Shown here: one piece after another, positions 1-64,000 of the stretch | Layout: each line of letters begins with the position of its first letter | Numbering within the stretch: the stretch's first letter is position 1 | NCBI GenBank assembly: GCA_002213445.1 | Contig: NJIE01000033.1 | Span: forward strand, 1 to 64,000 | Reading direction: 5' to 3' | Length of the DNA: 64,000 bases | Origin: Xenophilus sp. AP218F | GTDB lineage: Bacteria; Pseudomonadota; Gammaproteobacteria; Burkholderiales; Chromobacteriaceae | Translations under genes and position numbers: made by a program | The notes under the pieces: model-generated | What the model saw: only the letters and a program-made list of their open reading frames with translations | The model's database searches: none | What the model was told of the DNA's origin: nothing

Positions 1-74
1 CTTCATATCCGTCATTTTCCTTCAAGTGACGGACTTCTCTCTACTTTTGATTGGTAGGGGCTGAGGGGAGCAGA

Positions 75-560
75 TCAGAGCAGTTGCACGTCTTTGATGG
101 CTTGATCTTTGGATTTGGCTATAAGTTGGAGCTGGGCTTGCCACTCTGGGAAGTACTCAGAACTGAGTCGGGCTTTACCTGTGGCAATGCCATAGAAACG
201 CTGAGCGGCTTGTTCACCATTCTCGTTCTCAAGCGTGATAGCCCGTTCACGTAGCTCATCGAGAAGAACTTCGAGGCCAGTTACAGAGTGAGTATTTCCT
301 GACTTAGCAGCAGTTTCTTGCAAAGAAAGATGGCGCTGCCATCGCTTTGCCTCTTCAGCGAGGGCATCTCTCTCCCCACGGGCTTCGGCAATCATGGCTT
401 TCCATTTTGCGATAAGCGGTAAGACTCTACGTTGCGCTTCTCTCTTGTCGGAGGTGCCGAGCGATTCAACAAAGCGCATTTTTCCAAGTACTTCCCGTGT
501 ATCCACAGGGATGGTCAACGCGGCGTACCAGAGGTTTCGACGACGTTCAAGGTAAGACAT
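75..560 (-). pseudogene. Truncated phage-type integrase (N-terminal part only)
   Basis: The 161-residue product from the ATG at 560 begins MSYLERRRNLWYAAL and resembles the N-terminal DUF6538 / SAM-like region of tyrosine recombinases, with basic and aromatic residues followed by a helical stretch. Integrases of this type are normally about 400-500 residues, and no catalytic R..HxxR..Y core is present before the stop. An in-frame ATG at 590 would add ten residues, but the homology-like part starts at 560. The gene begins about 110 bases left of a tRNA-Ser 3'-end copy, the usual place for an element's integrase. I infer a decayed integrase; a frameshift that continues left of the window cannot be excluded. 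Confidence 0.6.
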
Positions 561-669
561 AGTTGGTGCTGGTAAAACATGATTTACCACACGTTTTTAC
601 CACACGCCGACCATCAGAAAAACCCTTTATTCAATGACTTCAACGACATATGTGCATCGTGGCGTAATG

Positions 670-686
670 TCCCTCCCTCTCCGCCA
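670..686 (+). other. Probable attachment site (copy of tRNA-Ser 3' end)
   Basis: TCCCTCCCTCTCCGCCA has the form of the acceptor/T-stem 3' end of a class-II tRNA-Ser, ending CTCTCCGCCA. The bases to its left do not form the rest of a tRNA. A terminator hairpin follows immediately, as it would after a real tRNA gene. Together with the integrase remnant this looks like the right junction (attR-like) of an element inserted into a tRNA-Ser gene whose intact copy lies left of the window. The tRNA identity is from memory of tRNA-Ser ends, not from a search. Confidence 0.55.
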
Positions 687-698
687 GACCCAACAAAC

Positions 699-726
699 AA
701 GCCCTTGAGCAATCAAGGGCTTTTTT
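699..726 (+). terminator. Rho-independent terminator after the tRNA-Ser 3'-end copy
   Basis: The stem GCCCTTGA...TCAAGGGC has a short loop and is followed by TTTTTTGTTTTT on the plus strand. It probably belonged to the original tRNA-Ser gene. On the minus strand it could also stop transcription leaving the pel operon. The rest of 591-902 shows no gene I can support. Confidence 0.7.
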
Positions 727-902
727 GTTTTTCTGTCTCCCCTCCTCGACTCAACACTTCTCGCAACATCCGAGCCCAAGCGGCAGAACTGCAAGAACGC
801 GCGGCCATCCCGAGCCGTTTCAACGCAGCCCTTGTGCCGCGAGCGGCAAAGCGCCAACAGGGAGAGCAAGGTCCCTTGGCGGCATGTTCCTGGAAAGCCA
901 AA

Positions 903-1745
903 CTAGGGCAACGACGCGGGATTTATCGCCCCAAGCCCGCCATCCGTCACATAGGGAACCAGGCCCTGCTCGCGTATCTGACGCATGAGCGTCTTGGCGC
1001 AAGACGCATCCTCAGGCGGGCAATAATCAATCGCAATCACCGGCACTCCGTAGCTTTTCACCATCTTGACCTGCGCCAATAACCATTCCCGGCCCTCAGT
1101 CGGCACATCGACATAGCTCTGCTTTGCTTCGCTCCAGCCTTTGAACAAGGACTCGAAAGCAACGGCGTAGACTTGCTCATGCACCGTGGGCAGCAGCTCA
1201 AAACCACGATTCAAAATCAGCCTGGCTTGCGGGTAGTTGCGATGAATCGACTGTATGATCGCGACCAAACCCTGCTGATAGCGCTGCCTATCTTCATCAT
1301 TTCTAGAAACCAGTTGATAGGAGTCCAGCGTGTCCAGAAAAAAGCCCTGATAGCCCGCTCGCCACAAAGGCGCGATGATGCGGCTGACAATGAACTCCGG
1401 CCACCCTGCGGCGCTGCTATCGATGACTTCCGACTGCCACTCCCGATTGCGCCCCACAATCCAGCTTTTGGGAATATCCCGAAAGTAAGGCCGCGAATGC
1501 ATCACCTCCCCCACGCTGACATAAGCCAGCCACCGCGTTTTACCAGCATGGCTTCTGGGATCAAAACCATTATCTGGCTCAATAACCGCCATATCAAAAC
1601 GAGACAGCAATGCGGTTTGAGGAGCTTTGCCATAGTAAAAGGCGATGCTCCATAGCGACGCGTCAGACTCGGCGGCTTGGCATAGCGCAGCGCACACCAT
1701 GCCAACAACGCCGGACAAGCAACGCATAAATAGATTATTTTTCAT
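903..1745 (-). CDS. Stand-alone GH114 endo-alpha-1,4-polygalactosaminidase-like protein, eighth gene of the pel operon
   Basis: From the ATG at 1745 the product is 280 residues with a signal peptide (MKNNLF, a hydrophobic core, then CQAAES) and one GH114-type domain, the same family as the hydrolase domain of PelA. Family motifs are present: AFYYG, VIEPDNG, GFFLDTLDS (Asp138), ILNRGFE, AFESLF (Glu198), IDYC and a YVTD ending. Asp138 and Glu198 correspond by motif to the catalytic acids reported for Pseudomonas PelA (D160, E218). A TTG at 1772 overlaps the pelG stop and is an alternative start, so the gene is closely coupled to pelG. Likely role: periplasmic cleavage of the GalN/GalNAc-rich Pel polymer. 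Confidence 0.8.
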   Translation of the reverse strand: MKNNLFMRCLSGVVGMVCAALCQAAESDASLWSIAFYYGKAPQTALLSRFDMAVIEPDNGFDPRSHAGKTRWLAYVSVGEVMHSRPYFRDIPKSWIVGRNREWQSEVIDSSAAGWPEFIVSRIIAPLWRAGYQGFFLDTLDSYQLVSRNDEDRQRYQQGLVAIIQSIHRNYPQARLILNRGFELLPTVHEQVYAVAFESLFKGWSEAKQSYVDVPTEGREWLLAQVKMVKSYGVPVIAIDYCPPEDASCAKTLMRQIREQGLVPYVTDGGLGAINPASLP

Positions 1746-1768
1746 CAGATAGGAAAAGGCATGTCGTA

Positions 1769-3148
1769 TCAAATATGCTGCTGCAGCATGTAAGTTTCAT
1801 ACTCCAATGCATCAAAGCAGCGATCCAATAGATGCACAGACGCCAGCACCACCACGAGCAAAGCGGCTGCAAAACCATAGCCATAAGCATTGGGGCCAAT
1901 CAGCAAAGTCAGCCATGTAAATAACCCGTTCATTAATACGAATGACGCAACCAATACAAGCACCACCAAGCGCTTGTCCAGATAAAAAAAGATATTCAGG
2001 ACTCCGAGAAAAAGCACTTGCAAGCTGGCAGATATCACGTCAATGCGCATAAGCGGCACATACAAAACAGAAATACCAAGAAATTGCAGCAATTTATCGC
2101 CAAATGAAAATACCAGCAGCGCCACCAGCGCCTGTATCTTCAGGATTTCGTACAAGCCAGTACGCACGCTGTTCACCATCATGTCTCGGCATTCATGGAT
2201 GCGTTTGAGCGTGCCGCCATTGCGCACTGAGTTATAAAAATCATCATAATGTTCAACGAAATCCGTTTCGATCCTGAGCAGAAAAACCGCCATACCCGGA
2301 ATAACGCACAAGTAGGAAATGAATACCGGCATATCATATATCACCGATTCATACAAAGGGCCGATCACTCTTTGCCCAGTTGCCGGCGCATACCAGAACA
2401 TGATTTTATCCAACCAGATGCCAAGATTGAACAAGACGCCGACGAACATCAGGCTAGGATAGGAGAGCTGGCGGTCAAATACTTGCCAAGAAAGATAGTC
2501 CGTTGCTGTGTAATTTCGATGAATCAGGCTGACCATGCCGACAAGCAATACCGCATGGCCAGCGACAAAGCCTGCCAGCAAACCCTCCAGGCCAAAAGCG
2601 CTTAGCCGCAAGGCCAGCAAAACGACAACAGCGTAGCCAATGAAAAAAATCGCCAGAATCGCCTTGTATTGCTTGACGCTAGTCAGGAAAATGACGCTAA
2701 TCCAGAGATTGCTGATAATGACAAAGCCAATCAGCATCAGCAGCCTATACAAAACAGATTCGCCGCGAAATAGCGTGAGCGCTAATGCCAGACCTATTAA
2801 ACCAGTCGCTATCGTTGTCAAAAATGTCACGGCATTGAAGTTCGGCAAGACAGCATTGAATTGCCTTTCGAACAAGCGATCAGATACAAAGCGGGTAAAG
2901 GATAACTGCAACGCCCCGGTAATGATCAAGCTAAATGCTATCAGATAAGTGACCGACATCTGGAACTGCACAATCTGCGCATGCGATCGAGCCATGCTCA
3001 GGCTGAATATCCCGATCAGCAGCATGCCTATCGTTGAGAGGATCAGCGGCCCTGCGCTGATAGCGCCTGCATAAGCATAGGCGGCGAAAGTGCTGCTCAA
3101 GCGATCGCGGCGCAATATTTTCCGCAGCTCAAAACCTATCCCGGCCAT
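1769..3148 (-). CDS. pelG: PelG, polytopic membrane component of the Pel synthase
   Basis: The 459-residue protein starts with the PelG signature MAGIGFELRKIL and is hydrophobic throughout, with roughly twelve predicted membrane segments. It belongs to the flippase-like superfamily. In the Pel system PelG works in the inner membrane with PelD, PelE and PelF to make and export the polysaccharide. Its ATG lies 13 bases inside the end of pelF, so the two are translationally coupled. Length is close to the Pseudomonas protein (about 456). It is followed directly by the GH114 gene. Confidence 0.95.
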   Translation of the reverse strand: MAGIGFELRKILRRDRLSSTFAAYAYAGAISAGPLILSTIGMLLIGIFSLSMARSHAQIVQFQMSVTYLIAFSLIITGALQLSFTRFVSDRLFERQFNAVLPNFNAVTFLTTIATGLIGLALALTLFRGESVLYRLLMLIGFVIISNLWISVIFLTSVKQYKAILAIFFIGYAVVVLLALRLSAFGLEGLLAGFVAGHAVLLVGMVSLIHRNYTATDYLSWQVFDRQLSYPSLMFVGVLFNLGIWLDKIMFWYAPATGQRVIGPLYESVIYDMPVFISYLCVIPGMAVFLLRIETDFVEHYDDFYNSVRNGGTLKRIHECRDMMVNSVRTGLYEILKIQALVALLVFSFGDKLLQFLGISVLYVPLMRIDVISASLQVLFLGVLNIFFYLDKRLVVLVLVASFVLMNGLFTWLTLLIGPNAYGYGFAAALLVVVLASVHLLDRCFDALEYETYMLQQHI

Positions 3149-4701
3149 GCTTGATCTCCTGATTCATCAGCCGCATCCGGAAGAGCGAGTAATCGATTAT
3201 AAAGCTGGCGATAACTTTCCTCCATCAAAGCACTGGTGTAATAGCGCTCCGTTCGGGCAATGCCTGCTTGTTGAGCGCTTTTCCACTCCTGCGGCTGAGT
3301 CAATAATTCCAGCATGGCGTGAGCAAGCTGCTCGGGATTCGCGATCTGAACTACGCGACCGGCCCGACCAAGCGCGCGGTCCTCTGCGGATAGCCCTTCA
3401 ATCAGCTGTCGGCAAGATCCGACATCCGTGCTGATCACCGGCACGCCCGCGGCATAGGCTTCCAAAATAACCAATGGCAGAGCTTCGCTGATCGAACTAA
3501 GCGCGACCAACCCTATCTTCGGCAGCAGTTCGTCCACATTGCGAAATCCCATAAATTCCAGATTTTTCTCCATGCCAAGACTGCTCACCAAATCGCGACA
3601 CTCCTGAGCGTATTCTGGGTCTTCGCTTTCCGGTCCGACAATCCACCCTTGCAATTGCGGAAGCTGGCGGCTTGCAATAAAAACCGCGCGAATGAAGGTC
3701 TTGATATCCTTGATGGGCACTACCCTACCGATGAGCGCCACCACAAAAGGCACGCTTGAGGGCCGCAAATCGCGTAAAGGAGAAAATCGCTCAACAAGTA
3801 TCCCATTCGGAATATTTCGGGTCTTGTATTCCGGAGCGCCATCCGCCAGCTGGCGCAATCTGTTTCCCTCGTATAGCGCCGTAATTTCAGAAGCCGCGTC
3901 ATAACACACTCGCCCCAAGGCATGAAAGAATTGAATCCACAAATCCTGAAAATAACCGACTTGGGAGATGTCTTTTTCGAATACGCCGCGATTATCCCGA
4001 ATCCATTCGCTTTGCAGCAAGTCAATTTTTCGCTCTTTAGTGTAAATTCCATGCTCAGACACCAATAATGGACGATGCGAACGATGGTGCAACAATGCGC
4101 CCAAGAAACCGGCGTATCCGGTCGAGACCGTATGATACATACGCGCAGGTATTAAACTTTCACATATGCGAGCCAGCTGCCATATCGGCTTATGCATAAT
4201 GCGCACAGTCCAGAAATAATCCGTAAAGGATGGATCACGGCAGTATTTTTCATAGCTAGCCGAAATATATTCCCAAGAATGGCGGCCACGCAGAAATTGT
4301 TGCTCGCTCAGCGCCCCGCTCTCGGAGAGCATTGGAATAATCTGGCGCACCATTTTCCCGATATAAGCCAAATTATGATTATTCCTGAATGCATCATGCA
4401 TTCTAGAAAGCTGGGCATTATCCAGGGCTTCCTCCCTCGTGCCATGCAACAGCGCAGGCTGAACATAGTCGTAGAGGTAGTGTTCCTCGAAGTGAACAAC
4501 ATTATCTGGCAGCTTGTAATGCTGCTGGCCGTAATCGCTACGCTGGCTGCCAATAAAAACAATGGCGAAGGTAAATTCCGGATAAGCTCGAATGATCTGA
4601 TTTACCCACGCCGATACGCCGCCCCTGACGTAGGGGAATGTGCCTTCGAGCAGCAGGGCGATATCGGCGGACTTGGCTGTTGGTTGCATATTTGCGCTCA
4701 T
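3136..4701 (-). CDS. pelF: PelF, cytosolic glycosyltransferase of the Pel system
   Basis: The 521-residue GT4-family glycosyltransferase uses a UDP-sugar to polymerise Pel. It has the PelF N-terminal block LLLEGTFPYVRGGVSAWV (residues 17-34), the Rossmann-type VALIGRVVPIKDIKTFIRA region near 321-339, and an E-x7-E pair (Glu406 and Glu414) in SEALPLVILEAYAAG. The start overlaps the pelE stop by ATGA. Pseudomonas PelF is about 507 residues. Confidence 0.95.
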   Translation of the reverse strand: MSANMQPTAKSADIALLLEGTFPYVRGGVSAWVNQIIRAYPEFTFAIVFIGSQRSDYGQQHYKLPDNVVHFEEHYLYDYVQPALLHGTREEALDNAQLSRMHDAFRNNHNLAYIGKMVRQIIPMLSESGALSEQQFLRGRHSWEYISASYEKYCRDPSFTDYFWTVRIMHKPIWQLARICESLIPARMYHTVSTGYAGFLGALLHHRSHRPLLVSEHGIYTKERKIDLLQSEWIRDNRGVFEKDISQVGYFQDLWIQFFHALGRVCYDAASEITALYEGNRLRQLADGAPEYKTRNIPNGILVERFSPLRDLRPSSVPFVVALIGRVVPIKDIKTFIRAVFIASRQLPQLQGWIVGPESEDPEYAQECRDLVSSLGMEKNLEFMGFRNVDELLPKIGLVALSSISEALPLVILEAYAAGVPVISTDVGSCRQLIEGLSAEDRALGRAGRVVQIANPEQLAHAMLELLTQPQEWKSAQQAGIARTERYYTSALMEESYRQLYNRLLALPDAADESGDQAWPG

Positions 4702-5705
4702 GTCAGCCAGTACCGCGACACATGCTGAATGGAAGTCATGTTGATGCCTTCATCCATCGTCTTCAACAGTTTTCTCAGCTTGGCATAATCCCGTTTCAAA
4801 TAGGCGACTTCCGCCTGCCACGGCAACAAGCGGCTTTCCGGGAAGTTATTTTCAAGCGCCCGAGCAAAACAAGCTTCGCTTTCTTCTATATTGATGCGCA
4901 GCAACGCGCAACGTCCCAGCAAGTACCACATGGCCGCCATTTCCTGGTTATGCCGCAAAGCCAAACGGGCATATCTCTCCACGCATTCCAGCGTAAAGCT
5001 GCCCACTTCCCCCCTCACTAAATTCTGATAAATCAGCTCCCAATAAAGCTCAGCCAGTCGGGTATAGATATCGGCTCTCAAACCATCTTCGTCGGCCAGA
5101 TCCAGTTGTTCCCGGGCAGCCACTATTTTCCGCGTGATGCTTTTCTCCGCGCTATCGACCACGCCGTAAGCAAGCAAGCGCACTTCTTCCACAGGGTCCG
5201 ACAACAAATCATGCTGCAAATCGCCAATAATATAAGGCGGCATGAACTGCATTGAAACCAGGGCGGACAGGCGGTCCTCATCCGAAACATTCGTATTCGT
5301 CAGACGAGATCTCAGGTGACTGCCGGAGCCATGATTGACGCTGGAGGCCAGGTGACTGATATATTCGGCGGGCTCCACCTGGCTCATGCGGACAGAATGC
5401 GAAAAATGCCTGAATAGCGCAGGCACCAGGAAATAGGCAGAAACAAACAGCAAGACACCCACTACGGGCATGAACAAGCACAGGGAAAAAATATGCAAGA
5501 ATTGCTGCATCCTGTGCCCAGGAAAATCAACGGGCATCGCAAAAACCATGCCGCCCGCAGAAAGCGATGCTGCCAGTGCCTGCCATGCCAGAATCGCCAA
5601 AATGCCATCCTGCATATCTGGCGCGCTCATAGCCAGCACGATGACGTGCCACTGCGCAAACATGGCCAGCGACCCGAACAAGAGAGCGAAAACAAACTTA
5701 ACCAT
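4698..5705 (-). CDS. pelE: PelE, membrane-anchored TPR protein of the Pel synthase
   Basis: The 335-residue product starts MVKFVFALLFGSLAMFAQWH with two N-terminal membrane segments (about 1-55 and 85-110), then a cytosolic helical region with TPR-like repeats (CVERYARLALRHNQEMAAMWYLLGRCALL). The chosen ATG at 5705 overlaps the pelD stop in the 8-base form ATGGTTAA, the same arrangement as pelA/pelB. A longer reading from 5759 would run 62 bases into pelD. PelE is known as part of the inner-membrane PelDEFG complex. Confidence 0.88.
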   Translation of the reverse strand: MVKFVFALLFGSLAMFAQWHVIVLAMSAPDMQDGILAILAWQALAASLSAGGMVFAMPVDFPGHRMQQFLHIFSLCLFMPVVGVLLFVSAYFLVPALFRHFSHSVRMSQVEPAEYISHLASSVNHGSGSHLRSRLTNTNVSDEDRLSALVSMQFMPPYIIGDLQHDLLSDPVEEVRLLAYGVVDSAEKSITRKIVAAREQLDLADEDGLRADIYTRLAELYWELIYQNLVRGEVGSFTLECVERYARLALRHNQEMAAMWYLLGRCALLRINIEESEACFARALENNFPESRLLPWQAEVAYLKRDYAKLRKLLKTMDEGINMTSIQHVSRYWLT

Positions 5706-7155
5706 GATGCTGGCAATGCTGGAGAAGTTTCTGCAGGCCATGCCCGGGATCGTCGCCATCCACCATTTTGCTGCGAATCGTCAACGCGCTATCCAGATCA
5801 ACGGCAAACTGCTCTTTCAAGACATCCCGAAAACGCTCCAGATACCCTTCCACGCCCTCTGCCGACGTTAACGGCATCAGCACGATCATGACGTGGCGAC
5901 CTTCGACATCGGGAGTCCAGATTGAATCAAGCGCGCGCCGTAAACGCATGGCCTGGTTGAACAATAGCTCGCCTTCATCGCCGGGCGGAAATGCCAGCCC
6001 CAGCATCGCGCTTTGTATTCCATACAGGCTTTTCAAACGACTCAGACGCCCCAATTCCAGCGAAAACGAATAAGGGCAGTCAGGCAATAAATTGCGCACC
6101 ACGTCTACCGTCGCTTTGTGGCTAACGCCAAAAGCGTAGTAGTTCAGCAGGGCCAATAATAATTGCAAGTTATCGAAATTAAGCGCAAGAAAAGGCATTC
6201 TGGAGATGACCAGCACGCCCAGCATCCGTTCAGAAGCATCGACGATGGGGGCGCAAGCCAGGTATTGATCCTGCGCTTCTTCATCTTCCATATCTTTGAG
6301 ATGCGATAACTCCTGATAGACCAGGCAATGACGCAATACTGGCGAATGCGAATCCAGCTCAAAATCATGGCCGACATACGCGACAGGCTGAGCCGCGACC
6401 ATGCCGTCTCGCACGGGATAGATCGCGGCGACTTCGATTTGACAAGTCAAGGCGACAAACTCAAGCATGCTCTGCGCATTAGGCAGCAGCTGTTGCTCCG
6501 CGTCATTGACTGGCTCGGCCAGCGACCGCAGGTGCTCGATGGCATCGCGGAAGGTGGTCGGCCGGGACAAAAAATCATTCTCCAGCTTGGCATGGGAAAT
6601 CCGGAGCAAGTAGTGATTATTGGTAATGGAAACCAGCCTGTCCCTCAGATAGGCGTTTATGCTTTTTTCGCTGACCGCGCGGCTTGCCCACAAATCGCAA
6701 AAGTGCCCCGCCACCACCACTTGCGTGAATCCGCCCACAAAGAGCATGGTCGGGAAAGCGCCTCCCGCGTGCTGTCGGTAGAAAAACTCCCAGGCCGCAA
6801 AAAGGCATATGCCCGATACCACGCCCAACAAGGCCCCGTAACGCAACGCCACGATGGTCGGCAACAACCATATCCACGGAAACGGGTTATCCAGCAGCAA
6901 GGGATCGCCCGGCTGCAGAACATAAAACAGGCCGATGGCCAGCAGCATGATCAAGACGACTTCAAGCAGCAGGGCAGGCCGCCCGGCAAGAGGAATCAGC
7001 AGCCGGCCAAACAAACGGGATATCCCCAGCGGATCGGATTGCCTGGCATTCCGCTTGCCCGCCGCGCCAGCGCCTGAGGGCGCCTTGCTATCCGAGAGGC
7101 TCGCCTGCCCCGGCGACCTGTCCTGCGACTTGGCTTCTGTTGGCACGTTCGCCAT
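5698..7155 (-). CDS. pelD: PelD, inner-membrane c-di-GMP receptor controlling Pel synthesis
   Basis: The 485-residue protein has a basic N-terminal tail, about four membrane segments (60-150), a helical linker, a GAF domain (about 205-345) and a degenerate GGDEF domain (about 360-480). The inhibitory-site RxxD motif is visible as R407-A-L-D410, with arginines at 441 and 443. These line up with R367/D370/R402 of Pseudomonas PelD at a constant offset of about 40, so c-di-GMP binding is probably kept. The gene follows pelC by two bases and overlaps pelE. Confidence 0.95.
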   Translation of the reverse strand: MANVPTEAKSQDRSPGQASLSDSKAPSGAGAAGKRNARQSDPLGISRLFGRLLIPLAGRPALLLEVVLIMLLAIGLFYVLQPGDPLLLDNPFPWIWLLPTIVALRYGALLGVVSGICLFAAWEFFYRQHAGGAFPTMLFVGGFTQVVVAGHFCDLWASRAVSEKSINAYLRDRLVSITNNHYLLRISHAKLENDFLSRPTTFRDAIEHLRSLAEPVNDAEQQLLPNAQSMLEFVALTCQIEVAAIYPVRDGMVAAQPVAYVGHDFELDSHSPVLRHCLVYQELSHLKDMEDEEAQDQYLACAPIVDASERMLGVLVISRMPFLALNFDNLQLLLALLNYYAFGVSHKATVDVVRNLLPDCPYSFSLELGRLSRLKSLYGIQSAMLGLAFPPGDEGELLFNQAMRLRRALDSIWTPDVEGRHVMIVLMPLTSAEGVEGYLERFRDVLKEQFAVDLDSALTIRSKMVDGDDPGHGLQKLLQHCQHHG

Positions 7156-7157
7156 CC

Positions 7158-7691
7158 CTATTTCTGCGCGAGCGGCGCCAAGAGTTGCTGGATAAGCGTC
7201 TGTCCTACCCCGGCCAGACTGGAGCGGCTCCAGCCGCTGCGACTGCCCGTCGCGCTCCAGACCACCTTGCCGCTGTTCAGGTCAACCACATCAAAGGTCA
7301 CGCCGGCAACCGGCTCGCCGTCCACGCCCACCTTGTAGCGCCACTCTTGCACCGAGCCGCCAAGGGCGTAGCGAGCCCCGCTCTTGCGCGCCCAGTCCAG
7401 CGACTGAGCCCGGGCCTGACGGCGCTCGACATCGGATTCCAAATCCGCGGCGTCCGCCTCCGCCTCATAGCTTCTCAAATCCGCGAATCCCTGCTGGATC
7501 ATGATGCTCTGCGCGATGCTGCTCGCCCGGGCGCCGGCATCGGGCGTTTCCGTAAAATTCGCCATGGGCAGCAAGACCCACGACTGCCCTTTGGCAAACG
7601 TTGGAACTTGACTGGCGTTGATCGTGGAACATCCCGCCAGCGCCAGTACCGCCAACGCTAGCGTCCACTTCCGCATGAATGCAATTTTCAT
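7158..7691 (-). CDS. pelC: PelC, outer-membrane lipoprotein of the Pel secretion channel
   Basis: From the ATG at 7691 the product is 177 residues with a type II signal peptide and lipobox LAGC (lipidated Cys21), followed by a small alpha/beta domain (QSWVLLPMANFTETPDAG). PelC is known to form a ring at the periplasmic face of the outer membrane around the PelB pore. The ORF extends upstream to 7730, but that extension would bury the signal peptide; an AAGGGCAAGG ribosome-binding region precedes 7691. Pseudomonas PelC is 172 residues. Confidence 0.93.
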   Translation of the reverse strand: MKIAFMRKWTLALAVLALAGCSTINASQVPTFAKGQSWVLLPMANFTETPDAGARASSIAQSIMIQQGFADLRSYEAEADAADLESDVERRQARAQSLDWARKSGARYALGGSVQEWRYKVGVDGEPVAGVTFDVVDLNSGKVVWSATGSRSGWSRSSLAGVGQTLIQQLLAPLAQK

Positions 7692-7765
7692 AGCCTTGCC
7701 CTTCGTTCGCTCGTCGATGTTCGAATACACCTGAAAACGGCGACTGCGATCTCGCCGCGCCGCGC

Positions 7766-10700
7766 TTAATAAAACATCCGGTACGACACGCCCACCTGCG
7801 TCGATGCCGCATTGCCTCCCACCGCCGGCTCATGGGAAAAGTACAGCCTTGCCTGATCATTGCCCGCCACGGAGCCAGCCGCGCCGATGCTGACCTCGGG
7901 CCGCCAGCCCACCGCGCTCTGATGCACGATGCCGGCATCCATGAAGGGCCGCCAGCTGCGCCAATAAGGGTGAGACTCGTCCCTCGGGCTGCGGGCCGTC
8001 ATGAGCTGATCCAGCCCCAGGCCCACCATCAAGCCGAGCTGCGTGGCATTGGAAGGCATGAAATACGAAGCCTGCGGCGCGATGTCCGGGGGCAGCAATA
8101 CGGACAGCGAAGGAATCTGGCTGTCGCTGGAGGCGTATGCGCTGCGTTCGCCAACCAGACGGACGCTCCAATCCGGATAAGCGCTTCTGATCCGATAACC
8201 GACATTGCCGGACAGGGTCCATCCCTTGCCCAGGAAGCTGCCGTCCTGGGCATGGAAGCGGTCCAGCTCGTAACTGCCGTTCCAGAACCATCTGGCGTCC
8301 TTGCTCATATCCAGGCTCAGCAGCAGCATGTCCTTGACGCCTGCCGCGTCCAGTTCAGCCGAATTGTTGGCGTATTGCCTGATGCCGGCGTTGAGCGTGA
8401 CGCCCAATGCGCCATCGCGGTTGAACTCGCCGTAAAAACTGGCTGTGCCAAACGAATTCAACGCTTGTCTTGCGCCGAGCGTGAGGGCGAGGTTGCGTTC
8501 AGACGTCGCGTCGCTGATGGTCAGATCGAACATCCGGTCGTGAGAAGGAATCCAGGCCAGCGTGGTCGCGCTGCTGAGATGTTGCGCGCTGTCCGTGGCC
8601 TTGAGGCCCAGCCCGTAGCGTGAAGTAAGCGGCACGCTGCCGATCAGGACGTAATCCAGCGAGTTCACCGGACTATGCCGGGTGGCGATGATGTCCGCGC
8701 CGAAGGACGGGGGGTTCCTCAGCAGCAGATCCGACATGGACTGATGCGCGGCATCGTTATCCGGAGCGCCTTCATGGGCGTCGAAGGCCTGCGTTTGCGC
8801 CTGCGGAACGCGGCCGATCCGATCCAGCGCCTCGATGGCGCTTCCCGCTGGAATGGATCCACCGCCGCCATCCAGAATGCGCGACAGCGTGTCCCGATCA
8901 TTGTCCGCCATAGCCAGCGTCGCCCTGGCATCCGCCGGCCGCAGCAACCAGCGGGCGTATCGCCGCGCGAGCCAGGCGCGGGCAAGTTCGTTGTATTCCC
9001 CGCTTGCCGCCCACGCCAGCATCGTCTCCCTGGCGACCGCGCTCAGGGCAGGCTGTCGCGGCGCGGTGCCAACCGATCCGGCATCGGCAGGCGCGCTCTC
9101 CTCCGGCCCCAAAGCCTGTCTCAGCGTACTGTCCAGCAGGGTTTCAGCCAATTGAGCGGGCTGCCCGCCATCCAGCTTCAGCAAGCTCGCCAGCAGGTTC
9201 CGGGAATAGTCCCCTCCAGCGAAGCTCTGCGACAGCCGCACCCGGGCGGCCTGCGTCTCCAGCTGCGCCGCCGGCTTTGGCGAGATGTTGCCATGCTCGC
9301 CGGCACGGCCCTGTGAAGCGATGCCTGGCGCGCCGCCGGCGACGCCGTCGCGGCTTTTGGCCTGCAGCTGGCGCCAGACTTTGCGCCGGAGCGTCCATGC
9401 CGCCATGGAATGGCCCGCGGCGTCCTCGGCCTCAGCCAAGGACAGCGTCCACAAAGGGTCGTCCCCCGCCAGCGTCGACTGCCGGCGCAAGAAACTCAGC
9501 GCGCGGGCCGCATGGCCAAGCCGCAATTCGCCGGCGCCGTACGCGCCCCAGTAGGTGGAGTCTTCCCGGGCCCGCGCCCGCCAACGATGCAATGCCGCAG
9601 CCAATTCATCGTCGCCGCCAAAATCCACCAGCATCCACAGGTATTGCACCCGGATTTCATCGGTGACGTCCGTTTGCCGCACCGCTCTGCGCAAATCCGC
9701 CAGCGCGCCTGTCCAGTATTGACGCTGGCGGTAATATTCCGCCCGCGCCGCGAGCAAGGCGCTTGAGCGGCGCAGCATGGACGCCTGCTCCGGCGTCAGC
9801 TTGCGCAACAGATTTCCGATGCGCGGCCACGCCGCGGCCGCCGTATAGTTTGTCAACGCCAGAAGCAAAGCCGCTTCCGAGCCATTCTGCCGGAACTCCA
9901 ACTCGGCGATACGTCCGGCATCCAGGGGATAATCTTGATAGGAATAGATCATCCCGTGCAGGTCGGCATCCGTGGCCAGCCCGGTGGCGATCAGCCGCTC
10001 ATTGCCCAAATCGACATCCTGCCTGCGCTGCGTCAATTGGGCCAATTGCGCGTAGGTGCGCCAGAAAGCGGCCGCATCCGCCTTCTCCTGCTTGATATCC
10101 CGCGCCGCGATCAGCGCATCCAGCGCTGCCGGGAAATCGCCGTGCCGGTATTCCAGATTGGCGATATGCATGGCGTAGCCCGGGGTCGGACCGAACTCGG
10201 ATTGCAGCGTCTGGTAGGTCGCCAGCGCCTTGCCATCCTGTCCGACCCGATCGGCCACTTCGGCCAGCTTCTCCAGCATGGGTCTGCGCATGGCGCCGGC
10301 GGCGTTCTGTTGCAGATAGGCCAAGGCTTCGTCAGGCCTGCCCAAGCGCTCCAGCGTGTCCACCACGGCCATCTTCTGCGACAAGTCCGCCGATTTGGCG
10401 CTCGCCGCGTGCATCTGCGCCGCCAGATAAGCCTGGTCGTCATGCAATTGCGGGGCCAGGGTCAACACATTCCGCCAGGCGGCGTCATTGCCGGTGTCGC
10501 GCGCAACCTGCAGCCAGGCGCGCAAAGCCAGATCGGGATGATTGTTCCACTGAGCGACCTGCGCCAGGCGCCTGGTCCACACTTCCGGGTTGAAATGGCG
10601 CGCCAGGGCTTGCTGAGCGATGCTTTGGGCATCGTTGAGCTGGCCGCTTTCAAGCAATGCCTGGTATGCCAGTTCAAGGTCGCTTTCAAGCCTGTCGGTC

Positions 10701-11647
10701 GATTGGCCAGGGGGCAGTTTCTTGGCCGTCTCCTGCTTATGGGCGCTTTGCGCGCGCTGGGCAGGCTCGGTCTCGCGTCGGGACGTCGCCGCGCCGCCGC
10801 TGCTCAGCGCCCATTGCGTCAAGGCCTTGGCGTAACGCGTGGACAAGTCCGGGCGACCGCATTGGCGGGCCTGATCCAGCAACACGCGCAAGCTGGCGGC
10901 ATCGTTCATCATGGCTGCGCCGCGACGGTCGCCTTCCGCGCACGCCTGGGCGATGTTCCCGGCCGACGCCAGCGCTGTCAGCGCGGCGATGAAATTGCGG
11001 CGCTTATCCTCCAGCGTCGCCGCATGTTCAAATGCGGAAAAAAACGCCTGGGCGGACTGCTCATACGCGCGTTGCGACAAGGCCAGCTTGCCTATTTTTT
11101 CCTGCCACAGCATCGCATGGCCAGGATCCCGCGCCGCCAGGCGATGGTAATAGGCCAGCATCACATCCGCGGAGCCGGCGGCAGTCGCCTGAGCGGCAAG
11201 CCTCGTCATCGTCCGCGCATCCCATTGATATCCCAAGGTGCGCTGCAATAGCTCGCGGTACGACGCCATATACGTTTCGCGGCGCTTGTCCTGCGGCGAT
11301 ACGGCATAAGCCATTTGCTCCGCGGCATCCACTTGCAGCAATAGCGCCCGTTGGCGCTCTTCGCCGCTTCCAACCCGGGCCAGCTTGTTTGCCGCGCGCA
11401 TGGCGGCCTCCCAGCGTCCCAGTCGCAAATGCTGCGAGGCCAGCAGCTCGAGATAGGACGGCTCGTCCGGCCTGACCCGCAGCCAGGCTTCCAGGTAAGC
11501 CACCGACAGCTCGCTGGGCGGACGGGACATCAGGTCATAGGCTCGCACGCCGCCGCGCGGGTACGCGGCAGCCAGCGCCAAGATCACGCCCACGCCGATG
11601 GAAAACGACAACCAGGGTGGGCAAAGCCGCTCTCGCTTGTTACTCAT
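7766..11647 (-). CDS. pelB: PelB, TPR scaffold and outer-membrane porin of Pel export
   Basis: The 1293-residue product has one N-terminal membrane segment (LSFSIGVGVILALAAAYP), a long helical region of TPR-type repeats (about 40-930) and a C-terminal beta-barrel (about 960-1293) ending SYRMFY with a terminal aromatic. PelB guides the polymer and PelA through the periplasm and forms the export pore. The ATG at 11647 overlaps the pelA stop as ATGAGTAA. At about 100 residues longer than Pseudomonas PelB (1193), the extra length lies in the TPR and linker part. Confidence 0.93.
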   Translation of the reverse strand: MSNKRERLCPPWLSFSIGVGVILALAAAYPRGGVRAYDLMSRPPSELSVAYLEAWLRVRPDEPSYLELLASQHLRLGRWEAAMRAANKLARVGSGEERQRALLLQVDAAEQMAYAVSPQDKRRETYMASYRELLQRTLGYQWDARTMTRLAAQATAAGSADVMLAYYHRLAARDPGHAMLWQEKIGKLALSQRAYEQSAQAFFSAFEHAATLEDKRRNFIAALTALASAGNIAQACAEGDRRGAAMMNDAASLRVLLDQARQCGRPDLSTRYAKALTQWALSSGGAATSRRETEPAQRAQSAHKQETAKKLPPGQSTDRLESDLELAYQALLESGQLNDAQSIAQQALARHFNPEVWTRRLAQVAQWNNHPDLALRAWLQVARDTGNDAAWRNVLTLAPQLHDDQAYLAAQMHAASAKSADLSQKMAVVDTLERLGRPDEALAYLQQNAAGAMRRPMLEKLAEVADRVGQDGKALATYQTLQSEFGPTPGYAMHIANLEYRHGDFPAALDALIAARDIKQEKADAAAFWRTYAQLAQLTQRRQDVDLGNERLIATGLATDADLHGMIYSYQDYPLDAGRIAELEFRQNGSEAALLLALTNYTAAAAWPRIGNLLRKLTPEQASMLRRSSALLAARAEYYRQRQYWTGALADLRRAVRQTDVTDEIRVQYLWMLVDFGGDDELAAALHRWRARAREDSTYWGAYGAGELRLGHAARALSFLRRQSTLAGDDPLWTLSLAEAEDAAGHSMAAWTLRRKVWRQLQAKSRDGVAGGAPGIASQGRAGEHGNISPKPAAQLETQAARVRLSQSFAGGDYSRNLLASLLKLDGGQPAQLAETLLDSTLRQALGPEESAPADAGSVGTAPRQPALSAVARETMLAWAASGEYNELARAWLARRYARWLLRPADARATLAMADNDRDTLSRILDGGGGSIPAGSAIEALDRIGRVPQAQTQAFDAHEGAPDNDAAHQSMSDLLLRNPPSFGADIIATRHSPVNSLDYVLIGSVPLTSRYGLGLKATDSAQHLSSATTLAWIPSHDRMFDLTISDATSERNLALTLGARQALNSFGTASFYGEFNRDGALGVTLNAGIRQYANNSAELDAAGVKDMLLLSLDMSKDARWFWNGSYELDRFHAQDGSFLGKGWTLSGNVGYRIRSAYPDWSVRLVGERSAYASSDSQIPSLSVLLPPDIAPQASYFMPSNATQLGLMVGLGLDQLMTARSPRDESHPYWRSWRPFMDAGIVHQSAVGWRPEVSIGAAGSVAGNDQARLYFSHEPAVGGNAASTQVGVSYRMFY

Positions 11648-14384
11648 GCGCCACCCTGATCGCATGATAAGCGACCGAGCGCGCCGGCGAAGCCGTCACC
11701 GAAAATCGCAGCTGTCCGTTTTTGTCCAGCCTGGCTCTGACCGGCTGGCCATCCACTGACACCCTGCAACCCGAGGCGTTGGCCAGCACGACATCCGGTT
11801 TGTAGTAGCCCCCGAACTCGAACTGGATTCCATGGGCATCGCGCTGGAATCCCCTGACAAACCCTGCGGCGGCGCTGATGTAGGGCGCCTTGCCGGCTCC
11901 GTTCAGAACAAACCGGGCCTCATCGCTCGCCATGTGCACATACAGCCCTCCCGGGCCTGGCGCATAACCGCTGACGCCGGATGCCGCCTGCACATCGGGC
12001 ACGCCCTTTCCCGGCCAGCGCAGCTGGCGCAGGTTTGAGCCGGAGCGCACCAGCCAGCCGTCGCCATCGCGGGCGACAGCCACTCGCCGCCAGTCCAGCA
12101 CGCGCCGGATATAGTCCGTGGTGTAAATCGGGAAAACCGCCTGCTTCAGCGCCCCTTCGTACACATTGATCAAGGCCTTGAGCGACGCCAGCTTGGTGCC
12201 GGAATACATGTGGTAGTAAATATTGATGGCCTTGAAACGCAACGGGCTATCGGTGAGCGAAAAGGTTTCCAGCACCCGATTGAAGCCATAGAAAGGGCCG
12301 CGCCAATCGTTGGTATAAACATTTTCGTCCATGGTTGCGGCATAGACCTGAAACTCATCGGGGCCATTGCCCTTGGCCACCCCATACGGCGCGATATTGG
12401 ACCAGCTCTTATTGCTGCGAGTGATGTTGGTATCGCCGCCGTTGATGCTCAGCACGCCAGCCTGATGGGCGAGGCGCAAGGCGAAAGGAGACGCCGCCGC
12501 ATTGCCCGGCCATTGAACCACCGCCACGCGTTTTCCGCTCGGGGCAAGATTGCCGTTGATGTAATCGATGGAGCCCTGAATCTCGCGGTTCAGATCAAAT
12601 TCGTAGCCGGGAATATTCAATGAAAAATCGCCATCGCTGGCCTTCCCTTTGCCGCGGATGCGCTTTCCGCGTTCATCGATCATTTCCATCATGAAAGGAT
12701 GGGAAAAGGTATGCGTGCCGATTTCCACATTGGGCAGGGCGAACATCTGGCGGGCGATTTGCTCCAGACGCGGAGATATGTTGGGATACAAGCCCGCCTT
12801 GCCGACTTCGCCCTCGATGACGGACAGAGTGGTGGGAACGGCGAACTTCTTGAATACCTGGTCGTACAATGCCTGCGCGCCGTAATCCGGGCCGGGAAAT
12901 TCGGCTCGGGAGGCGAAACCATCGCCATCCACATGCACAAACATCAGGCGACGGCCATTCTCCGTGGTGACATCCGGCACCGGCATCGCGGGCAGCGACA
13001 AGGCCCGGGTCAAGAATTCAATCGGCTGAATCACCCAGCGCATTTGCTGATTATCAGGCAGGCTGGCCAGCCCATATGGATCGAGGGTGTATCCGCCCCA
13101 CGGCAGAATGGCGGCAGCATCCACCGTGTAATCGCCCGCGGCCAGGCGCAGCAGCGACTGGCCTTCGGCAAGCGCGCGGATATTCGGCACATTGCGTATG
13201 TCCGCGGGCGGCATGATTTCAAACCCCAACATCGCGGCCTTGGCGACAATGCGCGGCTGAACATCCGGAGAACGCGGCGTGGCAACCAGCGCCAGGCCCA
13301 GCTTTTGCGCGCTGCGATGATCAATCGCAAAACCGAACTGCCCCAACACGGCCACCGGCATGCCTTCCGCCATCCGGGCCAGCAACCAGCGCCGCCATGC
13401 GTCCGGTTTTTTGACGACATTGTCTATCCTCACCACGATGCCGGCGTAGCGATCCGAGCCGATGCGAACAGGCAGGGGTTGGTTCACGTCGGCGTACTGG
13501 ATGTCGTACCCGAGGTAGTTCAAAGGCATCGATACGTCCCGCACCGCCGCCACCCTATCCAGCGGCTCCCCTTCTCCCGGACTGTGCACGATCAGCACCT
13601 TGCGCGGCATCACCTCCAGGCGACCTATCCCGACGACGGAAAAAGCCGGATCCGTCACGTAGGGCATCAGCCCGTCGCGCCTGATCCTCGCGGCCGTCTC
13701 GCGGCGACAGGCCTTGTCGGCGGCCCGGCAATAATCAATGGCCACCATGCGCAAGCCACTGCGGCGTTGCAGGGAATCGATGCGGGCGAGCAGATCGCCG
13801 CGCATTGGGTCCGCCGCGGACAACGATTGCGAACCCGCATCGCTAGGGCGATACAAGCCATCGACAACAAGGGCCTGCAATTTGCCCGGCAGGCGCTCTG
13901 CCAGCGCAAGGTGGTTTTTCAGAACCAGGCGGGCGGCCGGATAGTTCTGGCGAATGGCGTCGATCAGCTGTTCCAGACGGACATCCGCGGCATCGGAGGC
14001 TGCGGACAGCGCTGCGCCGTCATCCAGTAGAAAGCCGCGATAGCCTTTTTGCCACAAAGGCTGCAATTGCTGCAGCAGCCATTGCGCATCCGGCAAAGAT
14101 GGATCCGTGGCCAAGCCGCGCAAATCAAGCCGGGCGAACCAAGCGGTACGGGGAGCGAGATCCTGCGCCGGAATCGCCGACTTCTGCGGATCGATCACAA
14201 CCACATCAAACGCCTGCAGCTCGTCGACTGGCAGATCGCCGTCATAGTAAAACGCCATATTCGGCGCGGCGTCCGGCATCGCGGATACGGCGGCTTCGAC
14301 AGCCCGAGATCCAGACCAAATCATGGCCAAGGCCATGCCGCCCAGACATAGGCGCAATCTCAGTTTTTTGGCGTAATCGAACAT
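11640..14384 (-). CDS. pelA: PelA, periplasmic Pel deacetylase with a degenerate hydrolase domain
   Basis: From the ATG at 14384 the protein is 914 residues. Order: signal peptide (1-32), a GH114-like domain (about 42-255), a linking domain (262-460), a polysaccharide deacetylase domain and a C-terminal beta domain. The deacetylase metal and base residues are visible as HVDGDG (Asp486, Asp488) and THTFSH (His558, His562). The GH114-like part is altered: VIDP for VIEP, LKNH for LNRG, and VVDGLY (Asp175) where the family has the catalytic Glu in ESLF; Asp121 is kept. Hydrolase activity is therefore doubtful, and the eighth gene may replace it. First gene of the operon. Confidence 0.93.
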   Translation of the reverse strand: MFDYAKKLRLRLCLGGMALAMIWSGSRAVEAAVSAMPDAAPNMAFYYDGDLPVDELQAFDVVVIDPQKSAIPAQDLAPRTAWFARLDLRGLATDPSLPDAQWLLQQLQPLWQKGYRGFLLDDGAALSAASDAADVRLEQLIDAIRQNYPAARLVLKNHLALAERLPGKLQALVVDGLYRPSDAGSQSLSAADPMRGDLLARIDSLQRRSGLRMVAIDYCRAADKACRRETAARIRRDGLMPYVTDPAFSVVGIGRLEVMPRKVLIVHSPGEGEPLDRVAAVRDVSMPLNYLGYDIQYADVNQPLPVRIGSDRYAGIVVRIDNVVKKPDAWRRWLLARMAEGMPVAVLGQFGFAIDHRSAQKLGLALVATPRSPDVQPRIVAKAAMLGFEIMPPADIRNVPNIRALAEGQSLLRLAAGDYTVDAAAILPWGGYTLDPYGLASLPDNQQMRWVIQPIEFLTRALSLPAMPVPDVTTENGRRLMFVHVDGDGFASRAEFPGPDYGAQALYDQVFKKFAVPTTLSVIEGEVGKAGLYPNISPRLEQIARQMFALPNVEIGTHTFSHPFMMEMIDERGKRIRGKGKASDGDFSLNIPGYEFDLNREIQGSIDYINGNLAPSGKRVAVVQWPGNAAASPFALRLAHQAGVLSINGGDTNITRSNKSWSNIAPYGVAKGNGPDEFQVYAATMDENVYTNDWRGPFYGFNRVLETFSLTDSPLRFKAINIYYHMYSGTKLASLKALINVYEGALKQAVFPIYTTDYIRRVLDWRRVAVARDGDGWLVRSGSNLRQLRWPGKGVPDVQAASGVSGYAPGPGGLYVHMASDEARFVLNGAGKAPYISAAAGFVRGFQRDAHGIQFEFGGYYKPDVVLANASGCRVSVDGQPVRARLDKNGQLRFSVTASPARSVAYHAIRVAHE

Positions 14385-15270
14385 GAATGTCTCTGCCCTC
14401 ACCCGTAAAGCTGGTTCACATTCGACTTGGAGCGGCTGGCAAAATCCTTGATGCCGCGTTGCGCCGACGAGTCGTACGGCTTGCACTGCCTGCGTCGGCG
14501 CGCCTTGCATGCAATTGCTCGCCGGGCGAATACTTTTTGATAGGGAATAAAAGGCGAATCACCCTTTGCATCGGCGCATCAACTTCTCGCCAAAATTCAT
14601 TTCTTTCCAGCGTCTTTGCCAACCCCGCGACATTCAAAAATGAATGGATGTTGCTTTTGTTTATTGATAATAGATTATGTTCTTTTGCTTGGAGCACAAG
14701 CTTAGCAATCAACATGTTATGTTTAAAATGACTTAATAATAAGCTTGTTAAAAATGCAAAAACTGCCTGCCATCAAGCTAAAAATTTATTTGTCATCTTA
14801 AAAATGAGGAAAATTCAACAACAAGCCCGAGCCACGCCGCGCTTCCGACCGGGATTCCCCCAGACGCGCCATGTCGAAACGACAGATCGGTCGTTTGCTG
14901 CGGGCAACACGCCAGGCCTGCTGCCGCCAATCGGCCGAGAATGGCAGGTCAAGGCCGCGGCGGCGGCTTCGCTCGCCGCGGTTGCGCTGGAATGCATTGC
15001 GGAACAGGCCTCTGCAAGGAGGAGCGTTGCGCTTGAGACAGGGGAGAGGAACAGCCGGCTACCGGTAACGGCTGCCAGGAACGGGAGGGCATGCCGGCAG
15101 GCAAAGACCTGCGCCTGGCCGGAAGTCGCGGGGATGATCGCCGCAGCCGCGCGATGCCCAAGAATCGCGAATCGGCGTAGATGGGCAAGCCGCCCGCCAT
15201 GGGCGGAGCCGCGCGCGGATTCAGAGCGCCCTGCGCGGGGTCGGGCGCGGCGCCGGCGGCCTTCTCGCGC
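14385..15270. other. Non-coding stretch upstream of the pel operon
   Basis: About 890 bases without a gene I can support. The part nearest pelA (about 14514-14815) is AT-rich and is the likely pel promoter region. The remainder to 15270 is GC-rich and carries only short ORFs without signal, motif or ribosome-binding site. A pel promoter must read leftwards from here; no confident -35/-10 pair can be assigned. Confidence 0.5.
14696..14748. promoter_or_regulatory. Inverted repeat in the pel upstream region
   Basis: ACAAGCTTA (14696-14704) and its exact reverse complement TAAGCTTGT (14740-14748) are spaced 44 bases centre to centre, about four helical turns, in the AT-rich region some 310-365 bases before the pelA start. 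The spacing suits two bound regulator units on one DNA face. No regulator can be named. Confidence 0.3.
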
Positions 15271-15295
15271 AAAAACGCCCCGCGGCGCGGGGCGT
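15271..15295 (-). terminator. Terminator after the ene-reductase gene
   Basis: A GC-rich perfect stem (ACGCCCCGC / GCGGGGCGT) is followed on the minus strand by TTTTT. It lies 12 bases past the stop at 15308. Confidence 0.75.
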
Positions 15296-15307
15296 GGATG
15301 CGCTTGT

Positions 15308-16420
15308 TCAGGCCTGGCGCGCGGCAGCCAGCGTCGGGTAGTCGGTATAGCCCTTGGCGTCCCCGCCGTAGAAAGTGGCCGGGTCCGGCGGATTCAATTC
15401 CGCGCCGGTTCGCAGGCGCTCCGCCAGATCGGGGTTGGCGATATAGCTGCGGCCGAAGGCGGCGGCGTCGATATACCCCTTGCCGATCAGCGTTTCGGCC
15501 TTTTCCGCGGTATACGCGCCGGCGCCGATGATCACGCCCGGGTAGCGCTTGCGCAGTTCGGCGCGGAAGGTGTCGTCCAGCGCCGGGCCGCCGGCCCAGT
15601 CCGGTTCGGAGATATGCAGGAAGGCGAGCTTGCGGCGGGCCAGCTGTTCGGCCAGATACAGCGCCATCTCCAGCTGGTCGGTGTTGCTGACGCCATTGAA
15701 GATGCCCAGGGGCGAAATGCGGATGCCGACGTGGTCGGCGTCCCATTCGGCCACTACCGCGTCCACCGCTTCCAGCAGGAAGCGGGCGCGATTCTCCACG
15801 CTGCCGCCGTACCGGTCGCTGCGGGCGTTGGCCGCCGGCGACAGGAACTGGTCTAACAGATAACCATGCGCGCCGTGGATTTCCACCAGATCGAAGCCGG
15901 CGCGGCGGGCATTGTCCGCGGCGCTGCGGTAGTCCTCCAGAATATCGGCGATTTCCTCGGTTTCCAGCGCGCGCGGGGTGTCGCACTGTTCGCGCGTGAG
16001 GCTGCCGTCGGCGGCGCGGATATTGGTGCGGCTATCGGCCTGGATGGCGGACGGGCCCACCGGCGCGTCGCCGTTCGGCTGCAAAGAGCGGTGCGAGATG
16101 CGGCCGGTGTGCCACAGCTGCAGCGCGATCTTGCCGCCGGCCTGGTGCACCGCGTCGGTCACTTCGCTCCAGGCCGCCACCTGCGCTTCGCTATAGATGC
16201 CGGGCGCGCCGGCGTAGCCCTTGGCGGTAGGCGAAATGTGGGTGCCTTCGGCCACGATCAGGCCGGCGCTGGCGCGCTGGGCATAGTATTCCTTGGCCAG
16301 CGGGCCGGGCACGTCGCCCGGTTCGATATTGCGCAGGCGGGTCAGCGGGGCCATCGCCACGCGGTTTTTCAGAGTGACCGCGCCCATTTGCAGCGGAGTG
16401 AACAGTTTGTCGAATTGCAT
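15308..16420 (-). CDS. nemA: Alkene reductase of the Old Yellow Enzyme family (NemA-like)
   Basis: The 370-residue flavoprotein starts [26 protein letters not shown] landmarks are [36 protein letters not shown], the substrate-binding [14 protein letters not shown] and the FMN-binding [15 protein letters not shown]. Such enzymes use NAD(P)H to reduce activated C=C bonds, N-ethylmaleimide and some nitro compounds. The ATG at 16420 has GGGAG upstream; a start at 16441 adds seven residues with no support. It lies 24 bases after the nitroreductase in the same direction. Confidence 0.92.
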
Positions 16421-16444
16421 GGAATGCTCCCGTTTCGCCAACGA

Positions 16445-17185
16445 TTAAAGGTCAAAGCCAAAGCCCTGGGCGCGCGCCGCCGGCGCCACCTGGGGGAAAT
16501 ACACCTGCTGGTAGAACTTGGCGGTATTGGCCGACCACGGCAAACCGTCGCCGCGGCCGATCGCCTGCCAGTACTGCGTCAACGTGCGGTCGTATTCGGC
16601 GATCAGCGCCGGCAGCGCGTCGGCCTGATAGGTTTCGCGATGCACGAAGCTGGCGCGCGGCAAGCGCGGCTTCAGCTCGCTGTCCTGGTCGGTGTAGCCG
16701 ATGGCGACGCCCACCAGCGGGAAGGTGAGGCTGGGCAACTCCAGCAGCGTGATCATCGCTTGCGGGTCGCGGCGAATGCCGCCGATCGGCACCACGCCCA
16801 GGCCCGCGGCCTGCGCGGCGATCATCAGCCGGCCCAGCGCGATGCCGGCGTCCACCGCGCCGACGGCGAAGGCTTCGACGCTGTTGTGAATCACCTGCTC
16901 CTCGCCAGCCTCGCGCGCGCCCAGCTCGGTCTTGTGGAAATCCATCACCACGGCGACAAACACCGGCGCCTGGGCGATCCACGGCTGGCCGCCGGCGATT
17001 TCGGCGATGCGCTTGCGGCGCGCCGGGTCGGTCACCACCACCAGCGAGACTTGCTGGCCGTTGATCGAGGTCGGCCCCTTCCAGGCGGCGTCCAGCACCG
17101 AATCCAGCACCTCGGCCGGGATGGGCTTGTCCTGATAGCTGCGCACGCTGCGGTGTTGCTGCATCACTTGCAAGGTTTCGTTCAT
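16445..17185 (-). CDS. FMN-dependent nitroreductase (NfsA-like)
   Basis: The 246-residue protein begins MNETLQVMQQHRSVRSYQDKP, with the RSVRSY flavin-binding start of the nitroreductase fold, then SINGQQVSLVVV, a GLGVVPIGGIRRDP segment and a C-terminal WSANTAKFYQQVYFP helix. Length and order fit NADPH-dependent NfsA-type flavin and nitro reductases. A TetR-type operator at 17204-17220 sits 19 bases before its ATG. The upstream extension of this reading frame to 17590 lies inside the tetR gene and is not coding. Confidence 0.88.
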   Translation of the reverse strand: MNETLQVMQQHRSVRSYQDKPIPAEVLDSVLDAAWKGPTSINGQQVSLVVVTDPARRKRIAEIAGGQPWIAQAPVFVAVVMDFHKTELGAREAGEEQVIHNSVEAFAVGAVDAGIALGRLMIAAQAAGLGVVPIGGIRRDPQAMITLLELPSLTFPLVGVAIGYTDQDSELKPRLPRASFVHRETYQADALPALIAEYDRTLTQYWQAIGRGDGLPWSANTAKFYQQVYFPQVAPAARAQGFGFDL

Positions 17186-17203
17186 CGCTTTCGCCTTTCT
17201 TAA

Positions 17204-17220
17204 GTAGACCAGTCGTCTAG
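17204..17220. promoter_or_regulatory. Palindromic operator before the nitroreductase gene
   Basis: The core TAGACCAGTCGTCTA (17205-17219) has complementary TAGAC/GTCTA arms. The same 15 bases occur once more before the tetR gene. Position just upstream of the ATG suits repression by the neighbouring TetR protein. Confidence 0.7.
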
Positions 17221-17268
17221 TTTTCGCTTCAAGAAAACCCGCTGCGAACAGCGGGCTTCTGCAATCAG

Positions 17269-17886
17269 TCAGTGGCTGCAGGCCTGATCGACAGACCGCT
17301 TGAGCATGGCCTCGGTCAGCCGACGCGCGTTGAGGAACGGCGCGTGCGAGCGCTGCACCTTGAACAGCAGGGCGCTGCCCACCCACAGGCTGTACAGGCT
17401 GCTGGCCAGATCGTCTGCGGCCAGTTGCGCGCACAGGCTGCCCTCTTCCTGTCCGCGGCGAATCGCGTCCGCCAGGCGGCGCACTACGCGGCCCATGCCT
17501 TCGGCCAGCGCCTCGCGCATCGGCTCGGACAGGTCGGAGACTTCCGCCGCCAGCTTCACCGCCAGGCAGGTGTGCGCCTGCTGATCGCAACGGTGGTTGT
17601 CGATCCAGCCGTCGAAATAGGCGAGCAGACAGCTGCGCGCGTCGCCGGCTTGCGCCGCCAGCAGGCCGTTCAGGCGCTCGTCGTAACGCTCGAAATAGCG
17701 CTGCAGCAAAGCCACGCCGAACCCTTCCTTTGAGGAAAAGTAATGGTAGAACGACCCCTTGGGCACGCCGGCGCTGCCGAGAATCTCGGCAAGGCCCACG
17801 GCGGAAAACCCCTTGCCCTGGATGATGGCTTCTCCGGTGGCAAGCAGGTGTTCGCGGGTGTCTGCGGTGTGGCTGGCTCTGGACAT
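17269..17886 (-). CDS. TetR-family repressor of the reductase genes
   Basis: From MSRASHTADTREHLL the product is 205 residues. The N-terminal helix-turn-helix reads GFSAVGLAEILGSAGVPKGSFYHYFSSKEGF, typical of TetR, and the C-terminal helical domain contains cysteines (HTCLAVKLAAEVSDLSE, EGSLCAQL) that could sense electrophiles, as in NemR. An identical operator lies before this gene and before the nitroreductase, implying autoregulation and control of both reductases. The earlier ATG at 17922 would place the operator inside the coding region, so 17886 is preferred. Confidence 0.88.
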   Translation of the reverse strand: MSRASHTADTREHLLATGEAIIQGKGFSAVGLAEILGSAGVPKGSFYHYFSSKEGFGVALLQRYFERYDERLNGLLAAQAGDARSCLLAYFDGWIDNHRCDQQAHTCLAVKLAAEVSDLSEPMREALAEGMGRVVRRLADAIRRGQEEGSLCAQLAADDLASSLYSLWVGSALLFKVQRSHAPFLNARRLTEAMLKRSVDQACSH

Positions 17887-17899
17887 GGACTCAATACTA

Positions 17900-17916
17900 C
17901 TAGACCAGTCGTCTAG
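17900..17916. promoter_or_regulatory. Palindromic operator before the tetR gene
   Basis: CTAGACCAGTCGTCTAG is a 17-base interrupted palindrome 14 bases before the tetR ATG. It matches the copy at 17204-17220 in 16 of 17 positions. Confidence 0.72.
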
Positions 17917-17960
17917 TTGCAAGCCGAATCGCGCCCCCCTGTCGCATCCTCGCGTCCAGG

Positions 17961-18263
17961 CTAGACCCAGATCGACGCATTGGCGCCATAGCCGTGACGC
18001 ATCAACAGCCAGGCTTCGAGCAGCGTCAGCGCCGGCATCGCGAACAAGACGATGCGCTGCGCCAAACGTTCAACCGGGGTCGCGCCCAGGTCCAGCGCCA
18101 GCCAGACGGTGGAGAGGTTGACGGCCAGCGCCGACATCAACGTGACGCCGGGACCGACGCCCAGGTCCCACCCCGACAGGATGGCGAGCGCCAGCGCGCC
18201 GCTGCCCAGAGCGGCGACGCTGAAAAAACAGAACTCAAAGCCTGGTCGGTTTCGTGGATGCAT
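17961..18263 (-). CDS. Small hydrophobic membrane protein, unknown function
   Basis: The 100-residue product from MHPRNRPGFEF has three likely membrane segments (about 12-30, 38-57, 66-85) and no motif I recognise. The ATG at 18263 is chosen because upstream codons give a proline- and serine-rich stretch unlike a protein start. It is a lone gene between tetR and DUF389, and the weakest CDS call of this block. Confidence 0.5.
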   Translation of the reverse strand: MHPRNRPGFEFCFFSVAALGSGALALAILSGWDLGVGPGVTLMSALAVNLSTVWLALDLGATPVERLAQRIVLFAMPALTLLEAWLLMRHGYGANASIWV

Positions 18264-18341
18264 GCAATAAGTGTGGCTGGCGCTTGCGCCCGGGCAAGTC
18301 GAAGCGGATGGGCGTGGCCGCATTGTGCCAGCAAGCTCGGG

Positions 18342-19733
18342 TTATTGCGAAGTGGGATGCGCCGCCGGCCGGGGTTCCACCCGGCTGACCAGCTCCACCG
18401 CGTCCGATTTAAGGCGCGCCCGCAGCCAGTTGCCGATGCGCTGCCTCTCGCCGCGGCTCAAGGGATGAGCGCTGCTGACCACCAGCAAGGTGACCTTGCC
18501 GCTGCTGCCGTCCTCGCGCCACACATTGGCTTCGCCCATCGCCGTCTTGTGGATCTGCGGATACTGGGCGTGCAGTTCGGCGGCGATGTCCTGGTTCAGG
18601 TCGGCCGCCTGCGGCGGCGCTTCCGCCTCTTGCAGCCGCTCCTGCAGCGAGGCGATCAGCCGGTCCTTGGCCTCGGCGTTTTTCTGGCTGGCCTGCTTCA
18701 GGTCGTTGAAGATGCCCTCTTTCAGCGATTTGACGTCTATCTGCTCGCTGCCCGCCTGCTGCACCAGCAGTTTGGCGTCGGCCAGGCCATAATCGGACAA
18801 CTTGTGGTTGAGCGCGTCCAGCGCGCTCTTGCCCTGAACCGCGCCCACCACGGTCACCGCGATGGTGCGCGAATCGGGCAGGATGGCGGCATCGGCCACC
18901 ACCGCCTTGTCGAACACCAGCTCGCGCTTGACGAAACTGCGCGCCTTGCTGTTGAAGATTTCCGCCTGCACCAGCTGGTAAGCCAGGAACAGGCTGGGCA
19001 GGATGGTGATGACCGCCACCGCCAGCACGTAGCGCCGCACCTTGGCCTGCGTTTCGCTATCCACCTGCCGCGCGTAGCCCGGTTTCACGAACCAGGTGAT
19101 CAGCGTGGTGGACAGCGCGATGAACACGCAGTTGATGGAAAACAGATAGATCGCGCCCAGAAAGTAATGCAGGTTGCCATGCGCCAGGCTGTAGCCGGCG
19201 GTGCACAGCGGCGGCATCAGCGCGGTGGCGATGGCCACGCCCGGTATCACGTTGGACTTGTCCTTGCGGGTGGCGCCGATGATGCCGGCCAGGCCGCCGA
19301 ACATGGCGATCATCACGTCCCAGATCGTCGGGCTGGTGCGCGCCAGCAGCTCCGACTGCGCCTCGGCCAGCGGGCTGACCCAGAAATACAGCGAAGACGT
19401 CAGCAGGCTGACCAGAGCCGCGATGCCCAGGTTCTTGAATGACTTCTTGATCAGCTCGAAATCGTAGATGCCGACGCCGTAGCCTATGCCCATGATCGGC
19501 CCCATCAGCGGCGAAATCAGCATCGCGCCGATGATGACCGCGGTGGAGTTGACGTTCAGGCCGACCGAAGCGATGAAGATGGCGCAGATCAGCGTCCACA
19601 GATAGGTGCCGCTAAGCTCCACACCGGCGCGCAGATTGGCGTCGATGACGTCGCCGCCCGCCTGGTCGGTACGTAAACTGAAACGCGCGGCGATCATGCG
19701 CCGCATCCTGCGAAACCTGCGATCCGATTGCAT
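18342..19733 (-). CDS. DUF389 family integral membrane protein
   Basis: The 463-residue protein has the DUF389 core at about 45-260: SVGLNVNSTAVIIGAMLISPLMGPI, GLAGIIGATRKDKSNVIPGVAIATALMPPLC and six or so membrane segments. A hydrophilic C-terminal half follows (about 270-463). The family's function is unknown. The ATG at 19733 follows CAGGAGACGG; a TTG one codon earlier is also possible. It lies 77 bases after the cytochrome c4 stop and could be cotranscribed with it. Confidence 0.85.
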   Translation of the reverse strand: MQSDRRFRRMRRMIAARFSLRTDQAGGDVIDANLRAGVELSGTYLWTLICAIFIASVGLNVNSTAVIIGAMLISPLMGPIMGIGYGVGIYDFELIKKSFKNLGIAALVSLLTSSLYFWVSPLAEAQSELLARTSPTIWDVMIAMFGGLAGIIGATRKDKSNVIPGVAIATALMPPLCTAGYSLAHGNLHYFLGAIYLFSINCVFIALSTTLITWFVKPGYARQVDSETQAKVRRYVLAVAVITILPSLFLAYQLVQAEIFNSKARSFVKRELVFDKAVVADAAILPDSRTIAVTVVGAVQGKSALDALNHKLSDYGLADAKLLVQQAGSEQIDVKSLKEGIFNDLKQASQKNAEAKDRLIASLQERLQEAEAPPQAADLNQDIAAELHAQYPQIHKTAMGEANVWREDGSSGKVTLLVVSSAHPLSRGERQRIGNWLRARLKSDAVELVSRVEPRPAAHPTSQ

Positions 19734-19810
19734 CAAGTCCGTCTCCTGAGTCTGGCAATGCGCAGATGATACGCCGCCAACCCATCTTTCAGGAACGGAT
19801 CGACTGCCGA

Positions 19811-20410
19811 CTACCGGCTTTGCAGATACGCCGCCAGGGCCCGCAGCTCCTCTTCGTCCAGGCTCTTGATGATGGCCTGCATCGCCACCGCCGACGGCCG
19901 CTGACTGGTGTTGAAGACATGCAGCTGCTTGAGCAGATAGGCGGCATGCTGACCGGCAAGGCGCGGCGCTTGCTCGGTGCCTTCCGCCTTGAGGCCATGA
20001 CAGGCCTGGCAGGCTGGCACGGCGTCGCCCTTGCCGTTCTGATAGATGGCCTGACCCGCGGCAATCCGCGCCGGGTCAGACATCGCCGGATTGGGCATCG
20101 GCGCCTGCCCGGCGAAGAACGCGGCCACCCCGGCGATTTCCGCATCGCTGAGGCCGCCGGCCACGCCCCACATGTAATCATGCGCGGCCGCGTCGCTGCG
20201 AGTTTGATCCCGGAACATCGTCAATTGCTGCCGCAAATACCCGGCCTGCTGCCCGGCGATGCGCGGAAACAAAGGCGAAACGCTGTTGCCGTCCGCGCCA
20301 TGGCAATTGGCGCACCATTGTCGCGCCAACGCTTCGGGGTCTCGATCCGCCAGCGCCGGCTGCGCCAGCAGCATCGCGCCCAGCCATCCCCAAATCCAGA
20401 GTCTGTTCAT
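19811..20410 (-). CDS. Periplasmic dihaem cytochrome c4
   Basis: The 199-residue protein has a signal peptide (MNRLWIWGWLGAMLLAQPALA) and two haem-c sites, CANCH (33-37) and CQACH (134-138), each followed by the RIAGQQAGYLRQQL / RLAGQHAAYLLKQL helix typical of c4. It carries electrons in the periplasm, usually toward terminal oxidases. It starts 13 bases after the outer-membrane cytochrome-porin gene, so the two very probably form one transport chain. Confidence 0.92.
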   Translation of the reverse strand: MNRLWIWGWLGAMLLAQPALADRDPEALARQWCANCHGADGNSVSPLFPRIAGQQAGYLRQQLTMFRDQTRSDAAAHDYMWGVAGGLSDAEIAGVAAFFAGQAPMPNPAMSDPARIAAGQAIYQNGKGDAVPACQACHGLKAEGTEQAPRLAGQHAAYLLKQLHVFNTSQRPSAVAMQAIIKSLDEEELRALAAYLQSR

Positions 20411-20423
20411 GGCGCGCGCCTCC

Positions 20424-21743
20424 TCAGAAAGCGACCCAGGTGTAGAGATAAGTCACATTGTTGTCGCGGGCGTTGCGGCCGTTGCCGTCGTAATTGCTGC
20501 CGGCGCCGAGGTATTTCAGAAAACCAGCGTATTGCAGTCCCACCCGCCAGTTGGGTTTGATCATGTAATCGAACTCGGCGATATAGCCACGCGTATCGGG
20601 ACTGCCGGTCGTCGGATAGGCAACGCTGTCATGGCTGCCGCTCTCGGAAAAGTAGGCCAGCGTCAGTCCGTAGGTGCGTTGATACCAGTAGCTGCCCTTG
20701 ATCCTGAATGAGTTGAGATCGCTGCCGGGGTTCTGCACATCCACGCCCAGATGGGAAGCGTCCCAATCCGCGCGCTCATGAATGAAGGACACCTGGGTGG
20801 TGAAGACATGCGGATCCGACAGGAACTGGTATTGCGCGTCGACTCCCAGATCGCGGTAACGGTCGGTTGGCGAGCCGCCGTCGGCGGGGTCGATATTGAC
20901 GCGGGCGTCCAGGCCGAAAGTCCCCGCCTCCAGAGAGTGCTCGCCCCAATCATGGCTGTAGGCGAAACGCCAGTAAGGATTGGTGCCGGCCAGCCGCTGA
21001 CCGACGCCGACGCCGCTTCGCAGGAAGGACGTCGCCCCCTTAGCTGCCCGATAGCCGCCCAACTCGAAATACCATGCCTTGTTGAGGAAACCATAGGCGC
21101 TGACCCCTGCCACCTGCTGCGCCAGGCCGCCTTCGATCAGCGTGCTGGGCGGCGCGATGCCCCAGGCCCCCAGCAGGTGCGAGCTCTGGTACGGATAGCC
21201 GAAGGCCGGCGTCGAATTCCAGGCGTCCTGCACCGTCGGGTTGTTGTTGAGACTGAGCCCGTAGATCAAGTCCAGATCCGGCTTGGCGATGTGGTCGGTC
21301 AGCCGCCAGTCGTTGTTGTCGATCGAAGTATGGCCGGAGAAGGCCTGACTGCCGTCGTTCTGATTGAGGGCATTGAACGTCCATTGCGAGAACATGCCCG
21401 CGTGATCGCTGATCTTGCCGGCGACGAACAGGCTGCCGCCCTCGATCACCCCGCCGTTCTGCCGCGGATAAGCGCTGTCATTGCCCTGGGTGTTGCCGAT
21501 ATGCGATACCGATGCCTGCGCCATCCCCGCCAGGGGAAACAGCTTGGCGGTGCCCAGCGTATAGCCGGACAACTTGAACAAACGGCCGTAAGGCGTCAGT
21601 TCCGGAAAGCTGACATGGCAGGCGACGCAAGCCTCGCCAGTCTGCCTGGCATAGCTGGGCAAGGCCCAGGACCCGGCAGGCCAGGCCAGCAATGCGCCGG
21701 CGATCGCGCCGCTCAACCATCCCAACCATCGCTGAACGCCCAT
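20424..21743 (-). CDS. Outer-membrane monohaem cytochrome-porin fusion (Cyc2-like)
   Basis: The 439-residue product has a signal peptide to about residue 27, then LPSYARQTGEACVACHVSFPELTPYGRLFKLSGY with one haem-c site C39-x-x-C42-H43, then a beta-barrel-like remainder ending in an aromatic residue (TWVAF). A short N-terminal haem segment fused to a porin, with the SxARQTGxxCxxCHxxFPxLTxxGRxFKLxGY pattern, is the layout of Cyc2 proteins of iron oxidisers. Homologues of unknown role are common in other betaproteobacteria, so iron oxidation is not implied. It is the first gene before cytochrome c4. Confidence 0.82.
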   Translation of the reverse strand: MGVQRWLGWLSGAIAGALLAWPAGSWALPSYARQTGEACVACHVSFPELTPYGRLFKLSGYTLGTAKLFPLAGMAQASVSHIGNTQGNDSAYPRQNGGVIEGGSLFVAGKISDHAGMFSQWTFNALNQNDGSQAFSGHTSIDNNDWRLTDHIAKPDLDLIYGLSLNNNPTVQDAWNSTPAFGYPYQSSHLLGAWGIAPPSTLIEGGLAQQVAGVSAYGFLNKAWYFELGGYRAAKGATSFLRSGVGVGQRLAGTNPYWRFAYSHDWGEHSLEAGTFGLDARVNIDPADGGSPTDRYRDLGVDAQYQFLSDPHVFTTQVSFIHERADWDASHLGVDVQNPGSDLNSFRIKGSYWYQRTYGLTLAYFSESGSHDSVAYPTTGSPDTRGYIAEFDYMIKPNWRVGLQYAGFLKYLGAGSNYDGNGRNARDNNVTYLYTWVAF

Positions 21744-22143
21744 TCCGCTCTCCCCATGCTGGCGATAAGGTTATTGATGGCGTTATAGGTTGTTCGCATA
21801 AAAACGAAAGCGGGAAATTCGCAGATACATTGATCCGCGTTAAGCGTTCCTATTCGTCAGCGCGGCGGTTCTGAAGTGGAATGCGGCAAGCGGCGAATCC
21901 CGTTTCAATTGGCTTCCGCCTTGCTGGCCGGCTGGATGCTATGGCGCGCGCGGCATCCCGGCCCCCTCCATGCGCCAGCCCCTGGCACAAAGGAGCCTGC
22001 CGCTAGCGGCAGGTTTCCCCCCTTGGCGATGGCGGCAAATCCTTGCCCGCCAGGTTCGTATTACAAACGGCTGGCCGCGCTCGACGCGCCAGGCCTCAGA
22101 TGTTCCAGAAGCGGATGGCGCCGCCTGCGGGGTCAGATCAAAT
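21744..22143. other. Intergenic region between divergent cytochrome and copper operons
   Basis: No gene is supported. The minus-strand promoter for the cytochrome-porin gene must lie in the left part. A plus-strand frame is open from 21876, but it has no signal peptide or ribosome-binding site before 22200 and its early codons are atypical. Confidence 0.45.
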
Positions 22144-22189
22144 ATACCCCCAAAGGGTATTTGACAGCATTTTGCCGCGCGACTTACCA
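22144..22189 (+). promoter_or_regulatory. CsoR/RcnR-type operator and promoter of a copper-related operon
   Basis: ATACCCCCAAAGGGTAT (22144-22160) is an interrupted palindrome with ATACCC/GGGTAT arms, the form bound by CsoR-family copper or formaldehyde repressors. It directly abuts TTGACA (22161-22166), a consensus -35. A weak -10 could be TTACCA at 22184-22189. The regulator is not encoded in the window. Confidence 0.6.
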
Positions 22190-22199
22190 TCCAGACACC

Positions 22200-22529
22200 A
22201 TGCGCAAACTTCTCGGCTGCCTATCGTTCTGGATGGCCCTGGTCATGCTGCCGATGCTGACCCTGGCCGCCGCGCCCGCCCTCCCGGCGGAGGCCGCCTG
22301 CTGCGCGCAACATGACGCGGTTTCGCGCGCCGCCGCGCCCGGCGTTCAACATGTCCACGCCGCCGATCATTGCCAGAGCGCGGCCGATTGCTGCCAAGCG
22401 CATTGCCCGACCCTGCCAAGCCCAACGCCAGCCTGGCGCGCCGCCGCGTCGGGCGAACGCCTGCCTCACCCTGCCGCGCGCTTTACCTCCTTCATTCCCG
22501 CCCTTCAGGCCCCGCCGCCTCGAAACTGA
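22200..22529 (+). CDS. Small periplasmic Cys/His-rich protein, first gene of the copper-related operon
   Basis: The 109-residue product from MRKLLGCLSFWMALVMLPML has a signal peptide and then ACCAQHD and HAADHCQSAADCCQAHC, a cluster of Cys and His suited to binding a soft metal. It resembles DUF2946-type periplasmic proteins found near copper genes, but I do not name it. The start is fixed by the signal peptide and the operator and -35 just upstream. The next gene, a DUF411 protein, follows after 99 bases. Confidence 0.7.
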   Translation: MRKLLGCLSFWMALVMLPMLTLAAAPALPAEAACCAQHDAVSRAAAPGVQHVHAADHCQSAADCCQAHCPTLPSPTPAWRAAASGERLPHPAARFTSFIPALQAPPPRN

Positions 22530-22628
22530 GCCCGTCCTCGCCAAGCGGCGCGCGCCCGCGCGCCATCGCCATGCCGACGCTTCCGGCAGGCAGGCGCCTG
22601 CCCGAAGCCTGAACAGACTGGATCATCC

Positions 22629-23078
22629 ATGCGCACATTTTCTTTCGCGCCCACGCTCGCCGCGATGCTGCTGGCCAGCGCCCTCAGCCTGCCCGCCGCC
22701 GCCGCGGGCCAAGCCGTCACCATGCTCAAGAACCCGTCCTGCGAGTGCTGCGACAAATGGGCGGCCATCCTCGACACCAGCGGTTTCAGCGTCAAGACCG
22801 TGGTGCAAGCCAATCTCGCGCCGGTCAAGGACATGATGGGCGTCCCTGCCGGGCTGCGCTCCTGCCACACCGCGCTGGTGGGCGGCTACGTGGTGGAAGG
22901 CCACGTGCCGGCCGATCTGGTGCGCAAGCTGCTGACCGACAAGCCCAGGATCGCCGGCATCGCCGCGCCGGGCATGCCGCCCTCCTCGCCGGGGATGGAC
23001 GTGCCCGGCGTCAAACAGCCTTACCAGGTGATCGCTTTCCAGAAAAACGGGCAAACCTCGGTTTACGCCCAGCGCTGA
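22629..23078 (+). CDS. DUF411 periplasmic metal-binding protein
   Basis: The 149-residue protein has a signal peptide (to about residue 26), then the DUF411 signature MLKNPSCECCDKWAAIL, GVPAGLRSCHTALVGGYVVEGHVPADLV and GMPPSSPGMD. The CxCC and SCHT cysteines are the expected metal site. DUF411 proteins are common beside copper and silver resistance genes; the precise role is not settled. Confidence 0.9.
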   Translation: MRTFSFAPTLAAMLLASALSLPAAAAGQAVTMLKNPSCECCDKWAAILDTSGFSVKTVVQANLAPVKDMMGVPAGLRSCHTALVGGYVVEGHVPADLVRKLLTDKPRIAGIAAPGMPPSSPGMDVPGVKQPYQVIAFQKNGQTSVYAQR

Positions 23079-23112
23079 TCCCTTACCGATTGATCAATCA
23101 AGGAGTTTCATC

Positions 23113-23433
23113 ATGAAAACCACAAAAACCCTGATGTTCGCCGCCCTGGCCTCGCTCGCTTTCGCCGCCTGGGCCGCCGCCCCGGAAGCCGCGCCGCAAA
23201 ACGCGATGATGCAGCAGATGCAACAGAACATGCAGCAGATCGTCGACGCGCCGGACAAGGCGCAACGCCAGCAGCTGGCCGACGACTGGATGCGGACGAT
23301 GTCCAGCCATTGCCAGGGCATGATGCGGGGCAAGATGGGCGGCCATGGCCATATGAATGGCCAGATGAGCGGTCATCACGGCGCTATGCCGGGCCGCGCG
23401 ATGATGACGCCGCCGGCCAGCGCCGCGCAGTAA
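23113..23433 (+). CDS. Small periplasmic Met/His-rich protein
   Basis: The 106-residue product starts MKTTKTLMFAALASLAFAAWA (signal peptide) and has a Met/Gln-rich helix (NAMMQQMQQNMQQIVD) and a C-terminal stretch rich in Met, His and Gly (about residues 70-96). This composition suggests Cu(I)/Ag(I) binding. GGAGTT precedes the ATG. It is the last gene before a strong terminator. Confidence 0.78.
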   Translation: MKTTKTLMFAALASLAFAAWAAAPEAAPQNAMMQQMQQNMQQIVDAPDKAQRQQLADDWMRTMSSHCQGMMRGKMGGHGHMNGQMSGHHGAMPGRAMMTPPASAAQ

Positions 23434-23437
23434 AAGC

Positions 23438-23467
23438 AAAGCCCCAGGCCAAGGCCTGGGGCTTTTT
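23438..23467 (+). terminator. Terminator of the copper-related operon
   Basis: The stem AGCCCCAGGCC / GGCCTGGGGCT has a tiny loop and is followed by TTTTTT, five bases past the last stop. The A-rich left side lets it act for the converging protease gene as well. Confidence 0.85.
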
Positions 23468-23477
23468 TGGCCGCGCC

Positions 23478-24566
23478 TTACGGCTGGCCTGGCGTATTTT
23501 CCGCGAAGTATTCGTGGTTGTCGGCGTTGTTCAAGGCCTGCGCCGGATTGGTCTTGGCCAGGTTCTTGGCCCCGCTCTGGCCGTAGACATGGTCGTCGGT
23601 ACCCGCCACCACGGTAAAGTGCGACAGCTCGTGCACCAGCGTGCCGCCCTTGGAATCGGTGCCCTTGGTCGGCGCGGTCCAGTAGGCGTCGCACAGGTAA
23701 ACCTTGTACGGCTGCGCTGGGTAGACATAGGCAAACACACCCGGTTTGGAGCAACCGCAATCAATGCTCACCGGCTTGGCGTCCAGCGCGTCCTTGATGT
23801 TGAGGAAGTGCGCCTTGGCGGTATTCCAGTTGGCCTGCGAATACTTGCCGAACCATGTGGTGTAGCGCGGCGTGCCGCTTGGCGCGCCGGAAAGATAGGC
23901 GGTGGATTCGTTGGCCATGGCGCTGGCCGCGCCGATGCCGGCGGCCGCGTCCTGCTGCTGCTTCACCGAGCAATTGGCGTAGCTGACGCTGCTGGCCGCG
24001 CTGCGCGCGAGCACGCTCCACTCGCTTTGCGCCTGCTTGGCCTTTTGCAGCAGGGGGCTGCCGATGGCCGGGCTATCCAGCGTCAGGACATTGGAGCGCA
24101 ATGTCTCGTTTAGCGGCGCGGCGGCCGACGCCGATTTGGCGCTGACGCCGACAGGCAGGCCGCGATTGAGCACGCGGTCGCTGTCAGCCTGGAAGCTGAC
24201 GCTCAGCTTGCCCGCCTGCGACAGATCGTAAAATTCCGACACCTTCACCTTGGCGCTGAGGCTGGCGTCCGGCGGCAAGGCCACCGTGTCTTTCAGCGAC
24301 GGCGCCACGCGCTTGTAGCGCGCGCCCAGATACGTCACCGCCTTGCCGTCGCGGCTCACTTGCAGGATCGGCTCCTGCAGTTCGCCGCTGGGCAGATACC
24401 AGCGGTAAACGTGCAAGGTTTCCTTGCCGGTGTTGCGGTAATTGACCGTTACTTCCACATCCTTGCCGTTCGCGGCCGGCTGGCTGCCAAGACTTACCTG
24501 CAGATCCGCCGCCTGAGCGACGCCCGCGGCCAGCAAGGCCAGCGCCAGCGATACCTTCTTGCGCAT
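23478..24566 (-). CDS. Secreted M35 (aspzincin) zinc endopeptidase, peptidyl-Lys type
   Basis: The 362-residue product has a signal peptide (MRKKVSLALALLAAGVAQA), an N-terminal beta domain (21-165) and a C-terminal protease domain. Zinc ligands are HELSH (312-316) plus Asp325 in GTDDHVYG, the H-E-x-x-H...D aspzincin pattern, spaced as in fungal peptidyl-Lys metalloendopeptidases. Four cysteines (199, 270, 272, 292) could form disulfides. The ATG at 24566 is preceded by GGGAGAGAG; codons upstream to 24677 lack a signal and are not used. It converges with the copper operon. Confidence 0.88.
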   Translation of the reverse strand: MRKKVSLALALLAAGVAQAADLQVSLGSQPAANGKDVEVTVNYRNTGKETLHVYRWYLPSGELQEPILQVSRDGKAVTYLGARYKRVAPSLKDTVALPPDASLSAKVKVSEFYDLSQAGKLSVSFQADSDRVLNRGLPVGVSAKSASAAAPLNETLRSNVLTLDSPAIGSPLLQKAKQAQSEWSVLARSAASSVSYANCSVKQQQDAAAGIGAASAMANESTAYLSGAPSGTPRYTTWFGKYSQANWNTAKAHFLNIKDALDAKPVSIDCGCSKPGVFAYVYPAQPYKVYLCDAYWTAPTKGTDSKGGTLVHELSHFTVVAGTDDHVYGQSGAKNLAKTNPAQALNNADNHEYFAENTPGQP

Positions 24567-24858
24567 TTCTCTCTCCCAAGTCATTTCCATGTCGTTGTTG
24601 ATTTGCGCCGCGCCCGGCGGAAGCGCCAGCCGGGATGCGGCCCAAATATTTACGCCATGAAAAAACCATGATTTCAATCAAAAAATTATGCTTTTCAAAT
24701 AACAAAATCATGATATTGCGACTTTGAAACAAGCTAGCGCGCGCTCATTAGCCATTGACCGGCGATAGTGGGTTAAACTGGCAAGTTGACCGCCCGGGTG
24801 AGACCGATCCCGGCGCGGAGGCCTTACCACCTTCGACTGTTTTTCGACGGCACAATCC

Positions 24859-25563
24859 ATGACTGATCCGACACCCGAAAAAGCCCTCGTCGTCCTTTCC
24901 GGCGGCCAGGACTCGACCACCTGCCTGTACTGGGCCCTGCAACGCTTCGGCCAAGACCACGTCGAGGCCGTCACCTTCGACTACGGCCAGCGCCACCGCG
25001 TGGAGCTGGACTGCGCCCGCAAGATCGCCGCGCTGGCCGGCGTGCGCCAGACGGTGCTGCCCATCGACACCTTCGCCGCCATCGGCGGCAACGCCCTCAC
25101 CGACGACGCCATCGCCCCGGAAAGCGGCGCGCGCGCCGATGGCGACCAGGCCTTGCCCAATACCTTCGTCCCCGGCCGCAACCTGATTTTCCTCAGCTTC
25201 GCCGCGGCGCTGGCCTATACCCGCGGCGCGCGCCACCTGGTGACCGGCGTGGCCCAGACCGACTACTCCGGCTATCCGGATTGCCGCGAGAACACCCTCA
25301 AGGCGCTGGAGCTGGCGCTGCGCCTGGGCATGGACAGCCGCGTCGAACTGCACGCGCCGCTGATGCACCTGAGCAAGGCGCAGACTGTGACGCTGGCGCA
25401 ACAGGTCGGCGCGATGGAAGCCCTGTCCTTTAGTCACACCTGCTACAACGGCGAAGTGCCGCCTTGCGGCCATTGCGCCGCTTGCGAACTGCGCGCCAAG
25501 GGCTTCGCCGAAGCCGGCGTCGCCGATCCGCTGGTGGAACGCTGCCGCCAACAGGGGAACTGA
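24859..25563 (+). CDS. queC: QueC, 7-cyano-7-deazaguanine (preQ0) synthase
   Basis: The 234-residue ATP-dependent enzyme converts 7-carboxy-7-deazaguanine to preQ0 in queuosine synthesis. The PP-loop SGGQDSTT is at residues 14-21, FDYGQRH follows, and the zinc site C-x8-C-x2-C-x2-C sits near the C-terminus ([15 protein letters not shown]). It is the first gene of a queC-queD-acetyltransferase-queE operon with 1-base or overlapping junctions. Confidence 0.96.
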
Positions 25564-25564
25564 C

Positions 25565-26572
25565 ATGCACGCATCCTTCGTGCTGGCCGGAGCCGGCTTC
25601 GAGGCGGCGCGCCGCCTGCCGGGCCAGGATCGCTTCCACGGCCACAGCTTCCGCGCGCTGGCGCGCTGCGACAGCCAGAACAGCAGCCAGAGCGCCTTGC
25701 AGGCCGCGCTGCGCCAGGCGGCGGCGGCTTTCGACTACGCCGAGATCAACCAGGCGCTGGCCGATGCGGACGATCTGTCGCTGGCGCATCACCTCCGCGC
25801 CGCCCTGCCCGCGCCCGCCGCGCTGTCATTGCGCGCCGCGCCGCACAGCGGCGTGCTGCTGGACAACGGCCAGGAGCTGAGCTGGATCAACGTCCAGTTC
25901 GAGGCCGCCCACCAATTGCCCAATGTGCCCCCCGGCCACAAATGCGGCCGCCTGCACGGCCACGGTTTCGGCGTGCGGCTGGTGGCCGACGCCCGTCGCG
26001 CCGGCCGCGCCGAACTGGAAGCCGCCTGGGCGCCCCTGCGTCAGCGCCTGCACCATCGCTATCTGAACGATATCGAGGGCCTGGCCAATCCCACCAGCGA
26101 AGTGCTGGCCCACTGGCTCTATCAGCGGCTGGACGGCGCGCTGCCCGGCCTCGCCTGGGTGGAAGTGCGCGAAACCCACAGCGCGGGCAGCCAATACGAC
26201 GGCCAGCGCTTCCGCATCTGGAAGGAGCAGCGCTTTGAAAGCGCCATGCCTCTGGACGCCGCCGGAAACTACAGCGGCCACAGCTATCTGGTGCGGCTGA
26301 TGCTGACCGGCTCGCTGGACCGGACCATGGGCTGGGTGCTGGACTTCGGCGACGTCAAGGACCGCTTCAAGCCCATCTACCGCCAGCTGGACCACAATCC
26401 GCTGGACAAGCTGGCCGGCCTGTACCGCAACGACAGCGCCGCCGTGGCCGAATGGGTGCACGCCCAGCTCTCGCCGCTGGTGCCGGAACTCTCGCGCATC
26501 GACCTGATGGAAGACGACGACAGCGGCGTCTCGCTGCTGTTCCGCCACGACATGCGCTGGCCGCTGCTGTGA
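25565..26572 (+). CDS. queD: Three-module 6-carboxytetrahydropterin synthase (QueD) homologue
   Basis: The 335-residue protein is built from three PTPS/QueD-like units, where a usual QueD is about 120 residues. The middle unit (about 108-218) has the complete zinc site: His116 (FEAAHQL), His131 and His133 (LHGH), plus Cys127 and Glu203. The first unit (1-105) keeps FHGH (His25, His27) but has Arg in place of the first His. The third (222-335) keeps one zinc-site His (SGH) and adds LDFGDVKDRF and LDHNPLD. The protein probably still makes 6-carboxytetrahydropterin for queuosine; the active site may be shared between units. Confidence 0.85.
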   Translation: MHASFVLAGAGFEAARRLPGQDRFHGHSFRALARCDSQNSSQSALQAALRQAAAAFDYAEINQALADADDLSLAHHLRAALPAPAALSLRAAPHSGVLLDNGQELSWINVQFEAAHQLPNVPPGHKCGRLHGHGFGVRLVADARRAGRAELEAAWAPLRQRLHHRYLNDIEGLANPTSEVLAHWLYQRLDGALPGLAWVEVRETHSAGSQYDGQRFRIWKEQRFESAMPLDAAGNYSGHSYLVRLMLTGSLDRTMGWVLDFGDVKDRFKPIYRQLDHNPLDKLAGLYRNDSAAVAEWVHAQLSPLVPELSRIDLMEDDDSGVSLLFRHDMRWPLL

Positions 26573-27000
26573 GCGACGCGCCGATCATCGCCGCGGCCGA
26601 GCTGGCCGACATCGCCTGGCTGGAAAAGCTGGTGCCGGAATTCGACCGCGTCCATGATCCGGCCTGCTGCCAGGCCAGGGCAGGCGGCCGCCCCTATCTG
26701 GTGCTGACGGCGCGCCGCGGCGAAGAAACGCTGGGCTTCAAGGCCGGCTACGCCCTGGACGCAGACTGCTTCTACAGCTGGATAGGCGGAGTCGCGCCGG
26801 CCGCGCGCGGCGGTGGCGTCGCCCGCGCCCTTCTGGCGGCGCAAGAGGACTGGGTCAGACGACAGGGTTACCGGCGCATCCGGGTCAAAAGCCATCCCCG
26901 TTTCGCCGCCATGCTGCGCATGCTGCAACGTCACGGTTACCGGACCGTCGCCGCGGGCGACGGCGATCCGGGCGCCATTCACTTCGAGAAAACGCTGTGA
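26569..27000 (+). CDS. GNAT-family N-acetyltransferase inside the que operon
   Basis: From a GTG at 26569, overlapping the queD stop (GTGA), the product is 143 residues. GNAT features are [19 protein letters not shown] (acetyl-CoA loop, about 85-103), [26 protein letters not shown] and a C-terminal strand. The substrate is unknown. An ATG at 26452 would give an Arg-rich leader read out of frame over queD, so the GTG is preferred. queE begins at an overlapping GTGA at the other end. Confidence 0.82.
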
Positions 27001-27632
27001 GCACCTACACCGTCAAGGAAATTTTCTACACGCTGCAAGGCGAGGGCCGCCAGGCCGGCCGCGCCGCGGTGTTCTGCCGCTTCGCCGGCTGCAATCTGTG
27101 GTCGGGCCGCGAGGAAGACCGCGCCAAAGCGGTTTGCCGGTTCTGCGATACCGACTTCGTCGGCGTCGGCCCGGACGGCGGCAAGTTCGCCAGCGCCGCG
27201 GAACTGGCGGCGCGCATCGCCGGCGAATGGCCGGAAGACGCCGGCGGCGCGCGCTATGTGGTCTGCACCGGCGGCGAGCCGCTGCTGCAACTGGACGAAG
27301 CGCTGATCGACGCCCTGCACGCCGAGGGCTTCGAAGTGGCGGTGGAAACCAACGGCACCGTGGCCGCCCCCAGAGGCCTGGACTGGATCTGCGTCAGCCC
27401 CAAGGCCGGCGCGGAGCTGAAACTGCTGGCCGGCGACGAATTGAAGCTGGTCTATCCGCAGGCCGCGCAGCTGCCGGAGAGCGTCGCCCATCTCGATTTC
27501 GCCACCTTCTACCTGCAACCGATGGACGGCCCCGAGCTTGCGGCCAACACCCGCGCCGCCATCGCCTACTGCCTGGCCCACCCCAAATGGCGGTTGTCGG
27601 TGCAAACCCACAAGGTAGTCAACATCCGCTGA
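26997..27632 (+). CDS. queE: QueE, 7-carboxy-7-deazaguanine synthase (radical SAM)
   Basis: The 211-residue protein starts at a GTG overlapping the acetyltransferase stop. The variant radical-SAM motif C-x14-C-x2-C of QueE is Cys32, Cys47, Cys50 (FAGCNLW ... CRFCDTDF). CTGGEPLLQ and VETNGT are the SAM-binding segments. It rearranges 6-carboxytetrahydropterin to CDG, the step between QueD and QueC. Confidence 0.95.
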
Positions 27633-27841
27633 TGCCGCCCTTCGCCGCCTCCCGGCGAAGGACGCCCGGCGCGGAAATTCATCAGCAAACAAAAAATTTC
27701 TCCCTATGGTGTAAGAAGCGCGCCAGGGCTGCGACCAAACAGCAAGCAGCACGGCAAAGCCCGCGTCCAAGCGCAAGCGGGGACGCAGCGCGCCGACTGA
27801 CTCACGGGCACCCCGCCCGCCCCGCTACCAGGAGAAATGCC

Positions 27842-28093
27842 ATGAATCATCAAAAAGCCTTGCTTGCCTCCGCCTTGAGCGCCGTCATCGCCATCGGCGC
27901 GCTGGCCAGCGCGCCGGCCGCCGCCGCCGATCAGGAACCGTGTTACGGCATCGCCAAGGCCGGCCAGAACGACTGCAAATCCGGCGCGCACGACTGCAAG
28001 GGCCACGCCAAGACGGACAACGATCCGGGCGACTTCAAACTGGTTCCCTCCGGCACTTGCCAGCAAATGGGCGGTCAAACCCAGCCGATGTGA
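27842..28093 (+). CDS. bufA: Bufferin precursor 1 (DUF2282 RiPP)
   Basis: The 83-residue product has a signal peptide with cleavage near [10 protein letters not shown] and a DUF2282 core: [18 protein letters not shown]. Its cysteines are 34, 45, 52 and 73 (C-x10-C-x6-C-x20-C). In studied bufferins a MNIO enzyme oxidises core cysteines to thiooxazoles that bind copper. CAGGAG precedes the ATG. A longer frame runs from 26813 but reads across queE and is not coding. The 209 bases upstream should hold the promoter. Confidence 0.88.
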
Positions 28094-28171
28094 CCGGGTG
28101 CGCCCCCTCTTCGATCGACTAACATACACCTGCCCCCGGGCATTCCATCCCATGATTCCAAGGAGAAGCAC

Positions 28172-28432
28172 ATGAAACAGAACAAGGCTCTGATCGCTTC
28201 GGCGCTGGGCGCCGTCATCGCCATGGGCGCGCTGGCCAGCGCGCCGGCCGCCGCCGCGGACAAGGAAAAGTGCTACGGCATCGCCCAGGCCGGCAAGAAC
28301 GACTGCGCCTCGGCCACCGGCACCCATTCCTGCGCCGGCCAGGCCAAGATGGACAAGGACCCGGGCGACTGGAAATACGTCGCCAAGGGCACCTGCGAAA
28401 AGATGGGCGGCAGCACCACGCCCAAGAAGTAA
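28172..28432 (+). CDS. bufA: Bufferin precursor 2 (DUF2282 RiPP)
   Basis: The 86-residue paralogue of the preceding gene has nearly the same signal peptide ([11 protein letters not shown]) and core ([12 protein letters not shown]). Cysteines are at 34, 45, 54 and 75, so the second gap is two residues longer (C-x10-C-x8-C-x20-C). AAGGAG precedes the ATG. It is followed by a terminator-like hairpin and then the MNIO gene. The two copies look like a local duplication that has diverged in the middle of the core. Confidence 0.9.
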
Positions 28433-28436
28433 ACCG

Positions 28437-28465
28437 AGGCGCGCGCCGCCCGCCGGCGGCGCGCC
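28437..28465 (+). terminator. Attenuating terminator between bufferin genes and bufB
   Basis: A long GC stem (GGCGCGC... / ...GCGCGCC) is followed by TTTTT five bases after the second precursor stop. It would let most transcripts end after the two precursor genes, giving more peptide than enzyme. Confidence 0.75.
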
Positions 28466-28492
28466 TTTTTCCGCCCGACACCGGAACACACG

Positions 28493-29317
28493 ATGCCTAC
28501 CCTGCCGACAATCTGCGGAATCGGCCTGCGCGCCCCGCATTACCGCCAAGCGCTGGAAACCTGTCCTCCCCTGGGCTGGGTGGAGGTGCATAGCGAAAAC
28601 TTCTTCGACGGCGGCGCGCCGCTCGCCATGCTGCGCCGCGTGGCCGAGCGCTGGCCCCTGTCGCTGCACGGCGTCGGCCTGGGCTTGGGCTCCTCGCCGC
28701 GCCCCGACGCCGGCCACCTGGCCTCGCTCAAGCATCTGGTCGACGAGCTGAACCCGGCGTCGGTGTCGGAACACCTGTCGTTCAACCATTCCGCCAGCCG
28801 TTACGTCAACGATCTGCTGCCGATTCCCTACACTCGCGCCGCGCTGGACGCGATAGCCGGCCACGTGGCGGAAACCCAGGACGCGCTGCGCCGCCCCATC
28901 CTGCTGGAAAACCTGTCCAGCTACGTCGAATTCCCCGGCAACGAGATGCACGAAGGCGAGTTTCTGGCCGAGCTGGTGCGCATCACCGGCTGCGGCATCC
29001 TGCTCGACGTCAACAACCTCTACGTCAACCGCGTCAACCTGGGCGTCGACACCGACGCGGTGCTGAATGCCCTGCCGGCCGACGCCATCGGCGAAATCCA
29101 TCTGGCCGGCTACACCCGCCGCGACGGACTGCTGGTGGACACCCACAGCCAGCCGGTCCACCCCGAGGTGTGGGACTTCTATCGAGAAGCCATCGCCCGC
29201 TTCGGCCCGCGCCCGACGCTGATCGAGTGGGATCTGGACATTCCGCCGCTGGAGACGCTGCTGGCGGAAGCCGCCGCGGCGCAAGCCATTCTGGAGGCCG
29301 CGCATGAACTGGTCTGA
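28493..29317 (+). CDS. bufB: BufB, MNIO (DUF692) bufferin-modifying oxidase
   Basis: The 274-residue TIM-barrel protein has MNIO-family iron-binding features: LHGVGLGLGS (His59), VSEHLSFN (His94), LLENLSSY (Glu139), LLDVNNLYVN (Asp172, Asn174), EIHLAGY (His203), DTHSQPVH (Asp216, His218) and LIEWDLDIP (Glu245). MNIO enzymes use non-haem iron and oxygen to modify precursor cysteines. It overlaps bufC by 14 bases, so the two are translationally coupled, in keeping with the pairing of these proteins. Confidence 0.92.
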   Translation: MPTLPTICGIGLRAPHYRQALETCPPLGWVEVHSENFFDGGAPLAMLRRVAERWPLSLHGVGLGLGSSPRPDAGHLASLKHLVDELNPASVSEHLSFNHSASRYVNDLLPIPYTRAALDAIAGHVAETQDALRRPILLENLSSYVEFPGNEMHEGEFLAELVRITGCGILLDVNNLYVNRVNLGVDTDAVLNALPADAIGEIHLAGYTRRDGLLVDTHSQPVHPEVWDFYREAIARFGPRPTLIEWDLDIPPLETLLAEAAAAQAILEAAHELV

Positions 29318-30056
29318 CTGGGAAGCCGCGCTGCTGGAAGCCATCGCCGATCCGGCGCAGGCCGCCCCCGACCCGGCGCTGGGCCTGGCGCCAGCCGGCC
29401 TCGCCGTGTACCGCAACAACTACCGCGTCGGCCTGATCGACACCCTGGCCTTCGTCTACCCGGTCACGCGCCTGATCGTCGGCGAGGCGTTCTTCACCGG
29501 GCTGGCGCGCGAATACGTCAAACGCCACGGCTCCGACTCCGGCAACCTGCACCGCTACGGCGCGAACTTCGCCGACTTCGTCGCCGGCTTCGAACCCTGC
29601 CGCGAGCTGCCCTACCTGCCGGACGCGGCGCGGCTGGAGTGGGCGGCGCACCGCTGCTATTACGCCGCCGACGCCAGCGCCGCCTCGCTAGACTCGCTCG
29701 CCGCCATTCCGCAGCAGAGCTGGGATCAACTGCGCGTCGCGCCGCTGCCGGGCGTGGCGCTGATCGAAAGCGCCTATCCGCTGGCCAGCCTCTGGCTCGC
29801 GCACCAGCCGGGCCAAACCCCGGCCGCCGGGCTGCTGGCGCGACCGGCGGAGGCGGCGCTGGTCTATCGCGCCGACGGCGCGACGCAGGTCAGCCCCTGT
29901 TCGCCGGCCGAAGGCCGCCTGCTCTCGGCGCTGTTTGCCGGCGCGACGCTGGAAAACGCCGCCGAGCAGGCGCTGGCGCTGGATGCAGAACTGGATCTGC
30001 AAGCCGCGCTGCTTGGACTCTTTCAACGCCCGCTGCTGGCGGACATCTGCCTGTGA
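29304..30056 (+). CDS. bufC: BufC, DUF2063 partner protein of the MNIO enzyme
   Basis: The 250-residue protein starts MNWSDWEAALLEAI and has the DUF2063 N-terminal helical domain (GLAVYRNNYRVGLIDTLAFVYPVTRLIVGEAFF) and a C-terminal alpha/beta part. In such clusters it is thought to present the precursor to the DUF692 enzyme. Start at 29304 is supported by overlap with bufB. Confidence 0.9.
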   Translation: MNWSDWEAALLEAIADPAQAAPDPALGLAPAGLAVYRNNYRVGLIDTLAFVYPVTRLIVGEAFFTGLAREYVKRHGSDSGNLHRYGANFADFVAGFEPCRELPYLPDAARLEWAAHRCYYAADASAASLDSLAAIPQQSWDQLRVAPLPGVALIESAYPLASLWLAHQPGQTPAAGLLARPAEAALVYRADGATQVSPCSPAEGRLLSALFAGATLENAAEQALALDAELDLQAALLGLFQRPLLADICL

Positions 30057-30064
30057 GGCCCATC

Positions 30065-30529
30065 ATGCACCCCCTCGCCCAACTTCCCTGCCGCGGCTAC
30101 CAGCTGCTAATCCGCGCCGGCACGCTGCTGCAGCCTGTCCTGCTGTTGCTGTTCCGGCTGTGGCTGGCCAATGTGTTTTTCAGTTCCGGCCTGACCAAGA
30201 TCGCCGACTGGGACATCACCCTGGCGCTGTTCGCCGACGAATACCACGTGCCGCTGCTGCCGCCCGCCGTGGCCGCCACGCTGGCCACATGCGGCGAGCT
30301 GGGTTTGTCCACGCTGCTGGCGCTGGGCCTGGGCGGGCGTTTCGCCGCCGCCGGCCTGTTCATCCTCAACGCCGTGGCGGTGATCAGCTATCCCGGCCTG
30401 ACCGAGGCGACGCGCCAGTTCCATTACTACTGGGGCATGCTGCTCTTGGCCATTCTTGCCTTCGGCCCCGGCCGGCTGTCGCTGGACCAGTGGCTGCCGC
30501 GCCTTTGCCGCCGACCGCCGCGCGACTGA
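30065..30529 (+). CDS. DoxX-type membrane protein of the bufferin cluster
   Basis: The 154-residue product from MHPLAQLPCRGYQLL has four membrane segments and the DoxX pattern RLWLANVFFSSGLTKIADW, CGELGLSTLLALGLGGRFAA and FHYYWGMLLLAILAFGPGRLSLD. DoxX proteins are often the last gene of bufferin loci and may deal with redox in the membrane. It starts eight bases after bufC. Confidence 0.88.
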   Translation: MHPLAQLPCRGYQLLIRAGTLLQPVLLLLFRLWLANVFFSSGLTKIADWDITLALFADEYHVPLLPPAVAATLATCGELGLSTLLALGLGGRFAAAGLFILNAVAVISYPGLTEATRQFHYYWGMLLLAILAFGPGRLSLDQWLPRLCRRPPRD

Positions 30530-30618
30530 GCGCAGCATTTTTTAACCAAACAAAGGCTTGCCGGCCAAGACCGGCCCCGTGGCATAATCGGCGAAACCCA
30601 CCAGCCACCCAAGCCATC

Positions 30619-31467
30619 ATGAGCACGCAACAGACCCTGGTAGTCATCGCGCCGCAACTCGATCCCCGCCGGATTGTGGATCTGGCCCAACTAGCCGAAG
30701 CGCCGCATCTGGACCACCCGCTGCCGGACGTGGCGCGCATGCGCGGCGCCAATCCCGAGCGCAAAACCGCCGTCCTCGCCGCCTGCCGCGAATACGGCTA
30801 CGACGCCGCCTACGTAGACAGCGGCCGCAACCTGGCCGACTTCCGCCTCCTGGTGTCGGACATGGACTCCACGCTGATCAACATCGAATGCATAGACGAA
30901 ATCGCCGACCTGCAAGGACTGAAGGCCAAGGTGGCGGCGATCACCGAGCGTTCGATGCGCGGCGAGCTGGATTTCGCCGACTCGCTGCGCGAGCGCGTCG
31001 CTTTGCTCGCCGGCCTGCCGGAAAGCGCGCTGGAAACGGTGTACCGCGAACGGTTGCGGCTGAATCCCGGCGCGGAAGCGCTGCTGGCGGCCTGCAAACG
31101 CCTCGGCATCAAGTTCATGCTGGTCTCAGGCGGCTTCACCTTCTTCACCGAACGGCTCAAGGCCGAACTCGGGCTGGACTTCGCTTACGCCAACCAGCTG
31201 GAAACCGATAACGGCAAACTCACCGGCCGGGTGCAGGGCGACATCGTCGACGCGGCGGCCAAGGCCCGGCGGCTGCGCGAAACCCGCGACGCGCTGAAGT
31301 TGAAGCCGGAACAAACGCTGGCCGTCGGCGACGGCGCCAACGACCTGCTGATGCTGGCCGAAGCCGGCGTCGGCGTCGCCTACCACGCCAAGCCGGTGGT
31401 CAGCGCCCGGGCCGACATCGCCATCGAGCGCGGCGGGCTGGACACGCTGCTGAAACTGTTCCTGTGA
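30619..31467 (+). CDS. serB: SerB, phosphoserine phosphatase
   Basis: The 282-residue HAD enzyme performs the last step of serine synthesis. The nucleophile motif DMDSTLI starts at Asp81, followed by ECIDEIAD, LVSGGFTFFTE and the metal-binding GDGANDLLML. The N-terminal 75 residues are a short regulatory-type region. The ATG at 30619 is preceded by the 90-base gap after the DoxX gene. Confidence 0.95.
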   Translation: MSTQQTLVVIAPQLDPRRIVDLAQLAEAPHLDHPLPDVARMRGANPERKTAVLAACREYGYDAAYVDSGRNLADFRLLVSDMDSTLINIECIDEIADLQGLKAKVAAITERSMRGELDFADSLRERVALLAGLPESALETVYRERLRLNPGAEALLAACKRLGIKFMLVSGGFTFFTERLKAELGLDFAYANQLETDNGKLTGRVQGDIVDAAAKARRLRETRDALKLKPEQTLAVGDGANDLLMLAEAGVGVAYHAKPVVSARADIAIERGGLDTLLKLFL

Positions 31468-31477
31468 GGACGACGCC

Positions 31478-31987
31478 ATGAGTCCTTTGCCCGATCTGGA
31501 CACCGTCAGCTTCGATGCCCGGCTGCCGTTCAGCGCTCAGCCGCTGGCCGACGAGCCGCTGCCGCCGCTGTCGCGCGAAACCCGGCTGGCGCTGAAGGTG
31601 CTGGCCGCGCCCACCGAAACCCCGGACGACGCCAGCCCGATTCTGACCCGGCTGGAGGCCAAGATAGACCTGGCGCTGGAAGTATCGCTGCTGGAACGCC
31701 ATCCGGAACGGCCGCCGCTGACGCGCTGCCGGCTGGGACTGGAGGCGGTGGCGTGGCTGGACGCCCGCGACTGGCCGGCCGGAGCCGCCGCGCTGTTGAC
31801 GCTCTATCCCAACCCGGATTCGGCGCTGGGCGTGTTTTTGCCGGCCCGCGTCCTGTCGTCCGCGCCCGCTCAGGACGGCCGCTTCCTCGTCCGCGCCGAC
31901 GTGCGCGGCGCGCTTGACGACGACACCCAGCTGCAGTGGGAAAAGTGGGTGTTCCGCCGCCACCGCCGCGCCATCCAGGAGCGCTAA
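31478..31987 (+). CDS. PilZ-like domain protein (possible c-di-GMP effector)
   Basis: The 169-residue soluble protein contains ILTRLEAKIDLALEVSLLE, a beta-rich middle and a basic end WVFRRHRRAIQER. Overall form recalls small betaproteobacterial PilZ proteins, but a clear RxxxR...DxSxxG motif is not visible, so c-di-GMP binding is uncertain. It starts ten bases after serB and its stop overlaps the converging narL stop by four bases. Confidence 0.5.
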   Translation: MSPLPDLDTVSFDARLPFSAQPLADEPLPPLSRETRLALKVLAAPTETPDDASPILTRLEAKIDLALEVSLLERHPERPPLTRCRLGLEAVAWLDARDWPAGAAALLTLYPNPDSALGVFLPARVLSSAPAQDGRFLVRADVRGALDDDTQLQWEKWVFRRHRRAIQER

Positions 31988-32655
31988 CCGGCGTCCGGCC
32001 GCGCCACGCCGTGCTCCACCGCGTAGACCGCGGCCTGCACCCGGCTGCTCAAGCCCAGTTTTTTCAGAATGTTCTGCACGTGGATCTTGACCGTGCTCTC
32101 GGCCAAGTCGAGACCGCGGGCGATTTCCTTGTTGCTCTGCCCGGCGGCCAGATAGCCCAGAATTTCCCGCTCCCGCGGGGTCAATTTGTCCAGCTCGCGC
32201 GCCTCCGGCTCCGCCGCCGCGCCGCCGCTGCGAAACTGCGCCATCAGTTTGGCGGTCATCGAATCGCTCATCACCGACTCGCCCGCCGCGGCGCGCAGCA
32301 CCGCCTGCTTGAGAAAGTCGGCGTCGATGTTCTTCAACAGATAGCCGCGCGCGCCGGCCTTGAGCGCGGCGGCCAGGTCGTCGCCATCCTCCGACACCGT
32401 CAGCATCACCACCGCCAGCGCCGGCTCCTGCTGCAACATCAGCGTCAGGGCCTCCACGCCGGAGATGCCCGGCATATTGAGGTCCAGCAACACCACGTCC
32501 GGCCGCAGCTGCTGCGCCAGCTTGACGCCTTCCGCCCCGTCGGCGGCCTCGCCGGCGATTTCGAAACCGGGGTGGCGCGCCAGCAGCGCGCGCACGCCGC
32601 TGCGAAACAGGGTGTGATCGTCGACCAACAAGATGCGGATGCTGCGCTCAGCCAT
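31984..32655 (-). CDS. narL: NarL, nitrate/nitrite response regulator
   Basis: The 223-residue regulator has a receiver domain with phospho-acceptor Asp58 (VVLLDLNMPG), Lys in LLKNID, and a LuxR-type helix-turn-helix (LTPREREILGYLAAGQSNKEIARGL). It is paired with NarX directly upstream (22-base gap) and probably activates narGHJI. Confidence 0.95.
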   Translation of the reverse strand: MAERSIRILLVDDHTLFRSGVRALLARHPGFEIAGEAADGAEGVKLAQQLRPDVVLLDLNMPGISGVEALTLMLQQEPALAVVMLTVSEDGDDLAAALKAGARGYLLKNIDADFLKQAVLRAAAGESVMSDSMTAKLMAQFRSGGAAAEPEARELDKLTPREREILGYLAAGQSNKEIARGLDLAESTVKIHVQNILKKLGLSSRVQAAVYAVEHGVARPDAG

Positions 32656-32677
32656 ATCGTTTCCCGGAAAATGATGC

Positions 32678-34612
32678 TCAAGCCGCCATGCGCCGCTCGC
32701 GCGGCAACAGCAGGCCCACCAGCGTGCCCTGCCCCGGCGTGGGTTCTATCGTCAGTTGCAAACCGGCGCGGGCGGCGCGTTCGCGCATGATCGCCAGCCC
32801 GTAATGGCTGTCGCCGCGCGCTTCCACTTCGCTCAGTTCGAAGCCGACGCCGTTGTCCAGCACGCTGAGCGTCAGCACCTCGCCGTCGTCGCTCAACTGC
32901 ACCAGCACGTGGCGGGCGGCGGCGTGCTTGCGCACGTTGGACAGCGCTTCTTGCAGGATGAACAGCATTTGCAGTTGCTGCTCCGCCATCAAGGGCGCGC
33001 TGGCACCCTTGATGCGCAATTCGGTCTGGATGCCGGTCTGGCGGCGGAACTTGTCCAGCACCGCCGCCACCGCGTGGCCCAGGTCCTCGGCCAGGCGGGA
33101 GCGGAAATTGTTGAGCAGCTCGCGCACGTCGTCGTAGCTTTCCTTCACGCCGGCTTCAAACCGCGCCAGCGTCTCCTGCGCCAACGTCTGGTCGCCCGCC
33201 TCCAGCGCGTCTCGCATCATCTGGGTTTGCAGGTTGAGGAAGGACAGCCCCTGGGCGATGCTGTCGTGCAGCCCCTGCGCCACCAGATTGCGCTCTTCCA
33301 GCACCGCCAGCTCGCGCGCCTTGGCCACCAGCCGCTGATTCTCCACCGCCACGGCCAGGTGCCGGCCCAGCGCCTCCAGCAGCCGCGACTGCTGCGGCAA
33401 CAACACGCGCGCCTCGCGAAAGTGCAGGTTGAACAAGCCCAGCGTGCGGTTCTGCGTCGCCACCGGGAAGGCGCTGACCGCGCGAAAGCCTTCCTGCCGG
33501 CACGGCCGTCCGGCGTCGTCGGCCAGCAGCTCGCTGCGTCCGTCGCCGCTTTGCGCCACCTCGCCGCACAGGCACTCGCCCAGCGGCAGGCAGTTTTCGG
33601 CCTTGAGCAACGCGTCGGGCAGGCCGGCGTCGGCCACCACGAACACCATGCCCTGCCCCTGATCGTTGAACCGCACCGCGCCGCCGTCGGCGTCGAAGGC
33701 GCGCCGCACCCGTTGCAAGAAACCCTGGCACAGCGTTTCCAGCGGCAGGCTCTGGTTAAGGAAGGAGCTGATTTCGTACAGCAGCGCCAGCTCCTGGTTT
33801 TTCTCCCTCAGGCTGGCGGTCTTGTCGCGCACCCGCTCTTCCAGCGTGGCGTGGGCCTCGGCCAGCCGCTCGGCCATATGGTTGAAGCCCTGGCTGACCT
33901 GGCCGAACTCGTCGTCGGTTTCCACCGGCACCCGCGCCGCGTAGTCGCCCTCGGCCAGGGTGCGCATGCCCTGATGCAGCTTGTCCAGCGGCCGCAGCAC
34001 CAGCAGCGTCATCAGATAGATCAGCGCGACGGTGCCGGCCACCGCCATGGCCGCCAACAACAGCTGCAACAGGCGCAGGTAGTCGGTATTGCGGGCGTTG
34101 TAGATTTCCATGTGGCGCACGAAGCCGTCGATGCGCCGCACGTGGGCGTGCGCGGCGAGGGCGAAGCGCTCGGCCGCGGCGGCGGCGTTCTCCCCGCGCT
34201 GGCCCAGCACCTGCTCCAGCAAAGGCCGCAGCTGGCGATCCCAGGCTTGGCCCACGCCATCCAGATCGTCGCGTATCCGCCGCTGCTGGGGCACCAGCAA
34301 CGGGCGTTGCGGATCGCCGGCGCGCAGCAGCGCCAGGGTGGCTTGGTAGTCCGCCATGTCCTGGCGGATATCGTCGCCGTTGGCCAGCCCCAATCGATAG
34401 CGCTGGGCGTCCAGGGCCATCTGGGTGACGCGCATGCGCAGGCTGCCGGCCACGTTGATCGCCGCCGCGCCGCCTTCCTGCTGCCAGGAGAGCCACAGCG
34501 TGGAGCCGATGGAGCCCAGCGCGATCAGCAGGAAAGCCAGCAGCACGCCGACGATCTTGGCGCTGAGCCGCAAACCCAAAGGGCCGGCCAGCAAGGGAGA
34601 GGAGGAACGCAT
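32678..34612 (-). CDS. narX: NarX, nitrate/nitrite sensor histidine kinase
   Basis: The 644-residue kinase has TM1 (about 20-40), a periplasmic sensor with the P-box NVAGSLRMRV (53-62), TM2 (about 184-207), HAMP, a GAF-like module with the cysteine cluster CLPLGECLCG...PC (341-371), HisKA_3 with His449 (AQGLHDSIAQ) and an ATPase domain (DNGVGF, HYGLAIMRERA). The P-box shows that nitrate/nitrite is the ligand. It lies 16 bases downstream of moaA in a moaA-narX-narL operon. Confidence 0.95.
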   Translation of the reverse strand: MRSSSPLLAGPLGLRLSAKIVGVLLAFLLIALGSIGSTLWLSWQQEGGAAAINVAGSLRMRVTQMALDAQRYRLGLANGDDIRQDMADYQATLALLRAGDPQRPLLVPQQRRIRDDLDGVGQAWDRQLRPLLEQVLGQRGENAAAAAERFALAAHAHVRRIDGFVRHMEIYNARNTDYLRLLQLLLAAMAVAGTVALIYLMTLLVLRPLDKLHQGMRTLAEGDYAARVPVETDDEFGQVSQGFNHMAERLAEAHATLEERVRDKTASLREKNQELALLYEISSFLNQSLPLETLCQGFLQRVRRAFDADGGAVRFNDQGQGMVFVVADAGLPDALLKAENCLPLGECLCGEVAQSGDGRSELLADDAGRPCRQEGFRAVSAFPVATQNRTLGLFNLHFREARVLLPQQSRLLEALGRHLAVAVENQRLVAKARELAVLEERNLVAQGLHDSIAQGLSFLNLQTQMMRDALEAGDQTLAQETLARFEAGVKESYDDVRELLNNFRSRLAEDLGHAVAAVLDKFRRQTGIQTELRIKGASAPLMAEQQLQMLFILQEALSNVRKHAAARHVLVQLSDDGEVLTLSVLDNGVGFELSEVEARGDSHYGLAIMRERAARAGLQLTIEPTPGQGTLVGLLLPRERRMAA

Positions 34613-34628
34613 CGCGGCCGCCGGACGC

Positions 34629-35603
34629 TCAGCCGCCGGTCATCGACATGAAGCGCACCAGCTTTTGCGGCTTCTCGGAAAACTCGTGGCGTTCGGGCTT
34701 GAGTTCGATGGCTTCGGCGATGGCGGCTTCCAGGCCGGCGTCGGAAATGCCGGCGCGCAGCAGCGGCCGCAGCTCGAAACGCTGCTCCTGCCCCAGACAC
34801 ATGTACAGGGTGCCGTCCACCGACAGCCGCACCCGGTTGCAGGTGGCGCAGAAATGCTGCGAGATCGGGGTGATCAGCCCCAGCGAGAAACGGCCGTCCC
34901 GCGTCGCCCAGTAACGGGCCGGGCCGCCGCCCAGCGCCGTCGTCTGCTCCGCCAGGTCGAACTGGCGGCGCAGCTGCTCCAGCACCGGTTGCAAGTCCAG
35001 ATAATTGGCGGCGCGGCCGGTATCGCCCATCGGCATCGCCTCGATCAGCCGCAGCACGAAGCCGTGCTCGATGCAGAACGCGGCCATCTGGCCGATATCG
35101 GCCTCGTTGACGCCCTTCATCGCCACCATGTTGATCTTGATCGGCGAAAAGCCGGCCTGCTTGGCCGCCATCAGCCCGTCCAGGATGCGCGGCAGGCTGT
35201 CGCTGCCGGTGATGTCGTGCACGCAGTCGCGACGCAGGGAGTCCAGGCTGATGTTGAGGCGTTTGACGCCCGCGGCGTACAGCGCCGCGGCGTGCTTGCG
35301 CAGCTGCGTGCCGTTGCTGGTGATGGACAGATCGTCAAGGCCGGGCAAAGCCGACAGGCGCGCGGCCAGCTCGGGCAGATTGCGGCGCAGCAGCGGCTCG
35401 CCGCCGGTCAGCCGCAGGCGGCGCGTGCCCAGCCGGGCAAACGCCGCCACCACGCGCTCGATCTCGTCGAAAGTCAGCCAGTTGGCCGGCTCTTCGAAAT
35501 CCTTGAAGCCCTTGGGTATGCAGTAATTGCAGCGCAGATCGCAGCGGTCGGTCACCGACAGCCGCAAATATTCGATCGAACGCCCGAAACGATCAGTCAG
35601 CAT
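34629..35603 (-). CDS. moaA: MoaA, GTP 3',8-cyclase (molybdenum cofactor synthesis)
   Basis: The 324-residue radical-SAM enzyme has the N-terminal cluster C-x3-C-x2-C (CDLRCNYC), LTGGEPLLR, ITSNGTQL, the C-terminal cluster (FCATCNRVRLS...MC) and the terminal Gly-Gly (MTGG) needed for activity. It makes the first intermediate of Moco, which NarG needs as bis-MGD. First gene of the operon with narXL. Confidence 0.95.
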   Translation of the reverse strand: MLTDRFGRSIEYLRLSVTDRCDLRCNYCIPKGFKDFEEPANWLTFDEIERVVAAFARLGTRRLRLTGGEPLLRRNLPELAARLSALPGLDDLSITSNGTQLRKHAAALYAAGVKRLNISLDSLRRDCVHDITGSDSLPRILDGLMAAKQAGFSPIKINMVAMKGVNEADIGQMAAFCIEHGFVLRLIEAMPMGDTGRAANYLDLQPVLEQLRRQFDLAEQTTALGGGPARYWATRDGRFSLGLITPISQHFCATCNRVRLSVDGTLYMCLGQEQRFELRPLLRAGISDAGLEAAIAEAIELKPERHEFSEKPQKLVRFMSMTGG

Positions 35604-36046
35604 CTATTCTCCTGCGAACCGCGGCGTCGGCCCGGCCTCGGCCGCATGGTTCTTGGTCGGATCGGCGCGCCCAATCTGACGGCCGGCTCGGGATTATCCA
35701 CCCTAATCAGATTGTACGACGCCAAACCGATTCAGACACCCCGCCCTGAAGCAGGTTGCCGCCTAGGCCAAAGTGACTAGGGGCGGTGGGCGTGTGCCGC
35801 GCAACCACGCCGTGGCGTATTTTGATAGCGACGGTTCGCTTGATTCATTTAACACAAATACTTACACATAAAATTACAAAATATATAAAGTAATCACAAT
35901 TCTCGCTCCCATACTGGCCGCTCCAATCGTATCCGGATTGGATGCCGAGCCAGCCCCTTGCAGGCCGGGCTGGCCGTCACGGGCTATGCGCTCGTTCCGG
36001 CCGCGTAGCCATCGCGTTCGCCCCAACCACAGCAAGGGAGGAAGAA
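35604..36046. other. Divergent intergenic region, moaA and S53 protease
   Basis: No gene is seen in these 443 bases. An AT-rich tract at about 35838-35910 probably holds the protease promoter (rightward). TTGATTCATTTAAC near 35839 has one FNR-type half-site but no matching second half. AAGGGAGGAAG just before 36047 is the protease ribosome-binding site. Confidence 0.45.
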
Positions 36047-37975
36047 ATGGCGAATCGATTCAAGAGGAAAGCAGCGACGGCGGCCATCGCCGCCACGGTC
36101 TCCGCCACCGCGCTGGCCGCGTCGCCAGCGCTGGACCTGGGCAAGATAGACCAGGCGGCGCCGGCCCCAACCCTGACCGTCACCGTCGCGCTGCCCTTGC
36201 GCGACCGCAACGCGGCCACCCGCTACCTGACCGAGCTCCACACCAGCGGCAGCCCCCATTATCACAAGTTCCTCACCCCCGCCGAGTTTCGCGGCCGCTT
36301 TGGCCCGGACGAAGCGGCCGTGGCCGCAATCAGCGGCCGCCTGACGGCCGCGGGGCTGGTTGTTGCCCGCCGCGGCAGCGTCCTGCTTCAGGTTAGCGGA
36401 CCGGCGGCCAGCGTGCAGCGCGCATTCGGCGCGGAATTGCACCTGTTCCAGGCCCGCGACAGTCAGAGCGGCGGCGTCAGCCGCTTCATGGCCCCGGCCA
36501 AAACCAGTCAGCCCGCGGTAGACCTCAGCGGCGTGCAGGCGGTGATCGGCCTGGACAGCCGGCCGCGCTTCCGGCCGCATGTCAGCAAACAACCCTCCCA
36601 GCTGGCCCGGGCCCTGGTCAGGGCCAGCGGCGCGAGCGGCGGCAACGCCCCCGGCAAGTGGACGGTAACCGACCTTGCCCGCTACTACAATGTCGCGCCG
36701 CTATACGACAAGGGCATCAACGGCAAGGGCGCCACCATCGGCATCGTCACCCTGGCCGCCTTCACCCCCGCCGACGCCTTCCGGTACTGGAACCAGCTGG
36801 GTCTGAAAACCAATCCCGACCGCCTGACCGTGGTCAACGTCGACGGCGGCCCCGGCGCGCCCAGCGACGACAGCCAATCCGTGGAAACCACGCTGGACGT
36901 GGAGCAGTCCGGCGGCCTGGCCCCCGGCGCCAAGATGATCGTCTACCAGGCCCCCAACACCACCCAGGGCTTTGTCGACGCCTTCGCCCAGGCCATCGAG
37001 AACAACGCGGCCGATGCCGTTTCGACCAGTTGGGGCTCCTGGGAATGGGGTGACCTGCAAACCGCCGCCAACGACCCGGTCAGCGGCGGCAGCGCCAACG
37101 TGCTGCAGACCTATCACGACCTGTTCCTGCAGGCCGCGATGCAAGGCCAGAGCCTGTTCGCCGCCGCCGGCGACGCAGGCGCTTACGACGTGAACGCTCA
37201 GACCGAAGATCCCAAGGACGGCTACCACCCGCCCAAGTTCAGCAAGGTGTTGTCGGTGGACAGCCCGGCCAGCCAGCAATTCATCACCGCTGCCGGCGGC
37301 ACCACCCTCGCCGCCTCGCTGACCTTCAAGATCAAGGGCGAGCCGTACATGGTCACCGTGCCCGCCGAGCGCGCCTGGGGCGAGGACTACCTGACCGGCC
37401 TGTGCAAGAAACTGGGGCTGGACCCCGTGTCTTGCAACTGGCCTAACGGCGGCGGCGGCGGCGTCAGCGGCTTCATCCCGCGTCCGTTCTACCAGTCGTG
37501 GCTGCCCGGCATGCAGAACACCCAGCCTGGCCAGCATCTGGTGGACAACAGCCAGACCCCGCCGCAAGTGATTGCCGCCCTGCCGGCGAGCTACCCTGGC
37601 CGCAACGTGCCCGACATCTCGATGAACGCCGATCCGCAAACCGGCTACGTGGTGTACTACACCTCGGACAAGACGGGCTTCTCGGTGCTCGACGGCGAGG
37701 GCGGCACCAGCTTCGTCGCGCCGCAGCTGGCCGGCATCGCCGCGCTGCTGAACCAGTCGCAAGGCAGCCGCCTCGGCTTGTTGAATTTCGCGCTCTACGG
37801 CATGGCCAGCACCGGCTACGCCTACACCGGCTTTGGAGGCATCGGCGCGCCGCTGCGCGACATCCGGGTAGGCAACAACTGGTTCTACGCCAGCCGCGCA
37901 GGCTACGACCAGGCCACCGGCCTTGGCGTGCCCGATGTGGCCAATCTGGCCGCCGCCCTCAAGCGCTGGTTCTAG
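36047..37975 (+). CDS. Secreted S53 (sedolisin/kumamolisin) serine-carboxyl protease
   Basis: The 642-residue product has a signal peptide (to about residue 25), a pro-kumamolisin activation domain (about 40-180: TSGSPHYHKFLTPAEFRGRFGP, VQRAFGAELH) and an S53 catalytic domain. Catalytic residues are Glu280 and Asp284 in SVETTLDVEQ and Ser555 in GGTSFVAP. The calcium-site region is near the C-terminus (ATGLGVPDV). The family usually acts at acid pH after self-cleavage of the propeptide. Confidence 0.92.
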   Translation: MANRFKRKAATAAIAATVSATALAASPALDLGKIDQAAPAPTLTVTVALPLRDRNAATRYLTELHTSGSPHYHKFLTPAEFRGRFGPDEAAVAAISGRLTAAGLVVARRGSVLLQVSGPAASVQRAFGAELHLFQARDSQSGGVSRFMAPAKTSQPAVDLSGVQAVIGLDSRPRFRPHVSKQPSQLARALVRASGASGGNAPGKWTVTDLARYYNVAPLYDKGINGKGATIGIVTLAAFTPADAFRYWNQLGLKTNPDRLTVVNVDGGPGAPSDDSQSVETTLDVEQSGGLAPGAKMIVYQAPNTTQGFVDAFAQAIENNAADAVSTSWGSWEWGDLQTAANDPVSGGSANVLQTYHDLFLQAAMQGQSLFAAAGDAGAYDVNAQTEDPKDGYHPPKFSKVLSVDSPASQQFITAAGGTTLAASLTFKIKGEPYMVTVPAERAWGEDYLTGLCKKLGLDPVSCNWPNGGGGGVSGFIPRPFYQSWLPGMQNTQPGQHLVDNSQTPPQVIAALPASYPGRNVPDISMNADPQTGYVVYYTSDKTGFSVLDGEGGTSFVAPQLAGIAALLNQSQGSRLGLLNFALYGMASTGYAYTGFGGIGAPLRDIRVGNNWFYASRAGYDQATGLGVPDVANLAAALKRWF

Positions 37976-37988
37976 GCCGGCGTCAGGC

Positions 37989-38026
37989 AAAAAAACACCC
38001 CTTGGCTAGCGGCCGAGGGGTGTTTT
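37989..38026. terminator. Bidirectional terminator between converging genes
   Basis: ACACCCCTTGGC pairs with GCCGAGGGGTGT, flanked by an A-tract on the left and TTTT on the right. It can serve the S53 protease and the pilus operon. Confidence 0.85.
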
Positions 38027-38041
38027 CCAGCGCGGCGGGTC

Positions 38042-39826
38042 TCATCGCCGCTCGAGATCGGGGGTCATGTCCACGCCGAACCTTTCCGCTTTGTCTGGAA
38101 AATGAAACTCGCCCACCACGCGCCCGGCCGCCCGTCCGCCAGGGTTCGAAACCGTCGGCACGAACAACTCGATGACGCTGCCCGCGGCCAGATCCGCATA
38201 GTCCAGCCCTGCTTCAGGCCTCTTCCACGGGCCTCCCCGCACCCGAATCAGCGCCTCGCGCCGCCAAGCCGGCGGCAACACTACCAGCAGCCTCACGACG
38301 GAAGGATCCGCCAGCCTTCCGGACAACAGGTAATGCCTCAACGGGTAAACGCTGCCCGCCACGCCGCCTGCCGTCATCGGTTGCGGCCGCGCCGCTGAAG
38401 GAAACAGGGATAACGACGCCTGCAAGCTGGCGTGGGCGCGGTAAGTTGTCACCCGGCCATCGTGCATCAGCGCGCTGACGCTCAACTCCGGAACGGGTCG
38501 GCCATGCGCCAGATCATCGACGAAAGCCGGAGAAAGGAGCGGATTCACGAACCCGGAACCGCGAAAATCCAACTGTCGCGTCTTGCCGCGGCCATCGGTC
38601 ACGCCGTCGAAGTAAGCGCGCGGCAGGAAGGAAACGATTCGGTCCACCTCCGCGATGCAAGGCCCTCCATCCCGAAACAAGCGCCACACCGGCCGCCCCG
38701 CGCCCCCAAGCCAGCGTCCTTCGGCACGCCCCGGGGAGGAGACGGTAGCGACATAGCGCTGCCGGGTCGCGTGGTCATTCAACAGCATCAGGCCAAAATC
38801 GTCGGTTCTCGCCAGCCGCGCGCCGGAAGGTCCAGCCTCCGGGGACACGTGGAACCGGTCGCCCAGCTCCTTTCTCGACGCCGAATAGAAAACCAGATCA
38901 AACTGCCTGCCCGCATGGCGATAGTTTTGGGACGCCCTGCGCCTTGCGTCGTCGTCGACGAATACTTCCACGCTGCGGGCGGCCATCAGCTCTTTCAGCG
39001 GCGCCTCCGCTCCTTGTCGACGCCACTCGCCTCCCGCCCGGAACCAGCCGCGGACGCCCACGCTTCTGGGCCGCACCGTAAAACGCGCGTCATCCAGGCT
39101 GACCGCGGCGCGCCTGGCCGCCACCGCTCTCACCAGACAGATGCGGCCATCCTGCTGATTGAGCCGCGCCGGGCGACACGCTGGCGCGGCAGGCGAAGAC
39201 AACCGGACCTCGGCGGCCTTGGACACCCTGGCGCGCCGGGTCTGCTCGCCGCCGGGCGCCGAGCGGACAATGGCAAAATCCACCGGATGCCCGATGGGCA
39301 GGCGCCGCAGTTTTTCCGGAAAATCATCCGCAAACACCGGGTTGGTCTTATCGGCATCCGCCAGATCGCCGAACCTGGCCACGCCCTGGCAGCTGTATTT
39401 GCCTGCCAGGCCCTGGAACCAGGCCGACGGGCTGACCTTCAAGATAGCGCCGGCGGGCGCGTCGCCGCCCTGACGCCAGACGAAGGGGCTGCTTACCTTG
39501 CCGCCGGAAAAACCGAAGATGGACTCGCCGGACATGGCCCCGTCCTTCCGCGGCAGGGTTGCCAGCGTCGTCACATACGCGGAACCCGAGGCGCGGTCAT
39601 CAACCAGCAACAGGTCGATCCGGCTGGCCAAATCCGGCGCGCGCGCGGCGAAAACGGGCGGCGCGCACGCCAGCCAAACCGACAGCGCCCACCCCACGGC
39701 AAACGCAGGCGCGGCAAGGCCGCGCCGAGCCAGACGGGAAAACCCGCGCATCGCTCCCCATCCCGGCTTGCGGCCGCCCTGGCCGCAGAGCCATGCGTTT
39801 TGGCCCGCCCGCCCGCGCTTCCTCAT
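38042..39826 (-). CDS. Second EcpD-like protein with two tip-adhesin units
   Basis: The 594-residue product starts at an ATG overlapping the ecpE stop (ATGA); an ATG at 39751 gives a neater signal peptide (MRGFSRLARRG...) and is the alternative. Unit 1 (about 69-325) has LLLVDDRASGSAYVTTL, TNPVF, a cysteine pair C217-x12-C230 and the Trp/EVFV/FYSAS tail. Unit 2 (about 342-560) has LMLLNDHATRQRYVAT and FVNPLLS but no cysteine pair. Both match the units of the large EcpD. It lacks the C-terminal pilin-like domain, so it may be an alternative tip protein or a surface adhesin. Confidence 0.72.
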   Translation of the reverse strand: MRKRGRAGQNAWLCGQGGRKPGWGAMRGFSRLARRGLAAPAFAVGWALSVWLACAPPVFAARAPDLASRIDLLLVDDRASGSAYVTTLATLPRKDGAMSGESIFGFSGGKVSSPFVWRQGGDAPAGAILKVSPSAWFQGLAGKYSCQGVARFGDLADADKTNPVFADDFPEKLRRLPIGHPVDFAIVRSAPGGEQTRRARVSKAAEVRLSSPAAPACRPARLNQQDGRICLVRAVAARRAAVSLDDARFTVRPRSVGVRGWFRAGGEWRRQGAEAPLKELMAARSVEVFVDDDARRRASQNYRHAGRQFDLVFYSASRKELGDRFHVSPEAGPSGARLARTDDFGLMLLNDHATRQRYVATVSSPGRAEGRWLGGAGRPVWRLFRDGGPCIAEVDRIVSFLPRAYFDGVTDGRGKTRQLDFRGSGFVNPLLSPAFVDDLAHGRPVPELSVSALMHDGRVTTYRAHASLQASLSLFPSAARPQPMTAGGVAGSVYPLRHYLLSGRLADPSVVRLLVVLPPAWRREALIRVRGGPWKRPEAGLDYADLAAGSVIELFVPTVSNPGGRAAGRVVGEFHFPDKAERFGVDMTPDLERR

Positions 39827-40461
39827 GGCCTGGTTGCCGGCTTGTCCATGTCCGCGCAACGATCCAGCAGCGTCGTCACCTTGTCGATGAAGCCCAGGCT
39901 GACCTGGCTGCCCGATCCCGGCGTCGGCAGCCGAAAAGATTGCCCTGGCCCCAGCAGGCGAGTGGGACCCTCGGTTTTGCCACAGTCCTCGTCCATCATC
40001 ACCATCACGAAAGCATTGCTCTCGTTGCGCAGTTCCGCGCCGTCGAAATGATATTTCAGCGCGGGTTTGGCCGGGCGGACGAACAGCCTGCTGGTCAGTT
40101 CCAGCGCATAGGAAATTTGCTGACGGGGCGACTGCTCCCCTACCCGGATGACAAAGTAGCGCTCGTTTTCCGGTTTCGGGCCGGCATAGCTCACGGCCAC
40201 TCCGCGCCGCTGACCGGGGCCGAGCGTAAAGCGGGCCGGCTCCAGCTTCACCGCCGGACTGGAAGGCGCAATGACTCGCACCCGCCCATCCGGAAATGTG
40301 GTTTCGTCCACCGACAGAACATAGGTTTGCGGCTGCGCCCCATCATTTTTCACCATCAGCTGGACTTGCTGCCGCTGCGGCGGCAAATCCAGCAGGGGCG
40401 TCACCGCCGTGGCTTGCGCCAACGGCGCCAGCAGCAAGCCGGCCGCCAGATAATTCCACAT
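39823..40461 (-). CDS. ecpE: EcpE-like second periplasmic chaperone
   Basis: The 212-residue protein has a signal peptide (MWNYLAAGLLLAPLAQA) and two Ig-like domains of pilus chaperone form (LPPQRQQVQLMVKNDGAQPQTYVLSVDE, ARFTLGPGQRRGVAVSYAG, ERYFVIRVGE). In the E. coli ecp operon EcpE follows the tip gene, as here. A strong AAGGAGGTGG precedes the ATG. Likely dedicated to folding the large tip protein. Confidence 0.8.
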   Translation of the reverse strand: MWNYLAAGLLLAPLAQATAVTPLLDLPPQRQQVQLMVKNDGAQPQTYVLSVDETTFPDGRVRVIAPSSPAVKLEPARFTLGPGQRRGVAVSYAGPKPENERYFVIRVGEQSPRQQISYALELTSRLFVRPAKPALKYHFDGAELRNESNAFVMVMMDEDCGKTEGPTRLLGPGQSFRLPTPGSGSQVSLGFIDKVTTLLDRCADMDKPATRP

Positions 40462-40477
40462 ACCACCTCCTTGGCGA

Positions 40478-40502
40478 GCCGGCGGGGCAGCGCCCCGCCG
40501 GC
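40478..40502 (-). other. Intercistronic hairpin between ecpD and ecpE
   Basis: A perfect GC-rich inverted repeat (GCCGGCGGGGC / GCCCCGCCGGC) with no T-tract follows the ecpD stop by six bases. It may protect mRNA or partly slow transcription rather than end it. Confidence 0.55.
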
Positions 40503-40507
40503 TACTA

Positions 40508-43500
40508 TCACTTCAGTTGCAGATCCAGCGTCAGCTTGCCATTCATCTTGGCATCCCCAGACCACGGCTGGCCGCTAGCGTATTCTGAAACCGGATCGCT
40601 CATCACTACCGTTGCCTGGATATCCGTCGTATACGCATTTGGCCCATCAGGCGTCCAGCCTGCCGGATCGCTCAAGGACAACTCGCTCAGGCTGGCGCAG
40701 TTGATCTCCTGAGGAGTTCCAACGCCAAGCTCCTGCAACTTGAACGGCACGGCAACCTTTCTGCTGTTCGACACGGTTTTAAAGGCGCAATAGGTGTGGC
40801 TGTCTACCACATGGCTGTCGATATCGCTGACCTTGACCTTGACCTGCGCCGCGCGCACCAAACGGCTAGCCAGGTACTGCCCGCTCTCCTTCTTGGCTAC
40901 AGGCGCGTAATTGGAAAGCTTCACCCCGTACTTCAACGCCACGTCCGGCTTGCCCTGGCCAAACTCGCCACTCTGCCTCCCCGCTTCATAGCTAAAGCTG
41001 ATTTCCGGTTGCAGCACCGGGGCGATGTTCACCCTTCCGGATATCGAACTCGCATCCGTGGGCGAATCGGCCTTGGCGCGGATATCAAAGTATTTCAGCT
41101 CCACATCCCCGATATCCTTCGTCAGCAGTTTGAAAGAGAAATGATCCGTAGAAGCCACTCTCACAACTCCACCTGCGACGATATCTACCGTGCCTGTCGC
41201 GCCTTGCAAATCGTAAGCATTCGGGATGGTCAAATTGCCCGCTCCTGCCGTGCCCGCATACAACTTGAGATAAACATCCTGCCCGCCGCTCAGGGCTGGC
41301 TTGTCCAGATAGACATCCAGCTTCACCTCGGCCCCGGCGGTAACCGGGTCGGGAGACGCGGTTATCTGTCTCACCTGCGCAGGCGCATTGGGAAGAATGG
41401 CCACACGCGCCTCCTTCATGGCTGGCGGATTGATCATCCTGCCGGCATTCGCCAGCATCAAGAACTCCTCCCGGCTCGTGTCGGCATCTTGTGCCGTCTG
41501 CACCGTAAAGGTGAAGGAATCGAACCCCTCCTTGACCGTTACGTAACTGCCAAGGTCGGTAAGATCCGCAATGCTGCCGCTGGCGCTGCTGGAAAGATCG
41601 TGCAATGCGCGGTCGGTCAAGTCATAGATGGTGGCGCTATCAGGCTTGAAATTCACCCACACATCCTGCCCCCCCGCCAGCGCGGCTTTATCCAGTTGCA
41701 CCTTGAACTGGGCCTTGTTGCCAGCCAGCACTTCGCCGCCAACCGGATCGATAACCGTAATCGAGGTTACAACCGGCGGCACGACCTTGGGCAGAATTTC
41801 CACCTTTGCGGCAGGCGCGCCCAGATCATCACTCGTCCCCTCCTTGGCGCGGATATCAAATGTTTCGACGATCTGCTCATCATCCGCTTTGGTCGCGATA
41901 TCGAAGGTAAAGCTATCTTCATTTTCCAGCATGGCAACCACGCCACCAGTCGCCAGATTGCTTACCGGATTGCTGGCTCCACTCAGACTCAACATTCCCG
42001 GGTTGTCCAGGTCGTTGATATCCGCGCTGCCCTTGCCGTCAAATTTCACGTATATCGATTGATTCAGCAATGCAGGACGATCCAGCTGAACGGTGACCGT
42101 CGTCGTTTCCCCTGCCGTGACAGTGCCAGGCTGCGCCGTTACCGACAAAACCTTTGCAGGAATTTGCGGGAAAGGAGGCGCGCCTTCTACATCAGTGTAA
42201 AACCCGCCTCTTTCAAACTCTTGGGCAGCATCAGGCCCTTCAAACAACCAGCTCCGCCCCGGGGTATCCGTGGGCGAAACCTGCGGTATGATTTGCGGAT
42301 ATTTCAACTTGCTTGAATCCCCCGTACTACCTATACGCTTTACCCTTAGTTCAAAGGGTGGCATATACCAAACCACTGTTTCCCATGGCTTCCTTAAAAA
42401 AACTCCACCATTTGCCGAGAGAAAATTGCTTTTAAAGTAAAAAGTGAAAACAAAGTCCGCGTTTCCAGAAGGAATCGTTCCATCTCCGCTTGCAGGAAAC
42501 GGCTTGGTTTGCACAATAGCATAGGGATCGTTTTGACAACTATAAGTACGGCTATCTTTACTGTCCCAGAACTCAAGTCCATGAGGCCCACCGGCAAATG
42601 TATGGATCACTTTCTCCTGCCCGACGCCAAGCCCAGTCAAATCCAGCACTTCCGGAGGCTTATAATAGCCTTGATTCTCGGCAATATGTGGCGCATAGTT
42701 AGTGCTTCCCGAGCAGCCAAATCTCAATTCCCGAGAGCTCTCGCCTCGCCCCATCCTTATGGAGTAAACCGCAGCATCGCCTCCCAGGCCAGAATGGAAA
42801 ACCAGGCGATAATCATCAGGCCCATAAGCTTTTTTTCCCGCTTGGCTATCTGGCACAAAAATATCAACTTCCCCGCCGGTAGCCAGCGCCTCTAGACGAA
42901 TGGTTTCTTTCGCTTTGTGCCATTCCCCGTTGTGCCCCACCCTCAGTTTTTGCCCCTCGGGAATCCAAGCGCTGACTCTCCCCACGCTGCTGGTTTTCAG
43001 AACATTGCCGCTCACTATGCCAATGCCGCACACCATGCCATTTTCATCCCCTACGCGCGCGGCTTTACACTCTCCGTCTGCTCTTGACTGAAACGACAAA
43101 ACGCCTGCATTTTGCAAAGCCACTTTCTTTATCAATCTCTCGCCTTGGCGCAAAGTCAGATCCAGGCGCAACTCAGCGCCCAATCTCCCCAGGCCACCCT
43201 TCAGTGCGTCAAAACCAGTGGAAGCCAGCTCCAGGCCTTGCCGAGCGGGAGCAGGGTCCTTCGTTTGGGGAAACCAATTTGCGGGTTCGATCTTGTTGAT
43301 GCTTTTCACTTGCAAACCAGGCTTCAGCCACAGTCTGGCCGGCTCCATCCTCGCGCCTGAAGAGCGGCTTCCTTCCAGAAACACATCGCTTGCCGGATTC
43401 AAGGTAGTGACATACTCGGTACCCGCGCTTTTATCTTCGATAAAAATCAGGTCCAGCTTCTGTCGGGTCTCTGCCGCTGGGCTCAGCCGGGTGCTGAAAG

Positions 43501-45232
43501 CCAGGCTGAATCGATCGCCCACCCGCATCGGCGAATAGAACTCCCCCTGCACGGCATACACCTGCGCTTTGGCCTGCTCATCCTGCGGCACGAACAGCTC
43601 CAGCGCCTGGCCGCGGCCAAACTCGGCCAGCTCTACCGGCTCGTTCAGCCTGCGCCAGGTCTGCCCCACCTTGTAACGGGCCTTTTGCTGCAAGAGGTAA
43701 GGCAATTTGGCGCTCAGGCGGAAACGCAACCCGCTGCCCGCCATCGGCTTGCCTGCCACCCGGCGCAACACGCACACCTGGCCAGCCGCGCCGTCCACTT
43801 GTTCCGCGCGACACTGGCCGCCCGCCATCAAGCGCAATTGTCCGGCCTTGGCCACATGCGCGCGGTATTGCACCTTGTCGCCATTGCTGCGCGTGCCTTC
43901 CATGCTCAACTGCTGTTGCTGGCCCAGCGGCATGGCGGCCAAGGCGGCGAAGCCCTGTTCGCTGAATACCGGGTTGATGAAACCGCCATCCTTGCCCGCG
44001 CCAAGGCGGCCATCCGCGTTGGCCAGTCCATTGAAAAAGCCTTCCGGCCGCAGCTTGTCCACCTGCTGAACCGGGTGATAGTCCGGCCGGCTTTGGCGAT
44101 TCACGTACCAGATAGGCTGGTAACCGCCGCGGCCGCGCAATTCGCCATACAGCGATTGCCCTTGGGCGTTGGCTTGCGTGGTGACGTACTGGCGGCCGCT
44201 GGGTTGGTCGTCTATCAATTGCAGGTCGAAACGCGACAGCGCGCGCTGCACTTCGGGCCGCAACACGCCCCCCAGCCTCAAAGCGAAACGGTCGCCCCGA
44301 ATCTGACGGCTGGCCGAATAAAATTTGGCTTCCAGAAGCGCATCCAGGGGTTGCGGCGCGCCAGCCATCTTGTTTTCAGGCGCGGCGAAAAAGACTTCAA
44401 TCGTCTTGGCCCCGGCGAATTCCGCCACGCTGACGTCGCTGCCCATCGGCTTCCAGTCTCGCCCCACGCGAAATCGCCCGTGCTGCACCGCCCCTTTGCC
44501 GCGGACGCTGAAACGCACGTCGCCGGCGCTGATGGCCTGATGCTGACCGCTGACCCGCCGCAGAACGCAGAGCTTGCCCGGCACGCCATCCAGCGTCTCG
44601 TTGCGGCAAGCGCGGCCGCCGGCCGCTTCCAGAATCAACTGCCCGCGCTTGAACACCGTGGCGTGGAATTCGCGCTCGCCCGCCTTAAGGGTTTCATGCA
44701 TCACCAGTTTCTGCTGCCCGCCCATCGGCATGCGCGCAAGCTCTTGCAAGGCGCGATCGCTGAAAACCGGGTTGACGGCTCGATCATCGTCTGCCGGCAC
44801 GCCCAGCACCGCGATCGAATTGCCCGCCTCCGCCGCTACGCCGCGAAACGCCTCAGCCGGTTTGAGTTCGTCCACCCGGACAACCTTGCCATCGGCCTTG
44901 TGCGTGTACCACGCCACCGGGCGGCCCGCGCGCGCGCCGCTGCCGCCATAAATGGCTTGCGGAGGCGAGCCGGCCAGCGCCGCGCCCGCGCTATCCAGCG
45001 TGGTAACGTATTGGCTCTGGCTAACCCTGTCCTCTACCAGCAACACGCCCTGGGTGGACTGGATCTTCTGCTTCACCGGAACGGGAAACGGACGCAAACC
45101 ATCCGAAGGCTTGAATGGTTTGACATGAGGCGGCTGCAATGGCCGCAACTGGCCAGGCACGGGCTCCGCCGAGCCGACGCTGCCGACCGCCATCAATAAC
45201 AAGGCAGGAATGGAGATTTTCTGGTATTTCAT
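40508..45232 (-). CDS. ecpD: Giant EcpD-type pilus tip protein with three adhesin units
   Basis: The 1574-residue secreted product is far longer than E. coli EcpD (about 547). After the signal peptide come three homologous units (about 60-320, 334-580, 592-825), each with an ...[ED]D..S....YVTT start and a C-x12-C pair (209/222, 474/487, 722/735). Next are a unique region (about 830-1020) and three Ig/Calx-beta-like repeats (about 1025-1410, e.g. VTAGETTTVTVQLDRPAL). The C-terminal pilin-like domain has SHTYCAF...INCASLS and alternating strands to LTLDLQLK, matching the end of EcpD. GGGAG precedes the ATG at 45232. Confidence 0.82.
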   Translation of the reverse strand: MKYQKISIPALLLMAVGSVGSAEPVPGQLRPLQPPHVKPFKPSDGLRPFPVPVKQKIQSTQGVLLVEDRVSQSQYVTTLDSAGAALAGSPPQAIYGGSGARAGRPVAWYTHKADGKVVRVDELKPAEAFRGVAAEAGNSIAVLGVPADDDRAVNPVFSDRALQELARMPMGGQQKLVMHETLKAGEREFHATVFKRGQLILEAAGGRACRNETLDGVPGKLCVLRRVSGQHQAISAGDVRFSVRGKGAVQHGRFRVGRDWKPMGSDVSVAEFAGAKTIEVFFAAPENKMAGAPQPLDALLEAKFYSASRQIRGDRFALRLGGVLRPEVQRALSRFDLQLIDDQPSGRQYVTTQANAQGQSLYGELRGRGGYQPIWYVNRQSRPDYHPVQQVDKLRPEGFFNGLANADGRLGAGKDGGFINPVFSEQGFAALAAMPLGQQQQLSMEGTRSNGDKVQYRAHVAKAGQLRLMAGGQCRAEQVDGAAGQVCVLRRVAGKPMAGSGLRFRLSAKLPYLLQQKARYKVGQTWRRLNEPVELAEFGRGQALELFVPQDEQAKAQVYAVQGEFYSPMRVGDRFSLAFSTRLSPAAETRQKLDLIFIEDKSAGTEYVTTLNPASDVFLEGSRSSGARMEPARLWLKPGLQVKSINKIEPANWFPQTKDPAPARQGLELASTGFDALKGGLGRLGAELRLDLTLRQGERLIKKVALQNAGVLSFQSRADGECKAARVGDENGMVCGIGIVSGNVLKTSSVGRVSAWIPEGQKLRVGHNGEWHKAKETIRLEALATGGEVDIFVPDSQAGKKAYGPDDYRLVFHSGLGGDAAVYSIRMGRGESSRELRFGCSGSTNYAPHIAENQGYYKPPEVLDLTGLGVGQEKVIHTFAGGPHGLEFWDSKDSRTYSCQNDPYAIVQTKPFPASGDGTIPSGNADFVFTFYFKSNFLSANGGVFLRKPWETVVWYMPPFELRVKRIGSTGDSSKLKYPQIIPQVSPTDTPGRSWLFEGPDAAQEFERGGFYTDVEGAPPFPQIPAKVLSVTAQPGTVTAGETTTVTVQLDRPALLNQSIYVKFDGKGSADINDLDNPGMLSLSGASNPVSNLATGGVVAMLENEDSFTFDIATKADDEQIVETFDIRAKEGTSDDLGAPAAKVEILPKVVPPVVTSITVIDPVGGEVLAGNKAQFKVQLDKAALAGGQDVWVNFKPDSATIYDLTDRALHDLSSSASGSIADLTDLGSYVTVKEGFDSFTFTVQTAQDADTSREEFLMLANAGRMINPPAMKEARVAILPNAPAQVRQITASPDPVTAGAEVKLDVYLDKPALSGGQDVYLKLYAGTAGAGNLTIPNAYDLQGATGTVDIVAGGVVRVASTDHFSFKLLTKDIGDVELKYFDIRAKADSPTDASSISGRVNIAPVLQPEISFSYEAGRQSGEFGQGKPDVALKYGVKLSNYAPVAKKESGQYLASRLVRAAQVKVKVSDIDSHVVDSHTYCAFKTVSNSRKVAVPFKLQELGVGTPQEINCASLSELSLSDPAGWTPDGPNAYTTDIQATVVMSDPVSEYASGQPWSGDAKMNGKLTLDLQLK

Positions 45233-45272
45233 GGGAACTCCCTGATGTGCGCCGCGTGAGGCGCGCACCGCA

Positions 45273-45298
45273 GCCCTGCCCGAAGCTTCGGGCAGGGC
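45273..45298 (-). other. Intercistronic hairpin between usher and tip genes
   Basis: A perfect 26-base inverted repeat (GCCCTGCCCG / CGGGCAGGGC arms) lies between the usher stop and the ecpD start, without a T-tract. It may adjust tip protein level relative to usher. Confidence 0.6.
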
Positions 45299-45330
45299 CT
45301 GCCGACAGGCATGGTGCTGCCGTGCGGTTT

Positions 45331-47853
45331 TTATAGTTCTTTCGGTTTAACAAGCAACTTGCCGTCGCCATTGGTGCGCCATACCACGTCGCCGAGCCAG
45401 GCGGTGCCGCTTCTGTCCGGCAGCTCCAGCACCATTTCAAACGCGCCGGCGTCGGTGGACTGCACTTTCATTTCCGGATAACGGCTATCCACGTCGATGG
45501 AGAAATTGCCCTTGTCATCGCTGACGGTTTCGCCGATGTGGTTCTTGATCCGGGCGCCCTTGAGCGGCTCGCCGGCAGCGTTCTTGAGGCGGCCGAAGAC
45601 CGTGACCATCCGCTTGATGCCGGGCTTGAGTTCGATCACGTTGCCCGGGTACAGGGTGAAACGCTTGGTGATGTGCTCGATCTGGTACGCGCTGCCGGCC
45701 TCGTCGTGCGCCAGCACCTGCACCGTGTAATCCTTGTATGCCGGCAGCGCGATGAAATTGCGCCCGCTGCCCAAGGGGTAGCTGCGGCCGTCTATCCTGG
45801 CCTCCAGCTCGCTTGCGCCCACGTCCGGCAGCTCGATCACGAATCCCGACTGGCCGGTGTCGCCGCCGGCAGACACGCCGCCGGCAGCCAGCGACAGGCT
45901 CCCCGCGTGGGAAAGCGACAGGCTGCGGCTGTCCCGCGCGCCGCTCAGCGCCGCCACGCCGCTCCCGTAGCGGCCCGCGTAACTGCCCTCCAGGCCATAG
46001 CCGACGTCCACCTGGCTGCTGGATTCGGACTGCGCCAGCGAAACATTGGCATTCAGCCCGGTAAGCACGCCGCCATCGTCAAACGACCGGTTGGCGGACA
46101 AATCCAGTGTGCGCTGGCCGTTCTGCTGCGACAGGCCCACGCTGAAGTAGCTGTCCATAGACAGGCTGAAAGTCAGCATGCCGTAGTACTGACGCTCTGT
46201 CGCCACGCCGGCGCCGCTGTTCTGGTTGGCGCCCAGCTCCAGGGTCACCGCTCCGCCCGACTGCAAGTTGAAAGAGTGCGAATAGCTGGTCTGCAACGTC
46301 CGGCTGTCATCGTCCCTGTTCTTCTGGTACGAAACCGACAGCGTGCCGGCGTTTTCCAGCCACTGGCTCAAATTGAAGCTCAGGCCGGCCATATCGTAAT
46401 TGCTGCCCACATACTGCAACCTTTCGCCATCCCGCCCGCGCTCGCTGTTCAGCCACAGGTTGCCCAAGCCAGCCGGCAAATCCAGCGCCACGCCCATGGC
46501 GTGGCGGCGCGAGCCGTCATCGGCGAACAAGCCTTGCCAATCCAGCCGCAGAAAATCGCTCGCTTGCCATGAAAGATAGGTTTCCGCCACCGAGGTGCGA
46601 TCATTGCGATACAACGAAGCGTTCCACTCCGCGTCCCATAATTGCGAAGCGAGCGAGACGCCGAACAGCGGGGTGCGCCGCGTGCTGCGCTCCAACTCGG
46701 TCAGCGCGTAGCCGTTTTCGCTCTCGCTCACGCCCCCCCACAATTGCCAGCTCAAACCTGGTCCGTATTTGCCGCCGTTGTAGGGTTTGTTGACGCGATA
46801 ACTGCGCGTGGAGACCACCTGGCCTGCCACCACCACCTCCACCTCCACCTCGTAGACGCCGACAGGCAAGCGCGAGGTGTCCAGCTCATGGTTGCCCAGA
46901 GCCAGCCGCATCACCGCCAGCAGGCGGCCGTCGCGCTTGATGCGCACTTCGCCCGCGGAGGGCAGGTAGACCACGATGGGAATCAGCGACTGGCCGGCGT
47001 TGCGGGCCGCGGAGGACGCGGCGTTGCCAAAGGACGCGCCATAAAACCGTTCGCCATACGCCGTGGAGACGTTGCCCAGGCTCTGGATGCCCCAGCTGTC
47101 CAGCATGCCGGCCGCAAAGCGGTAGCCGCCGAAATCGCGCTCCACCATCACCTTCTGCATATCCAGGGCGTTGCCGGCGTTATCCGAACCCTGGGACACA
47201 TACCCTTCCACCTCCAGGTGATTCTCGCCAAGCGAAGTGATGGATTCGAAACTCAGCGTGCCGGACTGGCTGCTCTGTTCCTGATACTGGCTGGCGTAAC
47301 CGCTGAAACGGTAATTCAATACGCTGTTCAGGCCATCGGACGAGGCCGCGCCCAATTCCCTGGCTTCTTTTCGGCGCAGGCCCAGCGCGGAAGCGTCCAC
47401 CCGCAAGCTGGCGAGCATGGTGTCCTGGTTCAGCGAGAGGATCATGTGTTCGCCCAGACGCAGCTCGTGGCTGGCATCCAGCGCCTGGCCCTTGTGGCTT
47501 TCCAGCAGCGCCAGGCTCTCGGCGGACAGCACCACGTCGCTGTCGGGCAGCAAAACCAGGCCGCCGAATATGAATTCCCCGTTCTGATAGGAAATGTCGG
47601 CATTGGCGACCGGAAGCGGCTCGCCAACGTCGTCGGCATCTGCGTTCACCAGGCTGACCGGAGCGGAAAAGCCGGAAGAGAGGTATTGCAATGCTTCTTC
47701 GGAGGCTTGCAGCGTGCTTTTGCCGCGTTCAGCAGACGAGCTGCCCGGCATCGTAACGGCCGAGCCTGCCGTGTCGGCGCAAACCGGGCACAGCCACCCC
47801 AGCAGTGCCAGTGCGAGCGAAACCCTGCTCAAAGAAAAAGGCATGCGACTCAT
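45331..47853 (-). CDS. ecpC: EcpC-like outer-membrane usher
   Basis: The 840-residue protein, the same length as E. coli EcpC, has a signal peptide (to about residue 26), an N-terminal domain, a long beta-barrel of alternating strands, a plug-like region (IPIVVYLPSAGEVRIKRDGRLLAV) and C-terminal Ig-type domains (RMVTVFGRLKNAAGEPLKGARIKN). It belongs to the alternate (CS1/Ecp-type, TcfC-like) usher class. It starts 33 bases after the chaperone. Confidence 0.88.
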   Translation of the reverse strand: MSRMPFSLSRVSLALALLGWLCPVCADTAGSAVTMPGSSSAERGKSTLQASEEALQYLSSGFSAPVSLVNADADDVGEPLPVANADISYQNGEFIFGGLVLLPDSDVVLSAESLALLESHKGQALDASHELRLGEHMILSLNQDTMLASLRVDASALGLRRKEARELGAASSDGLNSVLNYRFSGYASQYQEQSSQSGTLSFESITSLGENHLEVEGYVSQGSDNAGNALDMQKVMVERDFGGYRFAAGMLDSWGIQSLGNVSTAYGERFYGASFGNAASSAARNAGQSLIPIVVYLPSAGEVRIKRDGRLLAVMRLALGNHELDTSRLPVGVYEVEVEVVVAGQVVSTRSYRVNKPYNGGKYGPGLSWQLWGGVSESENGYALTELERSTRRTPLFGVSLASQLWDAEWNASLYRNDRTSVAETYLSWQASDFLRLDWQGLFADDGSRRHAMGVALDLPAGLGNLWLNSERGRDGERLQYVGSNYDMAGLSFNLSQWLENAGTLSVSYQKNRDDDSRTLQTSYSHSFNLQSGGAVTLELGANQNSGAGVATERQYYGMLTFSLSMDSYFSVGLSQQNGQRTLDLSANRSFDDGGVLTGLNANVSLAQSESSSQVDVGYGLEGSYAGRYGSGVAALSGARDSRSLSLSHAGSLSLAAGGVSAGGDTGQSGFVIELPDVGASELEARIDGRSYPLGSGRNFIALPAYKDYTVQVLAHDEAGSAYQIEHITKRFTLYPGNVIELKPGIKRMVTVFGRLKNAAGEPLKGARIKNHIGETVSDDKGNFSIDVDSRYPEMKVQSTDAGAFEMVLELPDRSGTAWLGDVVWRTNGDGKLLVKPKEL

Positions 47854-47886
47854 GGGAAAACCTGAATATTAAGAAGAAGGCAGAAA

Positions 47887-48573
47887 TCAGTCAGAGACGA
47901 CCTCTCGACCAAACGGCAGGAAGGAGTTATTTCTCCAGGCACCCATGGACATATTGGAATCTGTTACATCCAGCTTCTCATGCACCGGCACATCTTTTCC
48001 CGGCATAACAGGCCGGTATATCTCGCAATTATTTTCCGGGCTGTTGGCGCACTTGCCGGAAGCGTAAAAGCGGAATGTGGAATTTCCGCTATTCAGCAAA
48101 CGCTTGCCATCCCAACGATAAGATCGGCTCTCTTGCCTTGGATTTACCACCAGCGCGGTCCTGATGCTCACCGTAGTAGCAACATTGCCTATTACCAAGT
48201 CATCGCTAGACGGCCCCACTCGGTCCAACCTGGAATCTCGCCACAAGATGGCATAATAGCGTTCCTTATCGTCAGCTGGGCCTTTATAAACAAACTTGTA
48301 TTTCCCCTTGCCGCCTGCCGGCAGCATGGAACGAACCGGAGTAAACAACAAATACCCTTCTTCTTCAGGAGAAACCTTGATCTCATTCATCGAATACGGC
48401 GAGTCAATCGGCACCACTTCCAAGGCCACAACATGCGCGGCAGTTCGATCTGGATTTTCGACTTCAATTGTTATCGACTCCTGATCCGACTCTAATAAAT
48501 GATAGTAACTACCTAAACTAACTGCATACGCTTTAGATGCAAAAAGAAAAATCAAGAAAAAATATTTACTCAT
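47887..48573 (-). CDS. ecpB: EcpB-like periplasmic chaperone
   Basis: The 228-residue product has a signal peptide (MSKYFFLIFLFASKAYA) and closely follows EcpB: ITIEVENPDRTAAHVVALEV, then YKGPADDKERYYAILWRD, VVNPRQ, LLNSGNSTFRFYASGKC and a second Cys (NNCEIYRPVMPGKDVPV). YKGPAD-KERYY is almost the E. coli sequence as I recall it. AT-richer than the usher gene. The start at 48573 begins the signal peptide; an ATG at 48603 adds ten residues with no merit. Confidence 0.88.
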   Translation of the reverse strand: MSKYFFLIFLFASKAYAVSLGSYYHLLESDQESITIEVENPDRTAAHVVALEVVPIDSPYSMNEIKVSPEEEGYLLFTPVRSMLPAGGKGKYKFVYKGPADDKERYYAILWRDSRLDRVGPSSDDLVIGNVATTVSIRTALVVNPRQESRSYRWDGKRLLNSGNSTFRFYASGKCANSPENNCEIYRPVMPGKDVPVHEKLDVTDSNMSMGAWRNNSFLPFGREVVSD

Positions 48574-48651
48574 AGCCTCACCAAAGCCCACCCAAAAATA
48601 CAATTGTTTTTTTTAAAAAATATTAAAAAAATGACCCAACCGTCCCCGCTT

Positions 48652-48680
48652 AAAAACAGGTGCGAAAGAAGCTTCGCACC
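48652..48680 (-). terminator. Attenuator between pilin and chaperone genes
   Basis: GGTGCGAA / TTCGCACC stem followed on the minus strand by TGTTTTT, 15 bases past the pilin stop. It would make pilin mRNA much more abundant than that for assembly genes. Confidence 0.8.
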
Positions 48681-48694
48681 CGCTATCTTTTTTA

Positions 48695-49291
48695 TTATTC
48701 AGTCCAGGTTGCGCGGATGTTAAAATCCATCTTGCCGGTGTAATTACCGGCCGGCAAAGATGCATAATCCGTAGCTCCGCCGGCAGTGCCAAAAGCAGTC
48801 TTAACAAACGGACTAATAGTGGTCACGCCGGAAGATTGAGCCTGGTCAGTCGTAACATCCAGAGCATCCAGGCCATCCAGAGTGCTCACATCCACCACTT
48901 GATAGCCAGAGCCTGCAAAAACCGTCGCGTTGCCGATATTAGCGCCCATATTGAAGCCCTTGCCCGGCTGGCCAAACTGAGTCACCTTGCCATTCGCCAT
49001 GGCAACCTCCAGCTTGAATGCAGTAAATGGATCACCCGCACTGGAGTTCGTCGGATTCTGGACATCGATCCGGATCGGGGTTTTCCCGCCATTCTGAACA
49101 TCAAACTGTTTCGTGCTTTGGTTGTACACAACCTGCACGCGCTCCAGAGCATTGGCAGAGATGCCAAAATCCTTAGGCGCTTTGACGCCATCCACCATTA
49201 CCGTCGCAGTGGTGTCCGCCACTTGATCAGCAGCAAATACCGCACCAGAAGCTGCCGCCAATACCGCAATTGCGATTACACTCTTTTTCAT
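48695..49291 (-). CDS. ecpA: EcpA-like major pilin
   Basis: The 198-residue protein has a signal peptide (MKKSVIAIAVLAAASGAVFAA) and an all-beta mature region with no Cys. The end ATDYASLPAGNYTGKMDFNIRATWTE resembles the E. coli EcpA end (TDYSTLP...W.G....DATWTS). CAGGAGTG precedes the ATG at 49291. It is the first gene of the pilus operon and is followed by an attenuator, as expected for the most abundant subunit. Confidence 0.86.
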   Translation of the reverse strand: MKKSVIAIAVLAAASGAVFAADQVADTTATVMVDGVKAPKDFGISANALERVQVVYNQSTKQFDVQNGGKTPIRIDVQNPTNSSAGDPFTAFKLEVAMANGKVTQFGQPGKGFNMGANIGNATVFAGSGYQVVDVSTLDGLDALDVTTDQAQSSGVTTISPFVKTAFGTAGGATDYASLPAGNYTGKMDFNIRATWTE

Positions 49292-49390
49292 TTTCACACT
49301 CCTGTATATCGGGAAAAATATAAACGAGCCCAAGCGCCATTTCGGCAACTCAGCTGCAGCCATCATAAGCGCCATGCGAAATCATCACCA

Positions 49391-49448
49391 TTGGGAAATT
49401 TCTTATATGGATGAAATCTTCAGATAAAACACTTTAAACCACTTTAAA
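49391..49448. promoter_or_regulatory. Candidate regulator sites upstream of the pilin gene
   Basis: Two features lie 100-160 bases before the pilin ATG: TTGGGAAATTTCTTATAT (49391-49408), similar to a motif at 53512, and a 10-base tandem repeat ACTTTAAACC ACTTTAAAAC (49431-49450), one helical turn apart. Such spacing suits binding by the adjacent LuxR-type response regulator. This is inference from pattern only. Confidence 0.35.
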
Positions 49449-49493
49449 ACGGCACGATTCGCATAAAAACCGACCATGCCGCGCAATAAAATT

Positions 49494-49518
49494 CCAAAAA
49501 CAAAGCCCGCAAGCGGGC
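49494..49518 (-). terminator. Terminator after the small 87-residue gene
   Basis: GCCCGC-AA-GCGGGC stem with TTTGTTTTTGG after it on the minus strand, 25 bases past the stop at 49544. Confidence 0.78.
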
Positions 49519-49543
49519 CTGATTTTCAATCCACAAGAAAACA

Positions 49544-49807
49544 TCAAACAACGCTGAGAGCAACCTCCTCCATCGATTGCAACAACAGATCAACAGAAGC
49601 GGAACGATCAAAAACGCCCAACACTTCACGCACCTTCGTCGTATAAAAAAAGCTCGCCTCGTTCATGGCGTTTAACTCGCACGATCGCACCGAATCGTTC
49701 TCCATATCCCAATAAACTATCCTGGGCTGATCAAGCTTTCTCGCCAGACGCAAAACCCTGTCTATCTGCAAAGCGTAACGCGATGCATCCACTCTGTACT
49801 TGCTCAT
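49544..49807 (-). CDS. Small acidic protein of unknown function between kinase and pilin genes
   Basis: The 87-residue soluble protein begins MSKYRVDASRYALQIDRVLRLARKLDQPRIVYWDMENDSV and continues helical to VDLLLQSMEEVALSVV. No known domain is recognised. It is bounded by its own terminator and by that of the kinase gene upstream, so it is a single-gene unit. A reading frame from 49629 overlaps it and crosses the terminator and is not used. Its location suggests a role with the pilus locus, without proof. Confidence 0.6.
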   Translation of the reverse strand: MSKYRVDASRYALQIDRVLRLARKLDQPRIVYWDMENDSVRSCELNAMNEASFFYTTKVREVLGVFDRSASVDLLLQSMEEVALSVV

Positions 49808-49887
49808 TTTTCCGCTCGGGGCTAGATACTTGGAAAAGGTTATTCACTCCTCCGATGAAAATATATTGGCAAAGCTCTTAAATAAAA

Positions 49888-49910
49888 ACGCCGCGCTCCC
49901 GGCGCGGCGT
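49888..49910 (-). terminator. Terminator of the methyltransferase-regulator-kinase operon
   Basis: ACGCCGCGC / GCGCGGCGT stem followed by TTTTTA on the minus strand, 33 bases past the kinase stop. Confidence 0.82.
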
Positions 49911-49943
49911 TCATTTCCCCTCAAGCATTCCAAGGCGGCCTGT

Positions 49944-52187
49944 CTAGCGGCTGTTTCTCATCTTGTCCACCACAGCCTCCACCTCCGTCAGCCAGCGGCC
50001 ATCCGCGTCGACATCATCCACCTGCTCCAATAGCGCGCTCAGTTCCTTGGATTGCAACATAGCCGCCACGCCCGACATCTTGTGGGCAAGAAAGCGGGAA
50101 GCGTCCCGATCTCCTCTCGCAACGGCGCTTTTCAGAACCGGCCAATCCCGACCCAGGCTATCTACCGCCAGCGCCATCCAGTCCGGCGCGGTTTCGACCA
50201 ACGGCGCGTTCCCCGCTGCCTTACCGCAAAACGTCAGCAAGGCCTCGGCGTCCAGCGGCTTGCCCACATAGCCGTCAAATCCGTACCGCTCCAGCGTTTC
50301 CGGGTTTTTCATTCGGGCGTCGCCCGAAATGGAAAGGATGACTGTTCTCTTCCGTTCCTTGTGTTCATCCAGCATGCGCATGCATTCGCAGACTTCGTTA
50401 CCGCTCATATCCGACAGCTGGTTGTCCAGCAATACCATATCCAGATCGTCGTTCTCGTCGTAGCCGCTGATCGCGCCCTCTCCCGTGCTCTGGCAAACGA
50501 CGACGGCGCCCAATGAAGCCAGCTGCGTCGAAAGGATCTGAGCCACAGCCTCATCATCCTCGACCAGCAATATCTTCATCCCGCGCAACGCTCCGGCGGA
50601 AAGCCTTTCGCGCTTCGCCGACTTGCTCACCTCGGCCTGGATGGAAATGAAAAATCGACTGCCTTTGCCAAGCTCGCTCTCGCACTCGCATACCCAGCCG
50701 TTTTCATTCGATAGCCTTTTCACGATAGACAAGCCCAGGCCATGCCCGTTTTCATTGTCTTCGTTCGTTTTCCAGTTTCTGGCGAAAATGCTCTTGAGAT
50801 CCTGCTCGCTTATGCCTGGCCCGGTATCTTCCACCGCCAGTTGAATGCCATCGCTTGCGATCAACCGCAACGATACCGTCACGCCTCCCGCGCTGGTGAA
50901 TTTGATCGCATTGGCCAATAGATTGAAGAGGATTTTTCTGAAAGAAAGTATCTCTATCCTGACCAGACAGCCGTTTTCCATCTCTGACTCGAAGCGGAGC
51001 GCTATGCCCTTGTTCTCTGCCGCCGCCTCGAATGCTTCCACGACATCGCTGACCAGCAGATTGATATCCACCTCTTTTTGGCGCTCGGAAGCTATCCGGT
51101 TATCGTCCAGCAGATCTGACATCAATTCAGCGATCGCTCTGGAAGACTTCTGCATGCTGTCTATGATTTTTCTTTCCCGATACCCTTTCACCGAAGAAGC
51201 AAGAATCTCTCCGCCGCCCATGATGACCTGCATGAGGTTCTTCACATCGTGCGCGGCGCCGGCCAGATTATCGTTTTTCTTCTTGCTCTCTCTGGCCAGG
51301 CTGAACAGCCGGTAAAATCCCTTCATCAGGAAAATGGAAATCAGGAAAATGCATAGCAAGACCAGCATCAGGCTTTCAAACTGCCTGGACAGGCCTGTAA
51401 AGGTGGAAAGCGAAACCATGCCCATCTCGCGCTTCCAGTCCAGAATCAGCTCTTTCTGTTCGGACACCCTCATCGAATGCGTTTTTTCGTTCAGCGTGTT
51501 GAATAGATCGGGATGATCATTTCTAACCGCGATGGCCAACTGCATCACCCACCCCGGCAAACCGCCTACCACCTCGATGTCCTCATCCGCCTCCGCCAGC
51601 AGGGGCCTCGCCACGCTATCCTGCATCAGCACCAGATCTGCCTGCTTTTCTCTGAGCATGCGCAAGGCATCCTCGGGGCTGGCGGTTTCGTGGAGCCGCA
51701 CATCCGGTCTTTCCAGACGCAGCCACGAAACAATGGGTTTCAGCATCAAATTCGCCGATGAGGGAATCGCCATGTCCTGAACATCGATCTGTCTGGAATT
51801 GAGAACTGTGCGATGCCCCCCTCTTCCGATCGCTACGACTTTGTCGGTGTAATACGCATAGGTCAGATTGTATTGGCTGGCCAAACCTTCCTCGTGAAGA
51901 AAGTCGGCATTGACGCCTATCATCACGTCTGGCGATTTGCGCCAGTCCTCCGCACCGCTGATGATTTCAAAACTGGCCGGCACACCCTTCATCAGGAAGT
52001 CGAAGAATATCCGGTTCAGATCCTTCTTTTCCGCGTAATTGTCAATCCAGACAAAAAGCGCCGGAGTTGATTTCTCCCCAGATTTGAAATTCGGGTTCTT
52101 CTCTACCCACACGGAGGATGGCCATAACAACGCCATCATCAAGAAGAAAAAAATCGCGAGCCGCCGCAAGCGTTTTCCCAGAATCAT
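49944..52187 (-). CDS. BvgS-like hybrid sensor kinase
   Basis: The 747-residue protein has an N-terminal membrane segment, a periplasmic SBP_bac_3 (Venus flytrap) domain (about 40-250), a second membrane segment (272-290), HisKA with His313 (AAHDVKN), ATPase domain (NLLANAIKF, DTGPGIS, GHGLGLSIVKRL), receiver with Asp588 (MVLLDNQ) and a C-terminal HPt with His702 (LAHKMSG). This is a full four-step phosphorelay. The start overlaps the response regulator stop (ATGA), so the two are partners. Confidence 0.92.
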   Translation of the reverse strand: MILGKRLRRLAIFFFLMMALLWPSSVWVEKNPNFKSGEKSTPALFVWIDNYAEKKDLNRIFFDFLMKGVPASFEIISGAEDWRKSPDVMIGVNADFLHEEGLASQYNLTYAYYTDKVVAIGRGGHRTVLNSRQIDVQDMAIPSSANLMLKPIVSWLRLERPDVRLHETASPEDALRMLREKQADLVLMQDSVARPLLAEADEDIEVVGGLPGWVMQLAIAVRNDHPDLFNTLNEKTHSMRVSEQKELILDWKREMGMVSLSTFTGLSRQFESLMLVLLCIFLISIFLMKGFYRLFSLARESKKKNDNLAGAAHDVKNLMQVIMGGGEILASSVKGYRERKIIDSMQKSSRAIAELMSDLLDDNRIASERQKEVDINLLVSDVVEAFEAAAENKGIALRFESEMENGCLVRIEILSFRKILFNLLANAIKFTSAGGVTVSLRLIASDGIQLAVEDTGPGISEQDLKSIFARNWKTNEDNENGHGLGLSIVKRLSNENGWVCECESELGKGSRFFISIQAEVSKSAKRERLSAGALRGMKILLVEDDEAVAQILSTQLASLGAVVVCQSTGEGAISGYDENDDLDMVLLDNQLSDMSGNEVCECMRMLDEHKERKRTVILSISGDARMKNPETLERYGFDGYVGKPLDAEALLTFCGKAAGNAPLVETAPDWMALAVDSLGRDWPVLKSAVARGDRDASRFLAHKMSGVAAMLQSKELSALLEQVDDVDADGRWLTEVEAVVDKMRNSR

Positions 52188-52777
52188 AAGATGCCGAAAA
52201 GGATGAACAATTCCCTGTCATTGGAGATGCCAAGCTTGCGATAAGCCGCGTTTTTTTGCAGACTGATCGTTTTCACGCTCCTGCTGAACTTGAGCGCGAT
52301 CTGCGTGACTGTCATTCCATCCAGGCAACAACGCACGACTTCCTTCTCGCGCGACGTCAGCGTCTCGAAAATGCTTTCCTCGGCCTCTGTTGCCTTGCTG
52401 CCCACCCTCGCCTTTCTCTCCGCCATCATTTCAATCAGCTTGTTCAGGTCGCCTCCCTTGGGAAAAAAATTATCCGCGCCTGCGCGGATGATTTCTTCCG
52501 TTGCACCCGGTATCTTGATCGAAGAAACCACGATCAAATACAATTGCGGATGTTCTTCTTTCACTCTCTTTATCAACCTGATCCCATCGTGCGCTCCCTG
52601 CTCCAGCATATAGTCCATGATCAGAATATCAGGACATCTGGCTTTCAGGGAATCCAGCAGACCTACCGCACTCGAAAACTCTCCCCATACTTCAAACCGG
52701 CCCGTTCCTTCAAGAATATACCTCAACCCCGCCCGGACTACTTCATGATCGTCTACAATACTGACGCTATTTTTCAT
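52184..52777 (-). CDS. LuxR-type response regulator, partner of the BvgS-like kinase
   Basis: The 197-residue protein starts MKNSVSIVDDHEVVRAG and has receiver Asp55 (ILIMDYML), SSIKIPG, and a C-terminal helix-turn-helix (LTSREKEVVRCCLDGMTVTQIALKFSRSVKTISLQKNAAYRKL). It is similar in plan to BvgA and CblR. AGAGGAATA precedes the ATG at 52777. It lies 17 bases after the methyltransferase. Likely regulator of the adjacent pilus operon. Confidence 0.9.
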   Translation of the reverse strand: MKNSVSIVDDHEVVRAGLRYILEGTGRFEVWGEFSSAVGLLDSLKARCPDILIMDYMLEQGAHDGIRLIKRVKEEHPQLYLIVVSSIKIPGATEEIIRAGADNFFPKGGDLNKLIEMMAERKARVGSKATEAEESIFETLTSREKEVVRCCLDGMTVTQIALKFSRSVKTISLQKNAAYRKLGISNDRELFILFGIL

Positions 52778-52794
52778 TATTCCTCTCACCCGCT

Positions 52795-53466
52795 TTATAT
52801 TTTTGGATGCCTCACAGAGAAAATCGCAACACGCCCCACTCTTTTCACAACCACTTCCGAGAAGTGCGCATTCAACTCAACCGTCAAATCATATGCGCTA
52901 TCCAGGCCATTGCAAAATATTTTTTTCTTATTATAGAATCTCATCAGCTGATAGCCAAATTTATTATGTATCGCCTCATAACCCAATATCGTGGCGCCAT
53001 AGAGAACCCCGCCCTCGTCCAGATGTCGTTTCAAGTAATCAAAAACCCTTGACTTGACAGACATCCCGCCTTGCAAACAATGCAGAACATAAAACAGGGA
53101 AATGGATTTGAACTTCTTATTACCCAGCCTTCCGACAGGAGAGAGCAAGTCCTCGCAAATCACTTCCGGCCTGTTTTTCTTCAACTTCCCCTTTGCCACA
53201 CTGAGACATACTTCATTCTTATCCAGCAAAGTCAAACTCTGGTTTATCTTGAACGGCATGCGCTCCAGGTAATAGCCTGAACCAACGCCGGCATCCAGAT
53301 GATTATCGGAAAAATTTTCCTGGAAAAACGGCAGCAAGACGGATCTGGTGGAACATCCCCAAGCCAGCCTGTTGGAAATATTCAGCACAATAAAATTGTA
53401 GAATTTCAACACCACCCTGCCATAAATTCTTGAGTCAAAGTTTTCGCTCACCGGAAACCCCTTCAT
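52795..53466 (-). CDS. Class I SAM-dependent methyltransferase in a two-component operon
   Basis: The 223-residue protein has the SAM-binding motif HLDAGVGSGYYLERMP (near residues 57-72), an acidic LLDKNEVCL strand and ISLFYVLHCLQGG post-motif. Substrate is unknown. The gene is AT-rich relative to the window and opens the operon with the response regulator and kinase. A methyltransferase in this place is unusual; it could modify a pilus part, a regulator or a small molecule. Confidence 0.78.
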   Translation of the reverse strand: MKGFPVSENFDSRIYGRVVLKFYNFIVLNISNRLAWGCSTRSVLLPFFQENFSDNHLDAGVGSGYYLERMPFKINQSLTLLDKNEVCLSVAKGKLKKNRPEVICEDLLSPVGRLGNKKFKSISLFYVLHCLQGGMSVKSRVFDYLKRHLDEGGVLYGATILGYEAIHNKFGYQLMRFYNKKKIFCNGLDSAYDLTVELNAHFSEVVVKRVGRVAIFSVRHPKI

Positions 53467-53795
53467 CTAAAGCAAATTTCCAAAAATACACCAACCCCAG
53501 CAAGCTGATAATTGGGAATTGTCTTATTTCCAAGCCGATTTGCGTCAGACGCAAAAAAATCCCCAAGCCGATGCCTCGGCTTGGGGTAGACCTGCGTCTG
53601 AAGGAGGAAATGTGAGAGACACTACTAAGTGAGGACATCTGGCGTCGACAATCTACACCAGACAAGCGATGCCTCGCTTACCACAGGCAAGGCGCACGAT
53701 GGAGACCGAAACCCTGCCTGTTGCGAATATTTAAGCAAATGCCGTCCAGACCTGCCATTGCGATTTGTCTTAAATTCCACGCCCTCCTTCCCCCA
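53467..53795. other. Intergenic region between nar operon and methyltransferase operon
   Basis: The stretch contains the promoter side of the methyltransferase operon (motif TTGGGAATTGTCTTATTT at 53512-53529) and a strong minus-strand terminator at 53553-53586. A minus-strand frame at 53435-53665 crosses the terminator and is not a gene. Confidence 0.5.
53553..53586 (-). terminator. Probable narGHJI terminator
   Basis: CCCCAAGCCGA / TCGGCTTGGGG stem followed by ATTTTTTT on the minus strand. An outer pair TCAGACGC / GCGTCTGA extends the fold. It lies about 210 bases after narI with no gene between. Confidence 0.82.
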
Positions 53796-54482
53796 TCAAC
53801 CTCTCGGTCGCACCAGCTGCCAGGCCCGCCCCAGATAGGAAACCGCGCCGAAGCCGCTCCAGACGTGCACCAGCCGCGTGAACGGGAAGATCACGAACAG
53901 GCTCATGCCCATGAACAGGTGCAGCTTGAACAGCGGCGAAGCATCGATGATGAAGGACGCCGCGTCGCCGCGCAGGGTGACGATGTGCTGCGCCCAGCTC
54001 ATAAGCAGCACCATCTCGCCGCCGTCCAGATGCCGCGCGGATACCGCGATGGTGGACAGGCCCAGCAGCAGGGTGGCCAGAATCCACAGCAACACCAGCT
54101 TGTCGCGCCAGGTGGTGTTGGCGGCGAGGCGCTGGCAAGTCAAGCGGCGGTGCAGCAGGATCAGGATGCCGGCCAGCGTCACCAACCCCATCGCGCCGCC
54201 GGCCGCCATCGCGAACAGCTGCTTCATGCCGTGGCTGACGCCCAGCGCGTCCCAGACCGCGACCGGTGTCAGCAGGCCGGCCAGATGGCCGAAGAACAGG
54301 CCCAGAATGCCGACGTGGAACAGGATGTTGCCCAACCGCAGCTGGCCGGCGCGCAAGAGCTGCGACGATTCGCTCTTCCAGCCGTACTGCTCGCGCTCGA
54401 AGCGGATCAGGCTGCCCAGCAGGAACACCGCCAGCGCGATGTAGGGGTAGGTCCCGAACAGAAATTGATGCAGGTAATCCAT
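53796..54482 (-). CDS. narI: NarI, cytochrome b subunit of nitrate reductase A
   Basis: The 228-residue membrane protein has five helices and the four haem-b ligands His56, His66, His188 and His206, matching E. coli H56/H66/H187/H205 within one residue. It takes electrons from quinol and passes them to NarH. Starts 18 bases after narJ. Confidence 0.96.
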   Translation of the reverse strand: MDYLHQFLFGTYPYIALAVFLLGSLIRFEREQYGWKSESSQLLRAGQLRLGNILFHVGILGLFFGHLAGLLTPVAVWDALGVSHGMKQLFAMAAGGAMGLVTLAGILILLHRRLTCQRLAANTTWRDKLVLLWILATLLLGLSTIAVSARHLDGGEMVLLMSWAQHIVTLRGDAASFIIDASPLFKLHLFMGMSLFVIFPFTRLVHVWSGFGAVSYLGRAWQLVRPRG

Positions 54483-54500
54483 GAGTGTCTCCTTGCGGCG

Positions 54501-55157
54501 TCAGGCGCGCGGCCGTTGCGGATAAAAATTGACCGGGGCGATCTGCGGCATGGCCGGCTTGAGCAGCGGCTCGACGCCGTCCGCGCCGGGGCCGAAGGTT
54601 TCCAGCATCTCGTCCATGTCGCGGATGGGCGGCGCGGTCAGCGGCTGCGGCGCTACCGGCGACAGCGCGAGCAGCGCGGCGAACACGCCGGCGTAGTCCG
54701 AGCCCGACTCGCCAAGCTTGCCGGCGACGTGGCCGATGACGTGCGCGGCGTCGCCCAGCAGGCGGCCGGCCTCGTCCGCCTCGCACAGCGAGAGAAACTC
54801 CAGAAACAGCGGCAGATAGTCGGGCAGCTCGTTGGCCGCCGGCTCGAAGCCCCGGGTCCGGTATTCTTCGATCAGGTCCACCATGGCCTGGCCGCGGGCG
54901 CGGTCCTCGCCGTGGATGTGCTCGAACAGGTGCAGCGAATGGCCGGGATGGCGATCGAAGGTGTGCACGTAGCGCTCCTGCAGCGCGATCAGCTCCCCGC
55001 CTTCCAGCGACAGCAGCAGCGGCTCCAGCCGCAGCGCCTGCTCCGGCGCGTTCGCCAGCTCGGCGCGGATATCGTCCAGCGCGGCGATCAGCTCCGCCTC
55101 CGGGTAGCACAGCAGCGCCGACAGGATGCGGAACTGCCTGGTATGGTTGGCTTGCAT
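54501..55157 (-). CDS. narJ: NarJ, nitrate reductase assembly chaperone
   Basis: The 218-residue TorD-family chaperone starts MQANHTRQFRILSALLCYPEAEL and has the family segment YVHTFDRHPGHSLHLFEHIHGEDRARGQAMVDL. It assists Moco insertion into NarG. The ATG at 55157 is chosen; the frame upstream to 55298 reads over narH. Confidence 0.95.
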   Translation of the reverse strand: MQANHTRQFRILSALLCYPEAELIAALDDIRAELANAPEQALRLEPLLLSLEGGELIALQERYVHTFDRHPGHSLHLFEHIHGEDRARGQAMVDLIEEYRTRGFEPAANELPDYLPLFLEFLSLCEADEAGRLLGDAAHVIGHVAGKLGESGSDYAGVFAALLALSPVAPQPLTAPPIRDMDEMLETFGPGADGVEPLLKPAMPQIAPVNFYPQRPRA

Positions 55158-55168
55158 CGTTCTCCTCC

Positions 55169-56719
55169 TCAGTTGCCGGCGTTGCGCTTGCGGTCGCGGC
55201 GCATGTCGTGGAACACGATGGGCGTGGCCTTCTTCTTGCCGAACAGGCTGGCTTCCGACACCCCGCCCGAGCAGCCGTTGCCGAAGGTGAAACCGCACAA
55301 GGCCTTGTCTTCGAAGGTGTTTTCCACCAGCTCCTTGTGGCTGGAGGGGATCACGAAGCGGTCTTCGTAATTGGCGATGGCCATCACCTGGTACATCTCT
55401 TCCACCTCCGCCGGGCTGAGATGGGTATCAGCCAGCGTCGCCGCGTCGGACACGCCTTCCACGCTCTTCTTGCGCATGTAGCGGCGCATCGCCACCATGG
55501 TTTCCAGCGCCTTGAGCACCGGTTCTTCCTTGCCGGCGGTGAGCAGGTTGGCCAGGTAACGGATCGGGATGCGCAGGTCCTTCACCTCGGGGATGATGCC
55601 TCTTTCGCCGATCAGGCCGTTTTCCATCGCGCTCTGGATGGGCGAGAGCGGCGGGATGTACCACACCATGGGCAGCGTGCGGTATTCCGGGTGCAGCGGG
55701 AACGCCACCTTCCACTCCATCGCCATCTTGTACACCGGCGAGTTTTGCGCGGCGTCCAGCCAGCTTTGCGGAATGCCTTGCGCCAGCGCCTCGGCTTGCA
55801 CCTGCGGGTCGTTTGGGTCGAGGAACACGTCCAGCTGCGCCTGGTACAAATCCTGCGGGTCTTGCGCCGCCGCGGCCTGCTCGATCTTGTCGGCGTCGTA
55901 CAACAGCACGCCCAGATAACGGATGCGGCCGACGCAGGTTTCCGAGCACACCGTCGGCTGGCCGGCTTCGATGCGCGGGTAGCAGAACACGCACTTCTCG
56001 GCCTTGCCGGAGGTCCAGTTGTAATAGATCTTCTTGTACGGGCAGCCGGAGACGCACATGCGCCAGCCGCGGCACTTGTCCTGGTCGATCAGCACGATGC
56101 CGTCGTCCTCGCGCTTGTAGATGGAGCCGGATGGACAGGAGGCGACGCAGGCCGGGTTCAGGCAGTGCTCGCACAGCCGCGGCAGATACATCATGAAGGT
56201 GTTCTCGAAGGCCGAGTACATCTCCTTCTGGATGCCTTCAAACAAGGCATCCTTGCCGCGCTTGGCGAACTCGCCGCCCAAGTCGTCCTCCCAGTTCGGG
56301 CCCCATTCGATCTTGTCCATCTTCTTGCCGGTGAGCGCCGACACCGGTCGCGCGGTGGGCGGAGTCTGCATTTCCGGCGCGTTTTGCAGATGTTCGTAGT
56401 CGTAGGTGAACGGCTCGTAATAGTCGTCTATCGCCGGCAGGTTGGGGTTGGCGAAGATATTGGCCAGGATTTTCAGCTTGCCGCCCTGGCGGGGGCGCAG
56501 CTTGCCCTCAGCCGTGCGTTCCCAGCCGCCCTGCCATTTATCCTGGTTTTCCCAGTCCTTGGGGTAGCCGATGCCGGGCTTGGTTTCCACGTTGTTGAAC
56601 CAGGCGTACTCGATGCCGTCGCGGCTGGTCCAGACGTTCTTGCAGGTGACCGAACAGGTGTGGCAGCCGATGCACTTGTCCAGATTCAGCACCATGCCGA
56701 TTTGAGCGCGGATTTTCAT
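55169..56719 (-). CDS. narH: NarH, iron-sulfur subunit of nitrate reductase A
   Basis: The 516-residue protein has four cysteine groups: CIGCHTCSVTC, CEHCLNPACVASC, CRGWRMCVSGC (Trp in place of one Cys, giving the known [3Fe-4S] site) and CVFCYPRIEAGQPTVCSETC. It relays electrons between NarI and NarG. Starts in the narG stop (ATGA overlap). Confidence 0.97.
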   Translation of the reverse strand: MKIRAQIGMVLNLDKCIGCHTCSVTCKNVWTSRDGIEYAWFNNVETKPGIGYPKDWENQDKWQGGWERTAEGKLRPRQGGKLKILANIFANPNLPAIDDYYEPFTYDYEHLQNAPEMQTPPTARPVSALTGKKMDKIEWGPNWEDDLGGEFAKRGKDALFEGIQKEMYSAFENTFMMYLPRLCEHCLNPACVASCPSGSIYKREDDGIVLIDQDKCRGWRMCVSGCPYKKIYYNWTSGKAEKCVFCYPRIEAGQPTVCSETCVGRIRYLGVLLYDADKIEQAAAAQDPQDLYQAQLDVFLDPNDPQVQAEALAQGIPQSWLDAAQNSPVYKMAMEWKVAFPLHPEYRTLPMVWYIPPLSPIQSAMENGLIGERGIIPEVKDLRIPIRYLANLLTAGKEEPVLKALETMVAMRRYMRKKSVEGVSDAATLADTHLSPAEVEEMYQVMAIANYEDRFVIPSSHKELVENTFEDKALCGFTFGNGCSGGVSEASLFGKKKATPIVFHDMRRDRKRNAGN

Positions 56720-59700
56720 TGTTTGTCTCCTGCGGGCTGATCCATCCAGTCCACCTGGTTCATCTTGCGCACCACCACGAATTCGTCGCGGTTGGCCCCG
56801 ACGGTGCCGTAGTAGTTGAAGCCCCAGGACAGCTGCGCGTAGCCGCCTATCATGTGCGTCGGCTTGGTCACCGCGCGGGTCACCGAGTTGTGGATGCCGC
56901 CGCGCTTGCCGGAAACTTCCGCGCCCGGCACGTTCACGATCTTCTCCTGGGCGTGGTACATCAGCGTCATGCCCTCCGGCACTCGCTGCGACACCACGGC
57001 GCGCGCAGTCAGCGTGCCGTTGACGTTGAACACCTCGATCCAGTCGTTGTCGACGATGCCGGCTTTTTGGGCGTCAATTTCCGACAGCCAGACGTGCGGG
57101 CCGCCGCGGCTCAAGGTGAGCATGCGCAGGTTGTCGGAATAGGTGCTGTGGATGCCCCATTTCTGGTGCGGGGTGAGGAAGTTGAGCACCAGTTCGCGGT
57201 TGCCGTTGCCGTGCTTGCCCAGCACCGCCTGCGTGGTTTTCAGGTCGACCGCCGGCTTGTAGACGCACAGACCTTCGCCGAAGGCGCGCATCCACAAGTG
57301 ATCCTGATAGAACTGCTGGCGGCCGGTCAGCGTGCGCCACGGAATCAGCTCGTGGACGTTGGTATAGCCGGCGTTGTAGCTGACTTCCTCGCTCTCCAGC
57401 CCGGACCAGGTGGGCGAGGAGATGATCTTGCGCGGTTGCGCCTGCACGTCGCGGAAGCGGATGCTGTCGTGCTCTCGCGGACGCGCCAGGTGGGTGTGGT
57501 CGCGGCCGGTGATCCTCGACAGCGCTTCCCAGGCCTTCACCGCCACGTGGCCGTTGGTTTCCGGCGCCAGCGTCAGGATCATCTCGGCGGCGTCGATGGC
57601 GGTGTTCAGCTGCGGCTGGCCCTTGCCGGCGCCGGCGGCGACGGTGCGGTTCAGGCCGCGCAGCGTCTCCACTTCATGCCCGGTCTGCCAGGCGATGCCC
57701 TTGCCGCCGTTGCCCGCCTTTTCCAGCAGGGGGCCGACGGAGGTGAACTTGTCGTAGATCGCGCCGTAATCGCGCTCCACCACCGTCATCGCCGGCATGG
57801 TCTTGCCCGGCACCGGCTCGCACTCGCCCTTCTTCCAGTCCCTGGGATCGAAAGCCTGGCCCAGCTCCTGCGGCGTGTCGTGCATCAGCGGCGTCAGGAT
57901 CAAGTCCTTCTGCACGCCCAGATAGTCCTTGCCGATCTCGGAAATCTTCTTGGCGAAGCCCTTGTAGATTTCCCAGTCGGTCCTGGCCTGCCACAAGGGC
58001 TGCACCGCCTCGGACAAGGGGTGAATGAAGGGGTGCATGTCCGAGGTATTCAGGTCGTCCTTCTCGTACCAGGTGGCGGTGGGCAGCACGATGTCGCCGT
58101 ACAGGCAGGTGGTGGACATGCGGAAGTCCAGCACCACCAACAGGTCGAGTTTGCCTTCTGCCGCCGGGCGCACGGTGATCTCGGTCGGCTTGATGCAGTC
58201 GTCTTCCGAATTCATCACCGCGTTCTGGGTGCCGAGCAGGTACTTGAGGAAGTATTCGTGGCCCTTGCCGGAGCTGCCGAGGATGTTGGAGCGCCAGACG
58301 AACATATTGCGCGGGAAGTTCTGCGGGTTGTCCGGGTCGTTGCAGGCCATGTCCAGCGTGCCGTCCTTCAGGCCCTGCACCGCGAACGCCGCCGGGTCCT
58401 GGCCCTGGGCGATGGCGTCGCGGGTCAGGTCCAGCGGGTTGCGCGACAGCTGCGGCGCGGACGGCAGCCAGCCCATGCGCTCGGCCTTGGCGTTGTAGTC
58501 GATCAGCGCCATGCCGGCCATGCGGCCGTCGGCGGTGGGTGCCAGGATTTCGCCGACGCCCAGTTTTTCGTGCCGCCACTGGCTGGTATGCGCGTAGAAG
58601 AAGCTGGTGCCGTTCATCTGCCGCGCCGGGCGGTTCCAGTCGCCGGCAAAGGCCAGCGGCGCCCAGCCGGTTTGCGGCCGCAGCTTTTCCTGGCCGACAT
58701 AGTGACACCAGCCGCCGCCGCTCTGGCCGATGCAGCCGCACAGCATCAGCATGTTGATGATGCCGCGATAGGTCATGTCCATGTGATACCAGTGGTTCAG
58801 CGCCGCGCCGACGATGACCATGGATTTGCCGCGGGTCTGGTCGGCGTTGTGCGCGAACTCGCGCGCCACCTGGATCACCATTTCCGGCTTGACGCCGGTG
58901 TGCTTCTGCTGCCAGGCCGGCGTGTACGGCGCATCGTCCATGTAGCCGGCGGCGACGTTGCCGCCGCCAAGGCCGCGGTCGATGCCGTAGTTGGCGGCCA
59001 TCAGGTCGAACACCGTCGCCACCCGCGCTTCGCTGCCGTCGGCCAGCCGGATCGTCTTCACCGGCACGTTGCGGGTGAGCAGCTCGTCGTGCTCGCTGCC
59101 AAAATAGGGGAAGCCCACGCCAACCACTTCGTCGCGGCTGTCGATCAGCGACAGGCGGCCGGACACCTCGCGCCCACCCGCCGCCTTCTGTTCCAGATTC
59201 CACTTGCCGGTCGTCCCCTCGGCCTGGCCCCAGCGAAAGCCGATGGAGCCGTTGGGCGCGACGATGTCGCCGCTGGCCTCGTCGATCAGCAGCGTTTTCC
59301 AGTCAGGGTTGTTGGTTTCGCCCAGCTGGCCGTCCAGGTGCGAGGCGCGCAGGAAGTAGTCCGGCAGCCAGCGCTCGCCGTCGCGCTTCAGCGTCACCAG
59401 CATCGGCATGTCGGTGTAGCGGCGGATGTAGTCGCTGAAATATGCGGACGGATGGTCGAGGTGGAATTCCTTGAAGATGACGTGGCCCATCGCCATCGCC
59501 AGCGCGGCGTCGGTGCCCTGCTTGGGGGCGAGCCAGATGTCGCCGAACTTGGCCATCTCGCCGAAGTCGCTGGAGACCGCCACCGTCTTGGTGCCCTTGT
59601 AGCGCACCTCGGTATAGAAGTGAGCGTCCGGCGTGCGCGTCATCGGCACGTTGGAGCCCCACACCATCAAGTAGCTGGAATTGTACCAGTCGGCCGATTC

Positions 59701-60414
59701 GGCCACGTCGGTCTGCTCGCCCCAGGTTTGCGGGCTGGCCGGCGGCAGGTCGCAATACCAGTCGTAGAACGACAGCGGCACGCCGCCGATCAGGCTGAGG
59801 TAACGCGAGCCGGCGGCGTAGGACACCATGGACATCGCCGGGATCGGCGAGAAGCCGATGATGCGGTCCGGCCCGTAACGCTTGATGGTGTAGGCGTTGG
59901 CGGCGGCGATGATCTCGTTGGCCTCGTCCCAGCTGGCGCGCACGAAGCCGCCCTGGCCGCGCCGGCTCTTGTACTGCCTGGCGCTTTCCGGGTTCTGGCT
60001 GATCTTTTCCCAGGCCTCCACCGGCCCCATGCTCTGGCGCGCCTCGCGCCACAGCTTGGCGAGCCGGCCGCGGATCATCGGGTATTTGACGCGCTGCGCC
60101 GAATACACATACCAGCTGTAGGACGCGCCGCGCGGACAGCCGCGCGGCTCGTGGTTGGGCAGGTCGGGACGGGTGCGCGGGTAGTCGGTCTGCTGGGTTT
60201 CCCAGGTGATCAGGCCGTTCTTGACGTACACCTTCCAGCTGCAGGAGCCGGTGCAGTTGACGCCGTGGGTGGAGCGCACCACCTTGTCGTGCTGCCAGCG
60301 CTGGCGATAGGCGTCCTCCCAGCCGCGGTCCTCGTTGACCACCGCGCCATGGCCGTCGGCGAAGGTGCTCTTGACCTTGCCCAGGAAATTCAGTCGATCC
60401 AGAAAGTGGCTCAT
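56716..60414 (-). CDS. narG: NarG, molybdenum catalytic subunit of nitrate reductase A
   Basis: The 1232-residue protein has the FS0 cluster ligands His50, Cys54, Cys58 and Cys93 (HGVNCTGSC ... RGCPRG), offset by one from E. coli, and the bis-MGD contacts typical of type II DMSO reductases. There is no twin-arginine export signal beyond the usual remnant, so it faces the cytoplasm. It reduces nitrate to nitrite. The start at 60414 matches the conserved MSHFLDRLNF opening. Confidence 0.97.
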   Translation of the reverse strand: MSHFLDRLNFLGKVKSTFADGHGAVVNEDRGWEDAYRQRWQHDKVVRSTHGVNCTGSCSWKVYVKNGLITWETQQTDYPRTRPDLPNHEPRGCPRGASYSWYVYSAQRVKYPMIRGRLAKLWREARQSMGPVEAWEKISQNPESARQYKSRRGQGGFVRASWDEANEIIAAANAYTIKRYGPDRIIGFSPIPAMSMVSYAAGSRYLSLIGGVPLSFYDWYCDLPPASPQTWGEQTDVAESADWYNSSYLMVWGSNVPMTRTPDAHFYTEVRYKGTKTVAVSSDFGEMAKFGDIWLAPKQGTDAALAMAMGHVIFKEFHLDHPSAYFSDYIRRYTDMPMLVTLKRDGERWLPDYFLRASHLDGQLGETNNPDWKTLLIDEASGDIVAPNGSIGFRWGQAEGTTGKWNLEQKAAGGREVSGRLSLIDSRDEVVGVGFPYFGSEHDELLTRNVPVKTIRLADGSEARVATVFDLMAANYGIDRGLGGGNVAAGYMDDAPYTPAWQQKHTGVKPEMVIQVAREFAHNADQTRGKSMVIVGAALNHWYHMDMTYRGIINMLMLCGCIGQSGGGWCHYVGQEKLRPQTGWAPLAFAGDWNRPARQMNGTSFFYAHTSQWRHEKLGVGEILAPTADGRMAGMALIDYNAKAERMGWLPSAPQLSRNPLDLTRDAIAQGQDPAAFAVQGLKDGTLDMACNDPDNPQNFPRNMFVWRSNILGSSGKGHEYFLKYLLGTQNAVMNSEDDCIKPTEITVRPAAEGKLDLLVVLDFRMSTTCLYGDIVLPTATWYEKDDLNTSDMHPFIHPLSEAVQPLWQARTDWEIYKGFAKKISEIGKDYLGVQKDLILTPLMHDTPQELGQAFDPRDWKKGECEPVPGKTMPAMTVVERDYGAIYDKFTSVGPLLEKAGNGGKGIAWQTGHEVETLRGLNRTVAAGAGKGQPQLNTAIDAAEMILTLAPETNGHVAVKAWEALSRITGRDHTHLARPREHDSIRFRDVQAQPRKIISSPTWSGLESEEVSYNAGYTNVHELIPWRTLTGRQQFYQDHLWMRAFGEGLCVYKPAVDLKTTQAVLGKHGNGNRELVLNFLTPHQKWGIHSTYSDNLRMLTLSRGGPHVWLSEIDAQKAGIVDNDWIEVFNVNGTLTARAVVSQRVPEGMTLMYHAQEKIVNVPGAEVSGKRGGIHNSVTRAVTKPTHMIGGYAQLSWGFNYYGTVGANRDEFVVVRKMNQVDWMDQPAGDKQ

Positions 60415-60547
60415 CTTGCCTCCGCGTCAGCGTCCGCCGCGCGCGCCGCCTGGGCGCGCGCGACAGACATTTTTCATGGCTACAAGACTAGTCCGCCCTT
60501 CCGCTGCGCGACATTGCCCAAAGGTTGGCCACCGCGTCCGCTTTGGC

Positions 60548-60561
60548 ACTAGCCGCCTAGT
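60548..60561. promoter_or_regulatory. Palindrome upstream of narG
   Basis: ACTAG-CCGC-CTAGT is a perfect interrupted palindrome about 135 bases before narG. CTAGTCCG and CGGACTAG copies lie nearby. No TTGATnnnnATCAA (FNR/ANR) site is visible in 60415-60596. Confidence 0.3.
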
Positions 60562-60596
60562 TCTTTCGGACTAGCGGCCGCGCTGGAGGCGAACGC

Positions 60597-60622
60597 AAAA
60601 AAGCCTGCCGCAAGGGCAGGCT
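60597..60622 (-). terminator. Terminator of cstA
   Basis: GCCTGCC / GGCAGGC stem followed by TTTTTT on the minus strand, 27 bases after the cstA stop. It separates cstA from narGHJI. Confidence 0.85.
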
Positions 60623-60648
60623 TGGCTGTTTGAGCGGCAAGCGGGCGG

Positions 60649-62457
60649 TCAGGCTTCGGCCGCGGCCAGCTCGGGCGCTTTTTCCGGCGCCGGGCGGGAG
60701 AGCAGCTGCTGCCAGCGCTTGAGGGCGGAGAGCAGGATGGCCAGGCCCAGCGCCATCATCACCATGGAGATGCCGGCGTTGAACACGTTGTAGCCCTTGG
60801 CGGCCTCGTTCAGGTAGACGTGCTTGATCATCCAGTAACCGGCGTAGTTGACGGTGACGTACAGGTAGGCCAGCGGCACCAGGCAGGTCAGCATGTAGCT
60901 GCGCTTGTGCGACAGGCGCAGGATGATGGTGGCGCCGATGATCAGGCCGATGGAGGCCATCAGCTGGTTGGACACGCCGAACAGCGCCCACACCGAGTTG
61001 ATGTCGCCGGAGTTGAGCAGATAGCCCCACAGCGCGCAGGCCACGATGGACGCGCCGATCGCGCCGGGCATCCAGTCGGTGCGCTTGAGCGGCGCCCACA
61101 AGTCGCCTACGAAGTCCTGGATCAGGTAACGGGCCACGCGGGTGCCGGAGTCGATGGCGGTGAGGATGAATACCGCTTCGAACATCACCATGAACTGGAA
61201 GAAATAGGACGCCAGATTGCTGAACCACGGGATGCGGGTGAAAATGTCCGCCATGCCCACGGCCAGGGTCACCGCGCCGCCGGTGCGGCCGTACAGGTCA
61301 AGGCCGATTTCCTCGGACAACTTGGGCAGGTTCACCACGTCCATGCCCAGGGTGTGGAACACGGCCGGAGCGGAGTTGATGGCGAAGTAATCGGCCGGGT
61401 GCAAGGCGGTGGCGGCGATCAGCGCCATCACCCCCACCACGCATTCGGCCAGCATCGCGCCGAAGCCCACCGGCAGGATGTCGCTCCACTTGTCGATCTG
61501 CTTGGGCGTGGTGCCCGAGCCGATGAAGGCGTGAAAGCCGGAAATCGCGCCGCAGGCGATGGTGATGGAAATGAACGGCCATACCGGACCGGACAGCACC
61601 GGGCCGCCGCCGTGGATGAACTGGGTCACCGCCGGGAACTGGATCTGCGGGTTGATGAACACCACGCCCACCACCAAGAGGCCGAACACGCCGATCTTCA
61701 TGAAGCTGGACAGGCAGGCGCGCGGGGTCAGCAGCATCCATACCGGCAAGGCGGTGGCGAAGAAGGCGTAGATCGGCAGCACCAGCGACACGGTGGAAGC
61801 GCGCAGCGACAGCCACTCGCCCAGGGCGGTGCCCTGGATGTAGGGGCCGGCGAACACACAGGCCATGATGGCGGCGATGCCGACGTAGCTGGCGTTCTTC
61901 ATGCTGCCGGTGACGCGTTCCCACAAGCCGACGCCGATGGCGATCGGAATGGTCATGAACACGGCGAAGGCGCCCCAGGGGTTGCGCTCCAGCGCGTGCA
62001 CCACCACCATCGACAGGCCCGCCATGGTGATGGTGATGATGAACAGCATGGCAAGGCCGGTGCACCAGCCGGCCAGCGGGCCAAGCTCGGCCTTGGCCAC
62101 TTCCGACAACGACTTGCCGTGGTGCTTCATCGAGGCGAACAGCACCACGGTGTCGTGCACCGCGCCGCCGATGACGCAGCCGATCAGCAGCCATACCAGG
62201 CTTGGCAGATAGCCGTACTGGGCAGCCAGCACCGGGCCGACCAGCGGGCCGGCGGCGGCGATGGCGGCGAAGTGGCCGCCAAAGGCCACCCACTTGCTGG
62301 TCGGCACGTAATCCTTGCCGTCTTTCAATTCATGCGACGGGGTTACCGCGCTATCGTCGACACCCAGCACCTTGCGCGTGAAGAACACCCCGTACAGGCG
62401 GTAGCAGATGGCAAGAATGCAAATGGTGCCGATCACAAAGGTCAAAGCGTGATCCAT
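60649..62457 (-). CDS. cstA: CstA family carbon starvation / peptide or pyruvate transporter
   Basis: The 602-residue integral membrane protein has about sixteen membrane segments and CstA landmarks: VAFGGHFAAIAAAGPLVGPVLAAQYGYLPSLVWLLIG region (approx. residues 55-95), HAFIGSGTTPKQIDKWSDI, and FEAVFILTAIDSGTRVARYLIQD. Such proteins import pyruvate or peptides by proton symport. Some family members are about 700 residues, so this is a short form. Its own terminator follows. Confidence 0.92.
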   Translation of the reverse strand: MDHALTFVIGTICILAICYRLYGVFFTRKVLGVDDSAVTPSHELKDGKDYVPTSKWVAFGGHFAAIAAAGPLVGPVLAAQYGYLPSLVWLLIGCVIGGAVHDTVVLFASMKHHGKSLSEVAKAELGPLAGWCTGLAMLFIITITMAGLSMVVVHALERNPWGAFAVFMTIPIAIGVGLWERVTGSMKNASYVGIAAIMACVFAGPYIQGTALGEWLSLRASTVSLVLPIYAFFATALPVWMLLTPRACLSSFMKIGVFGLLVVGVVFINPQIQFPAVTQFIHGGGPVLSGPVWPFISITIACGAISGFHAFIGSGTTPKQIDKWSDILPVGFGAMLAECVVGVMALIAATALHPADYFAINSAPAVFHTLGMDVVNLPKLSEEIGLDLYGRTGGAVTLAVGMADIFTRIPWFSNLASYFFQFMVMFEAVFILTAIDSGTRVARYLIQDFVGDLWAPLKRTDWMPGAIGASIVACALWGYLLNSGDINSVWALFGVSNQLMASIGLIIGATIILRLSHKRSYMLTCLVPLAYLYVTVNYAGYWMIKHVYLNEAAKGYNVFNAGISMVMMALGLAILLSALKRWQQLLSRPAPEKAPELAAAEA

Positions 62458-62614
62458 GATCGTGACTCCGGTGAAATACTGGAGCCAACGTTACGCTTCA
62501 AGGAAAGGCTCGCCGAGCGGAGAGTCGGCAAGCGGCAGCATAGAGCCGCGAGCGGCAGGAAAACGGAGCTGAACGGTTTCGACACGAACGGCTTTTCCGC
62601 CCGCCCGGCCAGGC

Positions 62615-63385
62615 TCAGGGCTGCCAGTCGGAATACGGCTGATGCACCTTGGCGTAGGTTTTTTGCAGCTCGCCGCTGGCGCGCGCCGCGCGGATCGCCT
62701 CGCCGAGGGCCTGGTTGACGAAGTCGCCGCGCCGGTTGCAAGGCAAGAAGAACACATCCGGATAGTCGTCGAAATGCTCGCGATGGATGGCTTTCAGGCC
62801 ATTCTTGCGGATGATGTAATCGGCCTCCTCCTGCGCCCACAGCACCGCGTCGGTGCGGCCCAGGTTCAGCCTCTTGAGCGACAGCTCCAGATTGACGATG
62901 CTCTTGGTTGGGAAGCCCCAGTTCACCGGCGAAGCCTCCACCGAGTACTTGGCGAGGTTGGCCACTTTCAGGATGTCCTGCTTGCGCAGCAGCTTGGCCT
63001 TGTTGGAGTACAGCACGAAGGTCACCTTGCCCAGCATCTCGCGCGAGTACTGGTAAGGCGTCGCGTTGTCCGCGCCCTCGCGGATCTTCATCACCGGAAA
63101 GCGGAAATCCGCGCTGCGATCGTCAGAATCCAGCACCGCCCGCCTCACCGGTTCGATGCTGAGCGTGATCTTGCCGCGCGGATAATGTCGCGCCAGCACC
63201 TGGATCAGGTCGGGAAACGGTCCGGATTCGGGGTTTTCCATCAGATGCGGCAAGAAGATGCCGATGCCGTGGATGTCCGGATTCGTCGCCTGCGCCGGGT
63301 CCCCGGGAACGACCGCGCCGTTGCAGGCCAACGCGCCGCCAGCCAGCGCCAGGCAGCCGACCGCCGATACCCATGCAGCTCTCAT
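62615..63385 (-). CDS. Periplasmic solute-binding protein (type 2 PBP), copy 1
   Basis: The 256-residue product has a signal peptide (MRAAWVSAVGCLALAGGALA) and an SBP_bac_3-like fold: IGIFLPHLMENPESGPFPDLIQVLARHYP, KVTFVLYSNKAKLLRKQDIL, DAVLWAQEEADYIIRKNGL and HFDDYPDVFFLPCNRRGDFVNQALGEAIRAAR. No transporter gene is next to it; the ligand is unknown. GGAGGGAGGGG precedes the ATG. It is a close paralogue of the next gene. Confidence 0.85.
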   Translation of the reverse strand: MRAAWVSAVGCLALAGGALACNGAVVPGDPAQATNPDIHGIGIFLPHLMENPESGPFPDLIQVLARHYPRGKITLSIEPVRRAVLDSDDRSADFRFPVMKIREGADNATPYQYSREMLGKVTFVLYSNKAKLLRKQDILKVANLAKYSVEASPVNWGFPTKSIVNLELSLKRLNLGRTDAVLWAQEEADYIIRKNGLKAIHREHFDDYPDVFFLPCNRRGDFVNQALGEAIRAARASGELQKTYAKVHQPYSDWQP

Positions 63386-63490
63386 ACCCCTCCCTCCTCG
63401 CCGGATCATCCGATCCGGACTTGCGCGCGGCCAAAGCCGGTTGGCGATCTCTTTGGTCCGCGTCGCGGAGAAAAGGATCGCGCATGGGTT

Positions 63491-64000
63491 CTACGGCTGC
63501 CAATCCTGATACGGCAAATGCACGCGGGCGTAAGCCTTCTGCAGCTCGCCGCTGGCGCGCGCGGCGCGGATCGCCGCGCTGATGGCTTGATTGACGAAGT
63601 CGCCGCGCCGGTTGCACGACAAAAACAGCACGTCGGGATAATCGTCGAAATGCTCGCGGTGAATCGATGTCAGCCCGTCCTTGCGGAGGATGTAGTCGGC
63701 CTCCTCCTGCGCCCACAGCACCGCGTCGGTGCGCCCCAGATTCAGCTTTTTCAGCGACAGTTCCAAGTTGACCACGCTCTTGCTGGGAAAGCCCCAGTTC
63801 ACCGGCGGCGTTTCCACCGAATATTTGGCCAGGTTGGCCACTTTCAGAATGTCCTGCTTGCGCAGCGGCTTGGCCTTGTTGGTGTACAGCACGAAGGTCA
63901 CCTTGCCCAGCATCTCGCGGGAAAACTGGTAAGGCGTCGCGTTGTCCGCGCCGTCGCGGATTTTCATGATCGGGAATCGGAAGTCGGCGTTGCGGTCGTC
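63491..64000 (-). CDS. Periplasmic solute-binding protein, copy 2 (5' end outside window)
   Basis: The C-terminal 169 residues visible match copy 1 at most positions (KIRDGADNATPYQFSREMLGKVTFVLY, LNLGRTDAVLWAQEEADYILRK). The frame stays open to the window edge (DDRNADFRFPI), so the true start lies beyond 64000. An ATG at 63967 is internal. A tandem duplication. Confidence 0.85.
   Translation of the reverse strand, partial: DDRNADFRFPIMKIRDGADNATPYQFSREMLGKVTFVLYTNKAKPLRKQDILKVANLAKYSVETPPVNWGFPSKSVVNLELSLKKLNLGRTDAVLWAQEEADYILRKDGLTSIHREHFDDYPDVLFLSCNRRGDFVNQAISAAIRAARASGELQKAYARVHLPYQDWQP

What the first reader, a model, noticed from the sequence alone, without database searches (positions are those of the whole stretch)
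40508..45232. Giant Ecp-type tip protein with three repeated adhesin units
E. coli EcpD has one adhesin unit; this protein has three, each with a YVTT motif and a C-x12-C pair, then three Ig-like repeats before the pilin-like end. It would form a long multivalent tip fibre. To my knowledge such an expanded EcpD outside enterobacteria is little described.
Basis: partly seen in the sequence, partly recalled or inferred. Interest (0 to 1): 0.7.

Follow-up and report, generated by a model that had tools for sequence, protein, structure and literature searches.

The report
Three-headed giant pilus tip adhesin
A Chromobacterium species carries genes for an E. coli common-pilus-like hair whose predicted tip protein is almost three times the usual size and strings three copies of the binding head together, which suggests a stronger, multi-point grip; the pilus type is known, the tripled tip is new to us.

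Summary
The gene is on the minus strand (1574 aa, 169 kDa). It sits in a complete ecpABCDE-type cluster. Profiles match the units to the EcpD adhesin domain (HHalign E 2.7e-6; best of 200 column shuffles scores half) and the C-terminus to EcpD's pilin domain (1.2e-7).

Four of 19 Chromobacterium genomes have such a tip, each with three units; the nine enterobacterial EcpDs examined have one adhesin domain. No unit was found in the other genomes sampled. One other Burkholderiales genome has two ECP-like tips with the pilin end but other heads.

Beyond the finding: all 14 Chromobacterium units are basic (pI 8.8-10.7), while 8 of 9 enterobacterial EcpD domains are acidic. The window also encodes a secreted-looking protein with two units and no pilin end.

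Best reading: tip adhesin of an ECP-type (alternative chaperone-usher) pilus, with three heads fused in one chain. Multivalency and polyanion binding are inferred. No EcpD structure was found for comparison, and the stalk model failed. New variant of a known kind.

The parts
40511..45232 (-). giant EcpD-type tip adhesin, 1574 aa, 169 kDa precursor
45062..45166 (-). N-terminal Pro-rich linker after the signal peptide (10 Pro in aa 23-55, no Trp)
44243..45061 (-). adhesin unit 1 (aa 58-330; YVTT 75, C209-C222)
43469..44242 (-). adhesin unit 2 (aa 331-588; YVTT 349, C474-C487)
42728..43468 (-). adhesin unit 3, most diverged (aa 589-835; YVTT 607, C722-C735)
42161..42727 (-). unassigned region aa 836-1024, low GC, Cys 840/899, no Pfam match
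41783..42160 (-). stalk repeat 1 (acidic; Ig-like fold presumed)
41384..41782 (-). stalk repeat 2
41009..41383 (-). stalk repeat 3
40511..41008 (-). pilin-like C-terminal domain, homologous to the EcpD C-domain
   Evidence: E 1.2e-7
48698..49291 (-). EcpA-type major pilin
   Evidence: 31% to EcpA, E 2e-9; NF047910, far below cut-off; 3QS3/3QS2, E 0.02-0.03
47890..48603 (-). EcpB-type chaperone
   Evidence: PF18649; E 7e-25; 5DFK, E 3e-24
45334..47853 (-). EcpC-type usher (CooC_C, TcfC, Usher)
   Evidence: (36% over 687 aa, E 8e-118)
39826..40461 (-). EcpE-type second chaperone
   Evidence: 23%, E 4e-13; PapD_N, below cut-off
38045..39751 (-). second protein with two EcpD-type units and a signal-like N-terminus, no pilin-like end (569 aa, pI 10.5)

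Best explanation
The protein is the tip adhesin of an E. coli common pilus (ECP)-type, alternative chaperone-usher pilus in Chromobacterium. Its C-terminal pilin-like domain would be held by the EcpE-type chaperone, passed to the EcpC-type usher and completed by the donor strand of the next subunit. In front of it, an acidic repeat stalk carries three tandem EcpD-type adhesin domains. One tip therefore presents three basic, non-identical heads and probably binds multivalently, most likely to polyanionic surfaces. Shown here (by sequence): homology of the three units and of the C-terminus to EcpD, cluster identity, the three-unit design in four species, and the charge contrast. Inferred: location at the tip, donor-strand assembly, multivalent binding, ligand class.
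For: Cluster order A-B-C-D-E as in E. coli, with A, B, C and E each matching its counterpart. Units match the EcpD N-domain: HHalign E 2.7e-6, score 50.1 against a best of 25.1 in 200 column shuffles; the unit HMM scores E. coli EcpD (11.4 bits) above 2000 of 2000 shuffles of it (best 6.4). C-terminus matches the EcpD pilin domain at 1.2e-7, and plain BLASTP of two relatives' tips already finds it (E 7e-8 and 9e-6). Four of 19 genus genomes have units, each tip with three. Predicted secondary structure of the three units agrees at 0.86, 0.70 and 0.71 of positions, against shifted maxima of 0.53, 0.61 and 0.58. Units pI 8.8-10.7 in 14 of 14, EcpD domains pI 4.9-5.8 in 8 of 9; stalk repeats pI 4.2-4.9. 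In E. coli the ECP tip is described as a polymerised array of ~60 kDa EcpD (PMC3601411, section 3.2 read) and EcpD as the largest tip subunit of all chaperone-usher pathways, with its own chaperone (PMC4654587, passages).
Against: Direct BLASTP between the window tip and E. coli EcpD finds nothing significant (best E 5.9), and phmmer gives 0.3 bits; the link rests on profiles. No fold-level comparison with EcpD was possible. The N-terminal model is moderate (mean pLDDT 59.9, pTM 0.37; much of the first half of unit 3 is below 35). Foldseek counted 35 PDB matches at E <= 0.001, but the 50 rows shown are mostly long tandem beta-domain proteins of many kinds with TM <= 0.14 by query length. The stalk model failed. 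The window pilin lacks the donor-strand Trp found in 9 of 9 enterobacterial EcpAs and 3 of 3 Chromobacterium relatives. I have no expression, binding or microscopy data.
Confidence: 0.85

Rival explanations
1. The triple-head protein, like E. coli EcpD, itself polymerises through an N-terminal donor strand, so the tip is an array of three-headed subunits rather than a single capping chain.
For: E. coli EcpD's N-terminal strand (15 residues) is fused to EcpA in PDB 3QS3, which I read as its donor strand. The three relatives have a Trp just before unit 1 (RQEWRSQQD) that could be the same element.
Against: The window tip has no Trp there and a Pro-rich N-terminus (10 of 33 residues). Seven of nine enterobacterial EcpDs also lack that Trp, so the feature is not general.
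Confidence: 0.3
2. The three heads bind different ligands, so expansion serves a broader range rather than a stronger grip.
For: Units within the window tip are only 19-38% identical, whereas U1 is 45-46% and U2 41-42% identical to the same position in relatives.
Against: All are basic and share the predicted layout. U2 and U3 of relatives are 43-46% alike.
Confidence: 0.35
3. The N-terminal units are not adhesins but a structural or spacer array, with binding elsewhere (for example the unassigned region).
For: No ligand of the units is known to me; aa 836-1024 is unassigned.
Against: The domain homologous to the units is the bulk of EcpD, reported to mediate binding of EPEC to extracellular matrix proteins (PMC9499635: title, start of abstract and passages). 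Region 836-1024 has no BLASTP match (E <= 1) in the three relatives' tips, unlike the units.
Confidence: 0.1

Closest known systems
EcpD, tip adhesin of the E. coli common pilus (ECP/Mat)
   Same: N-terminal adhesin domain with a C-x12-C pair, pilin-like C-domain with a Cys pair, same place in an A-B-C-D-E cluster, second chaperone gene next to it
   Different: three adhesin domains not one, plus an unassigned region and three stalk repeats; 169 against ~60 kDa; basic not acidic heads; Pro-rich N-terminus
ECP-like clusters in another Burkholderiales genome (G315; loci L094, L095)
   Same: EcpA-, EcpB-, EcpC- and EcpE-type homologues and an EcpD-type pilin-like C-terminus (E 6e-17 and 1e-15)
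   Different: tip ORFs of 525 and 627 aa; the N-terminal head matches neither EcpD nor these units in HMM searches at E 0.1
CS1/CFA-I/Cbl-type alternative (alpha) pili
   Same: CooC-type usher
   Different: regions around 13 CooC_C ushers over cut-off (one per genome, class sample, several on short contigs) show no EcpD-type unit

Membership tests
ECP-type alternative chaperone-usher cluster | ecpABCDE gene order on one strand | tested here: met
ECP-type alternative chaperone-usher cluster | EcpC-like usher with CooC_C/TcfC domains | tested here: met
   (E 8e-118)
ECP-type alternative chaperone-usher cluster | EcpB-like and EcpE-like chaperones | tested here: met
ECP-type alternative chaperone-usher cluster | EcpA-like major pilin | tested here: met
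   (31%, E 2e-9); the EcpA equivalog model is hit only far below its cut-off (24.9 against 200 bits)
ECP-type alternative chaperone-usher cluster | pilin donor strand with central Trp (a property of EcpA, not taken here as needed for filing) | tested here: inconclusive
   present in 3 of 3 relatives, absent in the window pilin
ECP-type alternative chaperone-usher cluster | MatA/EcpR regulator upstream of ecpA | not tested
   a hybrid histidine kinase and a response-regulator-like gene lie upstream; MatA itself was not searched for
EcpD (canonical tip) | EcpD-type N-terminal adhesin domain | tested here: met
   (sequence profiles)
EcpD (canonical tip) | EcpD-type pilin-like C-domain | tested here: met
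EcpD (canonical tip) | one adhesin domain, ~60 kDa | tested here: not met
   three domains, 169 kDa; so filed as an expanded homologue, not as EcpD
EcpD (canonical tip) | self-polymerises into a tip fibrilla | not testable with these tools
   donor-strand evidence mixed

The most novel reading that the evidence does not exclude
Chromobacterium has written the non-covalent EcpD tip array of E. coli into one covalent chain: three polycationic heads on an acidic stalk, three in each of four species. The window strain adds a secreted pilin-less two-head partner (window 38045-39751) that works off the pilus, for example as a bridging or decoy adhesin on the same polyanionic surfaces.
Probability: 0.3. 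Interest if true: 0.65.

Novelty: new variant of a known kind. Interest (0 to 1): 0.5.

Why it matters
A 2015 structural paper calls EcpD, at ~60 kDa, the largest tip subunit of all chaperone-usher pathways (PMC4654587, passage). This predicted tip is almost three times that. It gives a natural tandem-head tip for testing how valency changes pilus adhesion and how a usher passes a very large multidomain subunit. It also shows the EcpD head domain as a movable, duplicable module: replaced in another Burkholderiales genome, tripled in Chromobacterium, free-standing in the second protein.

Tried and rejected
Direct BLASTP of tip against E. coli EcpD: best E 5.9. PDB by sequence: for the tip only chance-level hits (best E 0.1); none for EcpD or the unit profile at E 1. 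Three weak order-wide unit hits (G384, G331, G236) were rejected on reading: ORFs opposite or out of frame with better genes, and a GMC-oxidoreductase-like protein (labels from recall). A weak EcpD hit in G747 with a stop inside had no unit support and was dropped. Stalk/pilin-half model unusable and not searched. Foldseek on the unit model uninformative. Unit tree poorly resolved with long branches; only pairwise identities are used from that call. A proteome-wide background for the charge of the units could not be computed; the comparison is with EcpD domains and the rest of the same protein only.

Limits of the census: in the order-wide unit search at most 6 candidates per genome were scored in the rows shown, and only one other genus member is listed as drawn; in the order-wide usher search at most 2 candidates per genome were scored in the rows shown; of 23 class genomes with a CooC_C match only the 13 over cut-off were looked at, one region each, at least three on contigs under 8 kb. 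Of 29 plasmid-collection records with an EcpD match I fetched 8, chosen for diversity. Absence elsewhere is for the genomes sampled and at these settings.

Full report
What is there. The gene at 40508-45232 is on the minus strand: 1574 codons, ATG at 45232 (the + strand reading has 8 stops). Architecture in residues: signal peptide about 1-22 (read by eye); Pro-rich linker to 57 (10 Pro in aa 23-55); unit 1 58-330; unit 2 331-588; unit 3 589-835; unassigned region 836-1024; three repeats 1025-1408; pilin-like end 1409-1574. The three YVTT motifs and three C-x12-C pairs are as reported.

The cluster. On the same strand, in order, lie an EcpA-type pilin, EcpB-type chaperone, EcpC-type usher, this tip, an EcpE-type chaperone, and then a further gene. 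Against E. coli K-12 MG1655 the matches are A 31% E 2e-9, B 31% E 7e-25, C 36% E 8e-118, E 23% E 4e-13. Pfam adds CooC_C, TcfC and Usher for the usher and EcpB_C for the chaperone.

Link to EcpD. Plain BLASTP of the window tip fails (best E 5.9); that of two relatives' tips finds the EcpD C-domain at E 7e-8 and 9e-6. I built a profile of nine EcpDs: E. coli and eight from the plasmid collection (8 of 29 records with a match). They are 517-547 aa and align end to end as one head and one pilin domain, although 3 of 9 contain a second C-x12-C spacing. HHalign of the 14 Chromobacterium units against the EcpD N-domain gives probability 88.5, E 2.7e-6 and score 50.1 over 239 columns, colinear with the C-x12-C pair. 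The best of 200 column shuffles is 25.1, the reversed alignment 12.9, and the EcpD C-domain 12.6. In the other direction, the unit HMM scores E. coli EcpD at 11.4 bits, above 2000 of 2000 shuffles of it (best 6.4). The EcpD profile finds the C-terminus of the tip at 1.2e-7, and of the relatives at 7e-10 to 1e-7. So I take the units as EcpD heads and the end as the EcpD pilin domain.

Who has it. Units occur in 4 of 19 genus genomes and 4 of 61 family genomes (the same four). In the order sample 4 of 399 matched, of which I hold only the window's own genome to be real. The three other Chromobacterium tips are 1565-1569 aa with three units each. Unit 1 of the window is closest to unit 1 of the relatives (45-46%), and unit 2 to unit 2 (41-42% against 35-40%). 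Unit 3 of the window is diverged from all (19-25%), so the age of the third unit is unsettled. Outside the units, BLASTP between window and relatives finds only weak C-terminal similarity (G005 E 4e-4, G013 E 0.01, none for G018): heads and pilin end are kept, stalks differ. The tip has no match among 72,556 plasmid records.

Other chaperone-usher clusters. A CooC_C usher is found in 23 of 369 class genomes, 13 over cut-off. I fetched one region from each of the 13 (several on short contigs); for the window genome this was its second cluster, on another contig. No ORF matched the units or EcpD profiles better than E 0.2. An ECP-type usher profile found 5 of 399 order genomes at 1e-10 (at most 2 candidates scored per genome in the rows shown). 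One of them, G315, has two ECP-like clusters whose tip ORFs (525 and 627 aa) carry the EcpD pilin end (domain E 6e-17 and 1e-15) but a head that matches neither EcpD nor the units; the other three outside genomes have no match. The head thus looks like a replaceable module.

Charge. All 14 units are basic (pI 8.8-10.7, net charge +3 to +14); 8 of 9 enterobacterial EcpD N-domains are acidic (pI 4.9-5.8), one is 7.7. The stalk repeats are acidic (pI 4.2-4.9). This points to polyanionic ligands. It is an inference, and no proteome background was available.

Mechanism. In E. coli the ECP tip is described as a polymerised array of EcpD (PMC3601411, section 3.2 read; PMC9499635, passages), and EcpD's N-terminal strand of 15 residues is fused to EcpA in PDB 3QS3, which I read as a donor strand. 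The window tip has no comparable Trp-bearing strand. Its relatives have a single Trp before unit 1, and only 2 of 9 EcpDs have the Trp. So a single capping chain with three covalent heads is my preference, but a polymer of three-headed subunits is not excluded.

The second protein. Window 38045-39751 (569 aa from its ATG) follows the EcpE-type chaperone. It has a signal-like N-terminus (by eye), two units (leave-one-out 4e-47 and 4e-22), pI 10.5 and no pilin-like end (the EcpD profile gives only E 0.94); the next gene is convergent. Only the window genome among the four has it (5 unit matches against 3 each). Its second unit lacks the C-x12-C pair. Without a pilin domain it should not be able to join the fibre by donor-strand exchange, so a secreted or periplasmic role is likely (inference).

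Literature. Searches for EcpD with tip adhesin, with donor strand and with Chromobacterium, for Chromobacterium with chaperone-usher fimbriae, for C. haemolyticum with pili or adhesins, for tandem or multivalent tip adhesins, and for ECP with Burkholderia showed me no description of a multi-head EcpD. I saw listings with abstract starts, except PMC9499635, PMC4654587 and PMC5909252 (passages) and PMC3601411 (passages and one section); some of the searches matched more papers than were listed (5,751 matched, 10 listed). The one paper naming both EcpD and Chromobacterium uses EcpD for a chaperone in Janthinobacterium. The library holds open-licence papers only.

Verdict. Observation confirmed, interpretation supported at the level of family and architecture. 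Function is inferred. New variant of a known kind, moderate interest.

Noticed in passing
window 38045-39751 (-): Secreted-looking two-unit paralogue of the tip without any pilin domain, pI 10.5, found only in the window genome among four with the cluster.
   Followed up: partly
window 42161-42727 (-): Region of the tip with GC 48% and GC3 0.44 inside a gene whose first two units are 65-66% GC: the gene looks mosaic.
   Followed up: partly
window 48698-49291 (-): The window pilin lacks the donor-strand Trp kept in 9 of 9 enterobacterial EcpAs and in the three Chromobacterium relatives; the Trp before unit 1 of the relatives' tips is also absent in the window tip.
   Followed up: partly
window 49944-52789 (-); L070 13601-18999; L094 13847-17131; L096 145-4279: Hybrid sensor kinase (HATPase, receiver and Hpt over cut-off in the window) and a response-regulator-like gene lie beside alternative chaperone-usher clusters in several loci, as if regulating them (other loci read by eye).
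   Followed up: no
L070 (G000:C3:78000-97000): The window genome has a second CooC-type usher cluster of another subtype without EcpD-type units.
   Followed up: partly
L094 11522-13402 (+), L095 6939-8513 (-): Two ECP-like clusters in one Burkholderiales genome carry a different head (alike in the two by eye) on an EcpD-type pilin end.
   Followed up: partly
window 35942-37975 (+): Pro-kumamolisin/subtilase-type peptidase gene convergent with the pilus cluster.
   Followed up: no
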